Shown here: positions 1 to 64,000 of the stretch, piece after piece
Layout of the letters: each line of letters starts with the position of its first letter
How positions within the stretch are numbered: the stretch's first letter is position 1
Source of the DNA: Limnohabitans sp. Jir72
Lineage (GTDB): Bacteria; Pseudomonadota; Gammaproteobacteria; Burkholderiales; Burkholderiaceae_C
Length of the DNA stretch: 64,000 bases
Direction of reading: 5' to 3'
Assembly (NCBI RefSeq): GCF_003063575.1
Contig: NZ_NESC01000009.1
Coordinates: 62,001 to 126,000, forward strand
Translations under genes and position numbers: made by a program
The notes under the pieces: model-generated
Told to the model about the DNA's origin: nothing
The model's input: the letters and a program-made list of their open reading frames with translations, nothing else
The model's database searches: none

Positions 1-2
1 GG

Positions 3-731
3 GCGTTGTACGACCGACCGCACCCCCAAGCGCAGCTGCTGGCTCACGGGGCAGAATTTCTGGAAAACATCGACCGCTTGTCGGACGGGCCATGGACCGA
101 CCTGCCCGTGCCTGAACGCATGCTCGGTTGCGTCGTGGCGGGTGACGCCATCAAACGCCGTGTGCAAGAGCAGATGGAGTTGTGGGATTTCACGCCGCAG
201 TGGGTGGTGCCCAGCGTGTCCGAGGCGGGTGTGACCAATGGCTACGACCACCCTTCCCGTTTGGGCTCGGACCGTTGGGTGGCCATGATCGGTGCCCGCC
301 AGCGCATGCTGGCACAAGGCCCGGCCAGGCCTTTGGTGGTGGTGATGGTGGGAACGGCCGTGACCGTGGAGGCGATCGACGCCGATGGCCGATTCCTCGG
401 TGGTCTGATCTTGCCGGGCCACGGCATCATGCTGCGCGCCCTGGAGTCGGGCACCGCCGGGCTGCATGTGCCCACGGGCGAAGTACGGCCCTTTCCCACC
501 AACACCAGCGATGCACTGACCAGTGGCGGCACTTACGCGATTGCGGGCGCTTGCGAGCGCATGGTGCAGCACCTGCGCGAGCACACCGGGCAAGAGCCCA
601 TGTGCGTGATGACCGGCGGCGCGGGCTGGAAGATGGCACCCAGCATGTCGCTGCAGTTCGATCTGGTGGACAACCTGATTTTTGATGGCCTGCTGGCCAT
701 GGCCGATCAGCGGTTCAACACCACAGTCTGA
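3..731 (+). CDS. coaX: Type III pantothenate kinase, 5' end missing
   Basis: Type III pantothenate kinase phosphorylates pantothenate, the first step of cytosolic coenzyme A synthesis. The reading frame is open from the window edge, so the N terminus with the ATP-binding DIGNT motif lies outside. Visible family motifs are [13 protein letters not shown], the core [11 protein letters not shown] followed by GGLILPG (phosphate and pantothenate binding region) and the C-terminal TGGAG. A TTG at position 6 could be read as a start, but this would delete the nucleotide-binding domain, so the gene is treated as partial. It converges on a TetR gene with directly abutting stop codons. Confidence 0.9.
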
Positions 732-1406
732 TCAGGCTCCCGGCGCGGCGTTGTCGCTGTAGGCTGCCGTCAAGGCCTGCAAGTGCGCCTGCAATTGAGG
801 GCTGGCCATATAGGGTGTCAGCAAAGCCAGCACATGCTTGGCACCACGGCTCAAGGCCAAACCCGCACTGGCAGGCTCCAGTGCCTGGCGCGGGTTGCGC
901 ACGTATTCGTAACTGAGCCAGTAAGTGACCATCACCGACATGCTGGCGGACAAAGTTTCCACGCTGTCGGGGTCGATGCGCATCAAGCCCTCGGCTGCCA
1001 AGGATTCGAGCAATTGTCTGAATGCCCGTGTTTTACGCTCCAGCACGGCATGGAAATGGGTCTCCAGGTGGCGGTTGCCCGACAGGAGGTTGTTCAGGTC
1101 GCGGTACAGGAAGCGGTGGTTCCAGACCTGTTCAAACAGCGAGTGCAAGAAGAACCAGGCGTCCTCCACATCGTGCACATCGGCAGCGGCCTCCAGCAGT
1201 TCCAGCATGGCCGTTTCGTAGGCGTCAAACAGGTGGTTGACCAGGGCATCCTTGGACGGGAAGTGGTAGTACAGATTGCCCGGGCTGATGTTCAGCTCGG
1301 ACGAGATCAGCGTGGTGGACACATTGGGCTCGCCAAAGCGGTTGAACAGCTCCAGCGTGACCTCAGCAATGCGCTCGGCGGTGCGGCGAGGGGCTTTCTT
1401 GGCCAT
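732..1406 (-). CDS. TetR family transcriptional regulator
   Basis: A 224-residue protein with an N-terminal TetR helix-turn-helix (residues about 8-55, containing the ISPGNLYYHFPSKDALV recognition region) and a helical C-terminal ligand domain of unknown specificity. It lies 23 bp downstream of the phasin-type gene on the same strand, so the two are probably cotranscribed. That suggests, by inference only, control of polyhydroxyalkanoate or fatty acid metabolism. Its stop codon abuts that of coaX on the opposite strand in a shared TGATCA hexamer. Confidence 0.85.
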   Translation of the reverse strand: MAKKAPRRTAERIAEVTLELFNRFGEPNVSTTLISSELNISPGNLYYHFPSKDALVNHLFDAYETAMLELLEAAADVHDVEDAWFFLHSLFEQVWNHRFLYRDLNNLLSGNRHLETHFHAVLERKTRAFRQLLESLAAEGLMRIDPDSVETLSASMSVMVTYWLSYEYVRNPRQALEPASAGLALSRGAKHVLALLTPYMASPQLQAHLQALTAAYSDNAAPGA

Positions 1407-1429
1407 GGGGTCTTGTCCGCAGCGAGTGC

Positions 1430-1942
1430 TCAGGCTTTGCGCTGTGTGCGGCTGGCTTTGGATTTTGCCGCAGATTGGACCGTTGATTTGGTGGCAGGTT
1501 TGGCCGTGCTGGCCGTCGTTTTGGGTGCTGCCGTGGCTTGGGCCAATTGGGCTTCCAGCTGGGCCACGCGCTCGGTCAGGGCCTGCAGGTCGTACAGCGT
1601 GGGCATGCCTAGGCGCTGCAGGGCCTTGGCCACGCGGTCTTCAAACAGGTGTTCCAGGCGGTCCACACGCACCGTGGTTTGCTGGCCAAAGTCGCTGGCC
1701 AGGTGGGTCAGGCGCTCGGTGGCTTCGTGCAGGCGTTGCTGGGCTTCGGCCTGGCTTTTGCGCTGGAAGGCCAAGCCATCATTGACCAGTGCTTCGATGG
1801 CCTTGCTGCCTTGCTCTTGCGCTTTGGCCATGGCACCCAGGCCAGCCAGCCAGATTTGGTGGGTGGGGGCGGGCGCAGCGCTGTTGTCAGTGGCCTTGTC
1901 TGCGGCGTTTGCGTTCTTGTCAGAGGCGGGGGATTTGGCCAT
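1430..1942 (-). CDS. Phasin / PHA granule-associated protein (PhaI/PhaF-like)
   Basis: A 170-residue protein. The N-terminal half contains the phasin-type signature (IWLAGLGAMAKAQEQGSKAIEALVNDG in segments, residues about 30-56) followed by an amphipathic coiled coil with heptad leucines (residues about 60-135). The last 35 residues are rich in Ala, Lys and Thr, like the histone-like DNA-binding tail of Pseudomonas PhaF, but shorter. Such proteins coat polyhydroxyalkanoate granules and can tether them to the nucleoid. No PHA synthase gene is in the window. The TetR gene follows 23 bp downstream. Confidence 0.8.
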   Translation of the reverse strand: MAKSPASDKNANAADKATDNSAAPAPTHQIWLAGLGAMAKAQEQGSKAIEALVNDGLAFQRKSQAEAQQRLHEATERLTHLASDFGQQTTVRVDRLEHLFEDRVAKALQRLGMPTLYDLQALTERVAQLEAQLAQATAAPKTTASTAKPATKSTVQSAAKSKASRTQRKA

Positions 1943-2089
1943 GCGGAAACTCCTGATTGGAATGCCAACTTTAACCTGAGCGACAGTGCATTGCTTCTAA
2001 AATCTGCCCATCGGTTGCCATGCGCAGCCACTTCACGGCACGCAGCTCCGGTGACAAGCACTGGAGTGACCATCCTGATTCGGGCTTTC

Positions 2090-2986
2090 ATGAAAATTCT
2101 TCTTCTCGGCAAAAACGGCCAGGTGGGCTGGGAGCTGCAGCGCAGCTTGGCGCCCTTGGGTGAACTGATCGCCTTGGACCGTCACAGCACACCCCTGTGC
2201 GGCGACTTGTCCAAGCCCGAAGCCTTGGCGCAAACTGTGCGCGCCGTGCGGCCTGATGTGATCGTCAATGCGGCCGCCCACACCGCAGTGGACAAAGCCG
2301 AATCCGAGCCCGAGCTGGCCCGCACACTCAATGCCACGGCCCCTGCCGCATTGGCCCAGGCTGCCGCAGACGTGGGGGCCTGGCTGGTGCATTACTCGAC
2401 CGACTATGTGTTCAATGGCGAAGGCCAGACCCCTTGGCAAGAAGGCGATGCCACCGGCCCTTTGGGCGTGTATGGCCAGACCAAGCTGGAGGGTGAGCAA
2501 GCCATTGCAGCCAGTGGCTGCCAGCATTTGATTTTTCGCACCAGCTGGGTCTATGCGGCACGTGGCGGCAACTTTGCCCGCACCATGCTGCGCCTGGCGC
2601 AAGAGCGGGAACGCCTGACCGTGATCGATGACCAGCGCGGCGCACCCACGGGCGCAGACCTGATCGCCGATGTGTCGGCGCACGCCATCCGCCAAGCCTT
2701 GGGCACGCAAGACTCGGGTCATTCGGGCATCTACCACTTGGTGGCCGCAGGCGAGACCAGCTGGCATGGCTATGCCTCGCACGCGATTGAGCAGGCGCGG
2801 CAGCTCAAGCCCGATGCGGGCTGGAAAGTGACCGAAATCGCGCCCGTGCCGACCTCGGCCTTCCCGACGCCTGCGCGCCGACCGTTGAACTCCCGCTTAG
2901 ACACGCGGCGTTTGCAGCAGGCCTTTGGTTTGACTTTGCCCACTTGGCAGCAGGGTGTGGACCGGCTGCTGGCCGAGATGCTTTGA
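2090..2986 (+). CDS. rfbD: dTDP-4-dehydrorhamnose reductase
   Basis: A 298-residue NADPH-dependent SDR-type reductase that makes dTDP-L-rhamnose, the last step of the rhamnose donor pathway for surface polysaccharides. Seen in the sequence: the nucleotide-binding GKNGQVGWEL at residues 6-15, the conserved NAAAHTAVDKAE, STDYVFNG with the catalytic Thr region, the YxxxK pair in YGQTKLEGE and the FRTSWVY motif. The ATG at 2090 was chosen because it begins MKILLLGKNGQVG as in homologues; the frame is open much further upstream without family similarity. It stands alone, without rfbA, rfbB or rfbC nearby. Confidence 0.9.
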   Translation: MKILLLGKNGQVGWELQRSLAPLGELIALDRHSTPLCGDLSKPEALAQTVRAVRPDVIVNAAAHTAVDKAESEPELARTLNATAPAALAQAAADVGAWLVHYSTDYVFNGEGQTPWQEGDATGPLGVYGQTKLEGEQAIAASGCQHLIFRTSWVYAARGGNFARTMLRLAQERERLTVIDDQRGAPTGADLIADVSAHAIRQALGTQDSGHSGIYHLVAAGETSWHGYASHAIEQARQLKPDAGWKVTEIAPVPTSAFPTPARRPLNSRLDTRRLQQAFGLTLPTWQQGVDRLLAEML

Positions 2987-3059
2987 GCGCTGAGAACCCG
3001 CGAGGGCTTGCGGCACAATCCTTTTCACCTTCCAATGTACTTTTGAGATCCGACGCCAC

Positions 3060-3959
3060 ATGACCGACACCACTGCCGCGACTTCCGTCTCGCCCCGCGA
3101 CCAAGCCCAGATCTTGGCGCAGGCCATGCCCTACATCCGCAAGTTCCACGGCAAGACCCTGGTCATCAAATACGGCGGCAACGCCATGACCGACCCGGCC
3201 TTGCAGCAAGCCTTTGCCGAAGACGTGGTGCTGCTCAAGCTGGTGGGCATGAACCCGGTGGTGGTGCACGGCGGCGGCCCTCAAATTGAAAATGCTTTGA
3301 GCCGTTTGGGCAAAAAAGGCGAGTTCATTCAGGGCATGCGCGTGACAGACGCGGAGACCATGGAAGTGGTCGAATGGGTGCTGGGCGGCGAAGTGCAGCA
3401 AGACATCGTGGGCATGATCAACCGCGCAGGCGGCAAGGCCGTGGGCCTGACGGGCCGCGACGGCGCCATGATCCGAGCCAAGAAACTGCGCCTGGTGGAT
3501 GCACAAGACCCCGGCAAAGTGCTCGACGTGGGCCAGGTGGGCGACATTGAAAGCATCGACCCGTCCATCCTGAAGGCCCTGCAAGACGACGCCTTCATCC
3601 CGGTGGTCAGCCCCATCGGCTTTGGCGAGAACAATGAGAGCTACAACATCAACGCCGACGTGGTGGCCGCCAAGTTGGCCACTGTGCTGCAAGCCGAGAA
3701 GCTCTTGATGTTGACCAACATCCGCGGCGTGCTGGACAAAGAGGGCAACTTGCTCACCGAGCTGACACCGCACCGCATCGACGAACTGTGCGCCGATGGC
3801 ACCATCAGCGGCGGCATGATCCCTAAGATTGCTGGTGCGCTGGATGCCGCCAAGAGTGGCGTGAACGCGGTGCACATCATCGATGGCCGTGTGCCGCACG
3901 CCATGCTGTTGGAGGTGTTGTCCGAGCAAGCCTTTGGCACCATGATCCGCAGCCGATAA
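3060..3959 (+). CDS. argB: Acetylglutamate kinase
   Basis: A 299-residue kinase that phosphorylates N-acetyl-L-glutamate, the second step of arginine synthesis. Amino acid kinase family motifs are present: VIKYGGNAM near residue 37 (phosphate-binding lysine), [10 protein letters not shown] near residue 66, [12 protein letters not shown] for substrate binding, and the C-terminal GGMIPK with the catalytic lysine. Length and order agree with the family. The slmA gene follows with a 28-bp gap, an arrangement usual in Burkholderiales. The C-terminal region lacks a long extension. Confidence 0.96.
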
Positions 3960-3987
3960 ATTGCCAGCAGCCACACAGGGAAGCCAC

Positions 3988-4608
3988 ATGTCCGAGATGG
4001 ATGAATCCAGCCTGAGCACCGCCGAGGAGGCCACCCCTGTGCGCAAGCGCCCCCGTCCGGGTGAGCGCCGTCAGCAAATTTTGCAGACCCTCGCGTCCAT
4101 GCTGGAGCAGCCCGGTGCCGAGCGTGTGACCACGGCGTCACTGGCTGCCAAGATTGGGGTGAGCGAAGCGGCCTTGTACCGGCACTTCGCCAGCAAGGCG
4201 CAGATGTTCGAGGGCTTGATTGACTTTGTGGACCAGTCCGTCATCGGCCTGATCCGCCAGGTCACCGACCGCGAAGGCGCAGGCCCCAACCAGGCCGCAC
4301 GCATCGTGGCCCTGCTGCTGCAATTTGCCGAAAAGAACCCCGGCATGTGCCGCGTCATGACCGGTGACGCGCTGGTGATGGAGCACGAGCGCTTGCAAGA
4401 GCGCATCAATTTGCTGTTTGACAAGATCGAAGCGCAGCTGCGCCAATCGCTCAAAGGCATCGCGTCTGAGGCACCCACCGCTGACGCGCAAGTGGCCGCC
4501 TCGGTGATGGTGGCCTTCATGCAAGGGCGCTTGCAGCGCTTCGCTCGTTCAGGATTCAAGCGCTTGCCATCAGAGCATTTGCAGGCGGCTTTGGGGCGAA
4601 TGCTTTAA
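3988..4608 (+). CDS. slmA: Nucleoid occlusion factor SlmA (TetR fold)
   Basis: A 206-residue TetR-fold protein. SlmA binds dispersed chromosomal sites and antagonises FtsZ polymerisation over the nucleoid. The N-terminal segment RKRPRPGERRQQIL is followed by the helix-turn-helix LAAKIGVSEAALYRHFASK and the LIDFVDQSVIGLI core, which match the SlmA subfamily better than ordinary drug-responsive TetR proteins. The ATG at 3988 with the upstream CAGGGAAG was preferred to a TTG at 3961. Placement directly after argB supports the call. Confidence 0.85.
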   Translation: MSEMDESSLSTAEEATPVRKRPRPGERRQQILQTLASMLEQPGAERVTTASLAAKIGVSEAALYRHFASKAQMFEGLIDFVDQSVIGLIRQVTDREGAGPNQAARIVALLLQFAEKNPGMCRVMTGDALVMEHERLQERINLLFDKIEAQLRQSLKGIASEAPTADAQVAASVMVAFMQGRLQRFARSGFKRLPSEHLQAALGRML

Positions 4609-4780
4609 CTGGCCGCAGGCGTTACACGCCATGGGGCCGACGTGAAACTTGAGCGGTGGCTTGCCTGCCGTGAAAAGTCCATCTCAGGACTTGGGTAATC
4701 TCCTGATAAGCATTCGTCATGTTTCGCTTTATAGTGTTCAGGACCCTTGTTCACTGTCCTCGTCTTGACTGGAGTATCCG

Positions 4781-6355
4781 ATGAAGCGTCGTTCCCTTTT
4801 TGCTGTGGCCACATTGGCCGCAGCACTGTTGACCCCCTTTGTTGCGCAAGCCCAGGGCAAGACCCTGCGCGTGGTGCCGCACGCCAACGTGACCATCCTG
4901 GACCCGATCTGGTCCACCGCGTTTGTCACGCGCAACCACGGCTACATGATCTACGACACGCTGTTTGGAACCGATTTGGCTGGCAAGGTCAAGCCCCAGA
5001 TGGTGGACAAGTGGAACGTCAGCAAGGACAACCTGACCTGGACCTTCACGCTGCGCGACGGCCTGGAGTTCCACGATGGCAAAGCCGTGACGAGCGAAGA
5101 CGTGGTGGCCTCCATCAAGCGTTGGACCAGCCGCGACAGCTTTGGCGGCGTGCTCGCCAAGAGCGTGGACAGCTATGCAACGCCCGACGCCAAGACCTTT
5201 GTCATCAAGCTCAACAAGCCTTTTGGCGTGATGCTCGAAGCGCTGGGCAAGCCCTCGTCCAACGTGCTGTTCATCATGCCCGCACGCATTGCCGCCACAC
5301 CCGGCAGCGAGCAGATCAAGGAACACATCGGCTCGGGCCCCTACAAGTTCGTGCCCGGCGAATACAAACCCGGCGAGCGTTTGGTCTATGCCAAGAACGA
5401 CAAATACAAAGCCCGCAGTGAAGCGCCTGATGGCACCACGGGTGGCAAGAACGTTTATCTGGACCGCGTGGAATGGGTCATCATCCGCGATCCACAGACC
5501 CAGTTCAATGCGCTGGTGGCAGGGGAAGTCGACATCGTCGAGCAGCCTACATTCGAGCAATACGCTTCGCTCAAGGCCCAAAAAGACATTCAGTTGGTGG
5601 ACGCCCAGCCCGCAGGCTTGCAGTTCATCCTGCGCTTCAACCACCTGCATGCGCCGTTCAACAACGTGAAGATCCGCCAGGCCGCCATGGTGGCGCTGGG
5701 CCAAGAGGCGCACCTCAAAACGCAGGTCGGCGCGCCCGGTATGTACACCTTCTGCAAGAGCATGTACCCCTGTGGCACGCCCTTGGCCAGCGACAAGACC
5801 GGCATCTACACCGGCATGGCCGACCCCAAAAAGGCGGCTGACATGCTGAAAGAAGCGGGCTACGACGGCACCCCCGTGGTGCTGATGCGCCCCACCGACC
5901 TGGCCGCGATCGCCAAGCTGCCACTGGTGGCCAAGCAGCAACTGGAAGCTGCGGGCTTCAAGGTCGACATGCAGCAAATGGACTGGGCCACCTTGGTGGC
6001 GCGCCGTGCCAAGAAAGATGCCCCAGCACAAGGCGGCTGGAACGCCTTCATGACCGCTTGGACGGCCGGTGACATCTTGAATCCGCTGACCATGGCCATG
6101 ATGAACGCGGCGGGTGACAAAGGCTGGTTTGGCTGGCAAGACGACAAGCAAATCGAAGACCTGAAGGTCAAGTTCGCGCAGTCGACCACCGATGCACAGA
6201 AAAAGCAAATCGCTGAGCAAATTCAGCTGCGCGCCATGGAAACCGCAACACACGTTCCACTGGGCCAGTACTTCAACCCCGCTGCCCTGCGCAAGAACAT
6301 CTCGGGCTTGGTGCCCGGCGGTGCGCAGGTGTACTGGAACATCAAGAAGAACTGA
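4781..6355 (+). CDS. Peptide-type ABC transporter, periplasmic substrate-binding protein (family 5)
   Basis: A 524-residue extracytoplasmic solute-binding protein of the dipeptide/oligopeptide/nickel family (SBP_bac_5). A signal peptide is visible (KRR start, hydrophobic ATLAAALLTPFVA, predicted cleavage after AQA near residue 25). The family hallmarks LTWTFTLRDGLEFHDG (residues about 85-100) and HIGSGPYKFVPGEY are present. It opens an operon with two permeases, a double ATPase, an M81 peptidase and an amidase. The 172 bp before it contain a TATAGT box at 4730-4735 that could be a -10 element. The substrate is unknown; the adjacent hydrolases suggest a peptide or amide-containing compound. 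Confidence 0.9.
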   Translation: MKRRSLFAVATLAAALLTPFVAQAQGKTLRVVPHANVTILDPIWSTAFVTRNHGYMIYDTLFGTDLAGKVKPQMVDKWNVSKDNLTWTFTLRDGLEFHDGKAVTSEDVVASIKRWTSRDSFGGVLAKSVDSYATPDAKTFVIKLNKPFGVMLEALGKPSSNVLFIMPARIAATPGSEQIKEHIGSGPYKFVPGEYKPGERLVYAKNDKYKARSEAPDGTTGGKNVYLDRVEWVIIRDPQTQFNALVAGEVDIVEQPTFEQYASLKAQKDIQLVDAQPAGLQFILRFNHLHAPFNNVKIRQAAMVALGQEAHLKTQVGAPGMYTFCKSMYPCGTPLASDKTGIYTGMADPKKAADMLKEAGYDGTPVVLMRPTDLAAIAKLPLVAKQQLEAAGFKVDMQQMDWATLVARRAKKDAPAQGGWNAFMTAWTAGDILNPLTMAMMNAAGDKGWFGWQDDKQIEDLKVKFAQSTTDAQKKQIAEQIQLRAMETATHVPLGQYFNPAALRKNISGLVPGGAQVYWNIKKN

Positions 6356-6389
6356 ACTTCTTTTTAAACCCAAGAGCAGCTGAAGTTTT

Positions 6390-7343
6390 ATGCTGAGATT
6401 CTTGCTGCAGCGCCTGCTGGCGCTGATCCCTGTGTTGTTCACGGTGGCGGTCATCGTGTTCCTGATCCTTCGGCTCACGCCGGGGGACCCGGCCGCCGTG
6501 ATCGCGGGCAACAACGCCACCAACGAAGACATCGACCGCATCCGTGAGCAACTGGGCCTGACCAAACCGTTGTTCACGCAATTTGGCATCTGGTTGATGG
6601 GCGTGCTGCAAGGTGACTTGGGCTATTCCTTTTACCTGGGCAAACCGGTGACCGAACTGATCGCCCAGCGCATCGAGCCCACGCTGTCTTTGGCGGCGGG
6701 CACCATGGTGCTGGCCGTTCTGGTGGCGGTGCCTTTGGGCACGCTGGCCGCATGGCGCATGGGGGGCTGGCTGGACCGCATCTTGTCCGGTTTTGCGGTG
6801 GCCGGGTTCTCGGTGCCGGTGTTTGTGATCGGCTATGTGCTGATTTACATCTTTGCCATTCAGCTGCAATGGTTGCCTGTGCAGGGTTACCGCCGTCTGT
6901 TTGGTGAGTTCTCGCAAGGGGTGGGGGCCTGGGCTTACCAGCTGGTGCTGCCTTGGTTGTCACTGGCCACCATTTATGTGGCGCTGATTGCGCGGGTCAC
7001 GCGCGCCAGCGTGTCCGAAGCCCTGACCGAAGACTACATCCGCACCGCCCGCGCCAAAGGCGTGACCGAGCAAGCGGTCTTGCTGCGCCACGCGCTCGCC
7101 AATGCGGCGGTGCCCATCGTCACGGTGATCGGCATCGGCATTGCGCTCTTGATCGGCGGCGTGGTGGTGACCGAGACGGTCTACGCCATTCCCGGCCTGG
7201 GTTCGCTCACGGTGGACGCGGTGCTCAACCGCGATTTCCCGGTCATCCAAGGTGTGGTGCTGTTTTTCAGCGTGCTGTATGTGTTGATCAATTTGTTGGT
7301 GGACTTGAGCTACCTGTGGCTTGACCCCCGGATTCGTTACTGA
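6390..7343 (+). CDS. ABC transporter permease, DppB type
   Basis: A 317-residue inner membrane permease with about six hydrophobic segments. The N-terminal MLRFLLQRLLALIPVLFTV and LTPGDPA are typical of DppB/OppB proteins. The EAA loop, which contacts the ATPase, is at TARAKGVTEQAVLLRHALANA (read in segments, residues about 218-238). It lies 34 bp after the binding protein gene and its stop overlaps the start of the next permease gene by one base, so the genes are translationally linked. Confidence 0.92.
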   Translation: MLRFLLQRLLALIPVLFTVAVIVFLILRLTPGDPAAVIAGNNATNEDIDRIREQLGLTKPLFTQFGIWLMGVLQGDLGYSFYLGKPVTELIAQRIEPTLSLAAGTMVLAVLVAVPLGTLAAWRMGGWLDRILSGFAVAGFSVPVFVIGYVLIYIFAIQLQWLPVQGYRRLFGEFSQGVGAWAYQLVLPWLSLATIYVALIARVTRASVSEALTEDYIRTARAKGVTEQAVLLRHALANAAVPIVTVIGIGIALLIGGVVVTETVYAIPGLGSLTVDAVLNRDFPVIQGVVLFFSVLYVLINLLVDLSYLWLDPRIRY

Positions 7344-8224
7344 TGAACGCCATCTTCCGAAAACTTCTCGCGCACACCACCGTCCGTTTGGGCTTGGGTG
7401 TGCTGGGCCTTTTGATCCTGATCGCCTTGGTCGCCCCTTGGTTGGGCACGGTCGACCCGGCCGCCATGGACTCGGCCAACATCAACACCGCCCCAGGTGT
7501 GGTCGGTCAGTTCGGCTTGCTGGATGGCAGCAGCGTGGCCCACACCTTCTGGATGGGCAGTGACAACTTTGGCCGCGACATCTACAGCCGCGTGCTGTTT
7601 GGCACCCGTGTGTCTTTGCTGGTGGGCTTGTTCACTGCCACCGTGGCCTTGGCCGTGGGCGGCTTGTTGGGCATGCTGGCGGGTTACTTTCGCCTCATGG
7701 ACGCGGTGCTGATGCGTTTCATGGACGGCCTGATGGCCATCCCCGCCATTTTGCTGGCCATTGCGCTGGTGGCAGCCTTGGGTGCTCAGATCTGGACCGT
7801 GGTGGTGGCCATCGCCATCCCTGAAATCCCGCGTGTCACGCGCCTGGTGCGCGCGCTGGTGCTGAGCTTGCGCGAGGAGCCTTTTGTGGAAGCGGCCCGC
7901 GCTTTGGCCACGCCCACGCCGGTCATTTTGGTGCGCCACATCCTGCCCAATGCGATGGCGCCACTGATCGTGCAAGGCACCTTCATCGCAGCCAGCGCTG
8001 TGCTGACCGAAGCCATCTTGAGTTTCTTGGGTTTGGGCCTGCCGGCCGACATCCCGACCTGGGGCAACATCATGGCCGAGGGCCGGGTGCAGTTCACCCA
8101 GTACCCCGGCAATGTGCTGTTCCCCGCGCTCTTTTTGGTGCCCACGGTGCTGGCCATCAACCTCTTGGGTGACGGTCTGCGCGATGTGCTGGACCCCAAA
8201 TTCGCGAAGCGGAGCGGCGCATGA
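7343..8224 (+). CDS. ABC transporter permease, DppC type
   Basis: A 293-residue permease that pairs with the DppB-type protein. It has an N-terminal membrane anchor (VLGLLILIALVAPWLG), the FWMGSDNFGRDIYSRVLFGTR motif characteristic of DppC/OppC (residues about 70-90) and the EAA loop EAARALATPTPVILVRHILPN. The start codon overlaps the preceding stop, and its own stop overlaps the ATPase start in an ATGA tetranucleotide at 8221-8224. The product acts in the inner membrane. Confidence 0.92.
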   Translation: MNAIFRKLLAHTTVRLGLGVLGLLILIALVAPWLGTVDPAAMDSANINTAPGVVGQFGLLDGSSVAHTFWMGSDNFGRDIYSRVLFGTRVSLLVGLFTATVALAVGGLLGMLAGYFRLMDAVLMRFMDGLMAIPAILLAIALVAALGAQIWTVVVAIAIPEIPRVTRLVRALVLSLREEPFVEAARALATPTPVILVRHILPNAMAPLIVQGTFIAASAVLTEAILSFLGLGLPADIPTWGNIMAEGRVQFTQYPGNVLFPALFLVPTVLAINLLGDGLRDVLDPKFAKRSGA

Positions 8225-9840
8225 CACAGACCGCTTCTCAAGCCGTTCTTTCCATTCGCGGCCTCTCGATCGCCTTGCCCTCGGGCGGTGACCGGGCGCA
8301 CGCCATCACCGAAGTGTCGCTCGAGATCTTGCCGGGCCAGACCTTGTGTGTGGTGGGCGAATCCGGCTCGGGCAAATCCGTCATGGCCACCACCGTGATG
8401 GGCTTGCTGCCCAAAGAACTGCAGGCCGTGGCGGGCGATGTTGTTCTGCAAGGCGAGTCCTTGCTGAATGCCTCTGCGCTGCGGCTGCGCCAATTGCGCG
8501 GCAAGGCCATGGGCATGGTGTTTCAGGAGCCCATGACGGCCCTGAACCCGGTCATGAGTTGCGGTGACCAGGTGGACGAACTGCTGTCCACCCACACCGA
8601 CTGGCCTGCCGAGCAGCGCCGTGCCGAAATTTTGCGGGTGTTCGAGCGGGTCAAGCTGCCCGACCCGGCGCGCATGCTGCGCAGCTTCCCGCACCAGTTG
8701 AGTGGCGGGCAGCGTCAGCGCATCGTGATCGCGATGGCCGTGATCTTGAAGCCTGCGCTCTTGATTTGCGACGAGCCGACCACGGCTCTTGATGTCACCA
8801 CGCAAAAAGAAATTTTGCGATTGATCGCCGACCTGCAGCGCGAGCAGGGCAGTGCGGTGCTCTTCATCACCCACGACATGGGCGTGGTGGCCGAGATCGC
8901 CGACCAGGTGCTGGTCATGAACCAAGGCCAGGCGGTCGAGAGCGGCGACTGCGACCAGGTGCTGCGCCGCCCCCGCGCCGAGTACACGCGCCAGCTGCTG
9001 GCCGCCGTGCCCGGCATGACGCCGCCGCCCGCCAAGCCTGAGCCCGCAGGGCCCGCCCTGCTGTCGGGCCAAGGCGTGGGCAAGACCTACATCAGCCACG
9101 ATTGGCTGGGCCGCAGCCGCCCCACGGCCGCCCTCATGGACGCGGCTGTGGCCGTGCGTGCTGGTGAGACGGTGGGCATCGTGGGCGAGTCGGGTTCGGG
9201 CAAGTCGACCTTTGCACGTTGCCTGATCCGCCTGATCGACCCGACCGAAGGCCAGATTTTTTGGGACGCCGACGACGTGGCCCGCATGCCCGAGGGCCAG
9301 TTGCGCCCGCTGCGCCACCGCGTGCAGGTGGTGTTCCAAGACCCGAACCGCTCGCTGAATCCGCGCCGCACCGTGGGCCAGTCGATGGTCGAAGGTGCGA
9401 TGAACTTTGGCCAGTCGCGTGATCAGGCCGAAGCACTGGCGGTAGAGTTGATGGCGCAGGTGCGTTTGCCGGTGGAGGCCTTGAAGCGCTACCCCAGCCA
9501 GTTCAGCGGGGGCCAGCGCCAACGCCTGGCGATTGCCCGTGCCCTGGCCTGTCGCCCGCAGGTGCTGGTGGCCGACGAGGCCGTGAGCGCGCTCGATGTG
9601 AGCGTGCAGGCCCAGATTCTGAACCTGCTGCGCGAGGCGCAGTCGCGCCTGGGCCTGGGGCTGCTCTTCATCACGCACGACCTGCGCGTGGCCGCCCAGC
9701 TGTGCGACCGTGTGATCGTCATGCACCAGGGCCGCATCGTGGAGCAGGGCCGCACGATCGACCTGTATGCCAACCCGCAACAGGACTACACCCGGCGCTT
9801 GTTTGACGCCGCACCGGCCGCATTGCCACCCCTGGACTGA
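8221..9840 (+). CDS. ABC transporter double ATPase (fused DppD-DppF type)
   Basis: A 539-residue protein with two complete nucleotide-binding domains, as in GsiA and YejF. Domain 1 has Walker A GESGSGKS near residue 46, signature LSGGQRQR and Walker B LLICDEPTTALD. Domain 2 has Walker A GESGSGKS near residue 324, signature FSGGQRQR and Walker B VLVADEAVSALD. Both domains retain the catalytic Glu and the switch His. The fusion replaces separate DppD and DppF subunits, so the operon encodes a complete importer. Confidence 0.93.
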   Translation: MTQTASQAVLSIRGLSIALPSGGDRAHAITEVSLEILPGQTLCVVGESGSGKSVMATTVMGLLPKELQAVAGDVVLQGESLLNASALRLRQLRGKAMGMVFQEPMTALNPVMSCGDQVDELLSTHTDWPAEQRRAEILRVFERVKLPDPARMLRSFPHQLSGGQRQRIVIAMAVILKPALLICDEPTTALDVTTQKEILRLIADLQREQGSAVLFITHDMGVVAEIADQVLVMNQGQAVESGDCDQVLRRPRAEYTRQLLAAVPGMTPPPAKPEPAGPALLSGQGVGKTYISHDWLGRSRPTAALMDAAVAVRAGETVGIVGESGSGKSTFARCLIRLIDPTEGQIFWDADDVARMPEGQLRPLRHRVQVVFQDPNRSLNPRRTVGQSMVEGAMNFGQSRDQAEALAVELMAQVRLPVEALKRYPSQFSGGQRQRLAIARALACRPQVLVADEAVSALDVSVQAQILNLLREAQSRLGLGLLFITHDLRVAAQLCDRVIVMHQGRIVEQGRTIDLYANPQQDYTRRLFDAAPAALPPLD

Positions 9841-9856
9841 ACACAAGAGACGCTGC

Positions 9857-11356
9857 ATGACCCGCATCCTGATCGCTGGTTACCAGCACGAAACCAACAC
9901 CTTTGCGCCGAGCTTGGCCGATTGGGCCGCTTTCAACACGGGTGAAAACTTTCCGGCCTTTGTGCGCGGGCAGGCCATGCAGGCGCAACTGACGGGCATC
10001 AACATCCCGGTGGGCGGCTTCATCGACGCTGCCAAGCGCGAAGGCTGGCAGCTGGTGCCCTCGGCCTGGGCCGGGGCCACGCCCTCGTCGTATGTGACGC
10101 GCGACGCGTTCGAGCGCATCAGCGCGGCCATCCTCGAAGACGTGCGCTCTGCCATGGTGCAGGGGCTCGATGGGGTGTACCTCGACCTGCACGGCGCGGC
10201 CGTGGCCGAACACGCCGACGACAGCGAAGGCGAATTGATCGCCCGCATCCGCGCCGTGGTCGGTCCGCAGGTGCCCATCGTCGCCAGCCTCGATTTGCAC
10301 GCCAACGTGACCGAGCGCATGCTGCGACTGGCCGATGGCCTGGTGGCGTACCGCACTTACCCGCACATCGACATGGCCGACACCGGCGAGCGGGCCGCCG
10401 TGCTGATGCGCGAGCATCTGCGCGCCGGGGCCAAGCGAGCGGTGCAGGCCAAGCGCTTGCCGTTTTTGATCCCACTCAACGCCCAAAGCACCTGGATGCA
10501 ACCGGCCCAGGCGCTCTACGACACATTGACGCGCATCGAAGCCGAGACGGGCTGCATGCTGAGTTTTTGCATGGGCTTTCCGGCCTCGGACTTTGCCGAG
10601 TGTGGTCCGGTGGTCTGGGGCCACGGTGGTTCGGTTGATTCGGCCGTGCAGCGCCTCTATGAACAGGTGAGTGAGCCCAGCCAGTGGCGACCTGATGTGC
10701 TGCCCGCACGCGAAGCCGTGGCCCAAGCCCTGTCGGTGGCCGAGACGGCCAGCGCTCCGGTCGTGCTGGCGGACACGCAAGACAACCCCGGCGCAGGCGG
10801 CGACAGCAACACGACCGGCATGCTGCACGCCCTCTTGCAGCAAGGCGCGGGCAAACGCTGGCCTGGGCAGGTGGCTTTGGGTTTGTTGTATGACCCGGCG
10901 GTGGCCCGCAAGGCCCACGAAGTGGGTGTGGGTGCCAGCCTTGACTTGGCGCTGGGCAAGGCCGTGCCCACATTCACCGGCCAAGACAGCGACCCACCCG
11001 TGCAAGGCCGATTTGTGGTGCGCGCGCTGGGTAGCGATGACTGCGAACTCAAGGGCCCGATGATGACGGGCGTGAAGGTCCACATCGGCCCCTGTGCGTG
11101 CCTCGAGATCGACGGCGTGCTGGTGGCGGTGGCCAGCGGCAAGATGCAGATGCTCGACCGCGAACTGTTTCGCGCTGTGGGCATCCACCCTGAGCAGATG
11201 AAGCTGCTGGTGGTCAAAAGCTCCAACCATTTCCGCGCCGACTTCACGCCCATCGCCAGCCGCGTGTTGGTGGCCAAAGCCGCCGGACCCATGGCCGCCG
11301 ACCCGGGTGATTTGCCCTGGAAAAAACTCAGCCCTCAAACCCGCACAAGACCTTGA
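9857..11356 (+). CDS. M81 family metallopeptidase (MlrC-like)
   Basis: A 499-residue member of peptidase family M81, whose characterised member MlrC (microcystinase C) cleaves linear products of microcystin breakdown. The N-terminal motif GYQHETNTFAP, the putative zinc ligands in SLDLHANVTERM (Asp and His) and in YRTYPHIDMADTGERA (His), and the conserved C-terminal KSSNHFRADFTP are all present. The ATG at 9857 is preceded by ACAAGAGACG. It lies 16 bp after the ABC ATPase and 41 bp before an amidase, which implies that imported peptides or amides are hydrolysed in the cytoplasm. The true substrate is not known, and many M81 proteins have no link to microcystin. Confidence 0.85.
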   Translation: MTRILIAGYQHETNTFAPSLADWAAFNTGENFPAFVRGQAMQAQLTGINIPVGGFIDAAKREGWQLVPSAWAGATPSSYVTRDAFERISAAILEDVRSAMVQGLDGVYLDLHGAAVAEHADDSEGELIARIRAVVGPQVPIVASLDLHANVTERMLRLADGLVAYRTYPHIDMADTGERAAVLMREHLRAGAKRAVQAKRLPFLIPLNAQSTWMQPAQALYDTLTRIEAETGCMLSFCMGFPASDFAECGPVVWGHGGSVDSAVQRLYEQVSEPSQWRPDVLPAREAVAQALSVAETASAPVVLADTQDNPGAGGDSNTTGMLHALLQQGAGKRWPGQVALGLLYDPAVARKAHEVGVGASLDLALGKAVPTFTGQDSDPPVQGRFVVRALGSDDCELKGPMMTGVKVHIGPCACLEIDGVLVAVASGKMQMLDRELFRAVGIHPEQMKLLVVKSSNHFRADFTPIASRVLVAKAAGPMAADPGDLPWKKLSPQTRTRP

Positions 11357-11397
11357 AGGTCTTGGCGTGAACGCATCACCACCGACAGGAGACACAC

Positions 11398-12813
11398 ATG
11401 AGCACCACCGACCTGACCCAATGCACTGCGCACGAACTGGTACAGCTGTACCGCACCGGTCAGGCCAGCCCGGTAGAGGCCACGCAGGCGGTGCTCTCGC
11501 GCATCGAGCGCATCAACCCGCAGATCAACGCCTTTTGCCTGGTCGATGCCAAAAGCGCGTTGGCCAGCGCCCGCGCCAGTGAAGCGCGCTGGCAAGCGCA
11601 CCGCAGCACAGGCGCACCCGTTGGCGAGCTCGACGGCGTGCCCACCAGCATCAAGGACCTGATCCTCACCCAAGGCTGGCCCACACTGCGCGGCAGCCGC
11701 ACCGTCGACCCGAACCAGCCCTGGGAGGTGGACGCCCCGGCCACAGCGCGCCTGCGCGAAGCGGGCGCGGTGCTGCTGGGCAAGACCACCACGCCCGAAT
11801 TTGGCTGCAAGGGCGAAACCAACTCGCCCGCCACCGGCATCACGCGCAACCCCTGGAATGTGAACCACACCCCCGGCGGCTCATCGGGCGGCGCGGCTGC
11901 AGCCGTGGCCGCAGGCCTGGGGCCGCTGGCCGTGGGCACCGACGGTGCGGGCAGCGTGCGCATCCCGGCCGCTTTTTGTGGCAACGTGGGCCACAAGCCC
12001 AGCTTTGGCCGCGTGCCGGCCTACCCCTTGTCGCCCTTCGGCTCGGTGGCGCACCTGGGCCCGCACACCCTGAGCGTGCGCGACGCGGCCATGATGATGA
12101 ACGTGCTCAAACAGCCCGACGCACGCGACTGGACATCCCTGCCGCCTGACGCCACCGACTACACCGTGGGCCTGGAAGACGGCATCCGCGGCCTGCGCAT
12201 CGCTTACTCGCCCACGCTGGGTTACGCCAAGAACGTGCACCCCGAAATCGCGGCCTCGGTCGATCAGGCCGTCAAGCAACTTCAGGCGCTGGGAGCGCAT
12301 GTGGAGCAGGTGGACCCGGGCTTTGAAGACCCCCTCGACATCACCACCGGTCTGTGGTTCCTCGGCGCTTACACGGTCTGGTCTGGGCTCAATGCCGAGC
12401 AGCAGGCCCTGGCCGACCCCGATTTCCGCGCCGAGGCGCAATTGGGCGCCCAGCTCAGCGCCCAGCAAGTGCAGCAACTCCACCAGCGCCGGGGTGTTCT
12501 GGGCTCACACATGCGCCAGTTCATGCAGCGCTACGACTTGCTCGTGACGCCTTCGGTGTCGATTCCCGCATTTGAGGCACGGCCTGCAGGCACGGTGCCG
12601 ATGGACCCGGTCAGCATGCTGGGCTGGACGCCGTTCAGCTACCCCTTCAACCTGACGCAGCAGCCGGCCATCACCGTGCCTTGCGGATTGACGAAAGCCG
12701 GATTGCCCATGGGCTTGCAGATCGTGGGCCCGATGTTTGGGGATGCTTTGGTGCTGCGTGCGGCGCGGGCTTATGAGTCGGTGCAACCGGTGGCGCGTCC
12801 GCGCATCGGCTGA
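11398..12813 (+). CDS. Amidase signature family hydrolase
   Basis: A 471-residue amidase with the full Ser-cisSer-Lys triad: Lys in PTSIKDLI (near residue 85), cis-Ser in the glycine/serine stretch TPGGSSGGAAAAVA and the nucleophilic Ser in GTDGAGSVRIPAAF. The C-terminal half has the usual PFSYPFNLTQQPAITVPCG. The ATG at 11398 follows a GACAGGAGACAC ribosome site. It closes the ABC/M81 operon and converges on the mannonate dehydratase gene with only 6 bp between. The substrate could be an amide released by the preceding peptidase; this is inference. Confidence 0.88.
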   Translation: MSTTDLTQCTAHELVQLYRTGQASPVEATQAVLSRIERINPQINAFCLVDAKSALASARASEARWQAHRSTGAPVGELDGVPTSIKDLILTQGWPTLRGSRTVDPNQPWEVDAPATARLREAGAVLLGKTTTPEFGCKGETNSPATGITRNPWNVNHTPGGSSGGAAAAVAAGLGPLAVGTDGAGSVRIPAAFCGNVGHKPSFGRVPAYPLSPFGSVAHLGPHTLSVRDAAMMMNVLKQPDARDWTSLPPDATDYTVGLEDGIRGLRIAYSPTLGYAKNVHPEIAASVDQAVKQLQALGAHVEQVDPGFEDPLDITTGLWFLGAYTVWSGLNAEQQALADPDFRAEAQLGAQLSAQQVQQLHQRRGVLGSHMRQFMQRYDLLVTPSVSIPAFEARPAGTVPMDPVSMLGWTPFSYPFNLTQQPAITVPCGLTKAGLPMGLQIVGPMFGDALVLRAARAYESVQPVARPRIG

Positions 12814-12819
12814 GGCCTG

Positions 12820-14040
12820 TCACCAGTTCCACAAGGTCCCGTCGTGCTGCAGCCGGTTCACCGGCAGATAAGCCCTTTGGTAGGGGTACTTCGCAGCCAG
12901 CTTTTCGTCGATGTCCACCCCGTGGCCGGGGGACTCGCCGCAATGCATCATGCCGCGCTCGAAGCGGTAGTCGTGTGGGAAGACCGAGAGCATTTCTTCG
13001 CTGTGGGGCATGAACTCTTGCACGCCAAAGTTGGGCACCCAAGTGTCAAAGTGCAGGGCAGCGCCCATGCACACGGGTGACAAGTCGGTCGCGCCGTGGC
13101 AGCCGGTGCGCACTTGGTACAGGCTAGCCAGGTCTGCGATGCGCCGCAGGTGGGTGATGCCGCCTGCGTGGACCACGGTGGTGCGGATGTAGTCGATCAG
13201 CTGCTTTTCGATCAGCGTCTTGCAGTCCCAGATGCTGTTGAAAATCTCGCCCACCGCGATCGGCGTGGTGGTGTGGTGGCGTATCCACTGAAAGGCATCC
13301 TGGTTTTCGGCCGGGGTCGGGTCTTCCATCCAGAACAGGCGCATGGGCTCCAGCGCCTTGCCCAGTTGCCCTGCCTCGATGGGCGTCAGGCGGTGGTGCA
13401 CGTCGTGCAGCAAATGGATGTCGGGGCCGACGGCTTCGCGGACGGCTTCAAACAGGCCGGGGGTGTGGCGCAAATACTTTTCGGTGCTCCAGTCGTGTTC
13501 GCTGGGCAAGTTGCCGTCGGCGGGTTCGTACATGCGGCTGGCACCATGCTGGCCACTCACGCCATAGACCTTGTTCAGGCCCGGCACGCCGCTTTGGGCG
13601 CGGATGGCCACGTAGCCTTCTTCTTTGTGGCGCAAAACTGCGTCCACCGTCTCGGCGGTGTCGCGGCCGTTGGCGTGGCCGTAGACCATGACCCCGGTGC
13701 GGCTGCGTCCGCCCAGCAGTTGGTACAGCGGCATGTTGGCCATCTTGGCCTTGATGTCCCACAGGGCGGTGTCCACGGCGGCAATGGCGCTCATGGTCAC
13801 CGGGCCGCGCCGCCAGTACGCGCCTTTGTAGAGGTATTGCCAGATGTCCTCGATCTGCTGCGGGTCGCGCCCGATCAGGCAGGGAATGATGTGGTCTTCG
13901 AGGTAGCTGACCACGGCCAGCTCGCGACCGTTGAGCGTGGCGTCGCCGATGCCGTACACGCCTTGGTCGGTCTCGACTTTGAGGGTGACGAAGTTGCGGC
14001 CGGGGCTGCAGACGATGACGCGGGCGGCGGTGATTTTCAT
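12820..14040 (-). CDS. manD: D-mannonate dehydratase, enolase superfamily (ManD/RspA)
   Basis: A 406-residue enolase-superfamily protein of the ManD subgroup, which dehydrates D-mannonate to 2-keto-3-deoxy-D-gluconate. Seen in the sequence: [14 protein letters not shown], the active-site loop RAQSGVPGL near residue 147, the metal ligands in [22 protein letters not shown] and VGEIFN, and C-terminal [11 protein letters not shown]. Subgroup members with this loop include efficient mannonate dehydratases, while others are nearly inactive, so the activity is probable rather than certain. A UxuB-type gene in the same operon supports the role. It is last in the operon and separated from uxuB by a REP pair. 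Confidence 0.85.
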
Positions 14041-14183
14041 GTCAATTCAGTGGGGGCAAGGCCATGCGTTTGCAACGGCGTGGACAGGGGGGCGGCTGTT
14101 GGTCTGCGGCTTGAGTTCCGACGTGAGACCTGTTGATTCGGCCCTTTGAAGTCTTGAACGAAAGGCATGCTGTGTGGCTTGGG

Positions 14184-14273
14184 GTAGGAGCCCACCCCGT
14201 GGGCGATGGGCGTGGAACAAGGCCCCAAGAACATCGCCCTGCCAACCATCGCCCACAGGGGTGGGCTCCCACA
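14184..14273. repeat. REP-like palindrome pair, family A
   Basis: An inverted pair beginning GTAGGAGCCCACCCCGTG and ending in the complementary CACAGGGGTGGGCTCCCAC. The 254 bp between uxuB and manD hold this pair and no recognisable gene. The same element recurs at 15754, 15864 and in the array starting at 17061, always between genes of this operon. The head GTAGGAGC resembles REP elements mobilised by RAYT transposases in Pseudomonas and other bacteria. Confidence 0.8.
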
Positions 14274-14294
14274 GGAGGAGGGCATCGGCATGGG

Positions 14295-15713
14295 TCATGC
14301 TGCTGCGGCCAGCAGTTGCTGGATGGCCGCATCCACACCATGCTGCAGGACTTGCTGGTGCCAATGCGTCACGCGGGCGACCCATGCGGCGTGGCTGGGC
14401 AGGGCCTTTCCCCACAGGTCTTCGCGGGCCAGCAGGGCGTGCACGCAGGCTTCGGGCTCGGTGCGTTGCGCAGCGCCAATGGCCATCAGGCTCTCGGCTT
14501 GTGGGTCGTTCAAGGTGTAGGCCTGGCCTTGTTCGTCCACGCCCAGCGTGTAGCGCAAGAAGACGGCTGCGGCCAGCGCGTGGTGTTCAAACGAAGCGCC
14601 TTGAGCGATTTGACCCAACACCGAGGGTGGCCAGCGCTGCGGGATTTTTTGCGAGTTGTCGGTGGCGATCTGGTGCACGCTGTGCTTCAAATACGGGTTG
14701 CCAAAGCGCGCGATCAGCGCGTCGCGGTACTCGGCCCAGTCGCTGCGGCTCAGGTGTGGCGCGACTTCGCGGCTCATGAGTTGGTGCACGAAAGTGCGGA
14801 TGTGCGGCACCCCGATGCAGCTGGCAATGAACGGCCTGCCGGTGACTGCACCCATGAGCGCCATGGCCGAGTGGCTGCCGTTGAGCATGCGAAGTTTGGC
14901 TTCTTCGTAGCTGTGCACATCACCCGTCACGCGCACACCGGCGCTTTGCAGCAGGGCCGCATCTGTCGGATCGGCAAAGCGGTCTTCGACCACCCATTCC
15001 CAAAAACCTTCGGTGCTCAGGGCGCAGTGGTCTTGCAGGCCCAGCGCCTCTTGTGCAGCCGCCATCACTTCGGGCGTGGCGGCGGGCACGATGCGGTCGA
15101 CCATGCTGCACGGAAAGGCGCACTGCGCGTCCAGCCAGCGCAGCAGTTCGGTGTCTTGCGCTGTCATGTCTTGGGCTGGTATCTCGGCCTTGACCAGCGC
15201 TTGCAGCTTGTGGCCGTTGCCTTGCAGGTTGTCGCACGAAGCGACGGTGATGCCGGGCAAACCTTTTTGCTGGCGCAGGCGCAAGCCGTCCCGCAGCAGT
15301 TGGCCCAACGCCGGGGTGTAGCCTTTTTCGGTCACTGTGAGCGTGACCCAGCGGGTGCTGGGCGCGGCAAGGGCCTGAACCACCGCATCACGCTCGGTCG
15401 CGGCCACGTTCATGCGCCACAGGGCTCCGGGCACTTGCCACTTCACACCCTGACCATCTGCCACGCGCACGGCATACAGGCCGTCTTGGGCTTTGAGCTG
15501 GTTCACCAGATCAGGCCGTGTCATGCCCACGCCGTGGATGCCCCAGCGCGTGTCGCCACTGGCCAGCAGTTGGTCAAACACCATGGCCTGGTGTGCACGG
15601 TGAAAGGCACCGAGGCCCAGGTGCACCACGCCGGGGGCGTGCGATGTGCGGTCATGCGCAGGCGCTTGAACGGTGGCGGGCAGCATCGTGAGTGAGTGGG
15701 TGCAAAGGTGCAT
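14295..15713 (-). CDS. uxuB: Mannitol dehydrogenase family oxidoreductase, fructuronate reductase type
   Basis: A 472-residue long-chain polyol dehydrogenase. UxuB reduces D-fructuronate to D-mannonate, the substrate of ManD. Seen: the N-terminal NAD-binding VVHLGLGAFHRAHQA (residues about 29-43), the family signature EAKLRMLNGSHSAMA with the catalytic Lys, Asn and His, and GNPYLKHSVHQIATD. Other family members act on mannitol, arabinitol or tagaturonate, so the exact sugar is inferred from the neighbouring manD and uxaA-type genes. It is flanked on both sides by REP family A elements. Confidence 0.82.
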   Translation of the reverse strand: MHLCTHSLTMLPATVQAPAHDRTSHAPGVVHLGLGAFHRAHQAMVFDQLLASGDTRWGIHGVGMTRPDLVNQLKAQDGLYAVRVADGQGVKWQVPGALWRMNVAATERDAVVQALAAPSTRWVTLTVTEKGYTPALGQLLRDGLRLRQQKGLPGITVASCDNLQGNGHKLQALVKAEIPAQDMTAQDTELLRWLDAQCAFPCSMVDRIVPAATPEVMAAAQEALGLQDHCALSTEGFWEWVVEDRFADPTDAALLQSAGVRVTGDVHSYEEAKLRMLNGSHSAMALMGAVTGRPFIASCIGVPHIRTFVHQLMSREVAPHLSRSDWAEYRDALIARFGNPYLKHSVHQIATDNSQKIPQRWPPSVLGQIAQGASFEHHALAAAVFLRYTLGVDEQGQAYTLNDPQAESLMAIGAAQRTEPEACVHALLAREDLWGKALPSHAAWVARVTHWHQQVLQHGVDAAIQQLLAAAA

Positions 15714-15753
15714 GGTGTCAAAAGGTGTGGGTTGAAGCAGAGGGCATTTCTTT

Positions 15754-15842
15754 GTAGGAGCGCACCCTGTGCGCGATGGGTGTGGAACACACCCTGGTCA
15801 TGGGGCCGCAAGCGCCCCATTCGCCCACGGTGTGGTCTCCGG
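15754..15842. repeat. REP-like palindrome pair, family A (degenerate)
   Basis: Begins GTAGGAGCGCACCCTGTG and is closed by a diverged inverted copy (TCGCCCACGG then TGTGGTCTCC). It lies in the 264-bp gap between the Ldh2-family gene and uxuB together with the pair at 15864; no gene is seen there. Confidence 0.7.
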
Positions 15843-15863
15843 CTCGGTAGAGGTTGGTTTTCT

Positions 15864-15954
15864 GTAGGAGCGCACCCTGTGCGCGATGGGCGTGGAACAC
15901 GCCATGACTGGATGGACCGGAAAGCCTGGAGTTGCCCACGGGGTGGGCTCCTAC
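15864..15954. repeat. REP-like palindrome pair, family A
   Basis: Begins GTAGGAGCGCACCCTGTG and ends GGGGTGGGCTCCTAC, so the two arms are inverted copies about 45 bp apart. It ends 24 bp from the stop codon of the Ldh2-family gene. Confidence 0.8.
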
Positions 15955-15977
15955 ACCGTGTTCAGGCTGTCCCCGCA

Positions 15978-17033
15978 TCATGATCTGGTCTGCAGTTTTT
16001 TCTCGGACGCCTCAATCTCTGCCCAAGTCGCGTCGTCAATCCAGATGCCGTGTTGCTCGCGCTCGGCGCGTGCAGTGCGTTCGGGCTCGCCGGCGAATTT
16101 GACGCCATCGCTGCCGGGGGCATCGGGGCTTTGGCGCAGCCAGTCGGCAAAGGCCAGGGCTTCTTGTTCGAACATGGCTTGTGTGCCCAAGCGCACCGGG
16201 TCGATCAGCATCGTGAGCATGCTGTTGAGCACGGCGCGTTTTTCATCCGCTTCGCGGTGCCAAGTACCGCCGCCGGTCAGCGCACCGCCCAGCAGTTCGC
16301 AGGCCATGGCCATGCCAAAGCCTTTGTGGTCACCAAAGGTCATGAGTGCGCCAAACAAACCGTTGGACTGCGGCACCACCACCACGCCGGGGTCGGTGGT
16401 GGGGTGGCCGTGTTCGTCGATCAAATAACCGGCTGGGACCTGTTCGCCTTTGTTGTGCGCCACGCGCATCTTGCCTTGCGCCACACGGCTGGTGGCAAAG
16501 TCCAGCACAAAGGGCGCGCGGCTGCCCATGGGCACGCCGATGCAGCAGGGGTTGGTGCCAAAGCGGCCATCGCCACCGCCAAAGGGCGCCACCACGGGGC
16601 GCGAGAGCACGTTCACAAAATGCACCGAGACCAGGCCTTGCGCCACGGCCATTTCGGCAAAGTGGCCGATGCGGCCCAGGTGGTGAGAGCGGCTCAGGGC
16701 CACGGTGCACACGCCGTGCTGCTTGGCGCGTTCAATGCCCATTTGCATGGCTTGCACGCCGGTGATTTGGCCGTAGCCGCGCTGGCCGTCGAGGTTGAGC
16801 AGCGGGCCGGTGTCCAGCAAGACCTTGACGCCCGTGTTGGGACTCAGGCCCCCTTCGAGCACGGCATCGACATAGCGCGGCACCATGCCCACGCCGTGCG
16901 AGTCGTGTCCGCTCAGGTTGGCCATGACCAAGTTGTCGGCCACCTGCGCGGCTTCGGCGGGGGTGCTGCCGGTCATGGCGATGATGCGGGTGATGTGCTG
17001 GCGCAGATCGGTGGCTGGGATGAGTTGGCTCAT
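15978..17033 (-). CDS. Ldh2/malate-lactate dehydrogenase family oxidoreductase (YbiC/HcxB-like)
   Basis: A 351-residue NAD(P)-dependent 2-hydroxyacid dehydrogenase of the Ldh2 (ComC/YiaK/YbiC) family, unrelated to classical lactate dehydrogenase. Motifs include GHDSHGVGMVPRYVD (residues about 44-58, catalytic His), SHHLGRIGHFAE, GTNPCCIGVP, DFATSRVAQGK and GDHKGFGMAM. Overall resemblance is to E. coli YbiC (hydroxycarboxylate dehydrogenase B). The ATG at 17033 gives MSQLIPATDL; the frame runs further upstream, but only through the repeat array. YiaK relatives act on sugar acids imported by TRAP transporters, which fits this operon. Confidence 0.85.
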   Translation of the reverse strand: MSQLIPATDLRQHITRIIAMTGSTPAEAAQVADNLVMANLSGHDSHGVGMVPRYVDAVLEGGLSPNTGVKVLLDTGPLLNLDGQRGYGQITGVQAMQMGIERAKQHGVCTVALSRSHHLGRIGHFAEMAVAQGLVSVHFVNVLSRPVVAPFGGGDGRFGTNPCCIGVPMGSRAPFVLDFATSRVAQGKMRVAHNKGEQVPAGYLIDEHGHPTTDPGVVVVPQSNGLFGALMTFGDHKGFGMAMACELLGGALTGGGTWHREADEKRAVLNSMLTMLIDPVRLGTQAMFEQEALAFADWLRQSPDAPGSDGVKFAGEPERTARAEREQHGIWIDDATWAEIEASEKKLQTRS

Positions 17034-17060
17034 GAGGGGGGCTTTCAAGACGATGAGGTT

Positions 17061-17465
17061 GTAGCGGTGTACCGCTGTGCGCGATCGTTTTTGGGGCGTG
17101 TGCCACGCCCATCGCCCACGGGGTGGGCTCCTACATGGAGGGTGTGGGTCTTTGTAGGAGCGCACCCTGTGCGCGATGTTTTTTTGAGGCGTGTGCCACG
17201 CCCATCGCCCACGGGGTTGGCTCCTACACGGAGGGTGTTGGTTTTTGTGGGAGCGCACCCTGTGCGCGATGTTTTTTTGGGGCGTGTGCCACGCCCATCG
17301 CCCACAGGGTGGGCTCCTACACGGAGGGTGTGGGTCTTTGTAGGAGCGCACCCTGTGCGCGATGTTTTTTTGAGGCGTCTGTCACGCCCATCGCCCACGG
17401 GGTGGGCTCCTACAGGGAGGGTGTGGGTCTTTGTAGGAGCGCACCCCGTGCGCGATGGGGGGTGG
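17061..17465. repeat. Tandem array of REP-like units with an exact 93-bp period
   Basis: Unit heads lie at 17061 (degenerate GTAGCGG), 17154, 17247 (GTGGGAG), 17340 and 17433, each 93 bp apart. Each unit holds a forward arm (GTAGGAGCGCACCCTGTG), a T-rich spacer (GATGTTTTTTT), an inner GGCGTGTGCCACGCC palindrome and an inverted arm ending GGTGGGCTCCTAC. The array fills the 454-bp gap between the UxaA-type gene and the Ldh2-family gene. Because 93 is a multiple of three, frames stay open through it on both strands and spell 31-residue repeats, which should not be read as genes. Confidence 0.9.
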
Positions 17466-17487
17466 ACCATGAGGCAGGCCAATGGAT

Positions 17488-19014
17488 TCACATCACCGCG
17501 CCCACTTGCCAGGGCACAAACTCGTTTTGCCCGTAGCCGTGGCGCTCGCTCTTGGTGGGTTCACCCGAGGCGGCGGCCAGGATCATCTCGAAGATGCGCT
17601 GACCCATGTCGGCGATGCTCACGCCGCCGTCCACGATTTCGCCGCAGTTCAGGTCCATGTCTTCTTCTTGCTTTTTCCAAAGCGCGGTGTTGGTCGAAAA
17701 CTTCAGACTGGGCGAGGGTGCGCAGCCATAAGCGCTGCCGCGTCCGGTGGTGAAGCAAATCAGGTTGGCGCCGCCCGCCACCTGGCCTGTGGCGCTGACC
17801 GGGTCGTAGCCGGGCGTGTCCATGTACACAAAGCCTTTGGCGGTGACGGGCTCGGCGTATTCGTACACCGCTTGCAGGTTGCTGGTGCCACCCTTGGCCA
17901 CGGCACCCAGAGACTTTTCAAGGATGGTGGTCAGGCCACCCGCCTTGTTGCCGGGCGAGGGGTTGTTGTTCATCTCGCCGCCGTTGATGGCGGTGTAGTT
18001 TTCCCACCAGCGGATGCGCTCGATGAGTTTGTGTGCCACTTCAGGTTTCACGGCACGGCGCGTGAGCAAATGCTCTGCACCATAAATTTCGGGTGTTTCG
18101 CTCAGGATGGCGGTGCCGCCGTGCTGCACCAACAGGTCCACCGCTGCGCCCAGCGCCGGGTTGGCGCTGATGCCCGAATAGCCGTCCGAGCCGCCGCACT
18201 GCAGGCCTACGGTGATGTGCTCGGCGCTGCAAGGCTCGCGGGTGATGGCGTTGGCGCGGGGCAGCATTTCTTCGATCAGGGCAATGCCTTTTTCCACCGT
18301 GAGGCGCGTGCCGCCCGTGTCCTGGATGTTGAAGACCTTGAGCGTGTCGCCCTCGCGCAGACTGCTGTGTGCGAGCCAGGTGTTGAGCTGGTTGGCTTCG
18401 CAGCCCAGGCCCACCACCACCACGCCCCAGAAGTTGGCGTGTGTGGCGTAACCGGCCAGCGTGCGCTCCAGCAGCTGGATGCCCAGCCCTTCGGTGTCCA
18501 TGCCGCAGCCGGTGCCGTGGGTCAAGGCGACCACGCCGTCCACATTCGGAAAGTTGGCGAGTGCCGAGGGGTTGTTGCGTTTGGAGAAATGGTCGGCAAT
18601 GGCGCGTGCCGCAGTGGCCGAACAGTTCACGCTGGAGAGCACACCGATGTAGTTGCGTGTGGCCACGCGACCATCGCTGCGTTTGTAGCCCATGAAGTTG
18701 GCTTGCTTGCGCATGGGCTCGGGTTTGACGTCTTGACCGATGGCGTAGTCGCGCTCGAAGTTGCCTTTTTCAGCGCCCATGTTCAGGTTGTGCGTGTGCA
18801 CATGTTCACCCGGTGCAATGGCCTGTGAGGCGAAGCCAATGATCTGGTTGTAGCGGCGCACCGGTTCACCGGCAGAGATGGCGCGGGTCGCCACTTTGTG
18901 GCCCGGCGGGATCAGGCCGCGCACGGCCACGCTGTCCACCGTTGTGCCGCTCATGAGTTGAGCGCGGGCGATGACCACGTCATCGGAGGGATGCAGGCGA
19001 ATGAAAGAACTCAT
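17488..19014 (-). CDS. uxaA: UxaA/GarD family altronate or galactarate dehydratase
   Basis: A 508-residue sugar acid dehydratase. The N-terminal SAF-like domain (residues about 1-90) contains GHKVATRAISAGEPVRRYNQIIGFA, typical of UxaA (read in parts). The catalytic domain has GYKRSDGRVATRNYIGVLSSVNCSA in segments, THGTGCGMDTEG, LGCEANQ, QCGGSDGYSGISANP and C-terminal TGRGSAYGCAP. The conserved cysteines fit the iron-dependent family. Altronate would give 2-keto-3-deoxygluconate, the same product as ManD. A galactarate or related substrate cannot be excluded. It lies 9 bp downstream of dctM. Confidence 0.85.
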   Translation of the reverse strand: MSSFIRLHPSDDVVIARAQLMSGTTVDSVAVRGLIPPGHKVATRAISAGEPVRRYNQIIGFASQAIAPGEHVHTHNLNMGAEKGNFERDYAIGQDVKPEPMRKQANFMGYKRSDGRVATRNYIGVLSSVNCSATAARAIADHFSKRNNPSALANFPNVDGVVALTHGTGCGMDTEGLGIQLLERTLAGYATHANFWGVVVVGLGCEANQLNTWLAHSSLREGDTLKVFNIQDTGGTRLTVEKGIALIEEMLPRANAITREPCSAEHITVGLQCGGSDGYSGISANPALGAAVDLLVQHGGTAILSETPEIYGAEHLLTRRAVKPEVAHKLIERIRWWENYTAINGGEMNNNPSPGNKAGGLTTILEKSLGAVAKGGTSNLQAVYEYAEPVTAKGFVYMDTPGYDPVSATGQVAGGANLICFTTGRGSAYGCAPSPSLKFSTNTALWKKQEEDMDLNCGEIVDGGVSIADMGQRIFEMILAAASGEPTKSERHGYGQNEFVPWQVGAVM

Positions 19015-19023
19015 GGCAAAGCC

Positions 19024-20418
19024 TCAATAAAACTGCTTGGGCAACCACAGCACCAAGCTGGGCACGTAGGTGATGACGATCAAGCTGCCCAACAATGGGA
19101 ACAGCCAAGGCAAGATGGCGCGTGTGGTGGCTTCCACGCTCAGGCGGGCCACACGGGCCAGCACAAACAGCACCATGCCCATGGGCGGGTGCAACAGGCC
19201 GATCATCAGGTTGAGCACCATGACCAGACCGAAGTGCACCAAGTCAATGCCCAGCTTCTGGCAAATCGGCACCAGGATCGGCACGAGGATGGTGATGGCC
19301 GCGGTGGGCTCCAAGAAGCAGCCGACAAACAGCATCAAGGCGTTGGCCAGTAACAGGAAGACCCAAGGCGTTTGCGTGAAGCCCAAAACCCATTCGCTGA
19401 TGGCCGAGGTCACGCCTGTGGCGGTGAGCATCCAGCCAAAAATGCTGGCGGCCGCCACGATGAACAGAACCGTGGCGGTGGTCTCCACCGTGTCCAAGCA
19501 GATCTTCACGAACATCTTGAAGTTGAGCGTTCGGTACCAGAAGAAGCCCAGTGCAATCGCCCATACGCAAGCGGCAATCGCGCCTTCTGTGGGGGTGAAC
19601 ACGCCGGTGGTCATGCCGCCGATCAGCAGCACGGGCGTCATGATGGGCAGCACGGCTTGAAAGTTGAAAAATTTGTCCGCCGCGAACAGCACCAGTAAGG
19701 CGGCAAAAACGGTGATTTGCGGTGGCGTGCCCATGGCGGTGACCAACCACCAGATGGACAAGGGCCAAGCCACAACCACGCCGGTTTCGGCCAGCGCCTT
19801 GATGACTTTGCCCCAGTCGAATTTGACGTCGGCACCCCAGCCGTTTTTGTGCGCGAAGAAGGCCACGGTGAGCATCATCAGCAGCGCCATCAGGATGCCA
19901 GGCAAGATGCCCGCCAAGAACAAGGCTCCCACCGACACGTTGGCCATCATGCCGTAAATCACGAAGGGCAAGCTGGGCGGGATGATGGGGCCAAGTGTGG
20001 CCGAAGCCGCCGTGACGCCCACCGCAAACTCGGTGCTGTAGCCGTGGTCTTTCATGGCCTTGATCTCGATGGTGCCCAGGCCTGCCGCGTCGGCAATCGC
20101 CGTGCCACTCATGCCAGCGAACACGACCGAGCCGACCACGTTGACGTGGCCGAGGCCCCCTTTGAGCCAGCCCACCAAGGCCAGCGCGTAGTTGTAGATG
20201 CGGTTGGTGATGCCCGCGTTGTTCATCAGGTTACCCGCCAGAATGAAAAACGGCACGGCCAAGAGCGGAAAGCTGTCGATGCCTGAGACCATGCGGTGGA
20301 TGACCACAAAAGGCGGCGAGCTTTCAACAAAGAACAGGTACAACAAAGAGGCGCCCGCCATGGCGATGGCCACCGGAATACCGCCACTCATGAGGATGAG
20401 GAAAAGAATTTTCAGCAT
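19024..20418 (-). CDS. dctM: TRAP transporter large permease (DctM)
   Basis: A 464-residue membrane protein with about 12 hydrophobic segments, the proton or sodium-coupled permease of a TRAP importer. Family motifs are PFFILAGNLMNNAGIT, GLGHVNVVGSVVFAGMSGTAIADAAGLG, SATLGPIIPPSLPFVIYG, FTPTEGAIAACVWA and LLHPPMGMVLFV (long ones read in segments). The ATG at 20418 gives the usual DctM N terminus MLKILFLILMSGG. It lies between the small permease gene (25 bp upstream) and the UxaA-type gene (9 bp downstream). Confidence 0.93.
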   Translation of the reverse strand: MLKILFLILMSGGIPVAIAMAGASLLYLFFVESSPPFVVIHRMVSGIDSFPLLAVPFFILAGNLMNNAGITNRIYNYALALVGWLKGGLGHVNVVGSVVFAGMSGTAIADAAGLGTIEIKAMKDHGYSTEFAVGVTAASATLGPIIPPSLPFVIYGMMANVSVGALFLAGILPGILMALLMMLTVAFFAHKNGWGADVKFDWGKVIKALAETGVVVAWPLSIWWLVTAMGTPPQITVFAALLVLFAADKFFNFQAVLPIMTPVLLIGGMTTGVFTPTEGAIAACVWAIALGFFWYRTLNFKMFVKICLDTVETTATVLFIVAAASIFGWMLTATGVTSAISEWVLGFTQTPWVFLLLANALMLFVGCFLEPTAAITILVPILVPICQKLGIDLVHFGLVMVLNLMIGLLHPPMGMVLFVLARVARLSVEATTRAILPWLFPLLGSLIVITYVPSLVLWLPKQFY

Positions 20419-20443
20419 GGAATAACTTTCAGAGGGCGTGTGT

Positions 20444-21019
20444 TCAGCGGTCGGTGATGTCGGACTCGGGACGTTCCAGCACGGTGTAGCCGCGCTGCCA
20501 GTGCACACGGGCCACCCACATGGCACGCAGTGTCATGGCGGCAAAGCCCGCCATGACGACGCCGTACACCAAGTTCATGGGCAAATCGATGATGGTCATC
20601 TTGTAGCTGCCCAGCTTTTCCATCATTTGGCCCGTCAGGAACGTGGCGGCGGCAAAGAAGGCCACGCGCATCGCATCGACCAGTGTGGCCATGGCGCGCG
20701 ACAGCCAGGCGGGCATGAAGCGGTAAAAGAAATCGACTTGGATGTGGTTGTTCTTGGCCACCCCGATCGTGGCGCCGGTGAAGACGGTGGCGATCAGCAT
20801 GTAACGGGCAATCTCTTCGGTCCATGAAGCCGAGTTGTTGAGCACGTAGCGTGTGAAAAATTGGTAGAAGACCGTGATGCCCAGCATCCAGAAGAAAGCC
20901 AAAGCCACCCAAGCTTCGATGGGGGTGCCAGACAGGTCGACTGCGTCATCGGTGGCATGGAACTGGCCATCGTCGCCCATGACTTTGGGCATGGCATCCA
21001 GATCGGGAAGGTCGCTCAT
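20444..21019 (-). CDS. dctQ: TRAP transporter small permease (DctQ)
   Basis: A 191-residue protein with four hydrophobic segments, longer than many DctQ proteins because of a hydrophilic N terminus of about 35 residues. The family core FFTRYVLNNSASWTEEIARYML is recognisable in parts, as is NNHIQVDFFYRFMP. It forms the membrane complex with DctM. A terminator-like hairpin lies between it and dctP upstream. Confidence 0.88.
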   Translation of the reverse strand: MSDLPDLDAMPKVMGDDGQFHATDDAVDLSGTPIEAWVALAFFWMLGITVFYQFFTRYVLNNSASWTEEIARYMLIATVFTGATIGVAKNNHIQVDFFYRFMPAWLSRAMATLVDAMRVAFFAAATFLTGQMMEKLGSYKMTIIDLPMNLVYGVVMAGFAAMTLRAMWVARVHWQRGYTVLERPESDITDR

Positions 21020-21040
21020 CTTGTGTCCTTGAATTCAGAG

Positions 21041-21074
21041 AAAAAAGCCAGCCAGACCGGGGCCCGACTGGCTT
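21041..21074 (-). terminator. Intrinsic terminator or attenuator between dctP and dctQ
   Basis: Read on the minus strand, AAGCCAG (complement of 21068-21074) pairs with CTGGCTT (complement of 21045-21051), with GC-rich sequence in the loop, and is followed by a T run. It sits within the 67 bp between dctP and dctQ, so it probably lowers permease expression relative to the binding protein rather than ending the operon. Confidence 0.6.
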
Positions 21075-21086
21075 GAAGCCGCGGTT

Positions 21087-22076
21087 TTATTTGGCAGCCT
21101 GGATCTTGTCGTAGTCAGCCCGAGTGAAGCCCATCGACTCCAGGGGCTTGTTCTTCATGACCGCATCGACAAAGCTCTTGCGGTCGACTTCGACCACTTG
21201 CAGGCCTTTTTTCTTGAATTCGGCCACCAACTCGGCCTCACGCTTTTTGATTTGTGCGGTAGAGCGAACAGCGGCTTCTTGCATCACGTCAGTGAACATC
21301 TTCTTTTCGGCATCGCTGAGCTTGTTCCACAGGTGTGGTGCCACCTGGGTCGTCAGGCCATCGACGATGTGGCCGGTGAGCATGATGGCTTTTTGCACCT
21401 CGTAAAACTTCTTGGCTTCGATGGTGGTCAGTGGGTTTTCCTGAGCCTCCACGGTGCCGTTTTGCAAGGCCAGATAGACCTCGGCAAAAGCAATCGGTGT
21501 GGGGTTGGCACCGCAGGCTTCAGGTGTGGCGCGGTAGGCGGGCACGTCGGGCACACGGATTTTCAGCCCCTTCATGGCGGCGCAGTTCGGAATGGGCTTT
21601 TGCGCTGTGGTGTGGCGAGCGCCATAGTAGGTGTAAGCCGTCACCTGGATGCCGGTCTTGGCGCGGAACTCATTGACCATTTCCTGGAATACCGGGCTCT
21701 TGGAGTAAGCGATCAGGTGGTCGCCGTCACGGAAGATGAAGGGGTAATAAGCGATGCCAAAGCGCGGGTAGGTGCGGGCCGCAAAGGAGGGGCCGCTGAT
21801 GATGATGTCCACCGTGCCCAAGGTCAGGCCTTGGTTGATGTCGGTTTCCTTGCCCAAAGTCGAGGCGGGAAAGACCTGGATGTCGAATTTGCCGTTGCTG
21901 CGTTTTTTGATTTCTTCGGCAGCCCAGACCGAGTCGGTGTGGTACGGCTCGGACGTCTCGTAAGCGTGGGCCCATTTGAGTTTTTGCTGGGCCTGTGCAC
22001 CTGCGCTCATCAGCAGCGTGCCCATAGCGACTGCGCCCAATGCGGCCAGGGTTTTCAGGGTGAATCGTTTACTCAT
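21087..22076 (-). CDS. dctP: TRAP transporter periplasmic binding protein (DctP)
   Basis: A 329-residue binding protein. A signal peptide is visible (SKRFTLK start, hydrophobic LAALGAVAMGTLLMSAGA, cleavage after AQA near residue 29). The DctP core features include LKWAHAYETSEPYHTDSVWAAE in parts, LGTVDIIISGPSF, the central GLKIRVPDVPAYRATPEA containing the conserved Arg that binds the substrate carboxylate, and EVYLALQNGTVEAQENPLTTI. The operon context points to a hexuronate, hexonate or aldarate ligand. It lies 53 bp downstream of the GntR gene. Confidence 0.92.
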   Translation of the reverse strand: MSKRFTLKTLAALGAVAMGTLLMSAGAQAQQKLKWAHAYETSEPYHTDSVWAAEEIKKRSNGKFDIQVFPASTLGKETDINQGLTLGTVDIIISGPSFAARTYPRFGIAYYPFIFRDGDHLIAYSKSPVFQEMVNEFRAKTGIQVTAYTYYGARHTTAQKPIPNCAAMKGLKIRVPDVPAYRATPEACGANPTPIAFAEVYLALQNGTVEAQENPLTTIEAKKFYEVQKAIMLTGHIVDGLTTQVAPHLWNKLSDAEKKMFTDVMQEAAVRSTAQIKKREAELVAEFKKKGLQVVEVDRKSFVDAVMKNKPLESMGFTRADYDKIQAAK

Positions 22077-22129
22077 TTTTGTCTCCTCAATGGTGTTGGA
22101 AAAAATGCTGACGCGAAAACTGCATACCC

Positions 22130-22852
22130 CTATCGGGCGGGAGCGCGGCGCCAGCTCGCGCTGTATCTTTTGTGGGCTTGTTTCAGGTGCTTTTGCATGG
22201 CTTTGCGGGCTGCCGTGGCGTCGTGCGCTTCAATCGCGTGCAACACGGCCTGGTGTTCGGCGATGGCGGCTTGCCATGACTCGGGGTGTTCAAAGTAATC
22301 GCTCAGCCGCTCGAACAAAGGACCGTTGCGGGCGAGCCAAAAGCGTTGCACGGTGTCCAGCAAAACGCTGTTGCCGCAGGCCTTGGCGATGGCTTCGTGA
22401 AAAGCCTCATCGCCCCAACGAGGCACTTCATCTTGGGCGGCTTCGAGAGCCATTTTTTGAAGAGCTGCGCGGATGGCTTGCAAGTCTTTTTTCTGGGCGT
22501 TGTTGGCGGCCAGCGCGGCCACCTCGGACTCTACGAGGATGCGTGCGCTCATCACTTCGAGAGGCCCCCATTGGGCCGGTGTGTCTGTTGCTCGGCTGCT
22601 GACGGAACGTTTGGGGCGTGTGGTGCTTTGCACGTAAATGCCCGAGCCGGTGCGCACTTCGATCATGCCTTCGACTTCGAGCGCGATCAGCGCTTCGCGC
22701 ACCGAAGGTCGGCTCACGCCCAGTTGCGTGGCCAGGTCGCGCTCGGCCGGCAAACGAGAACCCACCGCGAATTCGCCTGAGGCCATCAGTTGCCGAAGTT
22801 GCTCGGCAATCTGGCGGTAAAGGCGCTGGGGTTCAATGCTTGGGGTGGGCAT
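22130..22852 (-). CDS. FadR/UxuR-type GntR family regulator (FCD domain)
   Basis: A 240-residue regulator. The winged helix (residues about 8-75) contains GSRLPAERDLATQLGVSRPSVREALIALEVEGMIEVR, the GntR signature (read in segments). The C-terminal FCD domain carries the metal-ligand type Asp and His residues in DEAFHEAIAKACGN and AEHQAVLHAI. Relatives such as UxuR and ExuR sense hexuronates or their products. It is the first gene of the minus-strand operon and is probably autoregulated through the palindrome at 22883-22899. Confidence 0.88.
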   Translation of the reverse strand: MPTPSIEPQRLYRQIAEQLRQLMASGEFAVGSRLPAERDLATQLGVSRPSVREALIALEVEGMIEVRTGSGIYVQSTTRPKRSVSSRATDTPAQWGPLEVMSARILVESEVAALAANNAQKKDLQAIRAALQKMALEAAQDEVPRWGDEAFHEAIAKACGNSVLLDTVQRFWLARNGPLFERLSDYFEHPESWQAAIAEHQAVLHAIEAHDATAARKAMQKHLKQAHKRYSASWRRAPAR

Positions 22853-22882
22853 GCGAGGGATCAGGGATAACGTGAATTGGAG

Positions 22883-22899
22883 AATTGGTCAGACCAGTT
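22883..22899. promoter_or_regulatory. GntR-type operator palindrome
   Basis: The 17-bp site AATTGGTCAGACCAGTT is symmetric about 22891 with one mismatched pair; its core TGGTC-A-GACCA matches the known operator type of FadR-subfamily regulators. It is 31 bp upstream of the GntR gene. On the minus strand a CTGACC/TTATCC pair with 16-bp spacing could be a promoter whose -35 lies in the operator. It could also serve the divergent operon starting at 23036. Confidence 0.7.
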
Positions 22900-22922
22900 G
22901 CACAATCATCACATGTTCAGAT

Positions 22923-22934
22923 TTGACCGGTCAA
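22923..22934. promoter_or_regulatory. Second palindrome in the divergent intergenic region
   Basis: TTGACCGGTCAA is a perfect 12-bp palindrome lying 24 bp beyond the first operator in the 183-bp region between the two divergent operons. It may be an additional regulator site or overlap a -35 element for the plus-strand operon. No experimental support. Confidence 0.4.
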
Positions 22935-23035
22935 GCCATTTCGGCTCCGCACAAACCCGCATGGCTGCTGTTGCCTTGGCGACGCAGGCACTGCCTGCGG
23001 CCTGATCGGCACCACGTTCATGGATCGATTCACGC

Positions 23036-24151
23036 ATGCCTAAAGCCACCATTGACCGCGTGAGCCTTCGGCAGGTGAACTTGCCGCCCAAGGTCTTGCG
23101 CACCGATGCCATCCAGTCCTTTGTGACGCAAGAAACCATTTTGCTCACGCTGCACTGCAGCGATGGCATCGAAGCCACGGGCTATGCCTACACGATTGGC
23201 ACCGGCGGCTCGTCGGTCATCTTCTTGCTCAAGGACCACTTGGCACCGCGCCTGATGGGGCTTGAGCCGGTCATGGTCGAGGCGATTTGGAAGGACTTGT
23301 TTTTTCACACCCACGCCACAGCAGTGGGGGCCATGACCAGCTTGGCGCTCGCCTGTGTGGACACCGCCTTGTGGGACTGGCGTGCACAAAGCCAAGGCCT
23401 GCCGCTGTGGCGCTTGCTGGGCGGGGCGCAGGCGCGTGTGCCGCTGTACACCACCGAAGGTGGCTGGCTCCACTTGTCGCCACAGGCCTTGGTGGACCAA
23501 ACGCTGGAGGCACAAGCCCAAGGCTTCAAAGGTGCCAAGATCAAGATCGGCAGGCCCCATGTGAGCGAAGACGTGGCGCGCCTGAGCGCCGTGCGCGATG
23601 CGGTGGGGCCAGGCTTTGATCTGATGACCGACGCCAACCAAGGCTTCAACCGCGCAGAAGTCGTGCGCCGTGCACGGGCTTTTGATGGGCTGGGGCTGGC
23701 CTGGATCGAAGAGCCCCTGCCCGCCGAAGACGTGTCGGGCCACCGCCAGTTGCGCGAGCACACCCCCATCCCCGTGGCGGTGGGCGAGTCGATGTACCAC
23801 CCGATGCAGTTTCGCGAATACCTGGAGCAGGGCGCGTGCTCGATCGTGCAGCCCGATGTGGCGCGCATCGGTGGCATCACGCCGTGGATCAAAACCGCGC
23901 ACTTGGCCGAAACCTTTGACGTGGCGGTGTGCCCGCACTTCTTGATGGAGTTGCATGTGAGCCTGTGCGCGGCCGTGCCCAACGCCACCTGGGTGGAATA
24001 CATACCGCAGCTTGACGACATCACCACATCGCGCATGCAGGTGCAGGACGGTTATGCCCTGCCCCCCGAAACGCCTGGCCTGGGCATCGCCTGGGACTGG
24101 GCGGCTATTGAACAATGTCAAACGACCCACATGGAGATCCAAGCATCATGA
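23036..24151 (+). CDS. Mandelate racemase/muconate lactonizing enzyme family sugar acid dehydratase
   Basis: A 371-residue enolase-superfamily protein of the mandelate racemase subgroup. The KxK catalytic motif is seen in GAKIKIG (near residue 172), metal ligands in LMTDANQGF, WIEEPLPAEDV and VAVGESM, and a His in CPHFLMELH. These enzymes abstract the alpha proton of a sugar acid and eliminate water. Rhamnonate, fuconate, galactarate or related acids are all possible. Its stop overlaps the next start as ATGA. With the downstream SDR and FAH genes it could start a non-phosphorylative sugar acid pathway. Confidence 0.82.
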   Translation: MPKATIDRVSLRQVNLPPKVLRTDAIQSFVTQETILLTLHCSDGIEATGYAYTIGTGGSSVIFLLKDHLAPRLMGLEPVMVEAIWKDLFFHTHATAVGAMTSLALACVDTALWDWRAQSQGLPLWRLLGGAQARVPLYTTEGGWLHLSPQALVDQTLEAQAQGFKGAKIKIGRPHVSEDVARLSAVRDAVGPGFDLMTDANQGFNRAEVVRRARAFDGLGLAWIEEPLPAEDVSGHRQLREHTPIPVAVGESMYHPMQFREYLEQGACSIVQPDVARIGGITPWIKTAHLAETFDVAVCPHFLMELHVSLCAAVPNATWVEYIPQLDDITTSRMQVQDGYALPPETPGLGIAWDWAAIEQCQTTHMEIQAS

Positions 24152-24897
24152 GACTCAAAGGAAAAATCGCACTGGTCACCGCTGCCGGTCAAGGCATTGG
24201 CCAAGCGGCCGCATTGGCCATGGCGGCCGAAGGCGCGACCGTGTACGCCACGGATGTGAACGCCGAGCTGCTCAAGTCGTATCAGGGTGTGGCCAACGTG
24301 CACACCGCCGTGCTGAACGTGCTCGACAAGTCGGCCATCGCCGCGCAGGTGGCCAGCTTGCCGCGCATCGACATCATCTTCAATTGCGCGGGCTTTGTGC
24401 ACAACGGCAACATCGAGTTGGCCACCGACGAGGATTGGGAATTCGCCTTCAATCTGAACGTGCGCTCGCAGTTCTGGATGATCCAGGCGGCTATTCCCAA
24501 AATGGTCGCGCAGTTCGAAAAAGATGGCCGTGGCGGCAGCATCATCAACATGGCCAGCGTGTGCTCCAGCGTCAAGGGCTTGCCCAACCGCTTCATTTAC
24601 GGCACCAGCAAGGCGGCCGTGATTGGCCTGACCAAGAGCGTGGCGGCTGACTATGTGCGCCAGGGCATCCGTTGCAACTGCATTTGCCCCGGCACGGTGG
24701 ACACGCCATCGTTGCAGGACCGCATCAACAGCTATGCCGACCCCGTGCAGGCGCGCAAGGACTTCATCAACCGCCAGCCCATGGGGCGGCTGGCCCAGGC
24801 GCACGAGATTGCGCCCATCGTGACCTTCCTGGCATCGGACGAGTCGATTTTTGCCACCGGCAATGCCTACATGGTCGATGGCGGCATGACCATTTAA
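24148..24897 (+). CDS. SDR family oxidoreductase, 2-keto-3-deoxy-sugar-acid dehydrogenase-like
   Basis: A 249-residue short-chain dehydrogenase. The cofactor motif TAAGQGIGQAAA (residues about 12-23), NCAG, the catalytic Ser in MASVCSSV, YGTSK with Tyr and Lys, and the CPGTVDTPS loop are present. It resembles DHRS6-type enzymes, a group that includes the 2-keto-3-deoxy-L-fuconate dehydrogenases of Burkholderia and Xanthomonas. The ATG at 24148 overlaps the preceding stop codon. The assignment to deoxy-sugar acids depends on the FAH gene downstream. Confidence 0.78.
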   Translation: MRLKGKIALVTAAGQGIGQAAALAMAAEGATVYATDVNAELLKSYQGVANVHTAVLNVLDKSAIAAQVASLPRIDIIFNCAGFVHNGNIELATDEDWEFAFNLNVRSQFWMIQAAIPKMVAQFEKDGRGGSIINMASVCSSVKGLPNRFIYGTSKAAVIGLTKSVAADYVRQGIRCNCICPGTVDTPSLQDRINSYADPVQARKDFINRQPMGRLAQAHEIAPIVTFLASDESIFATGNAYMVDGGMTI

Positions 24898-24915
24898 CTT
24901 TTCAGAAAGACCGAC

Positions 24916-25674
24916 ATGAATATGCTGGACATGAAAGGCCGCCATGCGGTCATCACCGGTGCAGCCACCGGTTTGGGTTTTGCCATTGCGCAGCGCATGC
25001 TGGCTTCTGGCGCACGCGTGACCATCTGGGACCGTGATGTGGCGGGCATGAGCGCTGCCGCAGATGCGTTGCGGGAACAAGTGGCCGGTGCTGTGGTGAA
25101 CACGGTGCAGGTCGATGTGGCCGACCACGCTTCGGTGGTGCAAGCCACGGCGCAAACCACGGCTTTGGCCGGTGTCGATGTGCTGGTCAACAGCGCGGGC
25201 ATCACCGGTCCCAACGTCAAAGTGTGGGATTACCCAGTCGATGCCTGGAAGCAGGTGTTCGATGTGAACGTGCACGGTCTGTTCCACTGCTGCCGTGAAC
25301 TGAGTGCCCACATGAAAGCGCGCAACTACGGGCGCATCGTCAACATCGCTTCGGTGGCGGGCAAGGACGGCAACCCCAACGCCAGCGCTTACAGTGCGAG
25401 CAAGGCGGCGGTGATTGGTCTGACAAAATCGCTGGGCAAAGAGCTGGCCGACACCGGTGTGCGCGTGAACTGTGTCACCCCGGCGGCTGTGAAGACGGCG
25501 ATCTTTGATCAAATGACGCCCGAGCACATCCAGTTCATGCTCTCTAAAATCCCGATGGCCCGCTTTGGCGAGCCTGAAGAAGTCGCCGCCATGGTGACCT
25601 GGCTGAGCACCGAAGAATGTTCCTTCTCCACCGGCGCGGTCTTTGACCTGTCCGGTGGCCGTTCGACTTATTGA
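24916..25674 (+). CDS. SDR family oxidoreductase
   Basis: A 252-residue short-chain dehydrogenase with TGAATGLGFAIA (cofactor binding, residues about 14-25), NSAGITGP, catalytic Ser in NIASVAGKDG, YSASK and a C-terminal GGRSTY. It could be the sugar 1-dehydrogenase or an alternative dehydrogenase of the same pathway; the sequence alone does not decide. It is 18 bp after the first SDR gene and 24 bp before the FAH gene, so one transcript is likely. Confidence 0.78.
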   Translation: MNMLDMKGRHAVITGAATGLGFAIAQRMLASGARVTIWDRDVAGMSAAADALREQVAGAVVNTVQVDVADHASVVQATAQTTALAGVDVLVNSAGITGPNVKVWDYPVDAWKQVFDVNVHGLFHCCRELSAHMKARNYGRIVNIASVAGKDGNPNASAYSASKAAVIGLTKSLGKELADTGVRVNCVTPAAVKTAIFDQMTPEHIQFMLSKIPMARFGEPEEVAAMVTWLSTEECSFSTGAVFDLSGGRSTY

Positions 25675-25698
25675 TTTTTTTACACACAGAGAGGTTTT

Positions 25699-26562
25699 AT
25701 GAAACTCGTTCGCTATGGCCAACCCGGCAAAGAAAAACCCGGTCTGATTGACGCCGATGGCCGCTTGCGCGACCTGAGCAGCGTGGTCAAAGACATCACG
25801 CCTGATCTGCTGAACGACAAGGCGCTGGCCAAGTTGGCCAAGGTCAAGACCGACAAGCTGCCTTTGGTGCGCGGCAAAAAACGTTTTGGCACACCCATCT
25901 CGTCGACCAGCAAGTTCATCGCCATTGGCCTGAACTACGCCGACCACGCGGCCGAATCGGGCATGCCGATCCCCAAAGAGCCCATCGTGTTCACCAAGGC
26001 GATTTCGTGCATTCAAGGCGCGGACGATGACGTCATGCTGCCCAAAGGCTCCAAAAAGTCCGACTGGGAAGTCGAGTTGGGCATCGTGATCGGTACACGC
26101 GCACGCTATGTCACGCAAAAAGACGCCCTGAACCATGTGGCCGGTTACTGCGTGGTCAACGACGTGAGCGAGCGCGAATACCAGCTGGAGCTGGGCGGCA
26201 GCTGGGACAAGGGCAAAGGGTGCGACACCTTCGGCCCCGTGGGCCCATGGCTGGTCACGCGCGACGAAGTGCCCAACCCACAAGCCCTGGGCATGTGGCT
26301 CGATGTGAACGGCGTGCGTTACCAGACCGGCAACACCAAGACCATGATCTTTGGCGTGGCCAAATTGGTGAGCTATGTCAGCCAGTTCATGACGCTGGAG
26401 CCGGGCGACATCATCACCACCGGCACCCCTCCAGGTGTGGGCATGGGCGTCAAGGTCGACGGCAAGCCCGCACCGGTGTTCCTCAAGCGCGGCGACGTGA
26501 TGCGTTTGGGCATTGAAGGCTTGGGCGAGCAAACCCAGAAGGTCGTGGCGTTCAAGGCCTGA
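25699..26562 (+). CDS. Fumarylacetoacetate hydrolase family protein, 2,4-diketo-3-deoxy-L-fuconate hydrolase-like
   Basis: A 287-residue FAH-family hydrolase. The N-terminal MKLVRYGQPGKEKPGLID matches the subgroup often named ureidoglycolate lyase, several members of which cleave 2,4-diketo-3-deoxy acids to pyruvate and a hydroxyacid. The metal site is visible as the Glu residues in DWEVELGIVIG and the Asp in CVVNDVSEREYQ; DIITTGTPPGVGMG is also conserved. A GAGAGG ribosome site precedes the ATG. It is last in the operon and is followed by a REP family B hairpin. Confidence 0.82.
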   Translation: MKLVRYGQPGKEKPGLIDADGRLRDLSSVVKDITPDLLNDKALAKLAKVKTDKLPLVRGKKRFGTPISSTSKFIAIGLNYADHAAESGMPIPKEPIVFTKAISCIQGADDDVMLPKGSKKSDWEVELGIVIGTRARYVTQKDALNHVAGYCVVNDVSEREYQLELGGSWDKGKGCDTFGPVGPWLVTRDEVPNPQALGMWLDVNGVRYQTGNTKTMIFGVAKLVSYVSQFMTLEPGDIITTGTPPGVGMGVKVDGKPAPVFLKRGDVMRLGIEGLGEQTQKVVAFKA

Positions 26563-26586
26563 ACCCAAACCATCGAAAGAAGCCAT

Positions 26587-26645
26587 GTCGGGGCTGAAGC
26601 CGCCGGCCTACAGGGGTCTTGTAGGTCGGCGGCTTCAGCCCCGAC
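26587..26645. repeat. REP-like hairpin, family B
   Basis: Two 26-bp arms with one mismatch and a 7-bp loop; each arm is GTCGGGGCTGAAGCC followed by GCCGGCCTACA or its complement. Related half or paired copies lie at 30617 and 33425. It is 24 bp after the FAH gene and may also protect the 3' end of that mRNA or act as a terminator, although no T run follows. Confidence 0.85.
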
Positions 26646-26710
26646 GCTTTGTTGCTGCCGATTTATCCTGATGCGTGAAGGGTACTTTTGATCATTCTTG
26701 GTTTTGGTGC

Positions 26711-26734
26711 AAAATAGAACGACCGTTCTATTTT
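26711..26734. promoter_or_regulatory. Perfect TetR-type operator at the start of the regulator gene
   Basis: Two perfect 10-bp inverted repeats AAAATAGAAC and GTTCTATTTT separated by GACC, ending 2 bp before the ATG at 26737. The central AACG/CGTT symmetry is typical for TetR regulators. Autorepression by the adjacent gene product is the simplest reading. A weak TTGATC (26688-26693) and CAAAAT (26710-26715) with 16-bp spacing could form the promoter that the operator overlaps. Confidence 0.8.
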
Positions 26735-26736
26735 AA

Positions 26737-27453
26737 ATGGCCATGACCGATCGCAAACCCACTTCCAAAGTTCAGAGTCTGCCCGCGCCCGAGACGGGGC
26801 GCCGCGTGCTGATCAAAGGCCAGCAGACCAAGGCCGTGATCATCGATGCCGCTTTGGGTCTGGCGTCGCAAATCGGTCTCGAAGGCCTGTCGATTGGCGC
26901 CTTGGCCGAAGTCACCGGCATGAGCAAGTCGGGTGTGTTTGCCCACTTTGGCTCGCGCGAAGAACTGCAAATTTCCGTCATCCGTGAATACCACGACCGG
27001 TTCGAAGCCGAGGTGTTTTATGCGGCCATGCAAAAGCCCCGGGGCGTGCCGCGCCTGCAGGCCTTGTTTGACAACTGGATGGTGCAAACCTCGGCCGAGA
27101 TCGATTCGGGCTGTATTTACATCAGCGGTGCGGTGGAGTTTGACGACCGCACGGGGCCGGTGCGGGATGCCCTGGCCTCGTCGGTGGCCACCTGGCAAAC
27201 CGCCTTGCGCCGCGCTGTGGAGCTGGCCCAAGAAGAAGGCCAGTTGAGCCGCCAAGCCGATGCGCACCAGATCGCCTTCGAGATCCATGGTTTGATTTTG
27301 GCCTTGCATTACGAAGCACGCTTTTTGCGAAACCCCGCTGCCACCGAGCGTGCACGTCAGGGGTTTTCTCACATCCTGTCCCGATACGCGGTGGCGCCTG
27401 CTTCTGCGCCTGCGCAGACCGCTGCCAAAGCCCGTCGCAAAACGGCCGACTGA
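26737..27453 (+). CDS. TetR family regulator of an acyl-CoA module
   Basis: A 238-residue TetR protein with a 25-residue basic leader, helix-turn-helix at about residues 30-75 (IGALAEVTGMSKSGVFAHFGSREEL read in parts) and a C-terminal ligand domain containing GCIYISGAVEFDDR, seen in regulators beside acyl-CoA dehydrogenases. Either the ATG at 26737 or the one at 26743 could start it. Neither has a Shine-Dalgarno sequence because the operator occupies that region. The acyl-CoA dehydrogenase gene begins 25 bp downstream. The C terminus ends in an Ala/Lys-rich tail. Confidence 0.85.
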   Translation: MAMTDRKPTSKVQSLPAPETGRRVLIKGQQTKAVIIDAALGLASQIGLEGLSIGALAEVTGMSKSGVFAHFGSREELQISVIREYHDRFEAEVFYAAMQKPRGVPRLQALFDNWMVQTSAEIDSGCIYISGAVEFDDRTGPVRDALASSVATWQTALRRAVELAQEEGQLSRQADAHQIAFEIHGLILALHYEARFLRNPAATERARQGFSHILSRYAVAPASAPAQTAAKARRKTAD

Positions 27454-27478
27454 TTTTCAATTTCTCTAGGAGCTCCAC

Positions 27479-29290
27479 ATGCCCGTCTACAACCCCCCCC
27501 TTCGCGACATGCAATTTGTCTTGCATGAATTGTTCAACGTCAGCGCCGAGCTCAAGGCATTGCCCAAGCACGCCGACACCGATGCCGACACCATCAATGC
27601 GGTGCTCGAAGAAGGCGGCAAGTTCGCCGCTGAGGTGATCTTCCCGCTCAACATCTCGGGTGACACCCAGGGCTGTCAGCTCAACCGCGACACACACGAC
27701 GTGACCGCGCCCGATGGCTTCAAGGCGGCCTATGCGCAGTACGTTGCTGGTGGCTGGCCATCGCTCAGCTGCGATTCTCAGTTCGGCGGCCAAGGCTTGC
27801 CTTTTGTGGTGAACCAGTGTTTTTACGAAATGCTCAACTCGGCCAACCAGGCTTGGACCATGTACCCCGGTCTGTCGCACGGCGCATACGAAGCCTTGCA
27901 TGCACACGGCACGGCTGAGCAAAAAGCGCTGTACCTGCCCAAGCTGACCAGTGGTGAGTGGACCGGCACCATGTGCCTGACCGAGCCGCATTGCGGCACC
28001 GACCTGGGTCTTTTGCGCAGCAAGGCCGAACCCCAGGCCGATGGCACGTACCGCATCACCGGTCAAAAGATTTTCATCAGCGCGGGTGAGCACGACCTGG
28101 CCGCCAACATCGTGCACTTGGTGTTGGCCCGTTTGCCCGATGCGCCCCCCGGCAGCAAAGGCATCAGCCTTTTCTTGGTGCCCAAGTTCAATGTGTCGGC
28201 CGACGGCGGCATCGGCGAGCGCAATGGCATTTACTGCGGCGGTCTCGAACACAAGATGGGCATCCACGGCAACGCCACATGCCAGATGGTGCTCGACGAG
28301 GCCGTGGGTACCCTGGTGGGCCAGCCCAACAAGGGCCTGGCCGCGATGTTCGTGATGATGAACGCCGCCCGTTTGGGCGTGGGCAACCAGTCGCTGGGTT
28401 TGACCGAAGTGGCCTATCAAAACGCGCTGGCCTATGCCAAAGACCGCGTGCAGATGCGCTCGCTCACCGGCGTCAAGGCACCCGGCAAACCGGCCGACCC
28501 GATCATCGTGCACCCCGAAGTGCGTCGCGCCTTGATGACGGCCAAGGCCTATGCCGAAGGTGGCCGTGCGCTGGCTTGCTTTTGCGCTTTGCTGCTGGAC
28601 AAAGAGATCAACCACCCTGATGAAGCGGTGCGCGCCGAGGCGGCCGAGATGGTGGCTTTGCTCACGCCCATCGTCAAAGCCTTCACCACCGACAACGCCT
28701 GGCAATCCACCACCGAATGCCAACAGGTGTTTGGTGGCCACGGCTACATCAAAGAGTGGGGCATGGAGCAGTTCGTGCGCGATGCGCGCATCAACATGAT
28801 CTATGAAGGCACCAACGCCATCCAGTCGCTCGATCTGTTGGGTCGCAAGGTGCTGGGCAACCAGGGCTCCACACTCAAGAAGTTCGGCAAACTGGTAGAG
28901 CAATTGGTCAAGGCCGAGATGGCCAACGAAGCCATGGGTGAGTTCATCAAGCCCCTGGCCGATCTGGGCGGCAAGCTGACCCAGCTGACCGGCGAAGTCG
29001 GCATGAAAGCCATGAGCAATGCCGACGAGGTGGGGGCAGCCGCTGTGGATTACCTGCGCGTGGTAGGGCACTTGGTGATGGGTTACTTCTGGGCCCGCTC
29101 AGCCCAGGTGGCGCTGGCCAAACTGGCCGAAGCCGAAGAGGCCGCACAGCGGCCCGATCCCTTCTACCAAGCCAAGCTTCAAACAGCACGCTTTTATTTC
29201 TCGCGCATGATGCCCGAGACTTCGACCTTGATGCGCCGCATCCGTGCGGGCAGCGAGGCATTGATGGACACCGAAGCCGCGTTGGCATGA
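27479..29290 (+). CDS. Acyl-CoA dehydrogenase (large DmdC/AcdB-like type)
   Basis: A 603-residue FAD-dependent acyl-CoA dehydrogenase, longer than the common 380-residue type because of an N-terminal extension and an extra C-terminal helical domain. Seen: GGWPSLSCDSQFGGQGLP, the FAD/substrate stretch GTMCLTEPHCGTDLG (residues about 164-178), QVFGGHGYIKEWGMEQ and YEGTNAIQSLDLLGRKVL with the region of the catalytic Glu. Such proteins include 3-methylmercaptopropionyl-CoA dehydrogenases and fatty acyl-CoA dehydrogenases; the substrate is not determined. It lies in the TetR-controlled module with DUF2147 and enoyl-CoA hydratase genes. Confidence 0.9.
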   Translation: MPVYNPPLRDMQFVLHELFNVSAELKALPKHADTDADTINAVLEEGGKFAAEVIFPLNISGDTQGCQLNRDTHDVTAPDGFKAAYAQYVAGGWPSLSCDSQFGGQGLPFVVNQCFYEMLNSANQAWTMYPGLSHGAYEALHAHGTAEQKALYLPKLTSGEWTGTMCLTEPHCGTDLGLLRSKAEPQADGTYRITGQKIFISAGEHDLAANIVHLVLARLPDAPPGSKGISLFLVPKFNVSADGGIGERNGIYCGGLEHKMGIHGNATCQMVLDEAVGTLVGQPNKGLAAMFVMMNAARLGVGNQSLGLTEVAYQNALAYAKDRVQMRSLTGVKAPGKPADPIIVHPEVRRALMTAKAYAEGGRALACFCALLLDKEINHPDEAVRAEAAEMVALLTPIVKAFTTDNAWQSTTECQQVFGGHGYIKEWGMEQFVRDARINMIYEGTNAIQSLDLLGRKVLGNQGSTLKKFGKLVEQLVKAEMANEAMGEFIKPLADLGGKLTQLTGEVGMKAMSNADEVGAAAVDYLRVVGHLVMGYFWARSAQVALAKLAEAEEAAQRPDPFYQAKLQTARFYFSRMMPETSTLMRRIRAGSEALMDTEAALA

Positions 29291-29313
29291 TTGAGCACTT
29301 CAGGAGTTGAACC

Positions 29314-29754
29314 ATGAAAAACATTTTGCGCACGATGGCGCTGGCCAGCATCGGCTTTCTGGCTTTGGCCGCTCAGGCCAACAGCCCAGTGGGCCGTTGG
29401 CACACCATTGACGACAAAACCGGAGAGACCAAGAGCGTCGTCACCATCGAAGACGCGGGGGGCGTCTTGCGTGGCAAGGTCAGCCAGATCCTGCGCAAAG
29501 GCGCAGACCCTGCGGCCAAGTGCGACAAATGCGCGGACGACCGCAAGGACCAGACCATCCTCGGCATGGAGATCATCCGCGGTGTGAAGAAGTCGGCGGG
29601 CAACGAGTACTGGGAAGGCGGCGAGATCCTCGACCCGGAAGAGGGCAAGCTGTACCGCGTGCGACTGACGCCTGTCGAGGGTGGCGCGAAACTGCAAGTG
29701 CGCGGTTTTCTGGGCCCCTTCTGGCGCAACCAGTTGTGGGTCAAGGCACCCTGA
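29314..29754 (+). CDS. DUF2147 family secreted protein
   Basis: A 146-residue protein with a signal peptide (KNILRTMALASIGFLALAAQA, cleavage near residue 22) and a mature DUF2147 domain starting SPVGRWHTIDDKTGE and containing a CDKC pair and the motif LGMEIIRG. The C-terminal GFLGPFWRNQLWVKAP is typical. Members are periplasmic and of unsettled function; they often sit beside fatty acid or PHA genes in Burkholderiales, as here. It begins 24 bp after the acyl-CoA dehydrogenase gene. Confidence 0.85.
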   Translation: MKNILRTMALASIGFLALAAQANSPVGRWHTIDDKTGETKSVVTIEDAGGVLRGKVSQILRKGADPAAKCDKCADDRKDQTILGMEIIRGVKKSAGNEYWEGGEILDPEEGKLYRVRLTPVEGGAKLQVRGFLGPFWRNQLWVKAP

Positions 29755-29774
29755 TCCTGTTTCCCTTCACATCC

Positions 29775-29797
29775 GCCGCCCATTGGGGCGGCCTTTT
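29775..29797 (+). terminator. Probable intrinsic terminator after the DUF2147 gene
   Basis: GCCGCCC (29775-29781) pairs with GGGCGGC (29786-29792) over a 4-base loop, followed by CTTTTCATTTTT. It separates the DUF2147 gene from the enoyl-CoA hydratase gene, which may therefore have its own promoter or depend on read-through. Confidence 0.65.
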
Positions 29798-29818
29798 CAT
29801 TTTTGAGACGAGGCCACC

Positions 29819-30583
29819 ATGTCTGACATCCTGACCCACATCGACGCAGGGGTGATGACCATCACCTTCAACCGTCTGGACAAAAAGAACTCCATCACCT
29901 CCACCATGTATGCGGCCATGGCCGATGCTGTGGCGCAAGCCGCAGCCGACGCGTCTGTGCGCGTGGTGCTGTTCCAGGGCCATGAAAGCATCTTCAGTGC
30001 GGGCAACGACATTGGTGACTTTCTGAACCAGCCCCCCAGCACCCAAGAGTCGCCAGTGTTCCGCTTCTTGCGCGGTATCGCCACGTTTGAAAAACCGCTG
30101 CTGGCCGCTGTGGCTGGGCCTGCCGTGGGCATCGGCACCACCATGCTGTTCCATTGCGACCTGGTTTATGCCGGTGACAACGCGGCGTTTTCGATGCCTT
30201 TCGTGAACCTGGGTCTGTGCCCCGAAGCGGCGTCGAGCCTGCTGGCGCCGCGCATGTTCGGTTACCACCGCGCTGCCGAAGCCTTGTTGATGGGCGATCC
30301 CTTTTTTGCCGAGGCCGCGCAAGAAGTCGGCCTGGTCAACCGTGTGGTGCCACCGACCGAAGTGAACGGCTACGCTCAAGCACAGGCCCGCAAGTTGGCT
30401 GGTAAGCCTTTGTCCTCTTTGATCGAGACCAAGCGCTTGATGAAAGGCGGCTACCAGCAGGAAGTGCTGGCCAAGATGGACGAAGAGGGCCAAAGCTTTG
30501 GTCGCATGCTGCGCGAGCCCGCTGCCAAAGAGGCGTTTGGTGCCTTCATGGAAAAGCGCAAGCCTGATTTTTCCAAGTTGTGA
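29819..30583 (+). CDS. Enoyl-CoA hydratase/isomerase family protein
   Basis: A 254-residue crotonase-fold enzyme that hydrates trans-2-enoyl-CoA in beta-oxidation, or isomerises a related acyl-CoA. The oxyanion hole segments FSAGNDIGDF (residues about 58-67) and AAVAGPAVGIGTT, and the active-site Glu region LGLCPEAASS are present; the second catalytic Glu of classical hydratases is not obvious, so an isomerase or another crotonase activity is possible. It follows the acyl-CoA dehydrogenase module after a terminator. Confidence 0.87.
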   Translation: MSDILTHIDAGVMTITFNRLDKKNSITSTMYAAMADAVAQAAADASVRVVLFQGHESIFSAGNDIGDFLNQPPSTQESPVFRFLRGIATFEKPLLAAVAGPAVGIGTTMLFHCDLVYAGDNAAFSMPFVNLGLCPEAASSLLAPRMFGYHRAAEALLMGDPFFAEAAQEVGLVNRVVPPTEVNGYAQAQARKLAGKPLSSLIETKRLMKGGYQQEVLAKMDEEGQSFGRMLREPAAKEAFGAFMEKRKPDFSKL

Positions 30584-30616
30584 TGCCTGTACATCGCTGA
30601 AGGTTGATGCACACTT

Positions 30617-30641
30617 GTCGGGGCTGAAGCCACCGACCTGG
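30617..30641. repeat. REP-like single arm, family B
   Basis: GTCGGGGCTGAAGCC followed by ACCGACCTGG matches one arm of the hairpin at 26587. No inverted partner is present, so it is a solitary REP in the 104-bp gap before the thioesterase gene. Confidence 0.7.
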
Positions 30642-30687
30642 CCATGCACACCGTCGGCACTTGCCCGCCCATCGATAGAATCATCCG

Positions 30688-31170
30688 ATGTCCGACCGCA
30701 CCCCCACTCCCGTCATCCTTGAGCCCGAATACATCGAGGGCTTTCGCCAGATTTACGAAGAGAAAATCGTTTTCAACCAAACGATCGGACTCAGACTGGT
30801 GAGTGTGACGCCCGAGGGTGTTGAAGCCCGCATCGACATGCGCCCCGAGCTGGTGGGGCACTTTGCCTACAACCGCATCCATGGCGGCGTCATCAGTGCG
30901 GCGCTGGACGCCATTGGCAGCGCCGCTGTCATGGCGGCCCTGGCGGCCAAGCACATGGACGAAGCCCCGGCCAAGCGCCTCGAGCGCTTTGCCAAGCTGG
31001 GCACGATCGATTTGCGCATCGACTACCTGCGACCGGGCATCGGCGAGTTTTTCACCATCCATGCCGAGGCGCTGCGCGTGGGCTCGCGCGTGGGCACGTC
31101 GCGCATGGAGTTCCGTGGACCCGACGGCACCTTGATGTCTGCTGGCGCTGCCGCTTACATCGTTTCCTGA
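30688..31170 (+). CDS. PaaI/YigI-like hotdog-fold thioesterase
   Basis: A 160-residue hotdog-fold protein. The core motif YNRIHGGVISAALDAIGSAAV (read in parts, residues about 61-80) and the strand DLRIDYLRPG place it among PaaI/YigI-type acyl-CoA thioesterases. It likely hydrolyses medium or long acyl-CoA esters released in the neighbouring pathway. Its stop codon abuts that of yciA on the other strand in TGATCA. Confidence 0.82.
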   Translation: MSDRTPTPVILEPEYIEGFRQIYEEKIVFNQTIGLRLVSVTPEGVEARIDMRPELVGHFAYNRIHGGVISAALDAIGSAAVMAALAAKHMDEAPAKRLERFAKLGTIDLRIDYLRPGIGEFFTIHAEALRVGSRVGTSRMEFRGPDGTLMSAGAAAYIVS

Positions 31171-31575
31171 TCAGGCAACAATCGGCCTGGGCTTGCCGCT
31201 TTCGTCGATGGCCACATAGGTCAGCGAGGCTTCGGTCACTTTGATGAAATCGCCTTGCGAGCGAAAGCGCTCGGCAAACACTTCGACCTTCACGGTGACC
31301 GAGGTGCGGCCCACTTTCACGATCCTGGCAAAGAACGAGAGGATGTCGCCGACCCGCACGGGTTGTTTGAAGATGAACTCGTTCACCGCCACCGTGGCCA
31401 TGCGCCCACGCACTTGCCTGGCTGGCAAGACCGAACCGGCCAAGTCCACCTGGGCCATGACCCAGCCGCCAAAAATGTCACCGTTGGCATTGCAGTCGGC
31501 GGGCATGGGGATGACCTTGAGCACCAATTCTTGGTCGGTGGGCAAATCAACACTGGGGCGGATGTTTTCGGACAT
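31171..31575 (-). CDS. yciA: Acyl-CoA thioesterase YciA
   Basis: A 134-residue hotdog-fold thioesterase. The signature DCNANGDIFGGWVMAQVDLAG contains the conserved Asn-Gly-Asp-Ile-Phe-Gly-Gly core and the catalytic Asp. FIFKQPVRVGDILSFFA and VKVEVFAE are also typical. YciA is a hexameric broad-specificity acyl-CoA hydrolase. The ATG at 31575 (MSENIRPS) was chosen over an upstream in-frame codon because it matches the usual length. It diverges from the ABC exporter gene with 39 bp between the starts. Confidence 0.88.
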   Translation of the reverse strand: MSENIRPSVDLPTDQELVLKVIPMPADCNANGDIFGGWVMAQVDLAGSVLPARQVRGRMATVAVNEFIFKQPVRVGDILSFFARIVKVGRTSVTVKVEVFAERFRSQGDFIKVTEASLTYVAIDESGKPRPIVA

Positions 31576-31614
31576 GGGCACAATCGGGCGGTAGTTTTCA
31601 CAGGATTGTCCCTC

Positions 31615-33417
31615 ATGCGCCACCACGGCGAAGCCTCACCCCAACCGACCCCCGGCGCCCGCAGCGGCGACTGGCACACGCTGTCGCGTCTTTTTCCTTA
31701 CCTCTGGCAATACAAATGGCGGGTGGGTTTCGCCTTGCTGTTCATGGTGGGGGCCAAACTGGCCAATGTCAGCGTGCCCCTCTTGCTCAAGCAGTTGATC
31801 GACACCATGAACCTGCAGCCGGGCGATGCCCGGGCGGTCTTGGTGGTGCCGGTGGGTTTGCTGCTGACCTATGGCGCTTTGCGTTTGTCCACATCGGCTT
31901 TCACCGAGCTGCGCGAGTTGGTGTTCGCCAAGGCCACGCAGGGCGCGGCCCGCGCCATTGCGCTGCAAACCTTTGAGCATCTGCACGCGCTCAGCTTGCG
32001 CTTTCATCTGGCGCGCCAGACGGGCGGCATGACGCGCGACATCGAGCGCGGCGTGCGCGGCATCGAGTCGCTGATTTCTTATTCGCTTTACTCCATCGTG
32101 CCCACATTGATCGAGGTGGGCTTGGTGCTGTCGATTCTGGCGGTCAAGTTCGATGCGATGTTCGCCTGGATCACCCTCGGGGCATTGGCGTTCTACATTT
32201 TCTTCACGGTGCGCATCACCGAGTGGCGCACGCAGTTTCGACGTCAGGCCAACGAGTTCGACTCAGCGGCGCACACCAAGGCGGTCGACTCGCTGCTCAA
32301 CTACGAGACCGTCAAATACTTTGGCAACGAAGCATTTGAGGCGCAGCGCTACGACGAGAGCCTGGAGCGCCTGCGCCGCTCGCGCCTGAAGGCGCAAACC
32401 TCGCTCAGCCTGCTCAACACGGGCCAACAGCTCATCATCGCCACCGCGCTGGTGGGCATGCTCTGGCGCGCCACGCAAGGCGTGGTCGATGGCCGCATGA
32501 CATTGGGTGACCTGGTCATGATCAACGCCTTCATGATCCAGCTGTACATCCCGCTCAACTTCTTGGGCGTGCTGTACCGTGAGATCAAACAAAGCCTGAC
32601 CGATTTGGACAAAATGTTCACCTTGATGGACCGTGAACGCGAAGTGGCCGACGCACCAAACGCGAAGCCGCTGGCTTTGCAGGGTGCGCCCTCGGTGGTG
32701 TTTGACCATGTGTCGTTCGCCTACGAGGCCGACCGTCCGATCTTGAAAGGCATCAGCTTCGAGATCCCGGCCGGCAAGACGGTGGCGGTGGTTGGGCCCT
32801 CGGGCTCGGGCAAGTCCACGCTGGCGCGCTTGATGTTCCGTTTTTATGACGTGCAGCAAGGCACCATCCGCATGGCGGGCCAAGACATCCGCGCCGTGAC
32901 CCAGGCCAGTGTGCGCCGCGCCTTGGGCATCGTGCCGCAGGATACGGTGCTCTTCAACGACTCGGTGGCCTACAACATCGCTTATGGCCGCCCAGGGGCA
33001 AGCCAAGCCGAGATCGAAGACGCCGCCCGCGCAGCGCGCATCCACGACTTCATCGCGTCGACCCCCAAGGGCTACCAGACGCCGGTGGGCGAGCGCGGCC
33101 TGAAATTGTCGGGCGGCGAGAAGCAGCGTGTGGCGATCGCCCGCACCTTGCTCAAAGACCCGCCGATCTTGGTGTTTGACGAAGCCACCTCGGCGCTGGA
33201 CTCGGCCAATGAGCGCGCCATCCAGGCCGAGCTGTCCAGCGTGGCGCAGAACAAAACCACGCTGGTGATTGCGCACCGCCTGTCCACCGTGGTCGATGCC
33301 CACGAGATCTTGGTGATGGAGGCCGGGCGCATCATCGAGCGCGGCAACCACACCGCCTTGCTGGCCTTGCAAGGGCGTTACGCCAGCATGTGGGCGCTGC
33401 AGCAATCTGCCGATTAA
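31615..33417 (+). CDS. ABC exporter, Atm1/HMT1-like half-transporter
   Basis: A 600-residue half-transporter with a six-helix membrane domain (residues about 35-330) and one ATPase domain (about 360-600). ATPase motifs are Walker [11 protein letters not shown]-loop IVPQDTVLFND, signature LSGGEKQR, Walker B ILVFDEATSALD and switch His in IAHRLS. The membrane-domain stretches SLRFHLARQTGGMTRDIERG and DSLLNYETVKYFGNE are hallmarks of the Atm1/HMT1 subfamily, which exports glutathione-linked or metal-thiol compounds. The ATG at 31615 gives the usual length. Confidence 0.9.
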   Translation: MRHHGEASPQPTPGARSGDWHTLSRLFPYLWQYKWRVGFALLFMVGAKLANVSVPLLLKQLIDTMNLQPGDARAVLVVPVGLLLTYGALRLSTSAFTELRELVFAKATQGAARAIALQTFEHLHALSLRFHLARQTGGMTRDIERGVRGIESLISYSLYSIVPTLIEVGLVLSILAVKFDAMFAWITLGALAFYIFFTVRITEWRTQFRRQANEFDSAAHTKAVDSLLNYETVKYFGNEAFEAQRYDESLERLRRSRLKAQTSLSLLNTGQQLIIATALVGMLWRATQGVVDGRMTLGDLVMINAFMIQLYIPLNFLGVLYREIKQSLTDLDKMFTLMDREREVADAPNAKPLALQGAPSVVFDHVSFAYEADRPILKGISFEIPAGKTVAVVGPSGSGKSTLARLMFRFYDVQQGTIRMAGQDIRAVTQASVRRALGIVPQDTVLFNDSVAYNIAYGRPGASQAEIEDAARAARIHDFIASTPKGYQTPVGERGLKLSGGEKQRVAIARTLLKDPPILVFDEATSALDSANERAIQAELSSVAQNKTTLVIAHRLSTVVDAHEILVMEAGRIIERGNHTALLALQGRYASMWALQQSAD

Positions 33418-33424
33418 GCAATCG

Positions 33425-33503
33425 GTAGGAGGTCGGTGGCTTCAGCCCTGACAAGAACCACTTGCCATGGCAGATGAGTGTCGGAGCTGAAGCTCCGAGC
33501 TAC
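33425..33503. repeat. REP-like pair, family B
   Basis: A left arm GTAGGAGGTCGGTGGCTTC continuing to 33452 and a right arm from 33480 that begins GTCGGAGCTGAAGCTC and ends GAGCTAC are inverted, diverged copies. They fill most of the 117-bp gap between the ABC exporter and the LysR gene. Confidence 0.75.
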
Positions 33504-33534
33504 AAGGCGAGTCTCAGGGCCCCATAATTGCAGC

Positions 33535-34467
33535 ATGGAAACGAAATGGCTGGAAGACTTTGTGAGCCTGGCTGAGACCCGCAGTTTCAGCCGCTCGGCG
33601 CAGTTGCGGCACGTGACGCAACCGGCGTTCTCGCGGCGCATCCAGTCGCTCGAAGCTTGGGCCGGCGTGGACCTGGTGGACCGCAGCTCTTACCCCACCA
33701 AGCTCACCCCGGCTGGCGACACTTTGTATGCGCAAGCGCTGGAGATGCTCCAGTCCTTGCAAAACACCCGCGCCATGCTGCGTGGTCACGATGCCGCTGG
33801 GCAGGATTTCATCGGGTTTGCCTTGCCCCACACCTTGGCCTTCACGTTTTTCCCGGCCTGGGTGGCCAGCCTGCGCGAGGGCTTTGGCCCGATCAAAAGC
33901 CGGGTGATTGCCCTGAACGTGCACGACGCGGCCATGCGCTTGATGGAAGGTGGTTGCGATTTGCTGATCGCTTACCACCACCCCTCTCAGCCGTTACAGA
34001 TCGATGCCGAGCGCTACGAGATGGTGGTGCTTGGCCAAGAGGTGATTGCGCCTTATGTGAAGGTCGGCTCGGACGGCCAGCCGGTGTGGCATTTGCCCGG
34101 CACGGCCAACCGACCACTGCCGTATCTGGGGTATGCACCGGGCGCTTATTTGGGCGGGGTGACCGACTGGATCTTGAAGCAGGCTGGCACGCCCATTCAC
34201 CTAGACCGCGTGTATGAAACCGACATGGCCGAAGGCCTGAAGGTCATGGCGCTCGAAGGCCATGGCATCGCATTTTTGCCACAAAGCGCGGTCAAGAAAG
34301 AGTTGCAAAGCGGTGTCTTGAGCGAGGCGCTGTTGCCCGGTGGCACATCGCTGTCTTTGACGATGGCGGTGAGGGCCTACCGCGAAAAGTTGGGGGTGCG
34401 GCAAAACCCCAAGCGCTCTGCGCAGGATCTGTGGTCTTACTTGAAGCAGGCGGCTGTGCAGGCTTGA
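33535..34467 (+). CDS. LysR family regulator, HypT/QseD-like
   Basis: A 310-residue LysR protein. The N terminus METKWLEDFVSLAETRSFS and the helix-turn-helix LRHVTQPAFSRRIQSLE (residues about 22-38) resemble E. coli YjiE (HypT, a hypochlorite-responsive regulator also called QseD). The rest is a periplasmic-binding-like effector domain. The ATG at 33535 was chosen; the frame is open upstream only through the REP element. It is directly upstream of gltIJKL on the same strand with a 171-bp gap, so regulation of that transporter is possible but unproven. Confidence 0.82.
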   Translation: METKWLEDFVSLAETRSFSRSAQLRHVTQPAFSRRIQSLEAWAGVDLVDRSSYPTKLTPAGDTLYAQALEMLQSLQNTRAMLRGHDAAGQDFIGFALPHTLAFTFFPAWVASLREGFGPIKSRVIALNVHDAAMRLMEGGCDLLIAYHHPSQPLQIDAERYEMVVLGQEVIAPYVKVGSDGQPVWHLPGTANRPLPYLGYAPGAYLGGVTDWILKQAGTPIHLDRVYETDMAEGLKVMALEGHGIAFLPQSAVKKELQSGVLSEALLPGGTSLSLTMAVRAYREKLGVRQNPKRSAQDLWSYLKQAAVQA

Positions 34468-34541
34468 TGTTGTTTGAACATGGGGTAGTCCCTGATGCAA
34501 GCCTGACATGGGGCTGACTATAGTGTGCAGTTCGTTGGCAG

Positions 34542-34554
34542 GCACAATTTGTGC
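34542..34554. promoter_or_regulatory. Inverted repeat upstream of gltI
   Basis: GCACAATTTGTGC is a perfect 13-bp palindrome about T34548, 85 bp before the gltI start. A TATAGT (34519-34524) just upstream may be a -10 box, which would place the palindrome near the start of the transcript. It might be a LysR-type or other operator. No matching known consensus was identified. Confidence 0.35.
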
Positions 34555-34638
34555 AGGTTGATCCGAAATTTAAACCCCGTGCGTGTCATGATGGTGCATG
34601 GTTTAACCCCTCGCTTTGGCGAATATCTGGAGAACGCA

Positions 34639-35532
34639 ATGAAAAAACAATGGATCGCCGTGGCGGTGGCTGCACTGGCCTGCGTCGGCGCACAAGCCGA
34701 AGACACCTTGGGCAAAGTCAAGGCCTCTGGCACCATCACCATGGGCGTGCGCGACTCTTCGGGCGCGCTGTCCTACACCCTGGGCGACGGCAAGTACGCT
34801 GGTTTCCATTACGAAATCTGTCAACGCATCATTGGTAACGTTGAAAAAACCGTGGGCAAGAAACTGGACGTCAAGTTCCAGTCCGTGACTTCGCAAAACC
34901 GCATTCCTTTGGTGCAAAACGGCACCGTGGACATCGAGTGCGGCTCGACCACCAACAACGTGGCTCGTCAACGGGATGTGGCTTTCGTCAACACCACTTA
35001 TGTGGAAGAAGTGCGCATCGCCGTGAAGGCCAATTCGGGCATCACCTCGATCGCCCAGCTCAAAGACAAGAACGTGGCCACCACCACAGGCACCACTTCT
35101 GTGCAATTGCTGCGCAAGCATGAGCGTGCCAACGGCATCGACTTCAAGGAAGTCTTTGGCAAGGACCACGCCGACAGCTTCTTGCTGCTCGACTCGGGCC
35201 GCGCCGATGCGTTCGTGATGGACGGCTCCATCTTGGCTGGCAACATCGCCAACGCCAAGAACCCCGCCGATTTCAAGATCGTGGGCGAAGTGTTGTCGGT
35301 GGAGCCCATCGCGATCATGATCCGCAAAGACGACCCCGCATTCAAGAAACTGGCCGATGACACCGTCCGTGATCTGGTCAAGAGCGGCGACATGGCCAAG
35401 TTGTGGGACAAGTGGTTCCTGCAAGCCATTCCGCCCAAGAACGTCAAGATCGGTCTGGCTTTGAGCGACAGCACCAAAGCGGCATGGGCCAACCCCAACG
35501 ACAAGCCTGCTGAAGACTACGCCAAGAAGTAA
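34639..35532 (+). CDS. gltI: Glutamate/aspartate ABC transporter binding protein
   Basis: A 297-residue family 3 binding protein. Signal peptide: KKQWIAVAVAALACVGAQA with cleavage near residue 21. The mature part has TLGKVKASGTITMGVRDSSG, GYxxEICQR-type YEICQRI, SVTSQNRIPLVQNGTVDIECGSTTNN (in segments) and the YVEEVRIAVK stretch typical of GltI. The ATG at 34639 has a strong CTGGAGAA ribosome site. It opens the gltIJKL operon and is followed by a terminator-like hairpin. Confidence 0.92.
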   Translation: MKKQWIAVAVAALACVGAQAEDTLGKVKASGTITMGVRDSSGALSYTLGDGKYAGFHYEICQRIIGNVEKTVGKKLDVKFQSVTSQNRIPLVQNGTVDIECGSTTNNVARQRDVAFVNTTYVEEVRIAVKANSGITSIAQLKDKNVATTTGTTSVQLLRKHERANGIDFKEVFGKDHADSFLLLDSGRADAFVMDGSILAGNIANAKNPADFKIVGEVLSVEPIAIMIRKDDPAFKKLADDTVRDLVKSGDMAKLWDKWFLQAIPPKNVKIGLALSDSTKAAWANPNDKPAEDYAKK

Positions 35533-35550
35533 TCCTTCCAGGCGCTGAGA

Positions 35551-35587
35551 AAACCCCGCCGGGGATGACTTGGGCGGGGTTTCTTTT
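35551..35587 (+). terminator. Intrinsic terminator or attenuator between gltI and gltJ
   Basis: A perfect 10-bp stem, AAACCCCGCC (35551-35560) with GGCGGGGTTT (35573-35582), a 12-base loop and then CTTTTT. It is inside the operon, so partial termination would make more binding protein than permease. Confidence 0.85.
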
Positions 35588-35622
35588 TGGGCAAATACTT
35601 TGTGCTTTGTGGGAGTTAAAAC

Positions 35623-36342
35623 ATGACATGGGATTGGCAGGTCTTTTTGACCGATGACGGCAGTGGCCGCACCTATCTGGAATGGATGCTGGAAGCTTGG
35701 CGCTGGACGCTGGCGGTGGCGGGCAGTTCTTGGCTGGTGGCGATGGTGGTGGGCGCCGTCGTGGGCACGCTGCGCACCTTGCCTGGGCGGCCTGTGGTGT
35801 CTGCCTTGGCCAACGCCTGGGTGGAGTTGTTTCGCAACATTCCACTCTTGGTGCAAATTTTCCTGTGGTACTTTGTGGTGCCCAAAATGTTCCCGGCTTT
35901 CCAGCAAGTGCCCGGCTTTTTGCTGGTGGTGTTTGGCCTCGGCTTTTTCACATCGGCGCGCATTGCCGAGCAGTTCCGTGCGGGCATTCAGGCCCTGCCC
36001 AAAGGCCAGCGCTATGCCGCCATGGCCATGGGTTTCACCACCGCGCAGTCTTACCGCTACGTGATCTTGCCCATGGCGTTTCGCATCATCTTGCCGCCGC
36101 TGACCAGCGAGTCGATGAACCTGCTGAAGAACTCGTCGGTGGCGTTTGCGGTCTCGATCGCTGAGCTGACCATGTTCGCCATGCAGGCGCAGGAAGAAAC
36201 CTCACGCGGCATCGAGGTGTACCTGGCGGTGACGGCCCTGTATGCCGTGTCGGCCTTTGCGGTGAACCGTGTGTTCGCGCTGATCGAAAAGAAAATGCGC
36301 GTGCCCGGTTTCATTGTGTCTGGCGGAACGGGAGGGCATTGA
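35623..36342 (+). CDS. gltJ: Glutamate/aspartate ABC transporter permease
   Basis: A 239-residue polar amino acid permease with about five hydrophobic segments. VELFRNIPLLVQIFLWYFVVP (read in parts), the EAA loop with ALPKGQRYAAMAMGFTTAQ and the ILPPLTSESMNLLKNSSVA stretch are characteristic of GltJ. Its stop overlaps the spacing before gltK, whose ATG begins 2 bases after it. Confidence 0.92.
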   Translation: MTWDWQVFLTDDGSGRTYLEWMLEAWRWTLAVAGSSWLVAMVVGAVVGTLRTLPGRPVVSALANAWVELFRNIPLLVQIFLWYFVVPKMFPAFQQVPGFLLVVFGLGFFTSARIAEQFRAGIQALPKGQRYAAMAMGFTTAQSYRYVILPMAFRIILPPLTSESMNLLKNSSVAFAVSIAELTMFAMQAQEETSRGIEVYLAVTALYAVSAFAVNRVFALIEKKMRVPGFIVSGGTGGH

Positions 36343-36343
36343 G

Positions 36344-37012
36344 ATGTTGGGACTTGATTTTTCTTACTTCGACCTGGAAGTCCTGCGCAAGTTCGTCTTG
36401 GGCGGTCTGCTGTTCAGTGTGCAACTGACCATCACCGCCACGATTGGCGGCGTGATCTTTGGTACTTTGCTGGCCTTGATGCGCCTGTCAGGCTCCAAGC
36501 TGTTGACGATACCGGCTACTTTCTATGTCAACGGCATGCGTTCGGTGCCCCTGGTCATGGTGATCCTGTGGTTCTATCTGCTGATGCCTTTTGTCATCGG
36601 ACGCCCCATCGGCGCCGAGTGGTCGGCCATCATCACCTTCGTGGCGTTTGAAGCGGCGTACTTCAGCGAGATCATGCGCGCGGGCATCCAGTCGATCCCG
36701 CGCGGGCAGGTGTTTGCCGGTCAAGCCCTGGGCATGACCTATGGCCAGAACATGCGCCTCGTGATCTTGCCGCAGGCCTTTCGCAACATGCTGCCGGTGC
36801 TGCTGACGCAGACCATCATCTTGTTTCAGGACACCTCGCTGGTCTATGCGATTGGCGCCTATGACCTGCTCAAGGGCTTCACCAACGCTGGCAAGATTTA
36901 TGGCCGTTCCGAAGAGGCCTACATCCTGGCTGCCGTCGTTTATTTTGTGATTTGTTTTGCACTGTCCTGGAGCGTCAAACGCTTGCAGGCCAAGATTGCC
37001 ATCGTGCGCTGA
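36344..37012 (+). CDS. gltK: Glutamate/aspartate ABC transporter permease
   Basis: A 222-residue permease. FYVNGMRSVPLVMVILWFYLL (in parts), the EAA-type loop SIPRGQVFAGQALGMTYGQ and QTIILFQDTSLVYAIGAYDLL match GltK. The ATG at 36344 has a GGGAGGGCATT ribosome site inside the gltJ 3' end; the frame is open 30 bp further upstream but without a better start. The gltL gene follows after 21 bp. Confidence 0.92.
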   Translation: MLGLDFSYFDLEVLRKFVLGGLLFSVQLTITATIGGVIFGTLLALMRLSGSKLLTIPATFYVNGMRSVPLVMVILWFYLLMPFVIGRPIGAEWSAIITFVAFEAAYFSEIMRAGIQSIPRGQVFAGQALGMTYGQNMRLVILPQAFRNMLPVLLTQTIILFQDTSLVYAIGAYDLLKGFTNAGKIYGRSEEAYILAAVVYFVICFALSWSVKRLQAKIAIVR

Positions 37013-37033
37013 GGCGCGTGCTGAATTGGGGAA

Positions 37034-37777
37034 ATGAAAATGATTGAAATCAAAAATGTGTCCAAGTGGTACGGCCCGGTGCAGGTGCTCAACGACTGTT
37101 CGGTGAGCATCAACAAAGGCGATGTGGTGGTGGTCTGCGGCCCCTCGGGCTCGGGCAAGTCCACCCTGATCAAAACTGTGAACGCGTTGGAGCCTTTCCA
37201 GAAAGGCGAGATCACGGTCGATGGCGTGCCCTTGCACGACCCGAGCACCGACCTGCCCAAACTGCGCTCGCGCGTGGGCATGGTGTTCCAGAGCTTCGAG
37301 TTGTTCCCGCACCTGTCGGTCACCGAAAACCTGACGATTGCCCAGGTCAAAGTGCTGGGCCGCAACCTGGACGATGCCAAGGCGCGGGGCCTGAAGATGC
37401 TGGACCGCGTGGGCCTGTTGGCGCACAAGGACAAGTTCCCTGGCCAGCTCTCGGGCGGTCAGCAGCAGCGCGTGGCGATTGCCCGCGCCTTGTCGATGGA
37501 CCCAATGGTGATGCTGTTTGACGAGCCAACTTCGGCGCTTGACCCTGAGATGGTCGGCGAAGTGCTGGACGTGATGGTGCAGCTGGCCCACGAAGGCATG
37601 ACCATGATGGTGGTCACCCACGAGATGGGCTTTGCCCGCAAAGTGGCCAACCGCGTGATCTTCATCGATGTGGGCGGGCGGATTCTGGAAGACTGCTCCA
37701 AGGACGAGTTCTTCAACCATCCTGAGAACCGCCAGCCACGGACCAAGGATTTCTTGAACAAGATCTTGCAGCATTGA
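37034..37777 (+). CDS. gltL: Glutamate/aspartate ABC transporter ATPase
   Basis: A 247-residue ATPase with Walker [10 protein letters not shown] (residues about 36-44), Q-loop [12 protein letters not shown], signature LSGGQQQR, Walker [13 protein letters not shown] and the switch His in VVTHEMGFA. It is nearly identical in motif layout to GltL/GlnQ proteins and completes the importer. Confidence 0.94.
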
Positions 37778-37780
37778 TTT

Positions 37781-37818
37781 AATTGGGGGTTGGATCCCGA
37801 TTGATTTGTTTTTTTTGA
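37781..37818 (+). terminator. Possible intrinsic terminator after gltL
   Basis: AATTGGG (37781-37787) can pair with CCCGATT (37796-37802), with one G-U pair and an 8-base loop; GATTTG and eight T residues follow. The stem is short, so confidence is moderate. Confidence 0.5.
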
Positions 37819-37821
37819 AGT

Positions 37822-38235
37822 GCGTTGGCCGGGATTGCGCCCGGCGGCGCACTCACTTTCTTTGCTTCGCCAAAGAAAGTAAGCAAAGAAAGGCGAGCCG
37901 AATTCGCCGTCCCTCCGCTGGCGCTCCGGGCACGCTGCGTTGCTCGGTCTGAACGGGGTGCGCCGCAAACTCGCTTCGCTCAAACACGCGTCGCCCCTGA
38001 TCCGTTCAGCCCTGCGCTACTCGCCGACTCATCACGGCGTGAAGCTACTGCAGGGCATTGCTTCGCTCACCCCGTCCATTCACCCCCTTCAGTTTCTTGG
38101 GCGTTTTCAGCGAGTTTGACAGGGCACCTTCTGTCGGTTCACCACGAGCGGATGCACCAGAGGTGGGGTGAGGGGTTGGGGCGATTTGGCGAGCGAAGCG
38201 AGTTATGAGCCCCGGCCCGTGACCCCACCTCTGGC
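37822..38235. repeat. Large non-coding dispersed repeat with nested inverted repeats
   Basis: The 505 bp between gltL and pyrC contain no credible gene. They begin with a GGCCGGGATTGCGCCCGGC-type hairpin, then a perfect 10-bp stem ACTTTCTTTG (37855-37864) and CAAAGAAAGT (37871-37880) with loop CTTCGC. Near the end the 13-bp repeat CCAGAGGTGGGGT (38158-38170) is inverted at 38222-38234. Sequences with the CTTTGCTTCGCCAAAG core are, to my knowledge, common between genes in Comamonadaceae genomes. A 127-codon open frame crosses the region but looks like translated repeat. Confidence 0.65.
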
Positions 38236-38282
38236 ACCAAAGACTGAAAACTCGAACCCACAGGTTTGAGACAATACGCCCC

Positions 38283-39320
38283 ATGACCCAAGAAATCACC
38301 ATCACCCGCCCTGACGACTGGCACTTGCATGTGCGTGACGGGGCCGCCCTGTCCACCGTGGTGCCGCACACCGCTGCGCAGTTTGGCCGCGCGATCATCA
38401 TGCCCAACCTCAAGCCGCCCGTGACCACGGCCGAGCAGGCGCTGGCCTACAAGGCGCGCATCCAGGCAGCCGTGCCCCAAGGCATGAGCTTTGAGCCCTT
38501 GATGACCCTGTACCTGACGGACAACCTGGCCCCGGCAGAAATCGCCCGCGCCAAGGCCGCTGGCGTGGTGGCTTGCAAACTCTATCCGGCTGGTGCCACC
38601 ACCAACAGCGATGCGGGTGTGACGGACCTGCGCAAGGTCTACCCCGTGCTCGAAGCCATGCAGCGCGAAGGCGTGCTGCTGCTGGTGCACGGCGAAGTCA
38701 CCTCGCAAGACATCGACCTGTTCGACCGCGAAGCGGTGTTCATCGAGCAGCAACTGATCCCGCTGCGCCGCGACTTTCCAGGTCTGAAAATCGTGATGGA
38801 GCACATCACCACCCTGGAAGCTGCGCAGTACGTGGCAGGCGGCGATGCCCACTTGGGCGCGACCATCACGGCGCACCACCTGCTGTACAACCGCAACGCC
38901 ATCTTCACCGGCGGCATCCGTCCCCATTACTACTGCTTGCCCGTGCTCAAGCGCGAGACCCATCGCCAGGCGCTGGTCAAGGCGGCCACCAGCGGCAATG
39001 CCCGGTTCTTCCTGGGCACCGACAGCGCGCCGCATCCGGCGCACCTCAAGGAGCACGCGACCGGCTGCGCGGGCTGCTACACCGCGCACGCCGCAATGGA
39101 GATGTATGCCGAAGCCTTTGACCAGGCTGGCGCATTGAACCAACTCGAAGCCTTCGCCAGCTTCCATGGCGCCGACTTTTATGGCTTGCCTCGCAACAGC
39201 GGCACCATCACACTGCGCCGCGAAAGCTGGACGCCTGCTGAAAGTTTTGCCTTTGGCGAAGCCGAACTCAAACCCCTGCGCTCGGGCGAGAGCTTGCCGT
39301 GGCGACTGGTGAGCGCCTGA
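38283..39320 (+). CDS. pyrC: Dihydroorotase
   Basis: A 345-residue class II dihydroorotase, which closes carbamoyl aspartate to dihydroorotate in pyrimidine synthesis. Metal ligands are visible in [10 protein letters not shown] (residues about 13-22), the carboxylated Lys region [27 protein letters not shown] and GTDSAPHP. Length matches the E. coli type enzyme. The DUF3025 gene overlaps or immediately follows its 3' end. Confidence 0.96.
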
Positions 39321-40144
39321 GCCCGAACCGCCCCGGCCACCGGTGCCATGCGTCCTCGACCTTGGGGGTGGCCGACATCGATTGGTCGGCGCCTTGGCTG
39401 GCCGATTGGCGGGCGGTGGGCGAGCCCATCGCGCAGTGCGTGGCGGCTGGTGTTTCGCAACACCAGGCCCTGACCGAGGCCAGCCTGGCCCCTGTGGGCT
39501 TTGTGCCGCAAGCCGATCTGCCTGAGGGGCAAGCCTATGAAGACTTCATCTATGCCAAGGGCCAAGTGCCCACGCGCGAAGGTTTGCACGATTTCTTCAA
39601 TGCTTTGTGCTGGATGCATTTCCCGCTCGCCAAAAAAAGGCTGAACCAGCTGCAAGCCGCAGAAATTGCGCGTGCCGGGGTCGGTCAGGTGCGTGGCCCG
39701 GTGCGCGATGCAGCCACGGTGTTTGATGAGAACGCCTTGCTGATGCAGGCGCCCGATGCCGTGTGGGAGGCCCTGACGGCGCACCGCTGGCAAGAGGCGC
39801 TGGTGGATCGGCGTGCGCAATGGGCGCATGTGCGTTTGTGGACCTTTGGCCACGCGGCGCTTGAAAAACTCGTGCAGCCCTACAAATCGATCACCGTCCA
39901 TTTGTGGCGTGTGCCGCCTGCTGTGGACGACGCAGGATTGGACGCCTGGCTGGCACAGGACCTGAGCACCGACAAGCTGGCCACCAAACCGTTCAGCCCC
40001 TTGCCTGTCTTGGGCGTGCCCGGCTGGTGGGCACCCAATGGGGCGCCTGATTATTACGATGACCTTGAGGTTTTTCGACCCCGCCGTGCGCGTGCTCGCG
40101 CTGAAAAACCGTACGTCATTCAGGAAATCGGTCCGTCCGATTGA
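39299..40144 (+). CDS. DUF3025 family protein
   Basis: Up to 281 residues. DUF3025 features include the central [33 protein letters not shown] (in segments), which is highly conserved, and C-terminal [19 protein letters not shown]. Function is unknown. The start is uncertain: GTG at 39299 overlaps pyrC by 22 bp, while GTG at 39368 gives 258 residues and begins just before the conserved [10 protein letters not shown] regard the latter as equally likely. No signal peptide or membrane segment is seen, so it is probably cytoplasmic. Confidence 0.75.
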
Positions 40145-40210
40145 TTTTGGGCTTTGAGCCCCTACCATTCGCAACATCGCTCTGCTGAAAGGGCGTCAAA
40201 GGGTTCTGGA

Positions 40211-41083
40211 ATGAAACGTATTTTTCTGTTTGTCTTGACCAACATCGCCGTGGTGGCCGTATTGGGCCTCGTGGCCAGCTTGCTGGGTGTGAACCGCTAC
40301 CTGACCGCCAACGGTTTGAACTTGGGCGCATTGCTGGGTTATGCCCTGGTGATGGGTTTTGGCGGCGCCATCATTTCCTTGCTGATCAGCAAGCCCATGG
40401 CCAAATGGACCTCGGGCGTGCGCGTGATCGAGCAGCCTCAAAATGCCGACGAAGCCTGGATTGTGGACACGGTGCGCAAGTTCGCCGACAAGGCTGGGAT
40501 CGGCATGCCCGAAGTCGGTATCTTTGAAGGAGACCCCAATGCGTTTGCCACTGGCGCTTTCCGGGATTCGGCGCTGGTGGCGGTGTCCACTGGCCTGTTG
40601 CAAAACATGACCCACGAGGAAATCGAAGCCGTGATTGGTCATGAAGTGGCCCACGTGGCCAACGGCGACATGGTGACCATGACCTTGATTCAAGGTGTGA
40701 TGAACACCTTTGTTGTCTTCCTGTCCCGCGTGATCGGTTATGCCGTGGACAGCTTTTTGCGCAAGGGCGATGAGGAACGCAGCGGCCCGGGCATTGGCTA
40801 CATGGTGACCACCTTGGTGCTCGACATCGTGCTGGGTTTTGCCGCCGCCATGGTGGTGGCCTGGTTCAGCCGTCAGCGCGAGTTTCGTGCCGATGCCGGT
40901 GCCGCGCAGTTGATGGGCCGCAAGCAACCCATGATCAACGCCTTGGCCCGCTTGGGTGGCGTGCACACGGCCGAGCTGCCCAAGAGTGTGGCCGCCATGG
41001 GCATTGCCGGGGGCATTGGCCAGTTGTTCAGCACCCACCCGCCGATTGAAGAGCGCATTGCCGCTTTGCAGACGTTGGCCTGA
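40211..41083 (+). CDS. htpX: Membrane zinc protease HtpX
   Basis: A 290-residue M48 family inner membrane protease for quality control of membrane proteins. The zinc motif is [11 protein letters not shown] (near residue 140), with a downstream Glu in [15 protein letters not shown]. Two N-terminal hydrophobic segments (residues about 4-25 and 35-55) and two central ones match HtpX topology. The ATG at 40211 follows TTCTGGA. The gene ends 17 bp before a strong terminator. Confidence 0.94.
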
Positions 41084-41100
41084 TGATTTGATCGAAAATA

Positions 41101-41125
41101 AAAAACCCGCCTAGGCGGGTTTTTT
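41101..41125. terminator. Bidirectional intrinsic terminator
   Basis: A near-perfect palindrome of AAAAACCCGCC and its complement centred on CCTAGG, with T runs on both strands. It lies between the convergent htpX and IscR-like genes and probably serves both. Confidence 0.9.
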
Positions 41126-41143
41126 ATTGGCATTGGTGAATGC

Positions 41144-41665
41144 TCAGCCGCGAGACGGCATCAAGCTGCCCGCCAAGGCGAACACCGAGTTGGGCGCGGT
41201 GATCTTCAGGGTGCTTTTGGGCTTGGCGAACACGCCACGCTTGACCGCCGGTTGGGGCGCAGGCTCCACAGAGACGCCTTTGGCACGTTGCTCGGCCACC
41301 AGCTGGCGCAGGCTGATCGACTTGAGGTGGCTCAGCATTTTCTCGTTCAGGCTGGCCCACAGCTCGCTGCTCATCCAGCCGCCTTCGGCGGCCAGTTCTT
41401 CTTCAGAAGGGGCATCCACCGCGCCGACGATGTCGGCCATGGTGATTTTCTCGGCGCTTCGGGCCAGCGAATAACCGCCGCCGGGGCCGCGGGTGCTCTC
41501 GACCAGGCCTTGCTGGCGCAGCTTGCTGAACAATTGCTCCAGGTAGGACAGCGAAATTTGGTGGCGCACGCTGATGGCGGCCAATGACACGGGGCCGCGG
41601 TCTTCACGCAGGGCCACGTCGATCATGGCGGTCACTGCAAATCGGCTTTTGGTGCTCAAACGCAT
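41144..41665 (-). CDS. Rrf2/IscR family regulator without cysteines
   Basis: A 173-residue Rrf2 protein with the IscR-type N terminus MRLSTKSRFAVTAMIDVAL and winged helix (SYLEQLFSKLRQQGLVESTRGPGGGYSLAR read in parts). In IscR three Cys and a His after the AVDEP segment bind a [2Fe-2S] cluster. Here the corresponding stretch is AVDAPSEEELAAEGGWMSSEL and the whole protein has no Cys, so it cannot hold a cluster this way. No isc genes follow. It may act like apo-IscR or have another target set. The ATG at 41665 has an AAAGGAG ribosome site. Confidence 0.85.
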   Translation of the reverse strand: MRLSTKSRFAVTAMIDVALREDRGPVSLAAISVRHQISLSYLEQLFSKLRQQGLVESTRGPGGGYSLARSAEKITMADIVGAVDAPSEEELAAEGGWMSSELWASLNEKMLSHLKSISLRQLVAEQRAKGVSVEPAPQPAVKRGVFAKPKSTLKITAPNSVFALAGSLMPSRG

Positions 41666-41843
41666 GGTGTGCTCCTTTTCTGCGTTCTGGAAGACCTTGT
41701 GGGGACTTCGCAAAATTTCTGGTGATGCTGTTGTTGTCAGTCGCCAGACAGTCATTTTCTCAGACTGCAATCACATATTGGGATTGCCCGTGCTAATTCA
41801 AGGGTAAATCCTGTGTGATTTTGTCGGAAATCAAACACACACC

Positions 41844-42539
41844 TCAGAAGCGCTCAAAACCTTCGAGTTGGCGCCATTGCCCCGGCTCCAGCGGGGCCAG
41901 GCTGATGCGGCCCACGCGTTGGCGGCGCAGGTCTTGCAAAGGGCATTGCGGGTCCAGCCAGCGGCCCAGGTCCAGGCCGTCGATGTCCTTGCCGGCGATG
42001 CGCAGCACCGTCACGGTGTCGGTCTGGCGGTTGATGCTGGCGCGCAGGCCCGGGCCGTTCAGGGCCTTGATCAGGCCTTCGGGCACTTGGCCGCCCACGG
42101 TGGCCATCCACTCTTGCTCCATCGGGCTGCGGCGGTCTTCCAGGTGGCGCAGCACGCCCACATCGTCTGAAAAAATGCACAGGCCGCTGGCCGGTTTGGG
42201 CAGGGGCAAGGGCATTTGCATTTTGGCCAGGCGTTCAGGCCCCCACAGCCCAGGCTGCGGGGCTTTGAGGCCGGCGGTGTCTTGCAGCCAGGCCAGGTTG
42301 GCGACCCGGTCGGCAGGCTTGAACAGCACCAGGGTCATGGGCGCCAGCGCAGCCATGGAGACCATGCGGTTCACATTCACGGCTTGCTCGGGCCGCACGC
42401 GCCGGGCCGGGTCGGTGACCACTTTGCCCGCCACCTGCACGCCACCGGCCACGATCAGGGCTTCGGCTTCGCTGCGCGAGCAGTTTTGCTCGGCGGCCAC
42501 GCGTTTGGCCAGGCGGATGCCTTCTTCAGAGGGGCTCAT
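41844..42539 (-). CDS. S4-domain RsuA/RluF-like protein lacking the catalytic aspartate
   Basis: A 231-residue protein with an N-terminal S4 RNA-binding domain (residues about 6-55: IRLAKRVAAEQNCSRSEAEALI in parts) and a pseudouridine synthase-like domain. In active RsuA/RluF enzymes the motif GRLDxxSxGL contains the essential Asp. Here the equivalent segment is LPLPKPASGLCIFSDD, with Pro at the Asp position. The C-terminal half (IKALNGPGLRASINRQTD) is otherwise family-like. It may bind rRNA without modifying it. The ATG at 42539 is preferred to TTG at 42551. It follows the Nudix-MBL gene by 27 bp. Confidence 0.75.
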   Translation of the reverse strand: MSPSEEGIRLAKRVAAEQNCSRSEAEALIVAGGVQVAGKVVTDPARRVRPEQAVNVNRMVSMAALAPMTLVLFKPADRVANLAWLQDTAGLKAPQPGLWGPERLAKMQMPLPLPKPASGLCIFSDDVGVLRHLEDRRSPMEQEWMATVGGQVPEGLIKALNGPGLRASINRQTDTVTVLRIAGKDIDGLDLGRWLDPQCPLQDLRRQRVGRISLAPLEPGQWRQLEGFERF

Positions 42540-42566
42540 CAATGCTTTCAAAAAATCTCAAGAAAC

Positions 42567-44213
42567 TCAGGACAGGGCTTGCTCGCGGATGTGGTCCACA
42601 TGCGCTTGCAAAGAGCGTGCGGCCACGGGCCACAGGCGGGGCGGCACGTCGTCGTAGGCTTTTTCCACCCACTCTTGCAGGCTGCCTTGGGGCAGGGCTT
42701 GCATGGCGGCGGCGATTTTGGCCTCGCGCCTCATGCGGTGCGCCTTCAGCTGCGTGATGGCTTGGTGGGCAAAGCCCAGCACATGGCCGTGCGCGGGCAG
42801 AATGAATTCGATGTTCCCGGCCTCACAGGCAGCCGCCAGTTTGTCCAGCGAGTCGAGGTAGTCGCCCATGTGGCCGTCGGGTGGGTCGATCACGGTGGTG
42901 CTGCCGTTGAGCACATGGTCGCCCGAAAACAGCAGGCCGTCTTCTTCCAGCACCAGGCACAGGTGGTTGGCCGCATGGCCGGGCGTGTGCACCACGCGCA
43001 GGGTGTGGGTGATCTCGCCATCGACGCCAATGCCTTGCAAGACCAGTTTTTCGCCATCGGCCAGCTCGCGGTCGGGCGTGAAGCGGCTGTTGGCGCGGGC
43101 GGTGGGACGCGATGCCAGGCCCAGGATGGGCGGCTTGTGCGTGCACAGTGCCTGCAAGGGAGCCGCACCGGGGGAATGGTCAAAGTGTGAATGGGTGCAG
43201 ACGATGGCTTTGATCTGGCCACCTGCGGCGCGCCACAGGCGCTGCAGGTGGTCGTTGTCGGCCGGACCCGGGTCGATGGCGATGTAGCCGGTGTTGGGGT
43301 CGCCCACCAAATAACTGTTGGTGCCGGGGCCGGTCATCACGCCAGGGTTGGGGGCGGTCAGGCGTTGCACGTTTTGCAGCAGGGGCACGGGCAAATCGGT
43401 TTGCCAGTCCAGGTGGTGGTGGATTTGCCCATCGGGGGTGACCAGAGCCAGCTCGCCAAACGGTGCCTCGTGCTCCATGTAGCGCACTTCGTGGCCGCCC
43501 ACAAAACCGGCGCGGGGGCAGCTGGTCCACAGCGGCTCGTCGTTCACGGCGCAAGCTTGCAGCACGTCTTCGACCTGAGCGAAGGCTTTCAGGCGCTCGA
43601 GCGTGCGGATGGTCGGGAAGATGATGAAAAATTGACCCGCTTCGTGGCGTGTCAACGCGTCCGCCGGGCGCACCCAGACGGGCTCGAACTGCTCGGACTC
43701 GTCGGCCACCGGGGTCTGGCCTTCGGGCATGCGGGCCACCAGAAAAGGCACGTCAAAGCGGCGCGGCAGGTCACGGTCGGTGATCCAGTGGGCCAGCACG
43801 AACACTTGGTCGGCGGCCAGTGTCAGGCCATGGGCTTGGCACTGCGCAGCAAAAGGGGCTTTGCGGTCGATTTGCGCGATGTCCGCGTTGTCGGCCCAGC
43901 GGCCATCGGCATGGCGGGCGAAGAGGATGCCCAGCTCCTCAAAGCTTTCGCGGATGGCGGCAATGGCTTGCGTCAAGTGCAAGTCGCTTTGTTTGTCGCG
44001 GCGCGTGGCCATGCTGTGGGCTTGTGCGTCGGCTGCATCGATGCCGCCGCCCGGGAACACATAGGCGCCGGGCGCGAAGCTGGCCGTCATGGAGCGGCGG
44101 GTCATCAGGACCTCGATGCCTTGCGGGCCGTCGCGCAAGAGCAGCACGGTGGCGGCAGGGCGCAGGGGCGCGGGTTCACGTTGGGGGTGCAGGAGTTGGG
44201 ATGTGCGTGCCAT
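42567..44213 (-). CDS. Nudix hydrolase-metallo-beta-lactamase fusion protein
   Basis: A 548-residue two-domain protein. Residues about 15-245 form a Nudix domain resembling eukaryotic NUDT19/NUDT7 CoA diphosphatases: VFPGGGIDAAD and, after an insertion, AAIRESFEELGILF contain the split Nudix box. Residues about 270-490 form an MBL-fold hydrolase of the LACTB2 type with THSHFDHSPG, HTPGHAANHLCL, LFSGDHV and ILPAHG. The C-terminal tail is the winged-helix-like extension of that group. Both domains look intact. Role unknown; possible substrates are CoA or nucleotide derivatives and a thioester or RNA. Confidence 0.85.
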   Translation of the reverse strand: MARTSQLLHPQREPAPLRPAATVLLLRDGPQGIEVLMTRRSMTASFAPGAYVFPGGGIDAADAQAHSMATRRDKQSDLHLTQAIAAIRESFEELGILFARHADGRWADNADIAQIDRKAPFAAQCQAHGLTLAADQVFVLAHWITDRDLPRRFDVPFLVARMPEGQTPVADESEQFEPVWVRPADALTRHEAGQFFIIFPTIRTLERLKAFAQVEDVLQACAVNDEPLWTSCPRAGFVGGHEVRYMEHEAPFGELALVTPDGQIHHHLDWQTDLPVPLLQNVQRLTAPNPGVMTGPGTNSYLVGDPNTGYIAIDPGPADNDHLQRLWRAAGGQIKAIVCTHSHFDHSPGAAPLQALCTHKPPILGLASRPTARANSRFTPDRELADGEKLVLQGIGVDGEITHTLRVVHTPGHAANHLCLVLEEDGLLFSGDHVLNGSTTVIDPPDGHMGDYLDSLDKLAAACEAGNIEFILPAHGHVLGFAHQAITQLKAHRMRREAKIAAAMQALPQGSLQEWVEKAYDDVPPRLWPVAARSLQAHVDHIREQALS

Positions 44214-44283
44214 GCCCCATTATCAGGTGTGCATCGTTTTTGGGCTGTCGTTCCCGTGTTGACCAAGGGCGATAATTGCCGCC

Positions 44284-45168
44284 ATGCACATCCGCTTTAC
44301 CAAGATGCAAGGGGCCGGCAACGATTTTGTCGTGCTCGACGAAACCCGTGGCCGCTTGGGCCTGACCACGGCCCAATACCGCTTTTTGGCCGACCGCCAC
44401 TTTGGCGTGGGGGCCGATCAGATCCTGACCGTGCGGCCTTCGCCCGCGCCAGGCCTGGACTTTGAGTACGTGATCCACAACGCCGACGGCGGCGAGGTGG
44501 AGCACTGCGGCAACGGTGCCCGCTGCTTTGTGCGCTATGTGCGCGACAAGGGCCTGACCGACAAGACCGCCGTGCGCGTGAAGGTGCAGCAAGGCGAGAT
44601 TGAATTGCGCATGAACCCCGACGGTCGCGTGACGGTGAACATGGGCGCGCCCGTGTTCGACTGGGAGCGTGTGCCCTTCAACCCCATCGGCCTCATCAGC
44701 GACCAGGTCAATGGCTGGCCGGTGTTTGATTTGGCGCTGGGCGAACTGGGCGTTGCACCTTCCATGGCGAGGGTGGGTGTGGTGTCCATGGGCAACCCGC
44801 ATGCAGTGCAGCGGGTGGACGATGTGGACACCTTCCCAGTCTTGGCCCAAGGCTCCTTGATTGAAAACCACCCGGCTTTCCCCAAGCGGGTGAATGCGGG
44901 CTTCATGCAGATCGTCTCGCGCAGCCAGATCAAGCTGCGTGTGTTCGAGCGCGGCTCGGGCGAGACGCTGGCCTGCGGCACCGGCGCTTGTGCGGCGGTG
45001 GTGGCGGGCATTCGCCAGGGCTGGCTGGACAGCCGTGTCGATGTGCAGACCCACGGCGGCGTGCTCACCATCGAATGGGCCGGCCAGGCCGACAGCCCGG
45101 TGCTGATGACCGGCCCCGCGACCTCGGTGTTCGACGGCGAGATCGATGTGCCCGACACCCTTTCCTGA
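44284..45168 (+). CDS. dapF: Diaminopimelate epimerase
   Basis: A 294-residue cofactor-independent epimerase converting LL- to meso-diaminopimelate, used in lysine synthesis and the peptidoglycan made by the mur genes further downstream. The two catalytic cysteines are in EHCGNGARC (near residue 78) and LACGTGACA (near residue 234). The N terminus [15 protein letters not shown] is typical. It diverges from the Nudix-MBL gene and starts the dapF-DUF484-xerC-rlmI run. Confidence 0.96.
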
Positions 45169-45186
45169 ATTTCTGGAGACAAGAAC

Positions 45187-45867
45187 ATGACCACGCCTGA
45201 ACCCATGAGCCCGATCACCGAAGACGACATCGCCGATTACTTGGTGAACACACCGGACTTTTTTGAGCGCCATGCCTCTTTGCTGGCCACGGTGCAGCTG
45301 ACGCACCCCCAAAGCCACCGCGCCGTGGGCTTGCAAGAGCGCCAGGCTCAAATGCTGCGCGACAAGATCAAGGGGCTGGAGCACCGCATCATGGACATGA
45401 TCCGGCACGGCAACGAGAACATGATCCTGACGGACAAGCTGCACCGCTGGTCTTGCGATCTGCTGGTCGCGCAGCCCGAGCATTTGACCGAATCGGCACT
45501 GGAGAACATTCGTGAACTCTTCCAGGTGCCCCAAGTCGCTTTGCGTTTGTGGTCTTTGGACGAGGCCCACAGCCAAGCGGGCTACGCACAAGGCGTGACG
45601 GATGCGGTCAAAGACCTGGCCACCTCGCTGGACACGCCCTATGTGGGGCCGAACACCGGCTACGAAGCGGTGCAGTGGTTGCCCGAACCGACCCAGGCCG
45701 CGTCGCTGGCCTTGCTGGCTTTGCGCGCAGCACCCGGTCAGGCACCGTTTGGTTTGCTGGTGTTGGCCTCGCCTGATGCCCAGCGATTCAACAGCCAAAT
45801 GGGCACCGATTTGCTCGAACGCCTGGCCGAACTGGCCGGGGCTGCTTTGTCGGTTCTGCGCGCCTGA
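45187..45867 (+). CDS. DUF484 family protein
   Basis: A 226-residue DUF484 protein, a GAF-like fold family found between dapF and xerC in many proteobacteria, including E. coli YigA. The N-terminal DIADYLVNTPDFFERHASLLATVQLTHP is the most conserved segment (read in parts). Function is unknown; synteny suggests a link to chromosome dimer resolution or the cell envelope. It begins 18 bp after dapF. Confidence 0.88.
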   Translation: MTTPEPMSPITEDDIADYLVNTPDFFERHASLLATVQLTHPQSHRAVGLQERQAQMLRDKIKGLEHRIMDMIRHGNENMILTDKLHRWSCDLLVAQPEHLTESALENIRELFQVPQVALRLWSLDEAHSQAGYAQGVTDAVKDLATSLDTPYVGPNTGYEAVQWLPEPTQAASLALLALRAAPGQAPFGLLVLASPDAQRFNSQMGTDLLERLAELAGAALSVLRA

Positions 45868-45882
45868 CGCCAAAGCGCTCGC

Positions 45883-47019
45883 ATGGCAAAGCCCACCGCT
45901 GAGCAAACATGGCATGTGGAGGACATGGTCTTGCCCTGGCCAGCCACTCTGGAGGGCCTGTCATCGCGAGCGACTACCGGGGCCCCGTCAGAGCGAGCGA
46001 AGCCCGAGGATCTGTCATTGCGAGCGAAGCGCGGCAATCCAGCTTCAACGGAGCCACCAACCGACCCGCTGGTGACCCGCTACCTGGACCATGTGCGTTT
46101 TGAAAAACGCCTGGCCGAGCGCACCTGCACCCTGTACCGGTTGGACTTGATCCGCCTGGCCGACATGGCTGAGGCCTCCAAGGTGCCTTTGCTGCAGGTG
46201 CAGACCGGCCACATCCGCCGCTGGGTGGCGCAGATGCACAGCGCAGGCCGCAGCGGTCGGGGCATTGCACTCATCTTGTCGGGCTGGCGTGGTTTTTACA
46301 CTTGGCTCGGGCGCGAAGGGCTGATCGGCCACAACCCGGTGGTCGATGTGCGCGCACCCCGTGTGGCCAAGCCTTTGCCCAAAGCCCTGGGGGTGGACGA
46401 GGCGGTGCAATTGGCCGAACACGAGGAATTGGACGACGACCCCTGGCTCGAAGCCCGTGATGCCGCCATGGTCGAGCTGCTTTATGGCTGCGGCTTGCGC
46501 GTGGCCGAGCTGACCGGTCTGGACGTGCTGCCCAGTGCCGAGGCGTCGCGTGCCGGGCGCGGCTGGATCGATGTGCAAAACGCCGAAGTGCAAGTGCAAG
46601 GCAAAGGCGGCAAGCGCCGCAGCGTGCCGCTGGGCAGCGCTGCCACCCAAGCGCTCGCGCATTGGTTGGCGGTGCGCACGCAGGTGCCGGGCATGTTGAC
46701 GCAGGCCACGCCCGGGGCCTCGCCCGCATCGCTGGCGCTGTTTCCGGGCCGGCATGGCACGCGTTTGACGGCCCGCTCGGTGGAGCTGCGCCTCAAGCGC
46801 CGCAGCCAGCTGGCGGGCTTGGCCACGCCGGTGCATCCGCACATGCTGCGCCACTCCTTTGCCAGCCATGTGCTGCAGTCCAGCGGTGACTTGCGGGCGG
46901 TGCAAGAACTGCTGGGCCACGCCAACATCACCACCACACAGGTCTACACGCGGCTGGACTTTCAGCACCTGGCCAAGGCCTACGACGCGGCGCACCCACG
47001 GGCCAAGCGCAAAGGCTGA
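45883..47019 (+). CDS. xerC: Tyrosine recombinase XerC with a repeat-derived N-terminal extension
   Basis: A 378-residue tyrosine recombinase that resolves chromosome dimers at dif with XerD. Catalytic residues are visible: Arg in YGCGLRVAELTGL, Lys in GKGGKRRSVPL, HxxR in HPHMLRHSFASH, and His and Tyr in LLGHANITTTQVYTRLD. The core domain begins at about residue 62 (PLVTRYLDHVRFEKRLAERT). The first 60 residues are extra and include three 9-residue repeats encoded by a 27-bp tandem repeat. Translation may start at the ATG at 45883 or at a GTG just before the core domain; the length of the real product is therefore uncertain. Confidence 0.88.
   Translation: MAKPTAEQTWHVEDMVLPWPATLEGLSSRATTGAPSERAKPEDLSLRAKRGNPASTEPPTDPLVTRYLDHVRFEKRLAERTCTLYRLDLIRLADMAEASKVPLLQVQTGHIRRWVAQMHSAGRSGRGIALILSGWRGFYTWLGREGLIGHNPVVDVRAPRVAKPLPKALGVDEAVQLAEHEELDDDPWLEARDAAMVELLYGCGLRVAELTGLDVLPSAEASRAGRGWIDVQNAEVQVQGKGGKRRSVPLGSAATQALAHWLAVRTQVPGMLTQATPGASPASLALFPGRHGTRLTARSVELRLKRRSQLAGLATPVHPHMLRHSFASHVLQSSGDLRAVQELLGHANITTTQVYTRLDFQHLAKAYDAAHPRAKRKG
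45960..46042 (+). repeat. 27-bp tandem repeat inside xerC, related to a dispersed element
   Basis: Copies begin at 45960 (GTCATCGCGAGCGA), 45987 (GTCAGAGCGAGCGAAG) and 46014 (GTCATTGCGAGCGAAG), exactly 27 bp apart. The third copy continues with CGCGGCAATCCAG and matches the widespread GTCATTGCGAGCG dispersed repeat seen in many bacterial genomes. In frame it encodes SSRATTGAP, SERAKPEDL and SLRAKRGNP. Confidence 0.8.
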
Positions 47020-47050
47020 AGGCTTGGGTATGTGCCCGACAATAGGGTCC

Positions 47051-48232
47051 ATGAAAACCATTCGACTCAAAGACGGCAAGGAACGCTCCTTGCTGCGCCG
47101 CCACCCTTGGGTGTTTGACTCTGCCATTGCCAAAGGCGGCGGCGATCCGGGCGAGACGGTGCGCGTGGAGTCGCATGCCGGGCAGTTCCTGGGCTGGGCG
47201 TCGTTCAGCCCATCCTCACGCATCCGGGCGCGCATCTGGAGTTTTGACGAGGCGCAGCGCATCGACGCGGCCTTCATCGAGTCGCGCATTGCCCAGGCCG
47301 TGGCCGCCCGCCAGTGGTTTGACATCCAAAGCGACGGCGTGCGCCTGGTGCATGGCGAGTCCGACGGTTTGCCCGGCCTGATCGTCGACCGCTACGCAGA
47401 CACCTTGGTCGCGCAGTTCACCAGCTGCGGCACCGAGCGCTTCAAACAGGCGATTGCCGATGCTTTGCTCAAAATCACGGGCCTCTCGCGTTTGTATGAA
47501 AGGTCCGATGCCAATGTGCGCAGCTTGGAGGGCCTGCCCGAAGTCACCGGCTGGCTGCGCGGCGAAGGCTCCACCGAGATCACCATCCGCGAACACGACT
47601 GGCAGCTGACGCTGGACATCGCCACCGGTCACAAAACGGGTTTTTATCTGGACCAACGTGACAGCCGCCAGCGCTTTGCGCAGCACACGCGCCACCGCCA
47701 GTTTGGCAAGGTGCTCAACTGCTATTGCTATACCGGCGGCTTCACCGTGGCCGCTCTGGCGGGTGGGGCAGGGCATGTGACGTCCATCGACTCGTCCGCA
47801 CCTGCGCTTGACCGTGCCCGTGCCCATGTGCGCCTGAATGGCTTTGACGAGTCTCGGGCCACTTTCATGGACGCCGACGTGAACGCCAGCCTGCGCGCCT
47901 TCATCGAAGCGGGCGAGACCTTTGATGCGATCGTGCTCGATCCGCCGAAGTTCGCACCCACAGCGGCTCACGCGGATCGCGCAGCCCGCGCCTACAAGGA
48001 CATCAACCGCCTGGCCTTCAAGCTGTTGTCGCCCGGCGGTGAGTTGTTCACCTATTCCTGCTCGGGCGGCATCAGCGCTGACTTGTTCCACAAAATCGTG
48101 GCCTCGGCCGGCACCGATGCCGGTGTGGACGGCTTCATCAGCGAACGCTTGCAAGGCGCACCCGACCACCCGATGACCATCGATTTCCCCGAAGGTGAGT
48201 ACCTGAAAGGTTTGGTGGTGGTGCGCAAGTGA
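47051..48232 (+). CDS. rlmI: Class I rRNA methyltransferase, RlmI-like
   Basis: A 393-residue SAM-dependent methyltransferase. RlmI makes m5C1962 in 23S rRNA. An N-terminal PUA-like domain (RLKDGKERSLLRRHPWVFDSAI) precedes an EEHEE region (VHGESDGLPGLIVDRYADTLV in parts) and the Rossmann core with KTGFYLDQRDSR, NCYCYTGGFTVAAL, DPPKFAPT and TYSCSGGIS. The ATG at 47051 fits the family start. It begins 31 bp after xerC. Confidence 0.88.
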   Translation: MKTIRLKDGKERSLLRRHPWVFDSAIAKGGGDPGETVRVESHAGQFLGWASFSPSSRIRARIWSFDEAQRIDAAFIESRIAQAVAARQWFDIQSDGVRLVHGESDGLPGLIVDRYADTLVAQFTSCGTERFKQAIADALLKITGLSRLYERSDANVRSLEGLPEVTGWLRGEGSTEITIREHDWQLTLDIATGHKTGFYLDQRDSRQRFAQHTRHRQFGKVLNCYCYTGGFTVAALAGGAGHVTSIDSSAPALDRARAHVRLNGFDESRATFMDADVNASLRAFIEAGETFDAIVLDPPKFAPTAAHADRAARAYKDINRLAFKLLSPGGELFTYSCSGGISADLFHKIVASAGTDAGVDGFISERLQGAPDHPMTIDFPEGEYLKGLVVVRK

Positions 48233-48321
48233 GCACCGCCCGGGGCGAAGCCCCCGGCCCCACCCCGCCTTGTATTCGTCGCTAAACTCCCCACCTCTTG
48301 TTTTTGATCCCGGAGCATTCC

Positions 48322-49422
48322 ATGGCCCTCATTCCTGCAACCATCCTCACCGGCTTTTTGGGCTCGGGCAAAACCACCTTGCTCAAGCGTGTGTTGACCG
48401 AGGCTCATGGCCAGAAGATCGCCGTGATCGAGAACGAGTTTGGCGAGGAAAACATCGACAACGACATCTTGGTGTCTGACACCAACGAGCAGATTATCCA
48501 GATGAGCAATGGCTGCATCTGCTGCACCATCCGCGAAGACTTGCGCGCCACGCTGCAATTGCTGGCCGCCAAGCGCCGCAAGGGCATGCTGACTTTTGAC
48601 CGCATCGTGATCGAAACCACCGGCCTGGCCGATCCGGGGCCGGTGGCGCAGACTTTTTTCATGGACGATGAGATCGCAGAGACCTTTTTGCTGGACTCCA
48701 TCTTGACGTTGGTGGACGCCAAGCACGCGGCTCAGCAACTCAACGACCGCGTGGAGGCGCAGCGCCAGGTTGGCTTTGCCGACCAGATCTTCATCAGCAA
48801 GGCCGATCTGGTGTCGGCTGAAGAACTCGATGCTTTGCAGCACCGCCTCAAGCACATGAACCCGCGTGCGCCGCAAAAGGTGGTGCATTTTGGTGAGGTG
48901 GCTTTGAGTGAAGTTTTTGACCTCAAGGGCTTCAATCTGAACGCCAAACTCGACATCGACCCAGACTTTCTCCGTGACGACAGCCACGACCACGCGCACG
49001 GTGAGCATTGCGATCACCCTTCGCACCAACATGATCACCATGACCATGACCATGAACATGGCGAGCACTGCGACCACCCTTCGCATGACCACGAACACGG
49101 ACAGGGCCACCACCATCACCATGATGACGATGTGAAGAGTTTCGTGTTCCGTTCAGAGCGGGCTTTTGATCCGGCCAAGTTGGAAGACTTCTTGGGTGCC
49201 ATCGTCAACATTTACGGCCCGCGCATGCTGCGCTACAAAGGTGTGCTGAACATGCGCGGCACCGAGCGCAAGGTGATCTTTCAGGGCGTGCACCAGCTCA
49301 TGGGCAGTGATCTGGGTCCTCAGTGGGCTGAGGGTGAGATAAAAATGAGCAAAATGGTATTCATTGGCATTGATTTGCCCAAGGATATTTTGTTGCAAGG
49401 CCTGGATCAGTGCCTGATTTGA
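48322..49422 (+). CDS. COG0523 (CobW/ZigA-like) G3E GTPase with His-rich segment
   Basis: A 366-residue G3E P-loop GTPase. Seen: Walker A GFLGSGKTT (residues about 10-18), IENEFGEENIDNDIL, the metal-binding GCICC motif, Walker B-like ETTGLADPGP, SKADL for guanine binding and a CobW C-terminal domain. Residues about 222-272 are rich in His and Asp and contain two copies of HGEHCDHPSH spaced by 20 residues. Such proteins deliver zinc or other metals. The ATG at 48322 has a CGGAGC ribosome site. A terminator follows. Confidence 0.88.
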   Translation: MALIPATILTGFLGSGKTTLLKRVLTEAHGQKIAVIENEFGEENIDNDILVSDTNEQIIQMSNGCICCTIREDLRATLQLLAAKRRKGMLTFDRIVIETTGLADPGPVAQTFFMDDEIAETFLLDSILTLVDAKHAAQQLNDRVEAQRQVGFADQIFISKADLVSAEELDALQHRLKHMNPRAPQKVVHFGEVALSEVFDLKGFNLNAKLDIDPDFLRDDSHDHAHGEHCDHPSHQHDHHDHDHEHGEHCDHPSHDHEHGQGHHHHHDDDVKSFVFRSERAFDPAKLEDFLGAIVNIYGPRMLRYKGVLNMRGTERKVIFQGVHQLMGSDLGPQWAEGEIKMSKMVFIGIDLPKDILLQGLDQCLI

Positions 49423-49435
49423 GTCGGTTCGGCGC

Positions 49436-49459
49436 AGCACCAAGAAGGTGCTTTTTCTT
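49436..49459 (+). terminator. Intrinsic terminator after the COG0523 gene
   Basis: AGCACC (49436-49441) pairs with GGTGCT (49447-49452) over the loop AAGAA, followed by TTTTCTT. It separates the GTPase gene from the DksA-like gene, which therefore needs its own promoter; TACAAT at 49510-49515 is a candidate -10 box, but no good -35 is visible. Confidence 0.75.
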
Positions 49460-49668
49460 GGAACTTCTCTTTAATCCGCCTCCCGGCGTTTTTTGAACGT
49501 TCTTGTCGCTACAATCGCCGCCCTGACGGCACCCTCTTTTGAGGGGCGTGCGAACCCCACAAGGTCTATAACAAGGGTTTGAGATGTCCATGTACGGGTC
49601 AGGAGCAGATGCATGCCTTGTGCTGCCATGGCCTGACTTGCCCTTCAAACACGGCTAGGAGACAAGAC

Positions 49669-50739
49669 GTGAAGACCTCGAAAAAACCGGTTGCCAAAGC
49701 GGTGCCAACCAAAGTGCAGGTGAAAACCAAAGCTGCGGTTGCAAAACCTGTGGTGCCTGTCAAAGCCAAACTCGTCGTTCCAGGTAAAGCGGCTACCAAG
49801 CCCGCAGCCCCTAAGAAGTCAGGCGTCGCAACACCGGCGAAGGCTACCCAGGTCACTGTGAAAGCCGCAGCCAAGCCTGTGCCCGCCAAAAAAGCGGCTG
49901 TCACCACTGCGGTGGTCACAGCCAAAACGAAATCGCCAGCGCCGCCTGCCAAGAAAACAGTGGTCGGTGCGACCAACGCCAGCCTAGCCGTTAAGGCCAA
50001 GGCTGCCCCTGTACCGTCTGTGAAAAAGGCGTCTGCAGCTTCTCAAGTGAAACCTATGCCTGTTACCAAAGTGGAGCCTTCTAAATCGCCCGCAGCGCCT
50101 GCGCCTGCGCCTGCTACGCCAACTGCCGCCGCGCCTGATCAACTGGTGCGTGCGACTCGACCCTCTGCGCGTTTGGCTCAGATCACCGTGCCATCTTTGC
50201 CCCCTGCGGTGGCTTCTACGGCCGCCAAGGCCAGTTTCTTGCCCAGCGCGCCAGCACCAGTGTCTGTCCCGTTTGCACCTGTCAAAAAGGATGCAAAACT
50301 GGCGGGCAATTGGAAAAGCAAGAAGCTTGAGGATTTAACAGATGCTGAAGTGCTGGCGATGCCAGATGCGGAGTACATGAACGATGTGCAGATGGCCTAC
50401 TTTCGCCGCAAGTTGGTGATGCTCAAGCAAGATATCCTCAACAGTGCTGGAGAGACCACCGAGCACCTGCGAGAAGACACGGTGGTGGTGCCCGATCCGG
50501 CTGACCGCGCGACGATCGAAGAAGAGCATGCACTGGAGTTGCGTACCCGCGACCGTGAACGCAAGCTGCTCAAAAAGATTGAACAGTCGATCGTTCGAAT
50601 TGACGCGGGTGACTATGGCTTTTGTGACGAGACCGGTGAGGCCATTGGCGTGGGGCGTCTGCTGGCGCGTCCTACGGCCACCTTGTCGCTGGAAGCGCAG
50701 CAACGGCGTGAACTCAAACAAAAAATGTTTGGCGATTGA
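49669..50739 (+). CDS. dksA: DksA-like RNA polymerase-binding protein with long Lys/Ala/Pro-rich N terminus
   Basis: A 356-residue protein. The C-terminal 150 residues are DksA: MNDVQMAYFRRKLVMLKQDIL opens the coiled coil, its tip carries the key DPADRATIEEE (two Asp of DxxDxA) and the globular end has GDYGFCDETGEAIGVGRLLARPTATLS. DksA helps ppGpp control transcription at RNA polymerase. Of the four zinc-finger cysteines only the first remains, so zinc is probably not bound. Residues 1 to about 200 are low-complexity and histone H1-like. GTG at 49669 with TAGGAGAC upstream was chosen; the frame is open upstream. Confidence 0.85.
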   Translation: MKTSKKPVAKAVPTKVQVKTKAAVAKPVVPVKAKLVVPGKAATKPAAPKKSGVATPAKATQVTVKAAAKPVPAKKAAVTTAVVTAKTKSPAPPAKKTVVGATNASLAVKAKAAPVPSVKKASAASQVKPMPVTKVEPSKSPAAPAPAPATPTAAAPDQLVRATRPSARLAQITVPSLPPAVASTAAKASFLPSAPAPVSVPFAPVKKDAKLAGNWKSKKLEDLTDAEVLAMPDAEYMNDVQMAYFRRKLVMLKQDILNSAGETTEHLREDTVVVPDPADRATIEEEHALELRTRDRERKLLKKIEQSIVRIDAGDYGFCDETGEAIGVGRLLARPTATLSLEAQQRRELKQKMFGD

Positions 50740-50764
50740 GCCTGGGTCAATCGGAGCGCAAATT

Positions 50765-50790
50765 AAAACCCCTCTTTCGAGGGGTTTTTT
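50765..50790 (+). terminator. Intrinsic terminator after dksA
   Basis: AAAACCCCTC (50765-50774) pairs with GAGGGGTTTT (50779-50788) over a TTTC loop, with a further T run. It isolates dksA from the dcw cluster. Confidence 0.9.
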
Positions 50791-51013
50791 CATGGTGTGC
50801 TGGACTGGGAAGTTGATTTTGATGACTTCCCTAGGATTTATCCTGTTTTTTTGAAATTTTTACTTCCTTTAGGTATTACTTTCATTGCGCTTCGTAAGTG
50901 TCTAATTTTTAAAGAAATTTCCCTTTGAGTGACCTGAAAATTATGCGCTAAGCTGTTGATTTCATTGAAAAAATCTGACATGCCGCATCGCTGCGAAAGC
51001 TTTTCCTGATACA
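50791..51013. other. AT-rich intergenic region before the dcw cluster
   Basis: The stretch between the dksA terminator and the MraZ boxes is markedly richer in A and T than its surroundings (for example CTGTTTTTTTGAAATTTTTAC). No convincing gene is present; a 63-codon minus-strand frame shows no recognisable similarity. It probably contains the main mraZ promoter, but no sigma-70 pair with good spacing stands out. Confidence 0.6.
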
Positions 51014-51048
51014 GTGCAAAAAAGTGCAATTAAGTGGGGAAAAGTGCC
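51014..51048 (+). promoter_or_regulatory. MraZ-type operator: four boxes with a 10-bp period
   Basis: GTGCA (51014), GTGCA (51024), GTGGG (51034) and GTGCC (51044) are separated by exactly 5 A/T-rich bases each, except that the third spacer starts with G. MraZ is known to bind direct repeats of a TGGG-type pentamer with 5-bp spacers upstream of its own operon. The array ends 37 bp before the mraZ start. Confidence 0.75.
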
Positions 51049-51084
51049 TGCTGTTGACGCTTTCAATTGGAAAAGGTCATTCAC

Positions 51085-51513
51085 GTGTTTCAAGGGGCTT
51101 CATCGCTGAGTCTGGATGCCAAGGGGCGGCTGTCTGTGCCGACCCGGCACCGTGACGTCTTGAGCGCGATGGCACAGGGCCACTTGACCATCACCAAGCA
51201 CCCCCATGGTTGCCTGATGGTTTTCCCTCGCAACGAGTGGGAAAAGTTCCGTGAGCGCATCGCTCAGCTGCCCATGTCGGCCCAGTGGTGGAAACGTATT
51301 TTTCTGGGCAATGCCATGGATGTGGAGATGGATGGCACCGGTCGCGTGTTGATTTCGCCCGAGTTGCGCCAGGCCGCGGGTATTGCCAAGGACACCATGC
51401 TCTTGGGCATGGGCAACCACTTTGAGCTGTGGGACAAAGCCACTTACGACGCGCAGGAAGCCCAAGCCATGCAAGGCGAGATGCCCGACGTGTTCAAGGA
51501 CTTTTCGTTCTGA
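51085..51513 (+). CDS. mraZ: Transcriptional regulator MraZ
   Basis: A 142-residue AbrB-like DNA-binding protein that autoregulates the division and cell wall cluster. Both DXXXR motifs of the two swapped-hairpin halves are present: [16 protein letters not shown] (near residue 12) and [16 protein letters not shown] (near residue 92). The GTG at 51085 gives the canonical start [14 protein letters not shown] and has AAAAGG upstream; a TTG 18 bp earlier is in frame but less likely. It is the first gene of the dcw operon. Confidence 0.92.
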
Positions 51514-51518
51514 CTGCC

Positions 51519-52448
51519 ATGACCAATACCTCAGCTGCCCACATCACCGTGCTGCTGCAAGAGGCGGTGGACGCCTTGTTGCAGTCTTCTGCTGGCGCTG
51601 ATGGCACCTATGTCGATGCGACCTTTGGCCGTGGTGGTCACTCCCGTTTGATCTTGTCACGCTTGTCGGCGCAAGGCTGTTTGCAAGCCTTTGACAAGGA
51701 TCTTGAGGCCATTGCCGAGGCGGGGCGCATCGATGACGCTCGTTTTTCGATTCGGCATGAAGGCTTTGCCAACCTGAGCGACTTGCCCGATGGCAGTGTC
51801 GACGGTGTGCTGATGGACCTGGGTGTCAGCTCTCCCCAGATCGACAGCCCCGAGAGGGGTTTTTCTTTTCGTTTTGACGGCCCGCTGGACATGCGCATGG
51901 ACACCACGCGCGGCGAGAGCGTGGCCGAATGGCTGGCAACGGCAACAGTGGATCAAATCACGGAGGTGATACGTGACTATGGCGAAGAACGGTTTGCTTT
52001 TCAGATTGCAAAGGCGCTTGTGGCTCGCCGACAAGAGCGGGGCCCAATTTCAACCACCGCCGATCTGGCCAAGCTCGTGGCTGACACGGTCAAAACCCGC
52101 GAGCCGGGCAAGGACCCTGCAACGCGGACATTTCAGGCTTTTCGGATTTTCATCAACGCCGAGCTTGAAGAGCTCGAACAAGCGCTGAACGCCAGCCTGC
52201 GTGTGCTCAGGCCGGGCGCGCGCCTGGTGGTGATCAGCTTCCATTCGCTGGAAGACCGCATCGTCAAACAATTCATGGCCAAGCATTCCAAAGAGGTGGT
52301 GGATCGCCGTGTGCCTTTTGCAGCACCCGTACCGATGCGTTTGAATGCGCTAGGGCGTGTCAAGCCCAGTGCCGATGAGGTTGGGAGTAACCCCAGATCT
52401 CGCAGCGCCATCATGCGCATTGCTGAGCGCACGCAGGTGCCTGCATGA
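51519..52448 (+). CDS. rsmH: 16S rRNA m4C1402 methyltransferase RsmH
   Basis: A 309-residue SAM-dependent methyltransferase (MraW). SAM-binding [14 protein letters not shown] (residues about 34-47), [46 protein letters not shown] and [13 protein letters not shown] are all family hallmarks. It starts 5 bp after mraZ; its last codon overlaps the ftsL ATG. Confidence 0.95.
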
Positions 52449-52762
52449 CGCGATTGAACATCTTTTTGCTGGTGTTGGTGTTGACCAGTGCAATGGTGTT
52501 GGTGCACAACCAGTATGAGTCGCGTCGTCTGTTCATGGCCTTGGAGACGGCGCTGAAAGATGCACATCGTCTGGAGGTTGATCACGACCGATTGGAGGTC
52601 GAGCGCAGGGCTCAGGCAACGCCTTTGCGCGTAGAAAAAATTGCGCGTCAACAATTGCAAATGAAAACCGCATCGCCGGCCATCACGCAATATGTGAGCG
52701 TCTCGGGTTTGACCGCAAAGGGAATGGGGCTGGCGACGCCTGTTCAAGAGGTTTGGCCATGA
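52445..52762 (+). CDS. ftsL: Cell division protein FtsL
   Basis: A 105-residue bitopic membrane protein. Residues about 4-21 form one transmembrane helix, followed by a periplasmic coiled coil ([30 protein letters not shown] in parts) that pairs with FtsB in the FtsQLB complex. Overlaps of 4 bp at both ends (ATGA) tie its translation to rsmH and ftsI. Confidence 0.9.
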
Positions 52763-54495
52763 GCGTGCGCAGCGTACAACTGAGCTCCAGCCCCTTGCTC
52801 GCCAGTAAGACGCCCGTGTGGCGCAGCAAGTTGATCGTGGCGGCGATTGCTTTGGGGTTTTTGGGACTGGTGGCGCGTGCAGCCTATGTTCAGGTGATCG
52901 CCAATTCGTTTTTCCGTCACCAAGGTGAAGTGCGCTTTGCCCGCACCCTGAGTTTGCCCGCCAACCGTGGGCGGGTGCTCGATCGCAACGGATTGTTGCT
53001 GGCATCCAGTGTGCCTGCACCCAGTGTGTGGGCCAACCCCGAAGACATCGAGCGCGACCCGGGCAAGCTGCGTGACTTGGCTCGTCTCTTGCAGATGAGC
53101 CCTGCAGACCTGGACAAAAAACTCAAGGACGATGAAAAGACGTTTGTCTGGCTGCGTCGCCAGATGGATGAACCTGTGGTCAAGGCAATCCATGCATTGA
53201 ACATCAAGGGTGTGTATGACATCCGTGAATACAAGCGTCTGTACCCTGAAGGTGAAGCAGCCGCGCACATTGTGGGCTTTACCAATGTGGAAGATCAGGG
53301 CCAAGAGGGGGTTGAGCTGGTCTTTCAGAAACAATTGGCAGGCAAGTCCGGTTCGCGCCGCGTGATCAAGGACCGCCTGGGCCGCGTGGTGGAATCTGTG
53401 GGTGAGACGATCCCGCCTGAAGACGGTATGGACCTGCAGTTGAGCGTGGACAGCAAGGTGCAGTTCTTTGCATACCAAAAGCTGCGCGCGGCGGTGGAAG
53501 AAAACAAAGCCAAAGCCGGCAGCGTCGTGGTGCTTGATGCTCAAACCGGGGAGGTGTTGGCCTTGGCCAACTACCCCAGTTATTCGCCCGACAAACGCAT
53601 CAACCTCAGCGGTGAACAATTGCGCAACCGGGCATTGACCGACACCTTTGAGCCAGGCTCGACGATGAAGCCCTTCACGGTTTCCTTGGCGCTGGAAAAA
53701 GGCATCGTCAAACCCGATACGCCGATCCAGACCGCACCAGGCAAGATCACCATCACAGGCTCCACCATCAGTGATGCTCATCCGCATGGTGTCTTGACTG
53801 TCAGTGAGGTGATCCAGAAGTCCAGCAACGTGGGCACCGTCAAAATGGCGATGCAATTGCAGCCCAGGGAGATGTGGGAGATTTTCACGCAGGTGGGATT
53901 GGGGCAAAAGCCCCAATTGCCGTTTCCGGGCATGACCGCTGGCCGGGTGCGACCCTACAAGACCTGGCGCCCCATTGAACAGGCCACCATGAGTTACGGC
54001 TATGGCATCTCGGCCAGCTTGTTTCAGGTAGCGCGTGCTTACACGATGTTTGCGCGTGATGGCGAAGTGGTTCCTGCTACTTTGATGAAGGCCGAACATC
54101 GGGTGGCTGGCACACGGGTGATCAGTGTTGAAACGGCACGCGCAATGCGCAAGATGCTCCAAATGGCGGCAGGGCCAGGTGGTACCGGACCTAAGGCACA
54201 AACCATGGGCTATTCCGTAGGGGGCAAATCCGGCACGGCTCACAAGCAAGAAGGCAAAGGGTACGCCAGCAAAAAATATCGAGGGTTCTTTGTGGGATTG
54301 GCACCCATTGAGGCACCCCGCATCATCGTGGCTGTGATGATTGACGAGCCCAGCAATGGCAAGCACTTTGGTGGTGATGTGGCGGCGCCAGTTTTCAGTC
54401 AGACCGTCATGCAAACCTTGCGCTTGATGGGTGTGCAACCCGACATGGCCGTCAAGCCGCAAATCGTGACCCAGGCAGTTGAGGAGTCTTTCTGA
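52759..54495 (+). CDS. ftsI: Septal peptidoglycan transpeptidase FtsI (PBP3)
   Basis: A 578-residue class B penicillin-binding protein. A transmembrane helix (about residues 26-45) precedes the dimerisation domain beginning NRGRVLDRNG. The transpeptidase domain has the SxxK motif GSTMKPF (Ser301), SSN in KSSNVGT and KSGT in VGGKSGTAHKQ. It crosslinks septal peptidoglycan together with FtsW. Start ATG at 52759 overlaps the ftsL stop. Confidence 0.96.
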   Translation: MSVRSVQLSSSPLLASKTPVWRSKLIVAAIALGFLGLVARAAYVQVIANSFFRHQGEVRFARTLSLPANRGRVLDRNGLLLASSVPAPSVWANPEDIERDPGKLRDLARLLQMSPADLDKKLKDDEKTFVWLRRQMDEPVVKAIHALNIKGVYDIREYKRLYPEGEAAAHIVGFTNVEDQGQEGVELVFQKQLAGKSGSRRVIKDRLGRVVESVGETIPPEDGMDLQLSVDSKVQFFAYQKLRAAVEENKAKAGSVVVLDAQTGEVLALANYPSYSPDKRINLSGEQLRNRALTDTFEPGSTMKPFTVSLALEKGIVKPDTPIQTAPGKITITGSTISDAHPHGVLTVSEVIQKSSNVGTVKMAMQLQPREMWEIFTQVGLGQKPQLPFPGMTAGRVRPYKTWRPIEQATMSYGYGISASLFQVARAYTMFARDGEVVPATLMKAEHRVAGTRVISVETARAMRKMLQMAAGPGGTGPKAQTMGYSVGGKSGTAHKQEGKGYASKKYRGFFVGLAPIEAPRIIVAVMIDEPSNGKHFGGDVAAPVFSQTVMQTLRLMGVQPDMAVKPQIVTQAVEESF

Positions 54496-56033
54496 TGAAG
54501 AGGCTCCACAGCCCACAGGAAGCGGCCCACTGGTTGCGACAACGCGTGAGCGGTGCGCTGCGGACCGACAGTCGCTTGGTTCGACCTGGCGATGCTTTCA
54601 TTGCTTGGCCCGGGGCTGCGACCGATGGTCGTTTGTACCTGAGCGCATCGTTGCAGCAAGGGGCTGTGGCGTGCGTATTGGCTTGCGAAGGCTCAGAACC
54701 TTGGCAGGCGCTGGCCGACCAAGACTTGGCCGAGCACCATGTTGAACGGCTGGCGTGCATGGCAAACCTGAAGGCCCAAACGGGTCTATTGGCCGATGCC
54801 TATTACGAGCGTCCCAGCGAAGAGTTGGATGTTTTGGCGGTGACGGGTACCAATGGCAAGACCTCAACCACTTGGTGGTTGGCGCAAGCTTTGTCGTCAC
54901 CTGTGCTTCGCAGCCCTTGTGGCTTGGTAGGCACCCTGGGTATGGGGCAATTGCCTGACCTTTTGTTGACGGGAATGACCACACCAGACCCCGTATTGCT
55001 GCAGCGTCAGTTCCGCGAATTTGCTGACGAAGGGCTGAAATATTGCGCCATCGAAGCTTCCTCAATCGGATTGGCTGAGCGACGGCTGGATGGCACGCGT
55101 ATCCGAGTGGCGGTTTTCACCAATTTCACCCAGGACCACCTGGATTACCACGGCAACATGGGGGCTTATTGGTCGGCCAAAGAAGCCCTGTTCTGTTGGC
55201 CTGACCTGATCGGTGTTGTGATCAATGTGGACGATCCTCAGGGTTCGGTGCTGGCTCAACGCTTGCAGTTGCGTGGCATGGATGTCTGGACTTGTTCGCG
55301 ACAAGGCGCTGCTCGGTTGCGAGCACGTCAGATTCAAAGTGCTGAGGGCATTGCCTTTGAAGTGATGGAGGGTGATGAGCAGTTGGTGCTGCACACCACC
55401 TTGCTTGGTGATTACAACATTGACAACTTGCTCGGTGTGATTGGCAGTCTTCGTGTTTTAGGTTTCTCCTTGAAGGATGCATTGCAGTCCTGCACTTATT
55501 TGACCGCTGTGCCAGGACGCATGCAGCGTGTGGCTGGCCTCAAGACCGACGGGCCGATGGCGGTGGTCGATTACGCGCACACACCCGATGCAGTAGAAAA
55601 AGCCTTGATGTCTCTGCGTCCATTGGCCGCGCAGCGTGGCGGTCGTTTGTGGTGCTTGCTAGGCTGCGGGGGTGACCGTGATACGGGCAAACGTCCCCAG
55701 ATGGCTGCCGCTGCACAAGCGCACGCAGACTGCGTGGTAATGACGAGTGACAACCCCCGAAATGAGTCGCCACAAGCCATTCTTGCAGAGATGGTCGCTG
55801 GACTGAAGCAGACTCAGGCTGTGCTGATTGAGCCTGACCGTGCCATCGCAATCGATGCACTGATCCATCAGGCAGATGCCAAAGACGTGGTTTTGGTGGC
55901 CGGCAAAGGGCACGAGACCTATCAGGAAATTCATGGCGTTCGTCATGATTTTTCCGATGTAGAGCATGTGCAAGCTGCCTTGCAGCGACGGGCGGAGCGC
56001 CTGTGCAATGCACCACAGGGAGCGCGGACATGA
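54495..56033 (+). CDS. murE: UDP-MurNAc-tripeptide synthetase MurE
   Basis: A 512-residue cytoplasmic ligase adding meso-diaminopimelate to UDP-MurNAc-L-Ala-D-Glu. The ATP loop TGTNGKTSTTW is near residue 116, and the DNPR motif in MTSDNPRNESPQ marks specificity for meso-DAP, agreeing with dapF upstream. GKGHETYQ is the conserved C-terminal motif. Its ATG shares one base with the ftsI stop (TGATG). Confidence 0.95.
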   Translation: MKRLHSPQEAAHWLRQRVSGALRTDSRLVRPGDAFIAWPGAATDGRLYLSASLQQGAVACVLACEGSEPWQALADQDLAEHHVERLACMANLKAQTGLLADAYYERPSEELDVLAVTGTNGKTSTTWWLAQALSSPVLRSPCGLVGTLGMGQLPDLLLTGMTTPDPVLLQRQFREFADEGLKYCAIEASSIGLAERRLDGTRIRVAVFTNFTQDHLDYHGNMGAYWSAKEALFCWPDLIGVVINVDDPQGSVLAQRLQLRGMDVWTCSRQGAARLRARQIQSAEGIAFEVMEGDEQLVLHTTLLGDYNIDNLLGVIGSLRVLGFSLKDALQSCTYLTAVPGRMQRVAGLKTDGPMAVVDYAHTPDAVEKALMSLRPLAAQRGGRLWCLLGCGGDRDTGKRPQMAAAAQAHADCVVMTSDNPRNESPQAILAEMVAGLKQTQAVLIEPDRAIAIDALIHQADAKDVVLVAGKGHETYQEIHGVRHDFSDVEHVQAALQRRAERLCNAPQGART

Positions 56034-57451
56034 GCGCGATGATGTTGACGCTTAAGCAAGCGTTGGCTTGGCTGACAAATGCACACTGTGCCGGTGATCC
56101 GGATCTACGGGTTGACCGTGTGCACACCGACACACGCAGTGTTCGTGCAGGTGATTTATTTGTGGCTTTGCGGGGCGAGAAATTTGACGGAAATCAGTTC
56201 ATTGCCCAAGCAAAGATACAAGGAGCCGTGGCGGTCTTGTGTGAGCCCCAAGGCGAAAGCTTGGCGCAAGCGCATGGACTGAGTGCTTTGGTGGTGCCCG
56301 ATGCCCGTTTGGCACTTGGTGAGTTGGCCGCAGGCTGGCGTGCGCAGTTTGACTTGCCTTTGATCGCGGTGACCGGCAGCAATGGGAAAACCACGGTCAC
56401 GCAGATGATTGCATCGATCCTGCGTGCCCATGCGCCAGAGCACAGTTTGTCTACGCAAGGCAACCTCAATAATGACATCGGCGTCCCGTTGACCTTGCTC
56501 AATTTGCGACAGCACCACCAAATGGCCGTGGTCGAGTTGGGCATGAACCACCCGGGAGAAATTGCCTACCTGGCACGTTTGACCAAGCCCACAGTGGCTT
56601 TGGTCAATAACGCCCAGCGTGAGCATCAAGAATACATGGGTACTGTGGAAGCGGTTGCCCGCGAAAACGGTGCGGTATTGCAGGCGCTAGCTGACGAAGG
56701 TGTGGCGGTCTATCCGGCAGACGACCTGTACACCCCGATCTGGACGGATTTGGCAGCATTGCGGACATGTCGCACATTTGCTTTGCAGGGGGCTGATGTC
56801 AGCGCAACGGATCTGCTGTGGATTTCGGGCGCGTGGCAATTCACGCTCAAGACAAAAGAAGGCATCGCACCCGTGCGTCTGCACATTGCAGGGCGTCACA
56901 ACGTCAAGAACGCATTGGCTGGCGCGGCCTGCGCACTGACTGCTGGCGTAGAGCTGGCCTCGGTGGTGCAGGGCTTGCAAGTTTTTCAGCCAGTGAAGGG
57001 CCGCTCGCGCGCTTTGACGCTGGAACTGGATGGTCAAGAACGCTCATTGGTGGACGATACCTACAACGCCAATCCAGATTCGGTACGTGCTGCGATCGAT
57101 GTGTTGGCCGAACTGCCTGTGCCTCGTTTGATGGTGCTAGGGGACATGGGCGAAGTGGGCAATCAAGGACCGCAGTTCCACGCCGAAGTCGGGGCTTATG
57201 CCTTCGAGCGTGGCATCGAGGCGCTCTACACCCTGGGGGCCATGTGCGTCGATGCCGCCAAGGCTTACGGTGCGGCCCGCCATTTTGAGAACATGCCCGC
57301 ACTGCTTGAGGCGGTACTGTCCGACGCCCGGAATTTCCAGAGCATCGTCGTCAAGGGTTCGCGCTTCATGAAGATGGAGCAGGTGGTCGAGGCCCTGGTG
57401 CAGCAAGCTGCAGAAACCAACAACAAAAAAGGGGAGGCCCATGCTGCTTAG
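56030..57451 (+). CDS. murF: UDP-MurNAc-tripeptide D-Ala-D-Ala ligase MurF
   Basis: A 473-residue Mur ligase. Seen: [24 protein letters not shown] in parts, ATP loop [12 protein letters not shown] (residues about 114-125), [21 protein letters not shown] and [11 protein letters not shown]. It completes the UDP-MurNAc-pentapeptide. Start ATG at 56030 overlaps the murE stop by 4 bp; its 3' end overlaps mraY by 11 bp. Confidence 0.95.
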
Positions 57452-58619
57452 CTTGGCGCAATGGTTGCAAACGTTGTCTCCCGATTGGGGCTTTTTGCGT
57501 GTGTTTCAGTACATCACCTTCCGTGCGGTGATGGCTGCTTTGACGGCCTTGTTGATCGGCTTGGGTGCCGGTCCATTTGTGATTCGCCGCCTGACCTCGC
57601 TCAAGATTGGGCAGCCCATCCGTGGTTATGCGATGCAGTCACACCTGGCCAAAAGCGGCACACCCACCATGGGCGGCGTGCTGATCTTGTTGTCGATCGC
57701 CATCTCGACCTTGCTCTGGTTTGACCTGTCCAACCGATTCGTCTGGATCGTGTTGATTGTGACCTTGGGCTTTGGCGGTATCGGCTGGGTGGATGACTGG
57801 CGCAAGGTGGTCAACAAAGACCCCGAGGGCATGCGCTCGCGTGAGAAGTATTTCTGGCAATCGGTGATTGGGCTGCTGGCGGCGTTGTACTTGGTGTTCA
57901 GCATTTCAGAAAGCTCCAACCTGCGTGTGCTGGACCTGTTTGCCAAATGGGTCATGTCCGGTTTCGATGTGAACTTGCCCCCCAAAGCCGGTTTGATGGT
58001 GCCCTTCTTCAAGGAGGTGAGCTACCCGCTGGGCGTATTCGGCTTTGTGATCCTGACCTACCTGGTCATCGTGGGTGCCAGCAACGCGGTCAACCTGACC
58101 GATGGCTTGGATGGCCTGGCCATCATGCCTGTGGTGATGGTGGGCTCTGCATTGGGGGTGTTCGCGTATGTGACCGGCAGCTCGGTGTATTCCAAATACC
58201 TGTTCTTGCCGCACATCCCCGGTTCGGGAGAGTTGATGATTTTCTGTGCGGCCATGGCAGGCGCGGGTTTGGCTTTCCTGTGGTTCAACACCCACCCAGC
58301 ACAGGTGTTCATGGGCGATGTGGGTGCGCTGGCGCTGGGGGCCGCATTGGGCACCATCGCGGTGATCGTGCGCCAGGAGATCGTCTTGTCCATCATGGGC
58401 GGTATTTTCGTGGTGGAGGCCGTGTCGGTGATGGCACAGGTGGCGTACTTCAAATACACCAAGAAAAAATACGGTGAAGGTCGTCGCATCCTGAAGATGG
58501 CGCCTTTGCACCACCATTTTGAAAAAACAGGCTGGAAAGAAACGCAGGTTGTCGTGCGTTTCTGGATCATCACCATGCTGCTGTGCCTGGTCGGCCTGTC
58601 GACCTTGAAGCTGAGGTAA
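57441..58619 (+). CDS. mraY: Phospho-MurNAc-pentapeptide translocase MraY
   Basis: A 392-residue integral membrane enzyme with about ten hydrophobic segments that transfers phospho-MurNAc-pentapeptide to undecaprenyl phosphate, making lipid I. Catalytic and binding motifs are [26 protein letters not shown] (Asp-Asp), [10 protein letters not shown] and the HHHFE loop. It lies 3 bp before murD. Confidence 0.96.
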
Positions 58620-58622
58620 GCC

Positions 58623-60371
58623 ATGCAACAGCTCCACGGTCAACACGTTCTGATTCTGGGTTTGGGTGCGTCGGGCTTGGCGATGGCCCGCTGGTGCGCC
58701 CGTGCCGGTGCTGACGTGACCGTGGCCGACACACGTGAAAGGCCACCTCAACTGGCCGCCTTGCATGCCGAATGGCCGCAAGTGAAATTTGTGCCTGGCG
58801 CATTCAACGCCAGCTTGGTCGCAGGCACTTCGGTGCGTGCTGTTTTCCGCAGCCCCGGCCTGTCACCCGAAGTGGTGGCCCCCGTGGTGGATGCCGCCAA
58901 AGCCATCGGCTTGTGGCAAGGCGGCGAGCTGAGCCTGTTCGCAGCCGCATTGCAAGATCTGAAAAATGAATTTGGCTATGCGCCCCAAGTGCTGGCGATC
59001 ACGGGCACCAATGGCAAGACCACTGTGACTTCGTTGACCGGTCAATTGGTCGAGCGTTCTGGCAAAACCGTGAAGGTGGCCGGCAACATTGGCCCGACCC
59101 TGCTGGACACCATGGCCGAGGCCCTGGCGCAGGCCGATGCGCTGGTGGTGCAGCAGGCGCAGGCGTTGGCCGAGCAGCAAGCGCAAGAAGCCGACAAAGA
59201 CACTGTGTCACCGCCTGCAGTTGCTCTGACTGAGGCGGTTGCCGAGCTCGCAGATGAGGCGGGCGTTGACGGTGCGACCGACGAGAATGCCGAGGACGTT
59301 GATGCCGAGGATATCGCCGTGGTGCTGCCGGTGGTCGCACCTGCAGTGGTGCACCCGATGGCCAGCGCCTTGCCACAAGTGTGGGTGCTGGAGTTGTCCA
59401 GCTTCCAGCTCGACAGCAGCGACGGCTTTGAGCCCACTGCCGCCACCGTTTTGAACATCACGCAAGACCACTTGGACTGGCATGGCTCGATGGATGCCTA
59501 TGCCGCTGCCAAGGCCCGCATTTTTGGCGACAAGGGCTTGATGGTGCTCAACCGGGAAGATGCACTGGTCATGGCCATGCGGCCAGCGCCCATCAAGGTC
59601 AAACTCCAGCGTCCCATTGAACGTGCCTGCGTGACCTTTGGTGGCGACATGCCCCAGCGCCCCGGCGACTTTGGCATCGAAGTCATGAACGGCATGACCT
59701 GGCTGGTGCGCGCTTTGGAGGCCGATGAAACCCGTCGTCGACGCAAGGACGCCGAGGAAGAGTTGCACATTCAGCGCCTCATGCCTGCCGACGCCTTGCG
59801 CATCCGAGGGCGTCACAACGCGGTCAATGCCCTGGCCGCTTTGGCATTGGCCAGCAGCGCGGGCTGTTCTTTGGCCCCGATGTTGTATGGCTTGCGCGAG
59901 TACCGCGGTGAGCCGCACCGCGTTGAGCCGGTTGCCGTGGTCAACGAGATCGAATACTTTGACGACAGCAAAGGCACCAACGTAGGGGCCACCGTGGCCG
60001 CCTTGCTGGGCCTGGGCGCTGACCGCCGTGTGGTGGTCATCTTGGGAGGCGATGGCAAGGGGCAGGACTTTGCACCATTGGCCGAGCCCGTCTCGCGTTT
60101 TGCGCGTGCGGTCGTGTTGATCGGCCGCGATGCGCCTGTGATCCGCGAAGCGCTGAGCAGGGTGTCTGTGCCGGTGCAGGATGCCCACGACATGGTGGAC
60201 GCGGTCAAGCAGGCCACAGCGCTGGCACAAACCGGCGATGCGGTTTTGATGTCGCCCGCTTGTGCCAGCTTTGACATGTTCGAGGATTACGAGCACCGTG
60301 CCTGTGTGTTTGCTCAGGCCGTTGCCGATCTGGCCGATGCCGCCGGTGTCAGCATGGAGGGCACGCTGTGA
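58623..60371 (+). CDS. murD: UDP-MurNAc-alanine D-glutamate ligase MurD with two insertions
   Basis: A 582-residue ligase, much longer than the about 440-residue E. coli enzyme. Core motifs are intact: [11 protein letters not shown] loop [12 protein letters not shown] (residues 127-138), [40 protein letters not shown] and DDSKGTN. Between GNIGPTLLD and VLELSSFQL is an insertion of about 80 residues (167-249), rich in Ala, Glu, Asp and Gln; a second charged insertion includes [13 protein letters not shown]. The insertions are in frame and probably surface-exposed. Confidence 0.93.
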
Positions 60372-61669
60372 GCGAGCGCCAAGGCACCATGCTCACTCTG
60401 CGTGGCAGCTTTGCGCGCATGGGGGCCTTGTTCGGTGGTGGTGGCGCGCGTGCGCAAGCCGCTACGGGGCAGGGTCTGCCCGTCAATCTTGGTGCGTATG
60501 AGTTCGCCCGCCAGTCACCTGGCACGGCAGCCCGTTTGCAAGGGGTGGACCAAGCGCTGGTCTGGGTGGTGGTGGCGTTGCTCATGTGGGGCATGGTGAT
60601 GGTGTATTCGGCCTCGATCGCGATGCCTGACAACCCTCGTTTTGCCCGTTACACACAAACCTATTTCCTGATCCGTCACGTCATTTCATTGGTGATCGGC
60701 TGTGCCGTGGCCTTGCTGGCATTTCAAGTGCCCATGGAAGTGTGGGAGAAGGTCGCACGGCCCATGTTTTTGTTGTCCCTGGTTTTGTTGGCCATGGTCT
60801 TGATCCCGTTCATTGGGAAGGGAGTCAATGGGGCGCGCCGCTGGATACCCTTGGGCATCACGAACTTCCAACCTTCTGAGCTGGCCAAGTTGGCGACCAT
60901 CATTTATGCGGCCGATTACATGGTGCGCAAGATGGACGTCAAGGAGCACTTCTTCCGCGCCGTGTGGCCCATGGGCGCAGCCGTCGCAGTGGCTGGTGTG
61001 TTTTTGCTGGCCGAACCCGACATGGGCGCCTTCATGGTGATTGCCATCATCGCCATGGGGATCTTGTTCCTGGGCGGTGTGAATGCCCGCATGTTTTTTC
61101 TGATTTTTGCGGTGCTGGTGGGTGCGTTTGTGATCATGATTGCGGCATCCCCTTGGCGTCGTGAACGTATTTTTGCTTACCTCGATCCCTTCAGTGCAGA
61201 GCATGCTTTGGGCAAGGGTTATCAGTTGTCGCACTCCTTGATTGCGATCGGACGAGGTGAAGTCTGGGGCGTGGGCTTGGGTGGCAGCGTGGAAAAATTG
61301 CACTGGTTGCCCGAGGCGCACACCGACTTTTTGTTGGCGGTGATCGGCGAGGAGTTTGGCTTGGTCGGTGTGACCGTGGCGATTTTTGCCTTCTTGTGGT
61401 TGGCTCGCCGCATCATGGTGATCGGCCGTCAATCCATTGCCTTGGACAAGGTTTTCTCGGGCCTGGTGGCGCAAGGTGTGGGCATCTGGATTGGTTTTCA
61501 GTCATTCATCAACATGGGCGTCAATCTAGGCGCCTTGCCCACCAAGGGACTGACGCTGCCTTTGATGAGTTACGGTGGCTCGGCCATCATGATGAATTTG
61601 GTGGCCATTGCGATCGTCTTACGCATCGATGCCGAAAACAAACAAATGATGCGCGGAGGTCGGGCATGA
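60368..61669 (+). CDS. ftsW: Septal peptidoglycan polymerase FtsW
   Basis: A 433-residue SEDS-family glycosyltransferase with about ten transmembrane helices that polymerises lipid II with Fts[35 protein letters not shown] (in parts), [11 protein letters not shown], the region [27 protein letters not shown] and [10 protein letters not shown] are conserved. The start is GTG at 60368, overlapping the murD stop (GTGA). The first 55 residues are cytoplasmic and hydrophilic. Confidence 0.95.
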
Positions 61670-62739
61670 CCGAACGCCAACAAAAATGCGCCTTGGTCAT
61701 GGCCGGTGGCACCGGTGGCCACATCTTCCCTGGCTTGGCTGTGGCAGAAGCTTTGCGCGATGCTGGCTGGCGCGTGCACTGGCTGGGAGCCCCCAACAGC
61801 ATGGAAAGCCAGTTGGTGCCGCCAAGAGGTTTTGCTTTTGAAGCCATCGACTTTGGTGGTGTGCGTGGCAAGGGTCTGAAAACATTGGCCTTGTTGCCCC
61901 TGCGCTTGCTCAAAGCTTTTTGGCAAAGCCTGCAGGTGGTGCGCCGTGTCCAGCCCAATGTGGTGCTGGGCTTGGGTGGCTACATCACTTTTCCGGGCGG
62001 CATGATGGCCAGCTTGCTTGGTAAACCCGTGGTCTTGCATGAGCAAAACTCGGTGGCCGGCATGGCCAACAAGGTGTTGGCTCAGGTGGCCGACCGTGTG
62101 TTCACCGCTTTCCCACACGTGTTCAAAACCGGGCGATGGGTGGGCAACCCCCTGCGCCAGGCATTCACGCAACAAGCCACCCCAGCAGAGCGCTTTGCCG
62201 ACCGCAGCGGTCCATTGCGCGTCTTGGTTGTCGGCGGCAGTCTCGGTGCCAAGGCGCTCAATGACATCGTGCCGCAAGCAATGGCACTCATCCCTGAAGC
62301 ACAGCGTCCGCAGGTCATCCACCAAAGCGGTGCGAAGCAAATCGACGCCCTGCGCGCCAACTATCAGGCAGCGGGTGTGCAGGCCGAGTTGACCCCATTC
62401 ATCGATGACACCGCCACCGCCTTTGCCCAAGCCGATCTGGTGATCTGCCGCGCAGGCGCCAGCACCGTGACCGAATTGGCCGCTGTGGGTGTAGCCGCCT
62501 TGTTTGTGCCTTTCCCCTACGCGGTGGATGACCACCAGACCACCAATGCGGACTTTTTGGTTCAGCACGGCGGTGGCTGGTTGGTGCAGCAGACCGAATT
62601 GACCGCCGAGTCTTTGGCCGCACGTTTACAAAATCTGGACCGCAGCCAATTGCTGGCCTGCGCCCAAAAAGCCCATGAACAGAAAAAAACAAATGCAACT
62701 CGGGAGGTTGTGATGGCTTGTGAGGAGTTGGCGGCATGA
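61666..62739 (+). CDS. murG: Lipid II-forming GlcNAc transferase MurG
   Basis: A 357-residue GT28 glycosyltransferase that adds GlcNAc to lipid I at the inner face of the membrane. Glycine-rich loops [17 protein letters not shown] (residues about 15-31), [14 protein letters not shown] and [13 protein letters not shown], plus HEQNSVAG and the donor-binding [13 protein letters not shown] are present. ATG at 61666 overlaps the ftsW stop by 4 bp. Confidence 0.96.
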
Positions 62740-64000
62740 AACACGCCATTCGAAAAATCCATTTCATCGGCATTGGCGGCTCGGGCATGAGCGGCATTGC
62801 CGAGGTCTTGCTGAACCAGGGCTATGCCATATCCGGCTCTGACCTGTCGGACAGCGCCACCTTGCGCCGCTTGGCCGGTTTGGGCATCCAGACGCATGTG
62901 GGCCACAGCGCCGACAACGTGCGCGATGCCGATGCCGTGGTCACCTCCACCGCCGTCAAAGCCGACAACCCCGAGGTGCTCGCTGCACGTGAGCGCCACA
63001 TCCCGATCGTGCCGCGTGCGGTGATGTTGGCCGAGCTGATGCGCATGAAGCAAGGCGTGGCCATTGCGGGCACACACGGCAAGACCACCACCACCAGCTT
63101 GGTGGCCAGCGTGCTGGCCGAAGCCGGCTTGGACCCCACTTTTGTGATCGGTGGGCGCCTGAACAGCGCAGGCGCCAATGCCAAGCTGGGCACCGGCGAC
63201 TACATCGTGGTCGAGGCCGACGAGTCCGATGCGTCTTTCTTGAACCTGTTGCCGGTGATGGCGGTGGTGACCAACATCGACGCTGACCACATGGAAACCT
63301 ACGGCCACGATTTGGCCCGTTTGAAGGCGGCCTTTGTGGACTTCCTGCACCGCATGCCTTTTTACGGCACGGCCATCATGTGCGCTGACGACCCTGGTGT
63401 ACAGACCATCTTGAACGACATCGCCCGTCCAGTGACCACGTATGGTTTGAACGAAGGCGCGCAAGTGCGGGCTGTGGATGTGCGTGCGGTCGACGGTCAA
63501 ATGCATTTCACTGTGCAGCGCCGCAACGGTGTGGTCATGGCCGACCTTCCGGTGGTGCTGAATTTGCCTGGCAAACACAATGTGCTCAATGCGCTGGCCG
63601 CCGTGGCCGTCGCGGTGGAGTTGGGTGTGGACGATGCGGCTGTGCAACGTGCGCTGGCCGGTTTCAAAGGCGTGGGTCGGCGCTTTCAGCGCTATGGCCA
63701 GGTGCGCACAGCCGATGGCCTGGGGCAATTCACCCTGATCGACGATTATGGTCATCACCCCGTGGAGGTGGCCGCTACTTTGGCGGCGGCCCGCGGTGCG
63801 TTTGCCGGTCGCCGATTGGTGCTGGCCTTCCAACCGCATCGTTATAGCCGTACACGGGATTGTTTTGAAGACTTCGTCAAGGTCATTGGTAACGGTGCCG
63901 ATGTCGTTTTGTTATCCGAGGTGTATGCCGCTGGCGAAGCACCGATTGTGGCGGCCGATGGCCGTTCGCTGGCACGTGCTTTGCGTGTGGCGGGCAAGCT
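62736..64000 (+). CDS. murC: UDP-MurNAc-L-alanine ligase MurC, 3' end cut by the window
   Basis: The first 421 codons of MurC, which adds L-alanine to UDP-MurNAc. Seen: [16 protein letters not shown] (residues 10-25), [12 protein letters not shown], the ATP loop [11 protein letters not shown] near residue 112, [34 protein letters not shown] and [10 protein letters not shown] with FQPHRYSRT. The frame is open to the last base. Its ATG overlaps the murG stop. The usual continuation would be ddl and ftsQAZ. Confidence 0.96.

What the first reader, a model, noticed from the sequence alone, without database searches (positions are those of the whole stretch)
17061..17465. Five REP-like units in a tandem array with an exact 93-bp period inside an operon
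Unit heads at 17061, 17154, 17247, 17340 and 17433 are exactly 93 bp apart and near-identical in sequence. Each unit has two inverted arms, a run of seven T and an inner palindrome. The array lies between two genes that appear cotranscribed. It could slow or stop transcription, stabilise upstream mRNA, bind gyrase or IHF as BIMEs do, or vary in copy number between strains. The T run inside each unit makes repeated partial termination an attractive possibility.
Basis: partly seen in the sequence, partly recalled or inferred. Interest (0 to 1): 0.7.

Follow-up and report, generated by a model that had tools for sequence, protein, structure and literature searches.

The report
REPIN tandem array between operon genes
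A short hairpin-forming mobile DNA repeat landed between two sugar-acid breakdown genes of a freshwater bacterium and was copied head to tail; related species carry zero, one, two or four extra copies at the same spot, so it is a clear but essentially ordinary example of a known kind of bacterial repeat.

Summary
The 93-bp array is real: four complete units and a fifth head, filling most of the 454-bp gap between a UxaA-type dehydratase gene and a PRK10098-type dehydrogenase gene in a genome of the Limnohabitans genus. Each unit is a REPIN (two GTAG-tagged REP hairpins in inverted orientation around a 24-nt interior) plus a 19-bp spacer. The genome holds 267 REP cores (reversed-pattern control 0) and at least 11 other tandem arrays with their own periods. 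A RAYT transposase gene is flanked by the same REP type.

At the orthologous gap, with matching outer flanks, relatives carry a lone REP (four species), one unit (three) or two units (one); this genome carries four. RAYT dispersal followed by gain and loss of whole units between directly repeated REPs explains this best.

The T-run termination idea fails in the gene direction: all terminator-like matches are on the antisense strand. No IHF consensus lies in the array. Any effect on mRNA is untested. The least expected result: other species carry unrelated palindromic repeats in this same gap (28 of 59 gaps carry some recognised palindromic insert). New member of a known kind.

The parts
17061..17457 (.). 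Tandem REPIN array: four 93-bp units plus a fifth head
17034..17487 (-). Intergenic gap (454 bp) between the UxaA-type gene and the dehydrogenase gene that holds the array
17061..17085 (+). Degenerate first head (remnant of a G-type REP)
   Evidence: a similar degenerate head in G008 and G018
17154..17178 (+). REP, G-type (GCGCAC/GTGCGC stem, GTAG tag)
17247..17271 (+). REP, G-type (GTGG tag)
17340..17364 (+). REP, G-type
17433..17457 (+). Terminal lone REP, G-type
17110..17134 (-). REP, C-type (GCCCAC/GTGGGC stem), inverted partner of unit 1
17203..17227 (-). REP, C-type, inverted partner of unit 2 (one stem mismatch)
17296..17320 (-). REP, C-type, inverted partner of unit 3
17389..17413 (-). 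REP, C-type, inverted partner of unit 4
17179..17202 (.). 24-nt REPIN interior with T7 and inner palindrome (unit 2; equivalents at 17086-17109, 17272-17295, 17365-17388)
   Evidence: similar interiors in dispersed REPINs of the same genome
17228..17246 (.). 19-bp spacer between REPINs (equivalents at 17135-17153, 17321-17339, 17414-17432)
17488..19014 (-). UxaA/galactarate-dehydratase-like gene, upstream of the array in the direction of transcription
   Evidence: TIGR03248 382.5 bits, below its equivalog cut-off of 730.85
15978..17033 (-). Malate/lactate/ureidoglycolate dehydrogenase-type gene (PRK10098), downstream of the array
   Evidence: 513.8 bits, cut-off 336
14184..14208 (+). Further REP, C-type, in the gap 14041-14294 of the same gene cluster
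15754..15778 (+). Further REP, G-type, in the gap 15714-15977
15864..15888 (+). Further REP, G-type, in the gap 15714-15977
15930..15954 (+). Further REP, C-type, slightly degenerate, inverted (listed + by the query, which is the reverse complement of the REP)

Best explanation
It is a tandem array of REPINs, the non-autonomous mobile unit made of two inverted GTAG-tagged REPs. Step 1 (inferred; the pairing of gene and repeat is shown): the RAYT encoded on contig C1, flanked by the same REP type, dispersed REPINs of about 74 bp into gaps between genes. Step 2 (shown by comparison): at the uxaA-ldh gap a three-REP cluster (REP, spacer, REP, interior, REP) exists in several relatives; it is one 93-bp unit bounded by two directly repeated REPs. 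Step 3 (copy numbers shown, exchange mechanism inferred): recombination or replication slippage between the direct repeats adds or removes whole units, giving lone REPs in some species and four units here. The array is probably transcribed with the operon as a highly structured spacer and probably has no dedicated function.
For: 267 REP cores in the genome, reversed-pattern control 0. RAYT family hit and flanking REPs; the protein shows an HLH motif and a tyrosine in the expected region (sequence, assignment recalled), and TnpA-REP 4er8 is the only PDB match at E <= 0.001, E 1.9e-8. 67 head-to-head REP pairs in the own-genome loci examined, 62 of them 72-77 bp long. Twelve tandem arrays including this one, periods 81-159; spacers alike within arrays (mean identity 0.79 over nine arrays) and unlike between arrays (mean 0.35, maximum 0.71). 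Copy series with matching outer flanks: gap 81/82 (four species), 174/175/187 (three), 266 (one), 454 (own). The three variable stem pairs are complementary in 188 of 205 distinct REP places. Genomes with a RAYT hit of 150 bits or more hold more REPs (23 of 90 genomes, median 11 against 0, Mann-Whitney p 5e-5).
Against: The RAYT-REP link across the genus has exceptions: of 67 genomes without a strong RAYT hit 6 hold 20 or more REPs (G023 has 91), and of 23 with one 14 hold fewer than 20; G006, G037, G067 and G073 hold none by this pattern. The p-value is not corrected for shared ancestry. The direction of change is not settled: carriers fall in more than one clade of gene trees with many weak forks, so transfer of the locus between lineages is possible. 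Interiors are only moderately alike between arrays (mean 0.62), so there are several REPIN subtypes. Three of the four lone REPs (G028, G029, G032) are slightly degenerate and missed by the strict pattern; they were identified by eye. No transposition or transcription was observed.
Confidence: 0.88

Rival explanations
1. The array tunes the operon at the RNA level: tandem hairpins stop 3' exonucleases and stabilise the upstream uxaA part, so the copy number is under selection.
For: The gap RNA folds far better than shuffles on the gene strand (-234.6 against -154.1 kcal/mol, z -14.3, 0 of 100 shuffles as good). The gap often holds palindromic repeats across the genus (28 of 59 gaps), while the dctQ-dctM and dctM-uxaA gaps of the same operon stay at 32 and 49 bp or less (31 and 44 loci).
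Against: Strong folding follows automatically from inverted repeats. 31 of 59 gaps have no recognised repeat. Other gaps of the cluster are also long or variable: dctP-dctQ 67-178 bp, ldh-uxuB up to 454, uxuB-mandh up to 254. No copy number is conserved. The first REP starts 31 nt after the stop codon, beyond the 15 nt within which ribosome stalling by REPs is reported (passage of PMC12306157).
Confidence: 0.2
2. The units are repeated partial intrinsic terminators.
For: Terminator-like matches are in excess in 15700-19300 (15 against 3.5 +/- 2.0 in shuffles), 10 of them in the array, three with the perfect REP hairpin followed by GATG and the T run.
Against: All 15 are on the + strand; the genes run on the - strand, where the run is A. 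A GATG tetramer separates the stem and the T run. Only three of five units have seven T.
Confidence: 0.04
3. The array is a BIME-type binding platform for IHF or gyrase.
For: Alternating REPs at a fixed period resemble BIMEs (general knowledge).
Against: No IHF consensus WATCAANNNNTTR in the array (one match in the 64-kb window, at 50949; 0.73 expected by chance). Gyrase binding cannot be tested here.
Confidence: 0.05
4. The array arose by several separate REPIN insertions rather than by tandem duplication in place.
For: REPINs are dispersed through the genome.
Against: The 19-bp spacers are repeated with the units (0.89 identity here, 1.00 in the C34 array) but differ between arrays (mean 0.35), and unit counts change in steps of about 93 bp between matching flanks.
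Confidence: 0.04

Closest known systems
REPIN tandem clusters of Pseudomonas fluorescens SBW25 (PMC3116915, passages seen)
   Same: [quoted passage not shown] the largest SBW25 cluster is four REPINs plus one REP; some clusters lie next to RAYT genes.
   Different: A betaproteobacterial REP sequence; arms of two stem types within one REPIN; here a copy series across species at one site is visible.
GTAG superfamily of REPs, GTAG-1 layout (PMC3733652, sections 5, 14, 15, 16 read)
   Same: GTAG tag, an unpaired dinucleotide between tag and stem, a short motif on the other side, head-to-head dimers with structured spacers, heterodimers, tandem reiteration with flanking DNA.
   Different: Limnohabitans is not mentioned in its main text. 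I did not see its figure of consensus sequences, so the exact family was not matched.
Xanthomonas axonopodis REP in the table of PMC2817692 (passage seen)
   Same: GTAGGAGCGCACC, the same first 13 bases as the G-type REP here, and a cognate RAYT.
   Different: Different loop and trailing bases; a gammaproteobacterium.
BIME-2 arrays of E. coli (recalled)
   Same: Alternating REPs in tandem with a fixed period between genes.
   Different: REP sequence and spacers differ; no IHF consensus here.

Membership tests
REP, GTAG superfamily (GTAG-1-like) | GTAG (or close variant) tag beside a short palindromic stem-loop | tested here: met
   nine REPs in the array, one degenerate head and one (17203) with a stem mismatch that folds no better than shuffles
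REP, GTAG superfamily (GTAG-1-like) | High copy number in the genome | tested here: met
   267 cores, reversed-pattern control 0
REP, GTAG superfamily (GTAG-1-like) | Extragenic position | tested here: inconclusive
   In the window the 11 exact cores and one near core lie in three intergenic gaps; genome-wide position was not tested
REP, GTAG superfamily (GTAG-1-like) | Stem kept by compensating changes | tested here: met
   188 of 205 distinct places complementary at the three variable pairs; the search pattern fixed the outer stem and allowed any bases at two of the three pairs
REPIN | Two REPs inverted, GTAG outside, with a recurring interior, dispersed as one unit | tested here: met
   67 pairs, 62 of 72-77 bp, recurring interiors on separate contigs
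REPIN | Forms one long hairpin in single strand | tested here: met
   74-nt DNA fold -25.5 kcal/mol, z -6.2; prediction only
REPIN / RAYT system | Cognate RAYT gene flanked by the same REPs | tested here: met
REPIN / RAYT system | RAYT binds, cuts and moves the element | not testable with these tools
   needs an in vitro or in vivo assay
Tandem REPIN cluster | Near-identical REPINs repeated together with flanking sequence | tested here: met
BIME with IHF site | IHF consensus inside the repeat | tested here: not met
BIME binding gyrase | Gyrase binding and cleavage | not testable with these tools
   none
Intrinsic terminator in the gene direction | GC hairpin followed by a T run on the coding strand | tested here: not met
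   0 of 15 matches on the - strand
Known RNA family (Rfam) | Match above the gathering score | tested here: not met
   nine matches, all far below the gathering scores of microRNA models

The most novel reading that the evidence does not exclude
The uxaA-ldh gap is a landing site under selection. Several dispersed palindromic repeat families (this REPIN, a GTAGGTCGG repeat, a TCATCCCGG repeat and a low-copy GGGACAGATC hairpin) have entered the same gap in different species, and at least two of them differ in tandem copy number there. Unrelated mobile hairpins may thus be used interchangeably as a tunable RNA spacer between the dehydratase and the dehydrogenase.
Probability: 0.13. Interest if true: 0.55.

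Novelty: new member of a known kind. Interest (0 to 1): 0.3.

Why it matters
The locus gives a natural series (a lone REP, then one, two and four units) at one site with matching flanks, so the gain and loss of REPIN units and any effect on an operon can be tested directly. My searches found no paper that names both Limnohabitans and REPIN or Limnohabitans and repetitive extragenic, and the genus is not named in the main text of PMC3733652 or PMC12306157. The library holds only openly licensed papers.

Tried and rejected
Rfam search of the gap: nine matches up to E 0.0029, all to microRNA models and far below gathering scores; rejected. IHF site: none in the array. Terminator idea: wrong strand. 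Gene trees to polarise gain and loss: many weak forks and carriers in more than one clade, so the direction stays open. Spacer comparison: 14 array loci were given; my expression found two or more spacers in nine only (three gave none, two gave one), and one of the nine (C42_33k, 0.19) is a parsing error because a REPIN was skipped; it is kept in the mean. A literature search for REPIN array copy-number variation listed only papers that look unrelated by title.

The comparison of the gap covers 59 genomes, the own genome included. 86 of 90 genus genomes had a match to the protein; I took the 60 with a near-full-length match of 92% identity or more and left out G068 (contig ends just downstream). 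Partial and more distant matches were not examined. The family labels of the occupants come from short expressions and reading by eye; the two CGTC-like labels are recalled resemblances to CGTC repeats, not tests. One label (G011 as this REP) was a false match of the expression and was set to the GTAGGTCGG family; G029 and G061 had no label and were placed by eye; G047 holds a related but separate degenerate insert and was counted as other.

Full report
What is there. The region 17061-17457 holds heads exactly 93 bp apart. A unit reads: a 25-bp REP (G-type, stem GCGCAC/GTGCGC), 24 nt of interior with a T run and a small palindrome, a 25-bp inverted REP (C-type, stem GCCCAC/GTGGGC), and a 19-bp spacer. 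There are four units and a final lone head. The first head is degenerate, and the run of seven T is present in three units only. The arms are not a chance find: 10 and 11 matches in the window, 0 in 100 shuffles. With a looser core the window has 11 exact matches and 5 with two mismatches. The 11 exact ones and one of the five (15931) lie in three neighbouring gaps of one gene cluster; the other four are scattered and at chance level (1.17 expected).

Surroundings. The array lies in a 454-bp gap between a UxaA/galactarate-dehydratase-like gene (17488-19014, minus) and a PRK10098-type dehydrogenase gene (15978-17033, minus). By my reading of the ORF translations and recall, the cluster also carries TRAP-transporter-like genes and further sugar-acid enzyme genes. 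Limnohabitans sp. Rim28 tops the list of named relatives (96% protein identity).

Genome-wide. The REP core occurs 267 times in the 3.69-Mb genome; the reversed-pattern control is 0. Of 67 head-to-head pairs found in the own-genome loci examined, 62 are 72-77 bp long; 14 of the 67 combine a C-type and a G-type arm, as here, and interiors recur on separate contigs. So the pair with its interior, a REPIN, is the dispersed unit. TRF found 11 further arrays in 14 loci examined (two loci show the same array, two show none), with periods of 81-159 bp. Spacers are alike within an array (mean 0.79 over nine arrays; 0.89 here) and unlike between arrays (mean 0.35, maximum 0.71); interiors are 0.62 alike between arrays on average. 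The arrays therefore most likely grew in place.

Transposase. Four Y1-type genes are present. The two on C1 (138.9 bits) and C23 (149.1 bits) are related to each other (58% identity) and lie over the RAYT cut-off of 80; a third on C12 scores 178.3, and the fourth, on C23, is just below the cut-off (79.7). The C1 gene is flanked by REPs of the present type. The C23 gene of 149.1 bits is flanked by a different REP type (GGAGCCCCGCCC.. and GGAGCGGCGCC..). My expression found none beside the other two. The C1 protein has an HLH motif and a tyrosine in the expected region (sequence; the assignment is recalled), and its only PDB match is TnpA-REP 4er8. Across 90 genomes of the genus, the 23 with a RAYT hit of 150 bits or more hold more REPs (median 11 against 0, p 5e-5; without the own genome 1.2e-4). 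There are exceptions both ways: 6 of 67 genomes without such a hit hold 20 or more REPs, and 14 of 23 with one hold fewer than 20. Shared ancestry was not corrected for.

The copy series. I compared the orthologous gap in 59 genomes. Nine share similar outer flanks. Four have a lone REP (gap 81 or 82), three have one unit (174, 175, 187), one has two (266), and this genome has four (454). The left flank is 30 bp in eight of the nine (42 in G018, which explains its longer gap). Three of the four lone REPs (G028, G029, G032) carry a base change or insertion, fail the strict pattern and were placed by eye. The degenerate last head is shared by G000, G008 and G018. Because spacer and interior are alike in the one-unit, two-unit and four-unit species, the three-REP cluster most likely arose once, and lone REPs are most likely deletions between two direct REPs. 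The gene trees are too weak to prove this, and carriers fall in more than one clade.

Mechanism. RAYT dispersal of REPINs is inferred from the pairing of gene and repeat. Unit gain and loss by recombination or slippage between direct REPs is inferred from whole-unit steps. Compensating stem changes (188 of 205 distinct places complementary, over the loci held) indicate that each REP hairpin is kept as a structure.

Effect on the operon. Terminator-like matches are in excess (15 against 3.5 in shuffles), but all are on the strand opposite to the genes. No IHF consensus lies in the array. The RNA would be highly structured (z -14.3), which could slow decay, but that follows from any set of inverted repeats. 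The first REP begins 31 nt after the stop codon, outside the 15 nt reported for ribosome stalling (passages of PMC12306157).

A less expected point. In 19 other genomes of the 59 the same gap holds another palindromic insert: TCATCCCGG type (6), GGGACAGATC hairpin (5), GTAGGTCGG type (4), CGTCATGGCG type (2), other GTAG types (2); 31 hold none that I recognised. GTAGGTCGG has 38-76 copies in its four carriers (10 in the own genome, 2 in G022), and TCATCCCGG has 15-82 in six carriers (1 in the own genome, 0 in G022). GGGACAGATC is a low-copy repeat with 3-11 in its five carriers and 2 each in the two non-carriers searched. The CGTCATGGCG type was not counted. The GGGACAGATC insert occurs as one or two units (gaps of 50-52 against 90-91). 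In the same operon the dctQ-dctM gap (31 loci) stays at 32 bp or less and the dctM-uxaA gap (44 loci) at 49 or less. But dctP-dctQ is 67-178 (14 loci), ldh-uxuB reaches 454 (62 loci), uxuB-mandh reaches 254 (13 loci), and one named relative has a uxaA-ldh gap of 1155 without REPs (the counts include some duplicate loci). The gap is thus permissive or favoured; which of the two, I cannot tell.

Known or new. PMC3116915 (passages seen) describes tandem clusters of near-identical REPINs with flanks, the largest being four REPINs plus one REP, and clusters beside RAYT genes. PMC3733652 (sections 5, 14, 15 and 16 read) describes head-to-head heterodimers, structured spacers and tandem reiteration with flanking DNA. 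This is a new member of a known kind.

Noticed in passing
L003:1231-1928 (G000 contig C23): A second RAYT gene is flanked by a different REP type with two stem variants, so the genome seems to hold two RAYT-REP pairs.
   Followed up: partly
uxaA-ldh gap in L117-L142, L191-L201: The same gap holds unrelated palindromic repeat families in other species of the genus.
   Followed up: partly
17034-17351 (-): The 93-bp period is 31 codons, so the dehydrogenase ORF stays open through much of the array from a GTG at 17351; automatic annotation may place its start too far upstream.
   Followed up: no
uxaA-ldh gap of L117, L118, L138 (one unit) and L130, L133 (two units): The GGGACAGATCTTTAGCTCTGTCCC hairpin occurs as one unit (G014, G016, G065) or two units 39 bp apart (G030, G041).
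   Followed up: partly
G003 contig C28:49780-50892: The GTAGGTCGG family also forms a long tandem array with a period of about 91-92 bp in a related genome.
   Followed up: no
G000 C1:260900-268900 (L179, L180): A dense field of REPINs, most with a distinct interior type, surrounds the C1 RAYT gene.
   Followed up: partly
15714-15977 and 14041-14294: The next two gaps of the same gene cluster also carry REPs; elsewhere in the 64-kb window only chance-level two-mismatch matches occur.
   Followed up: partly
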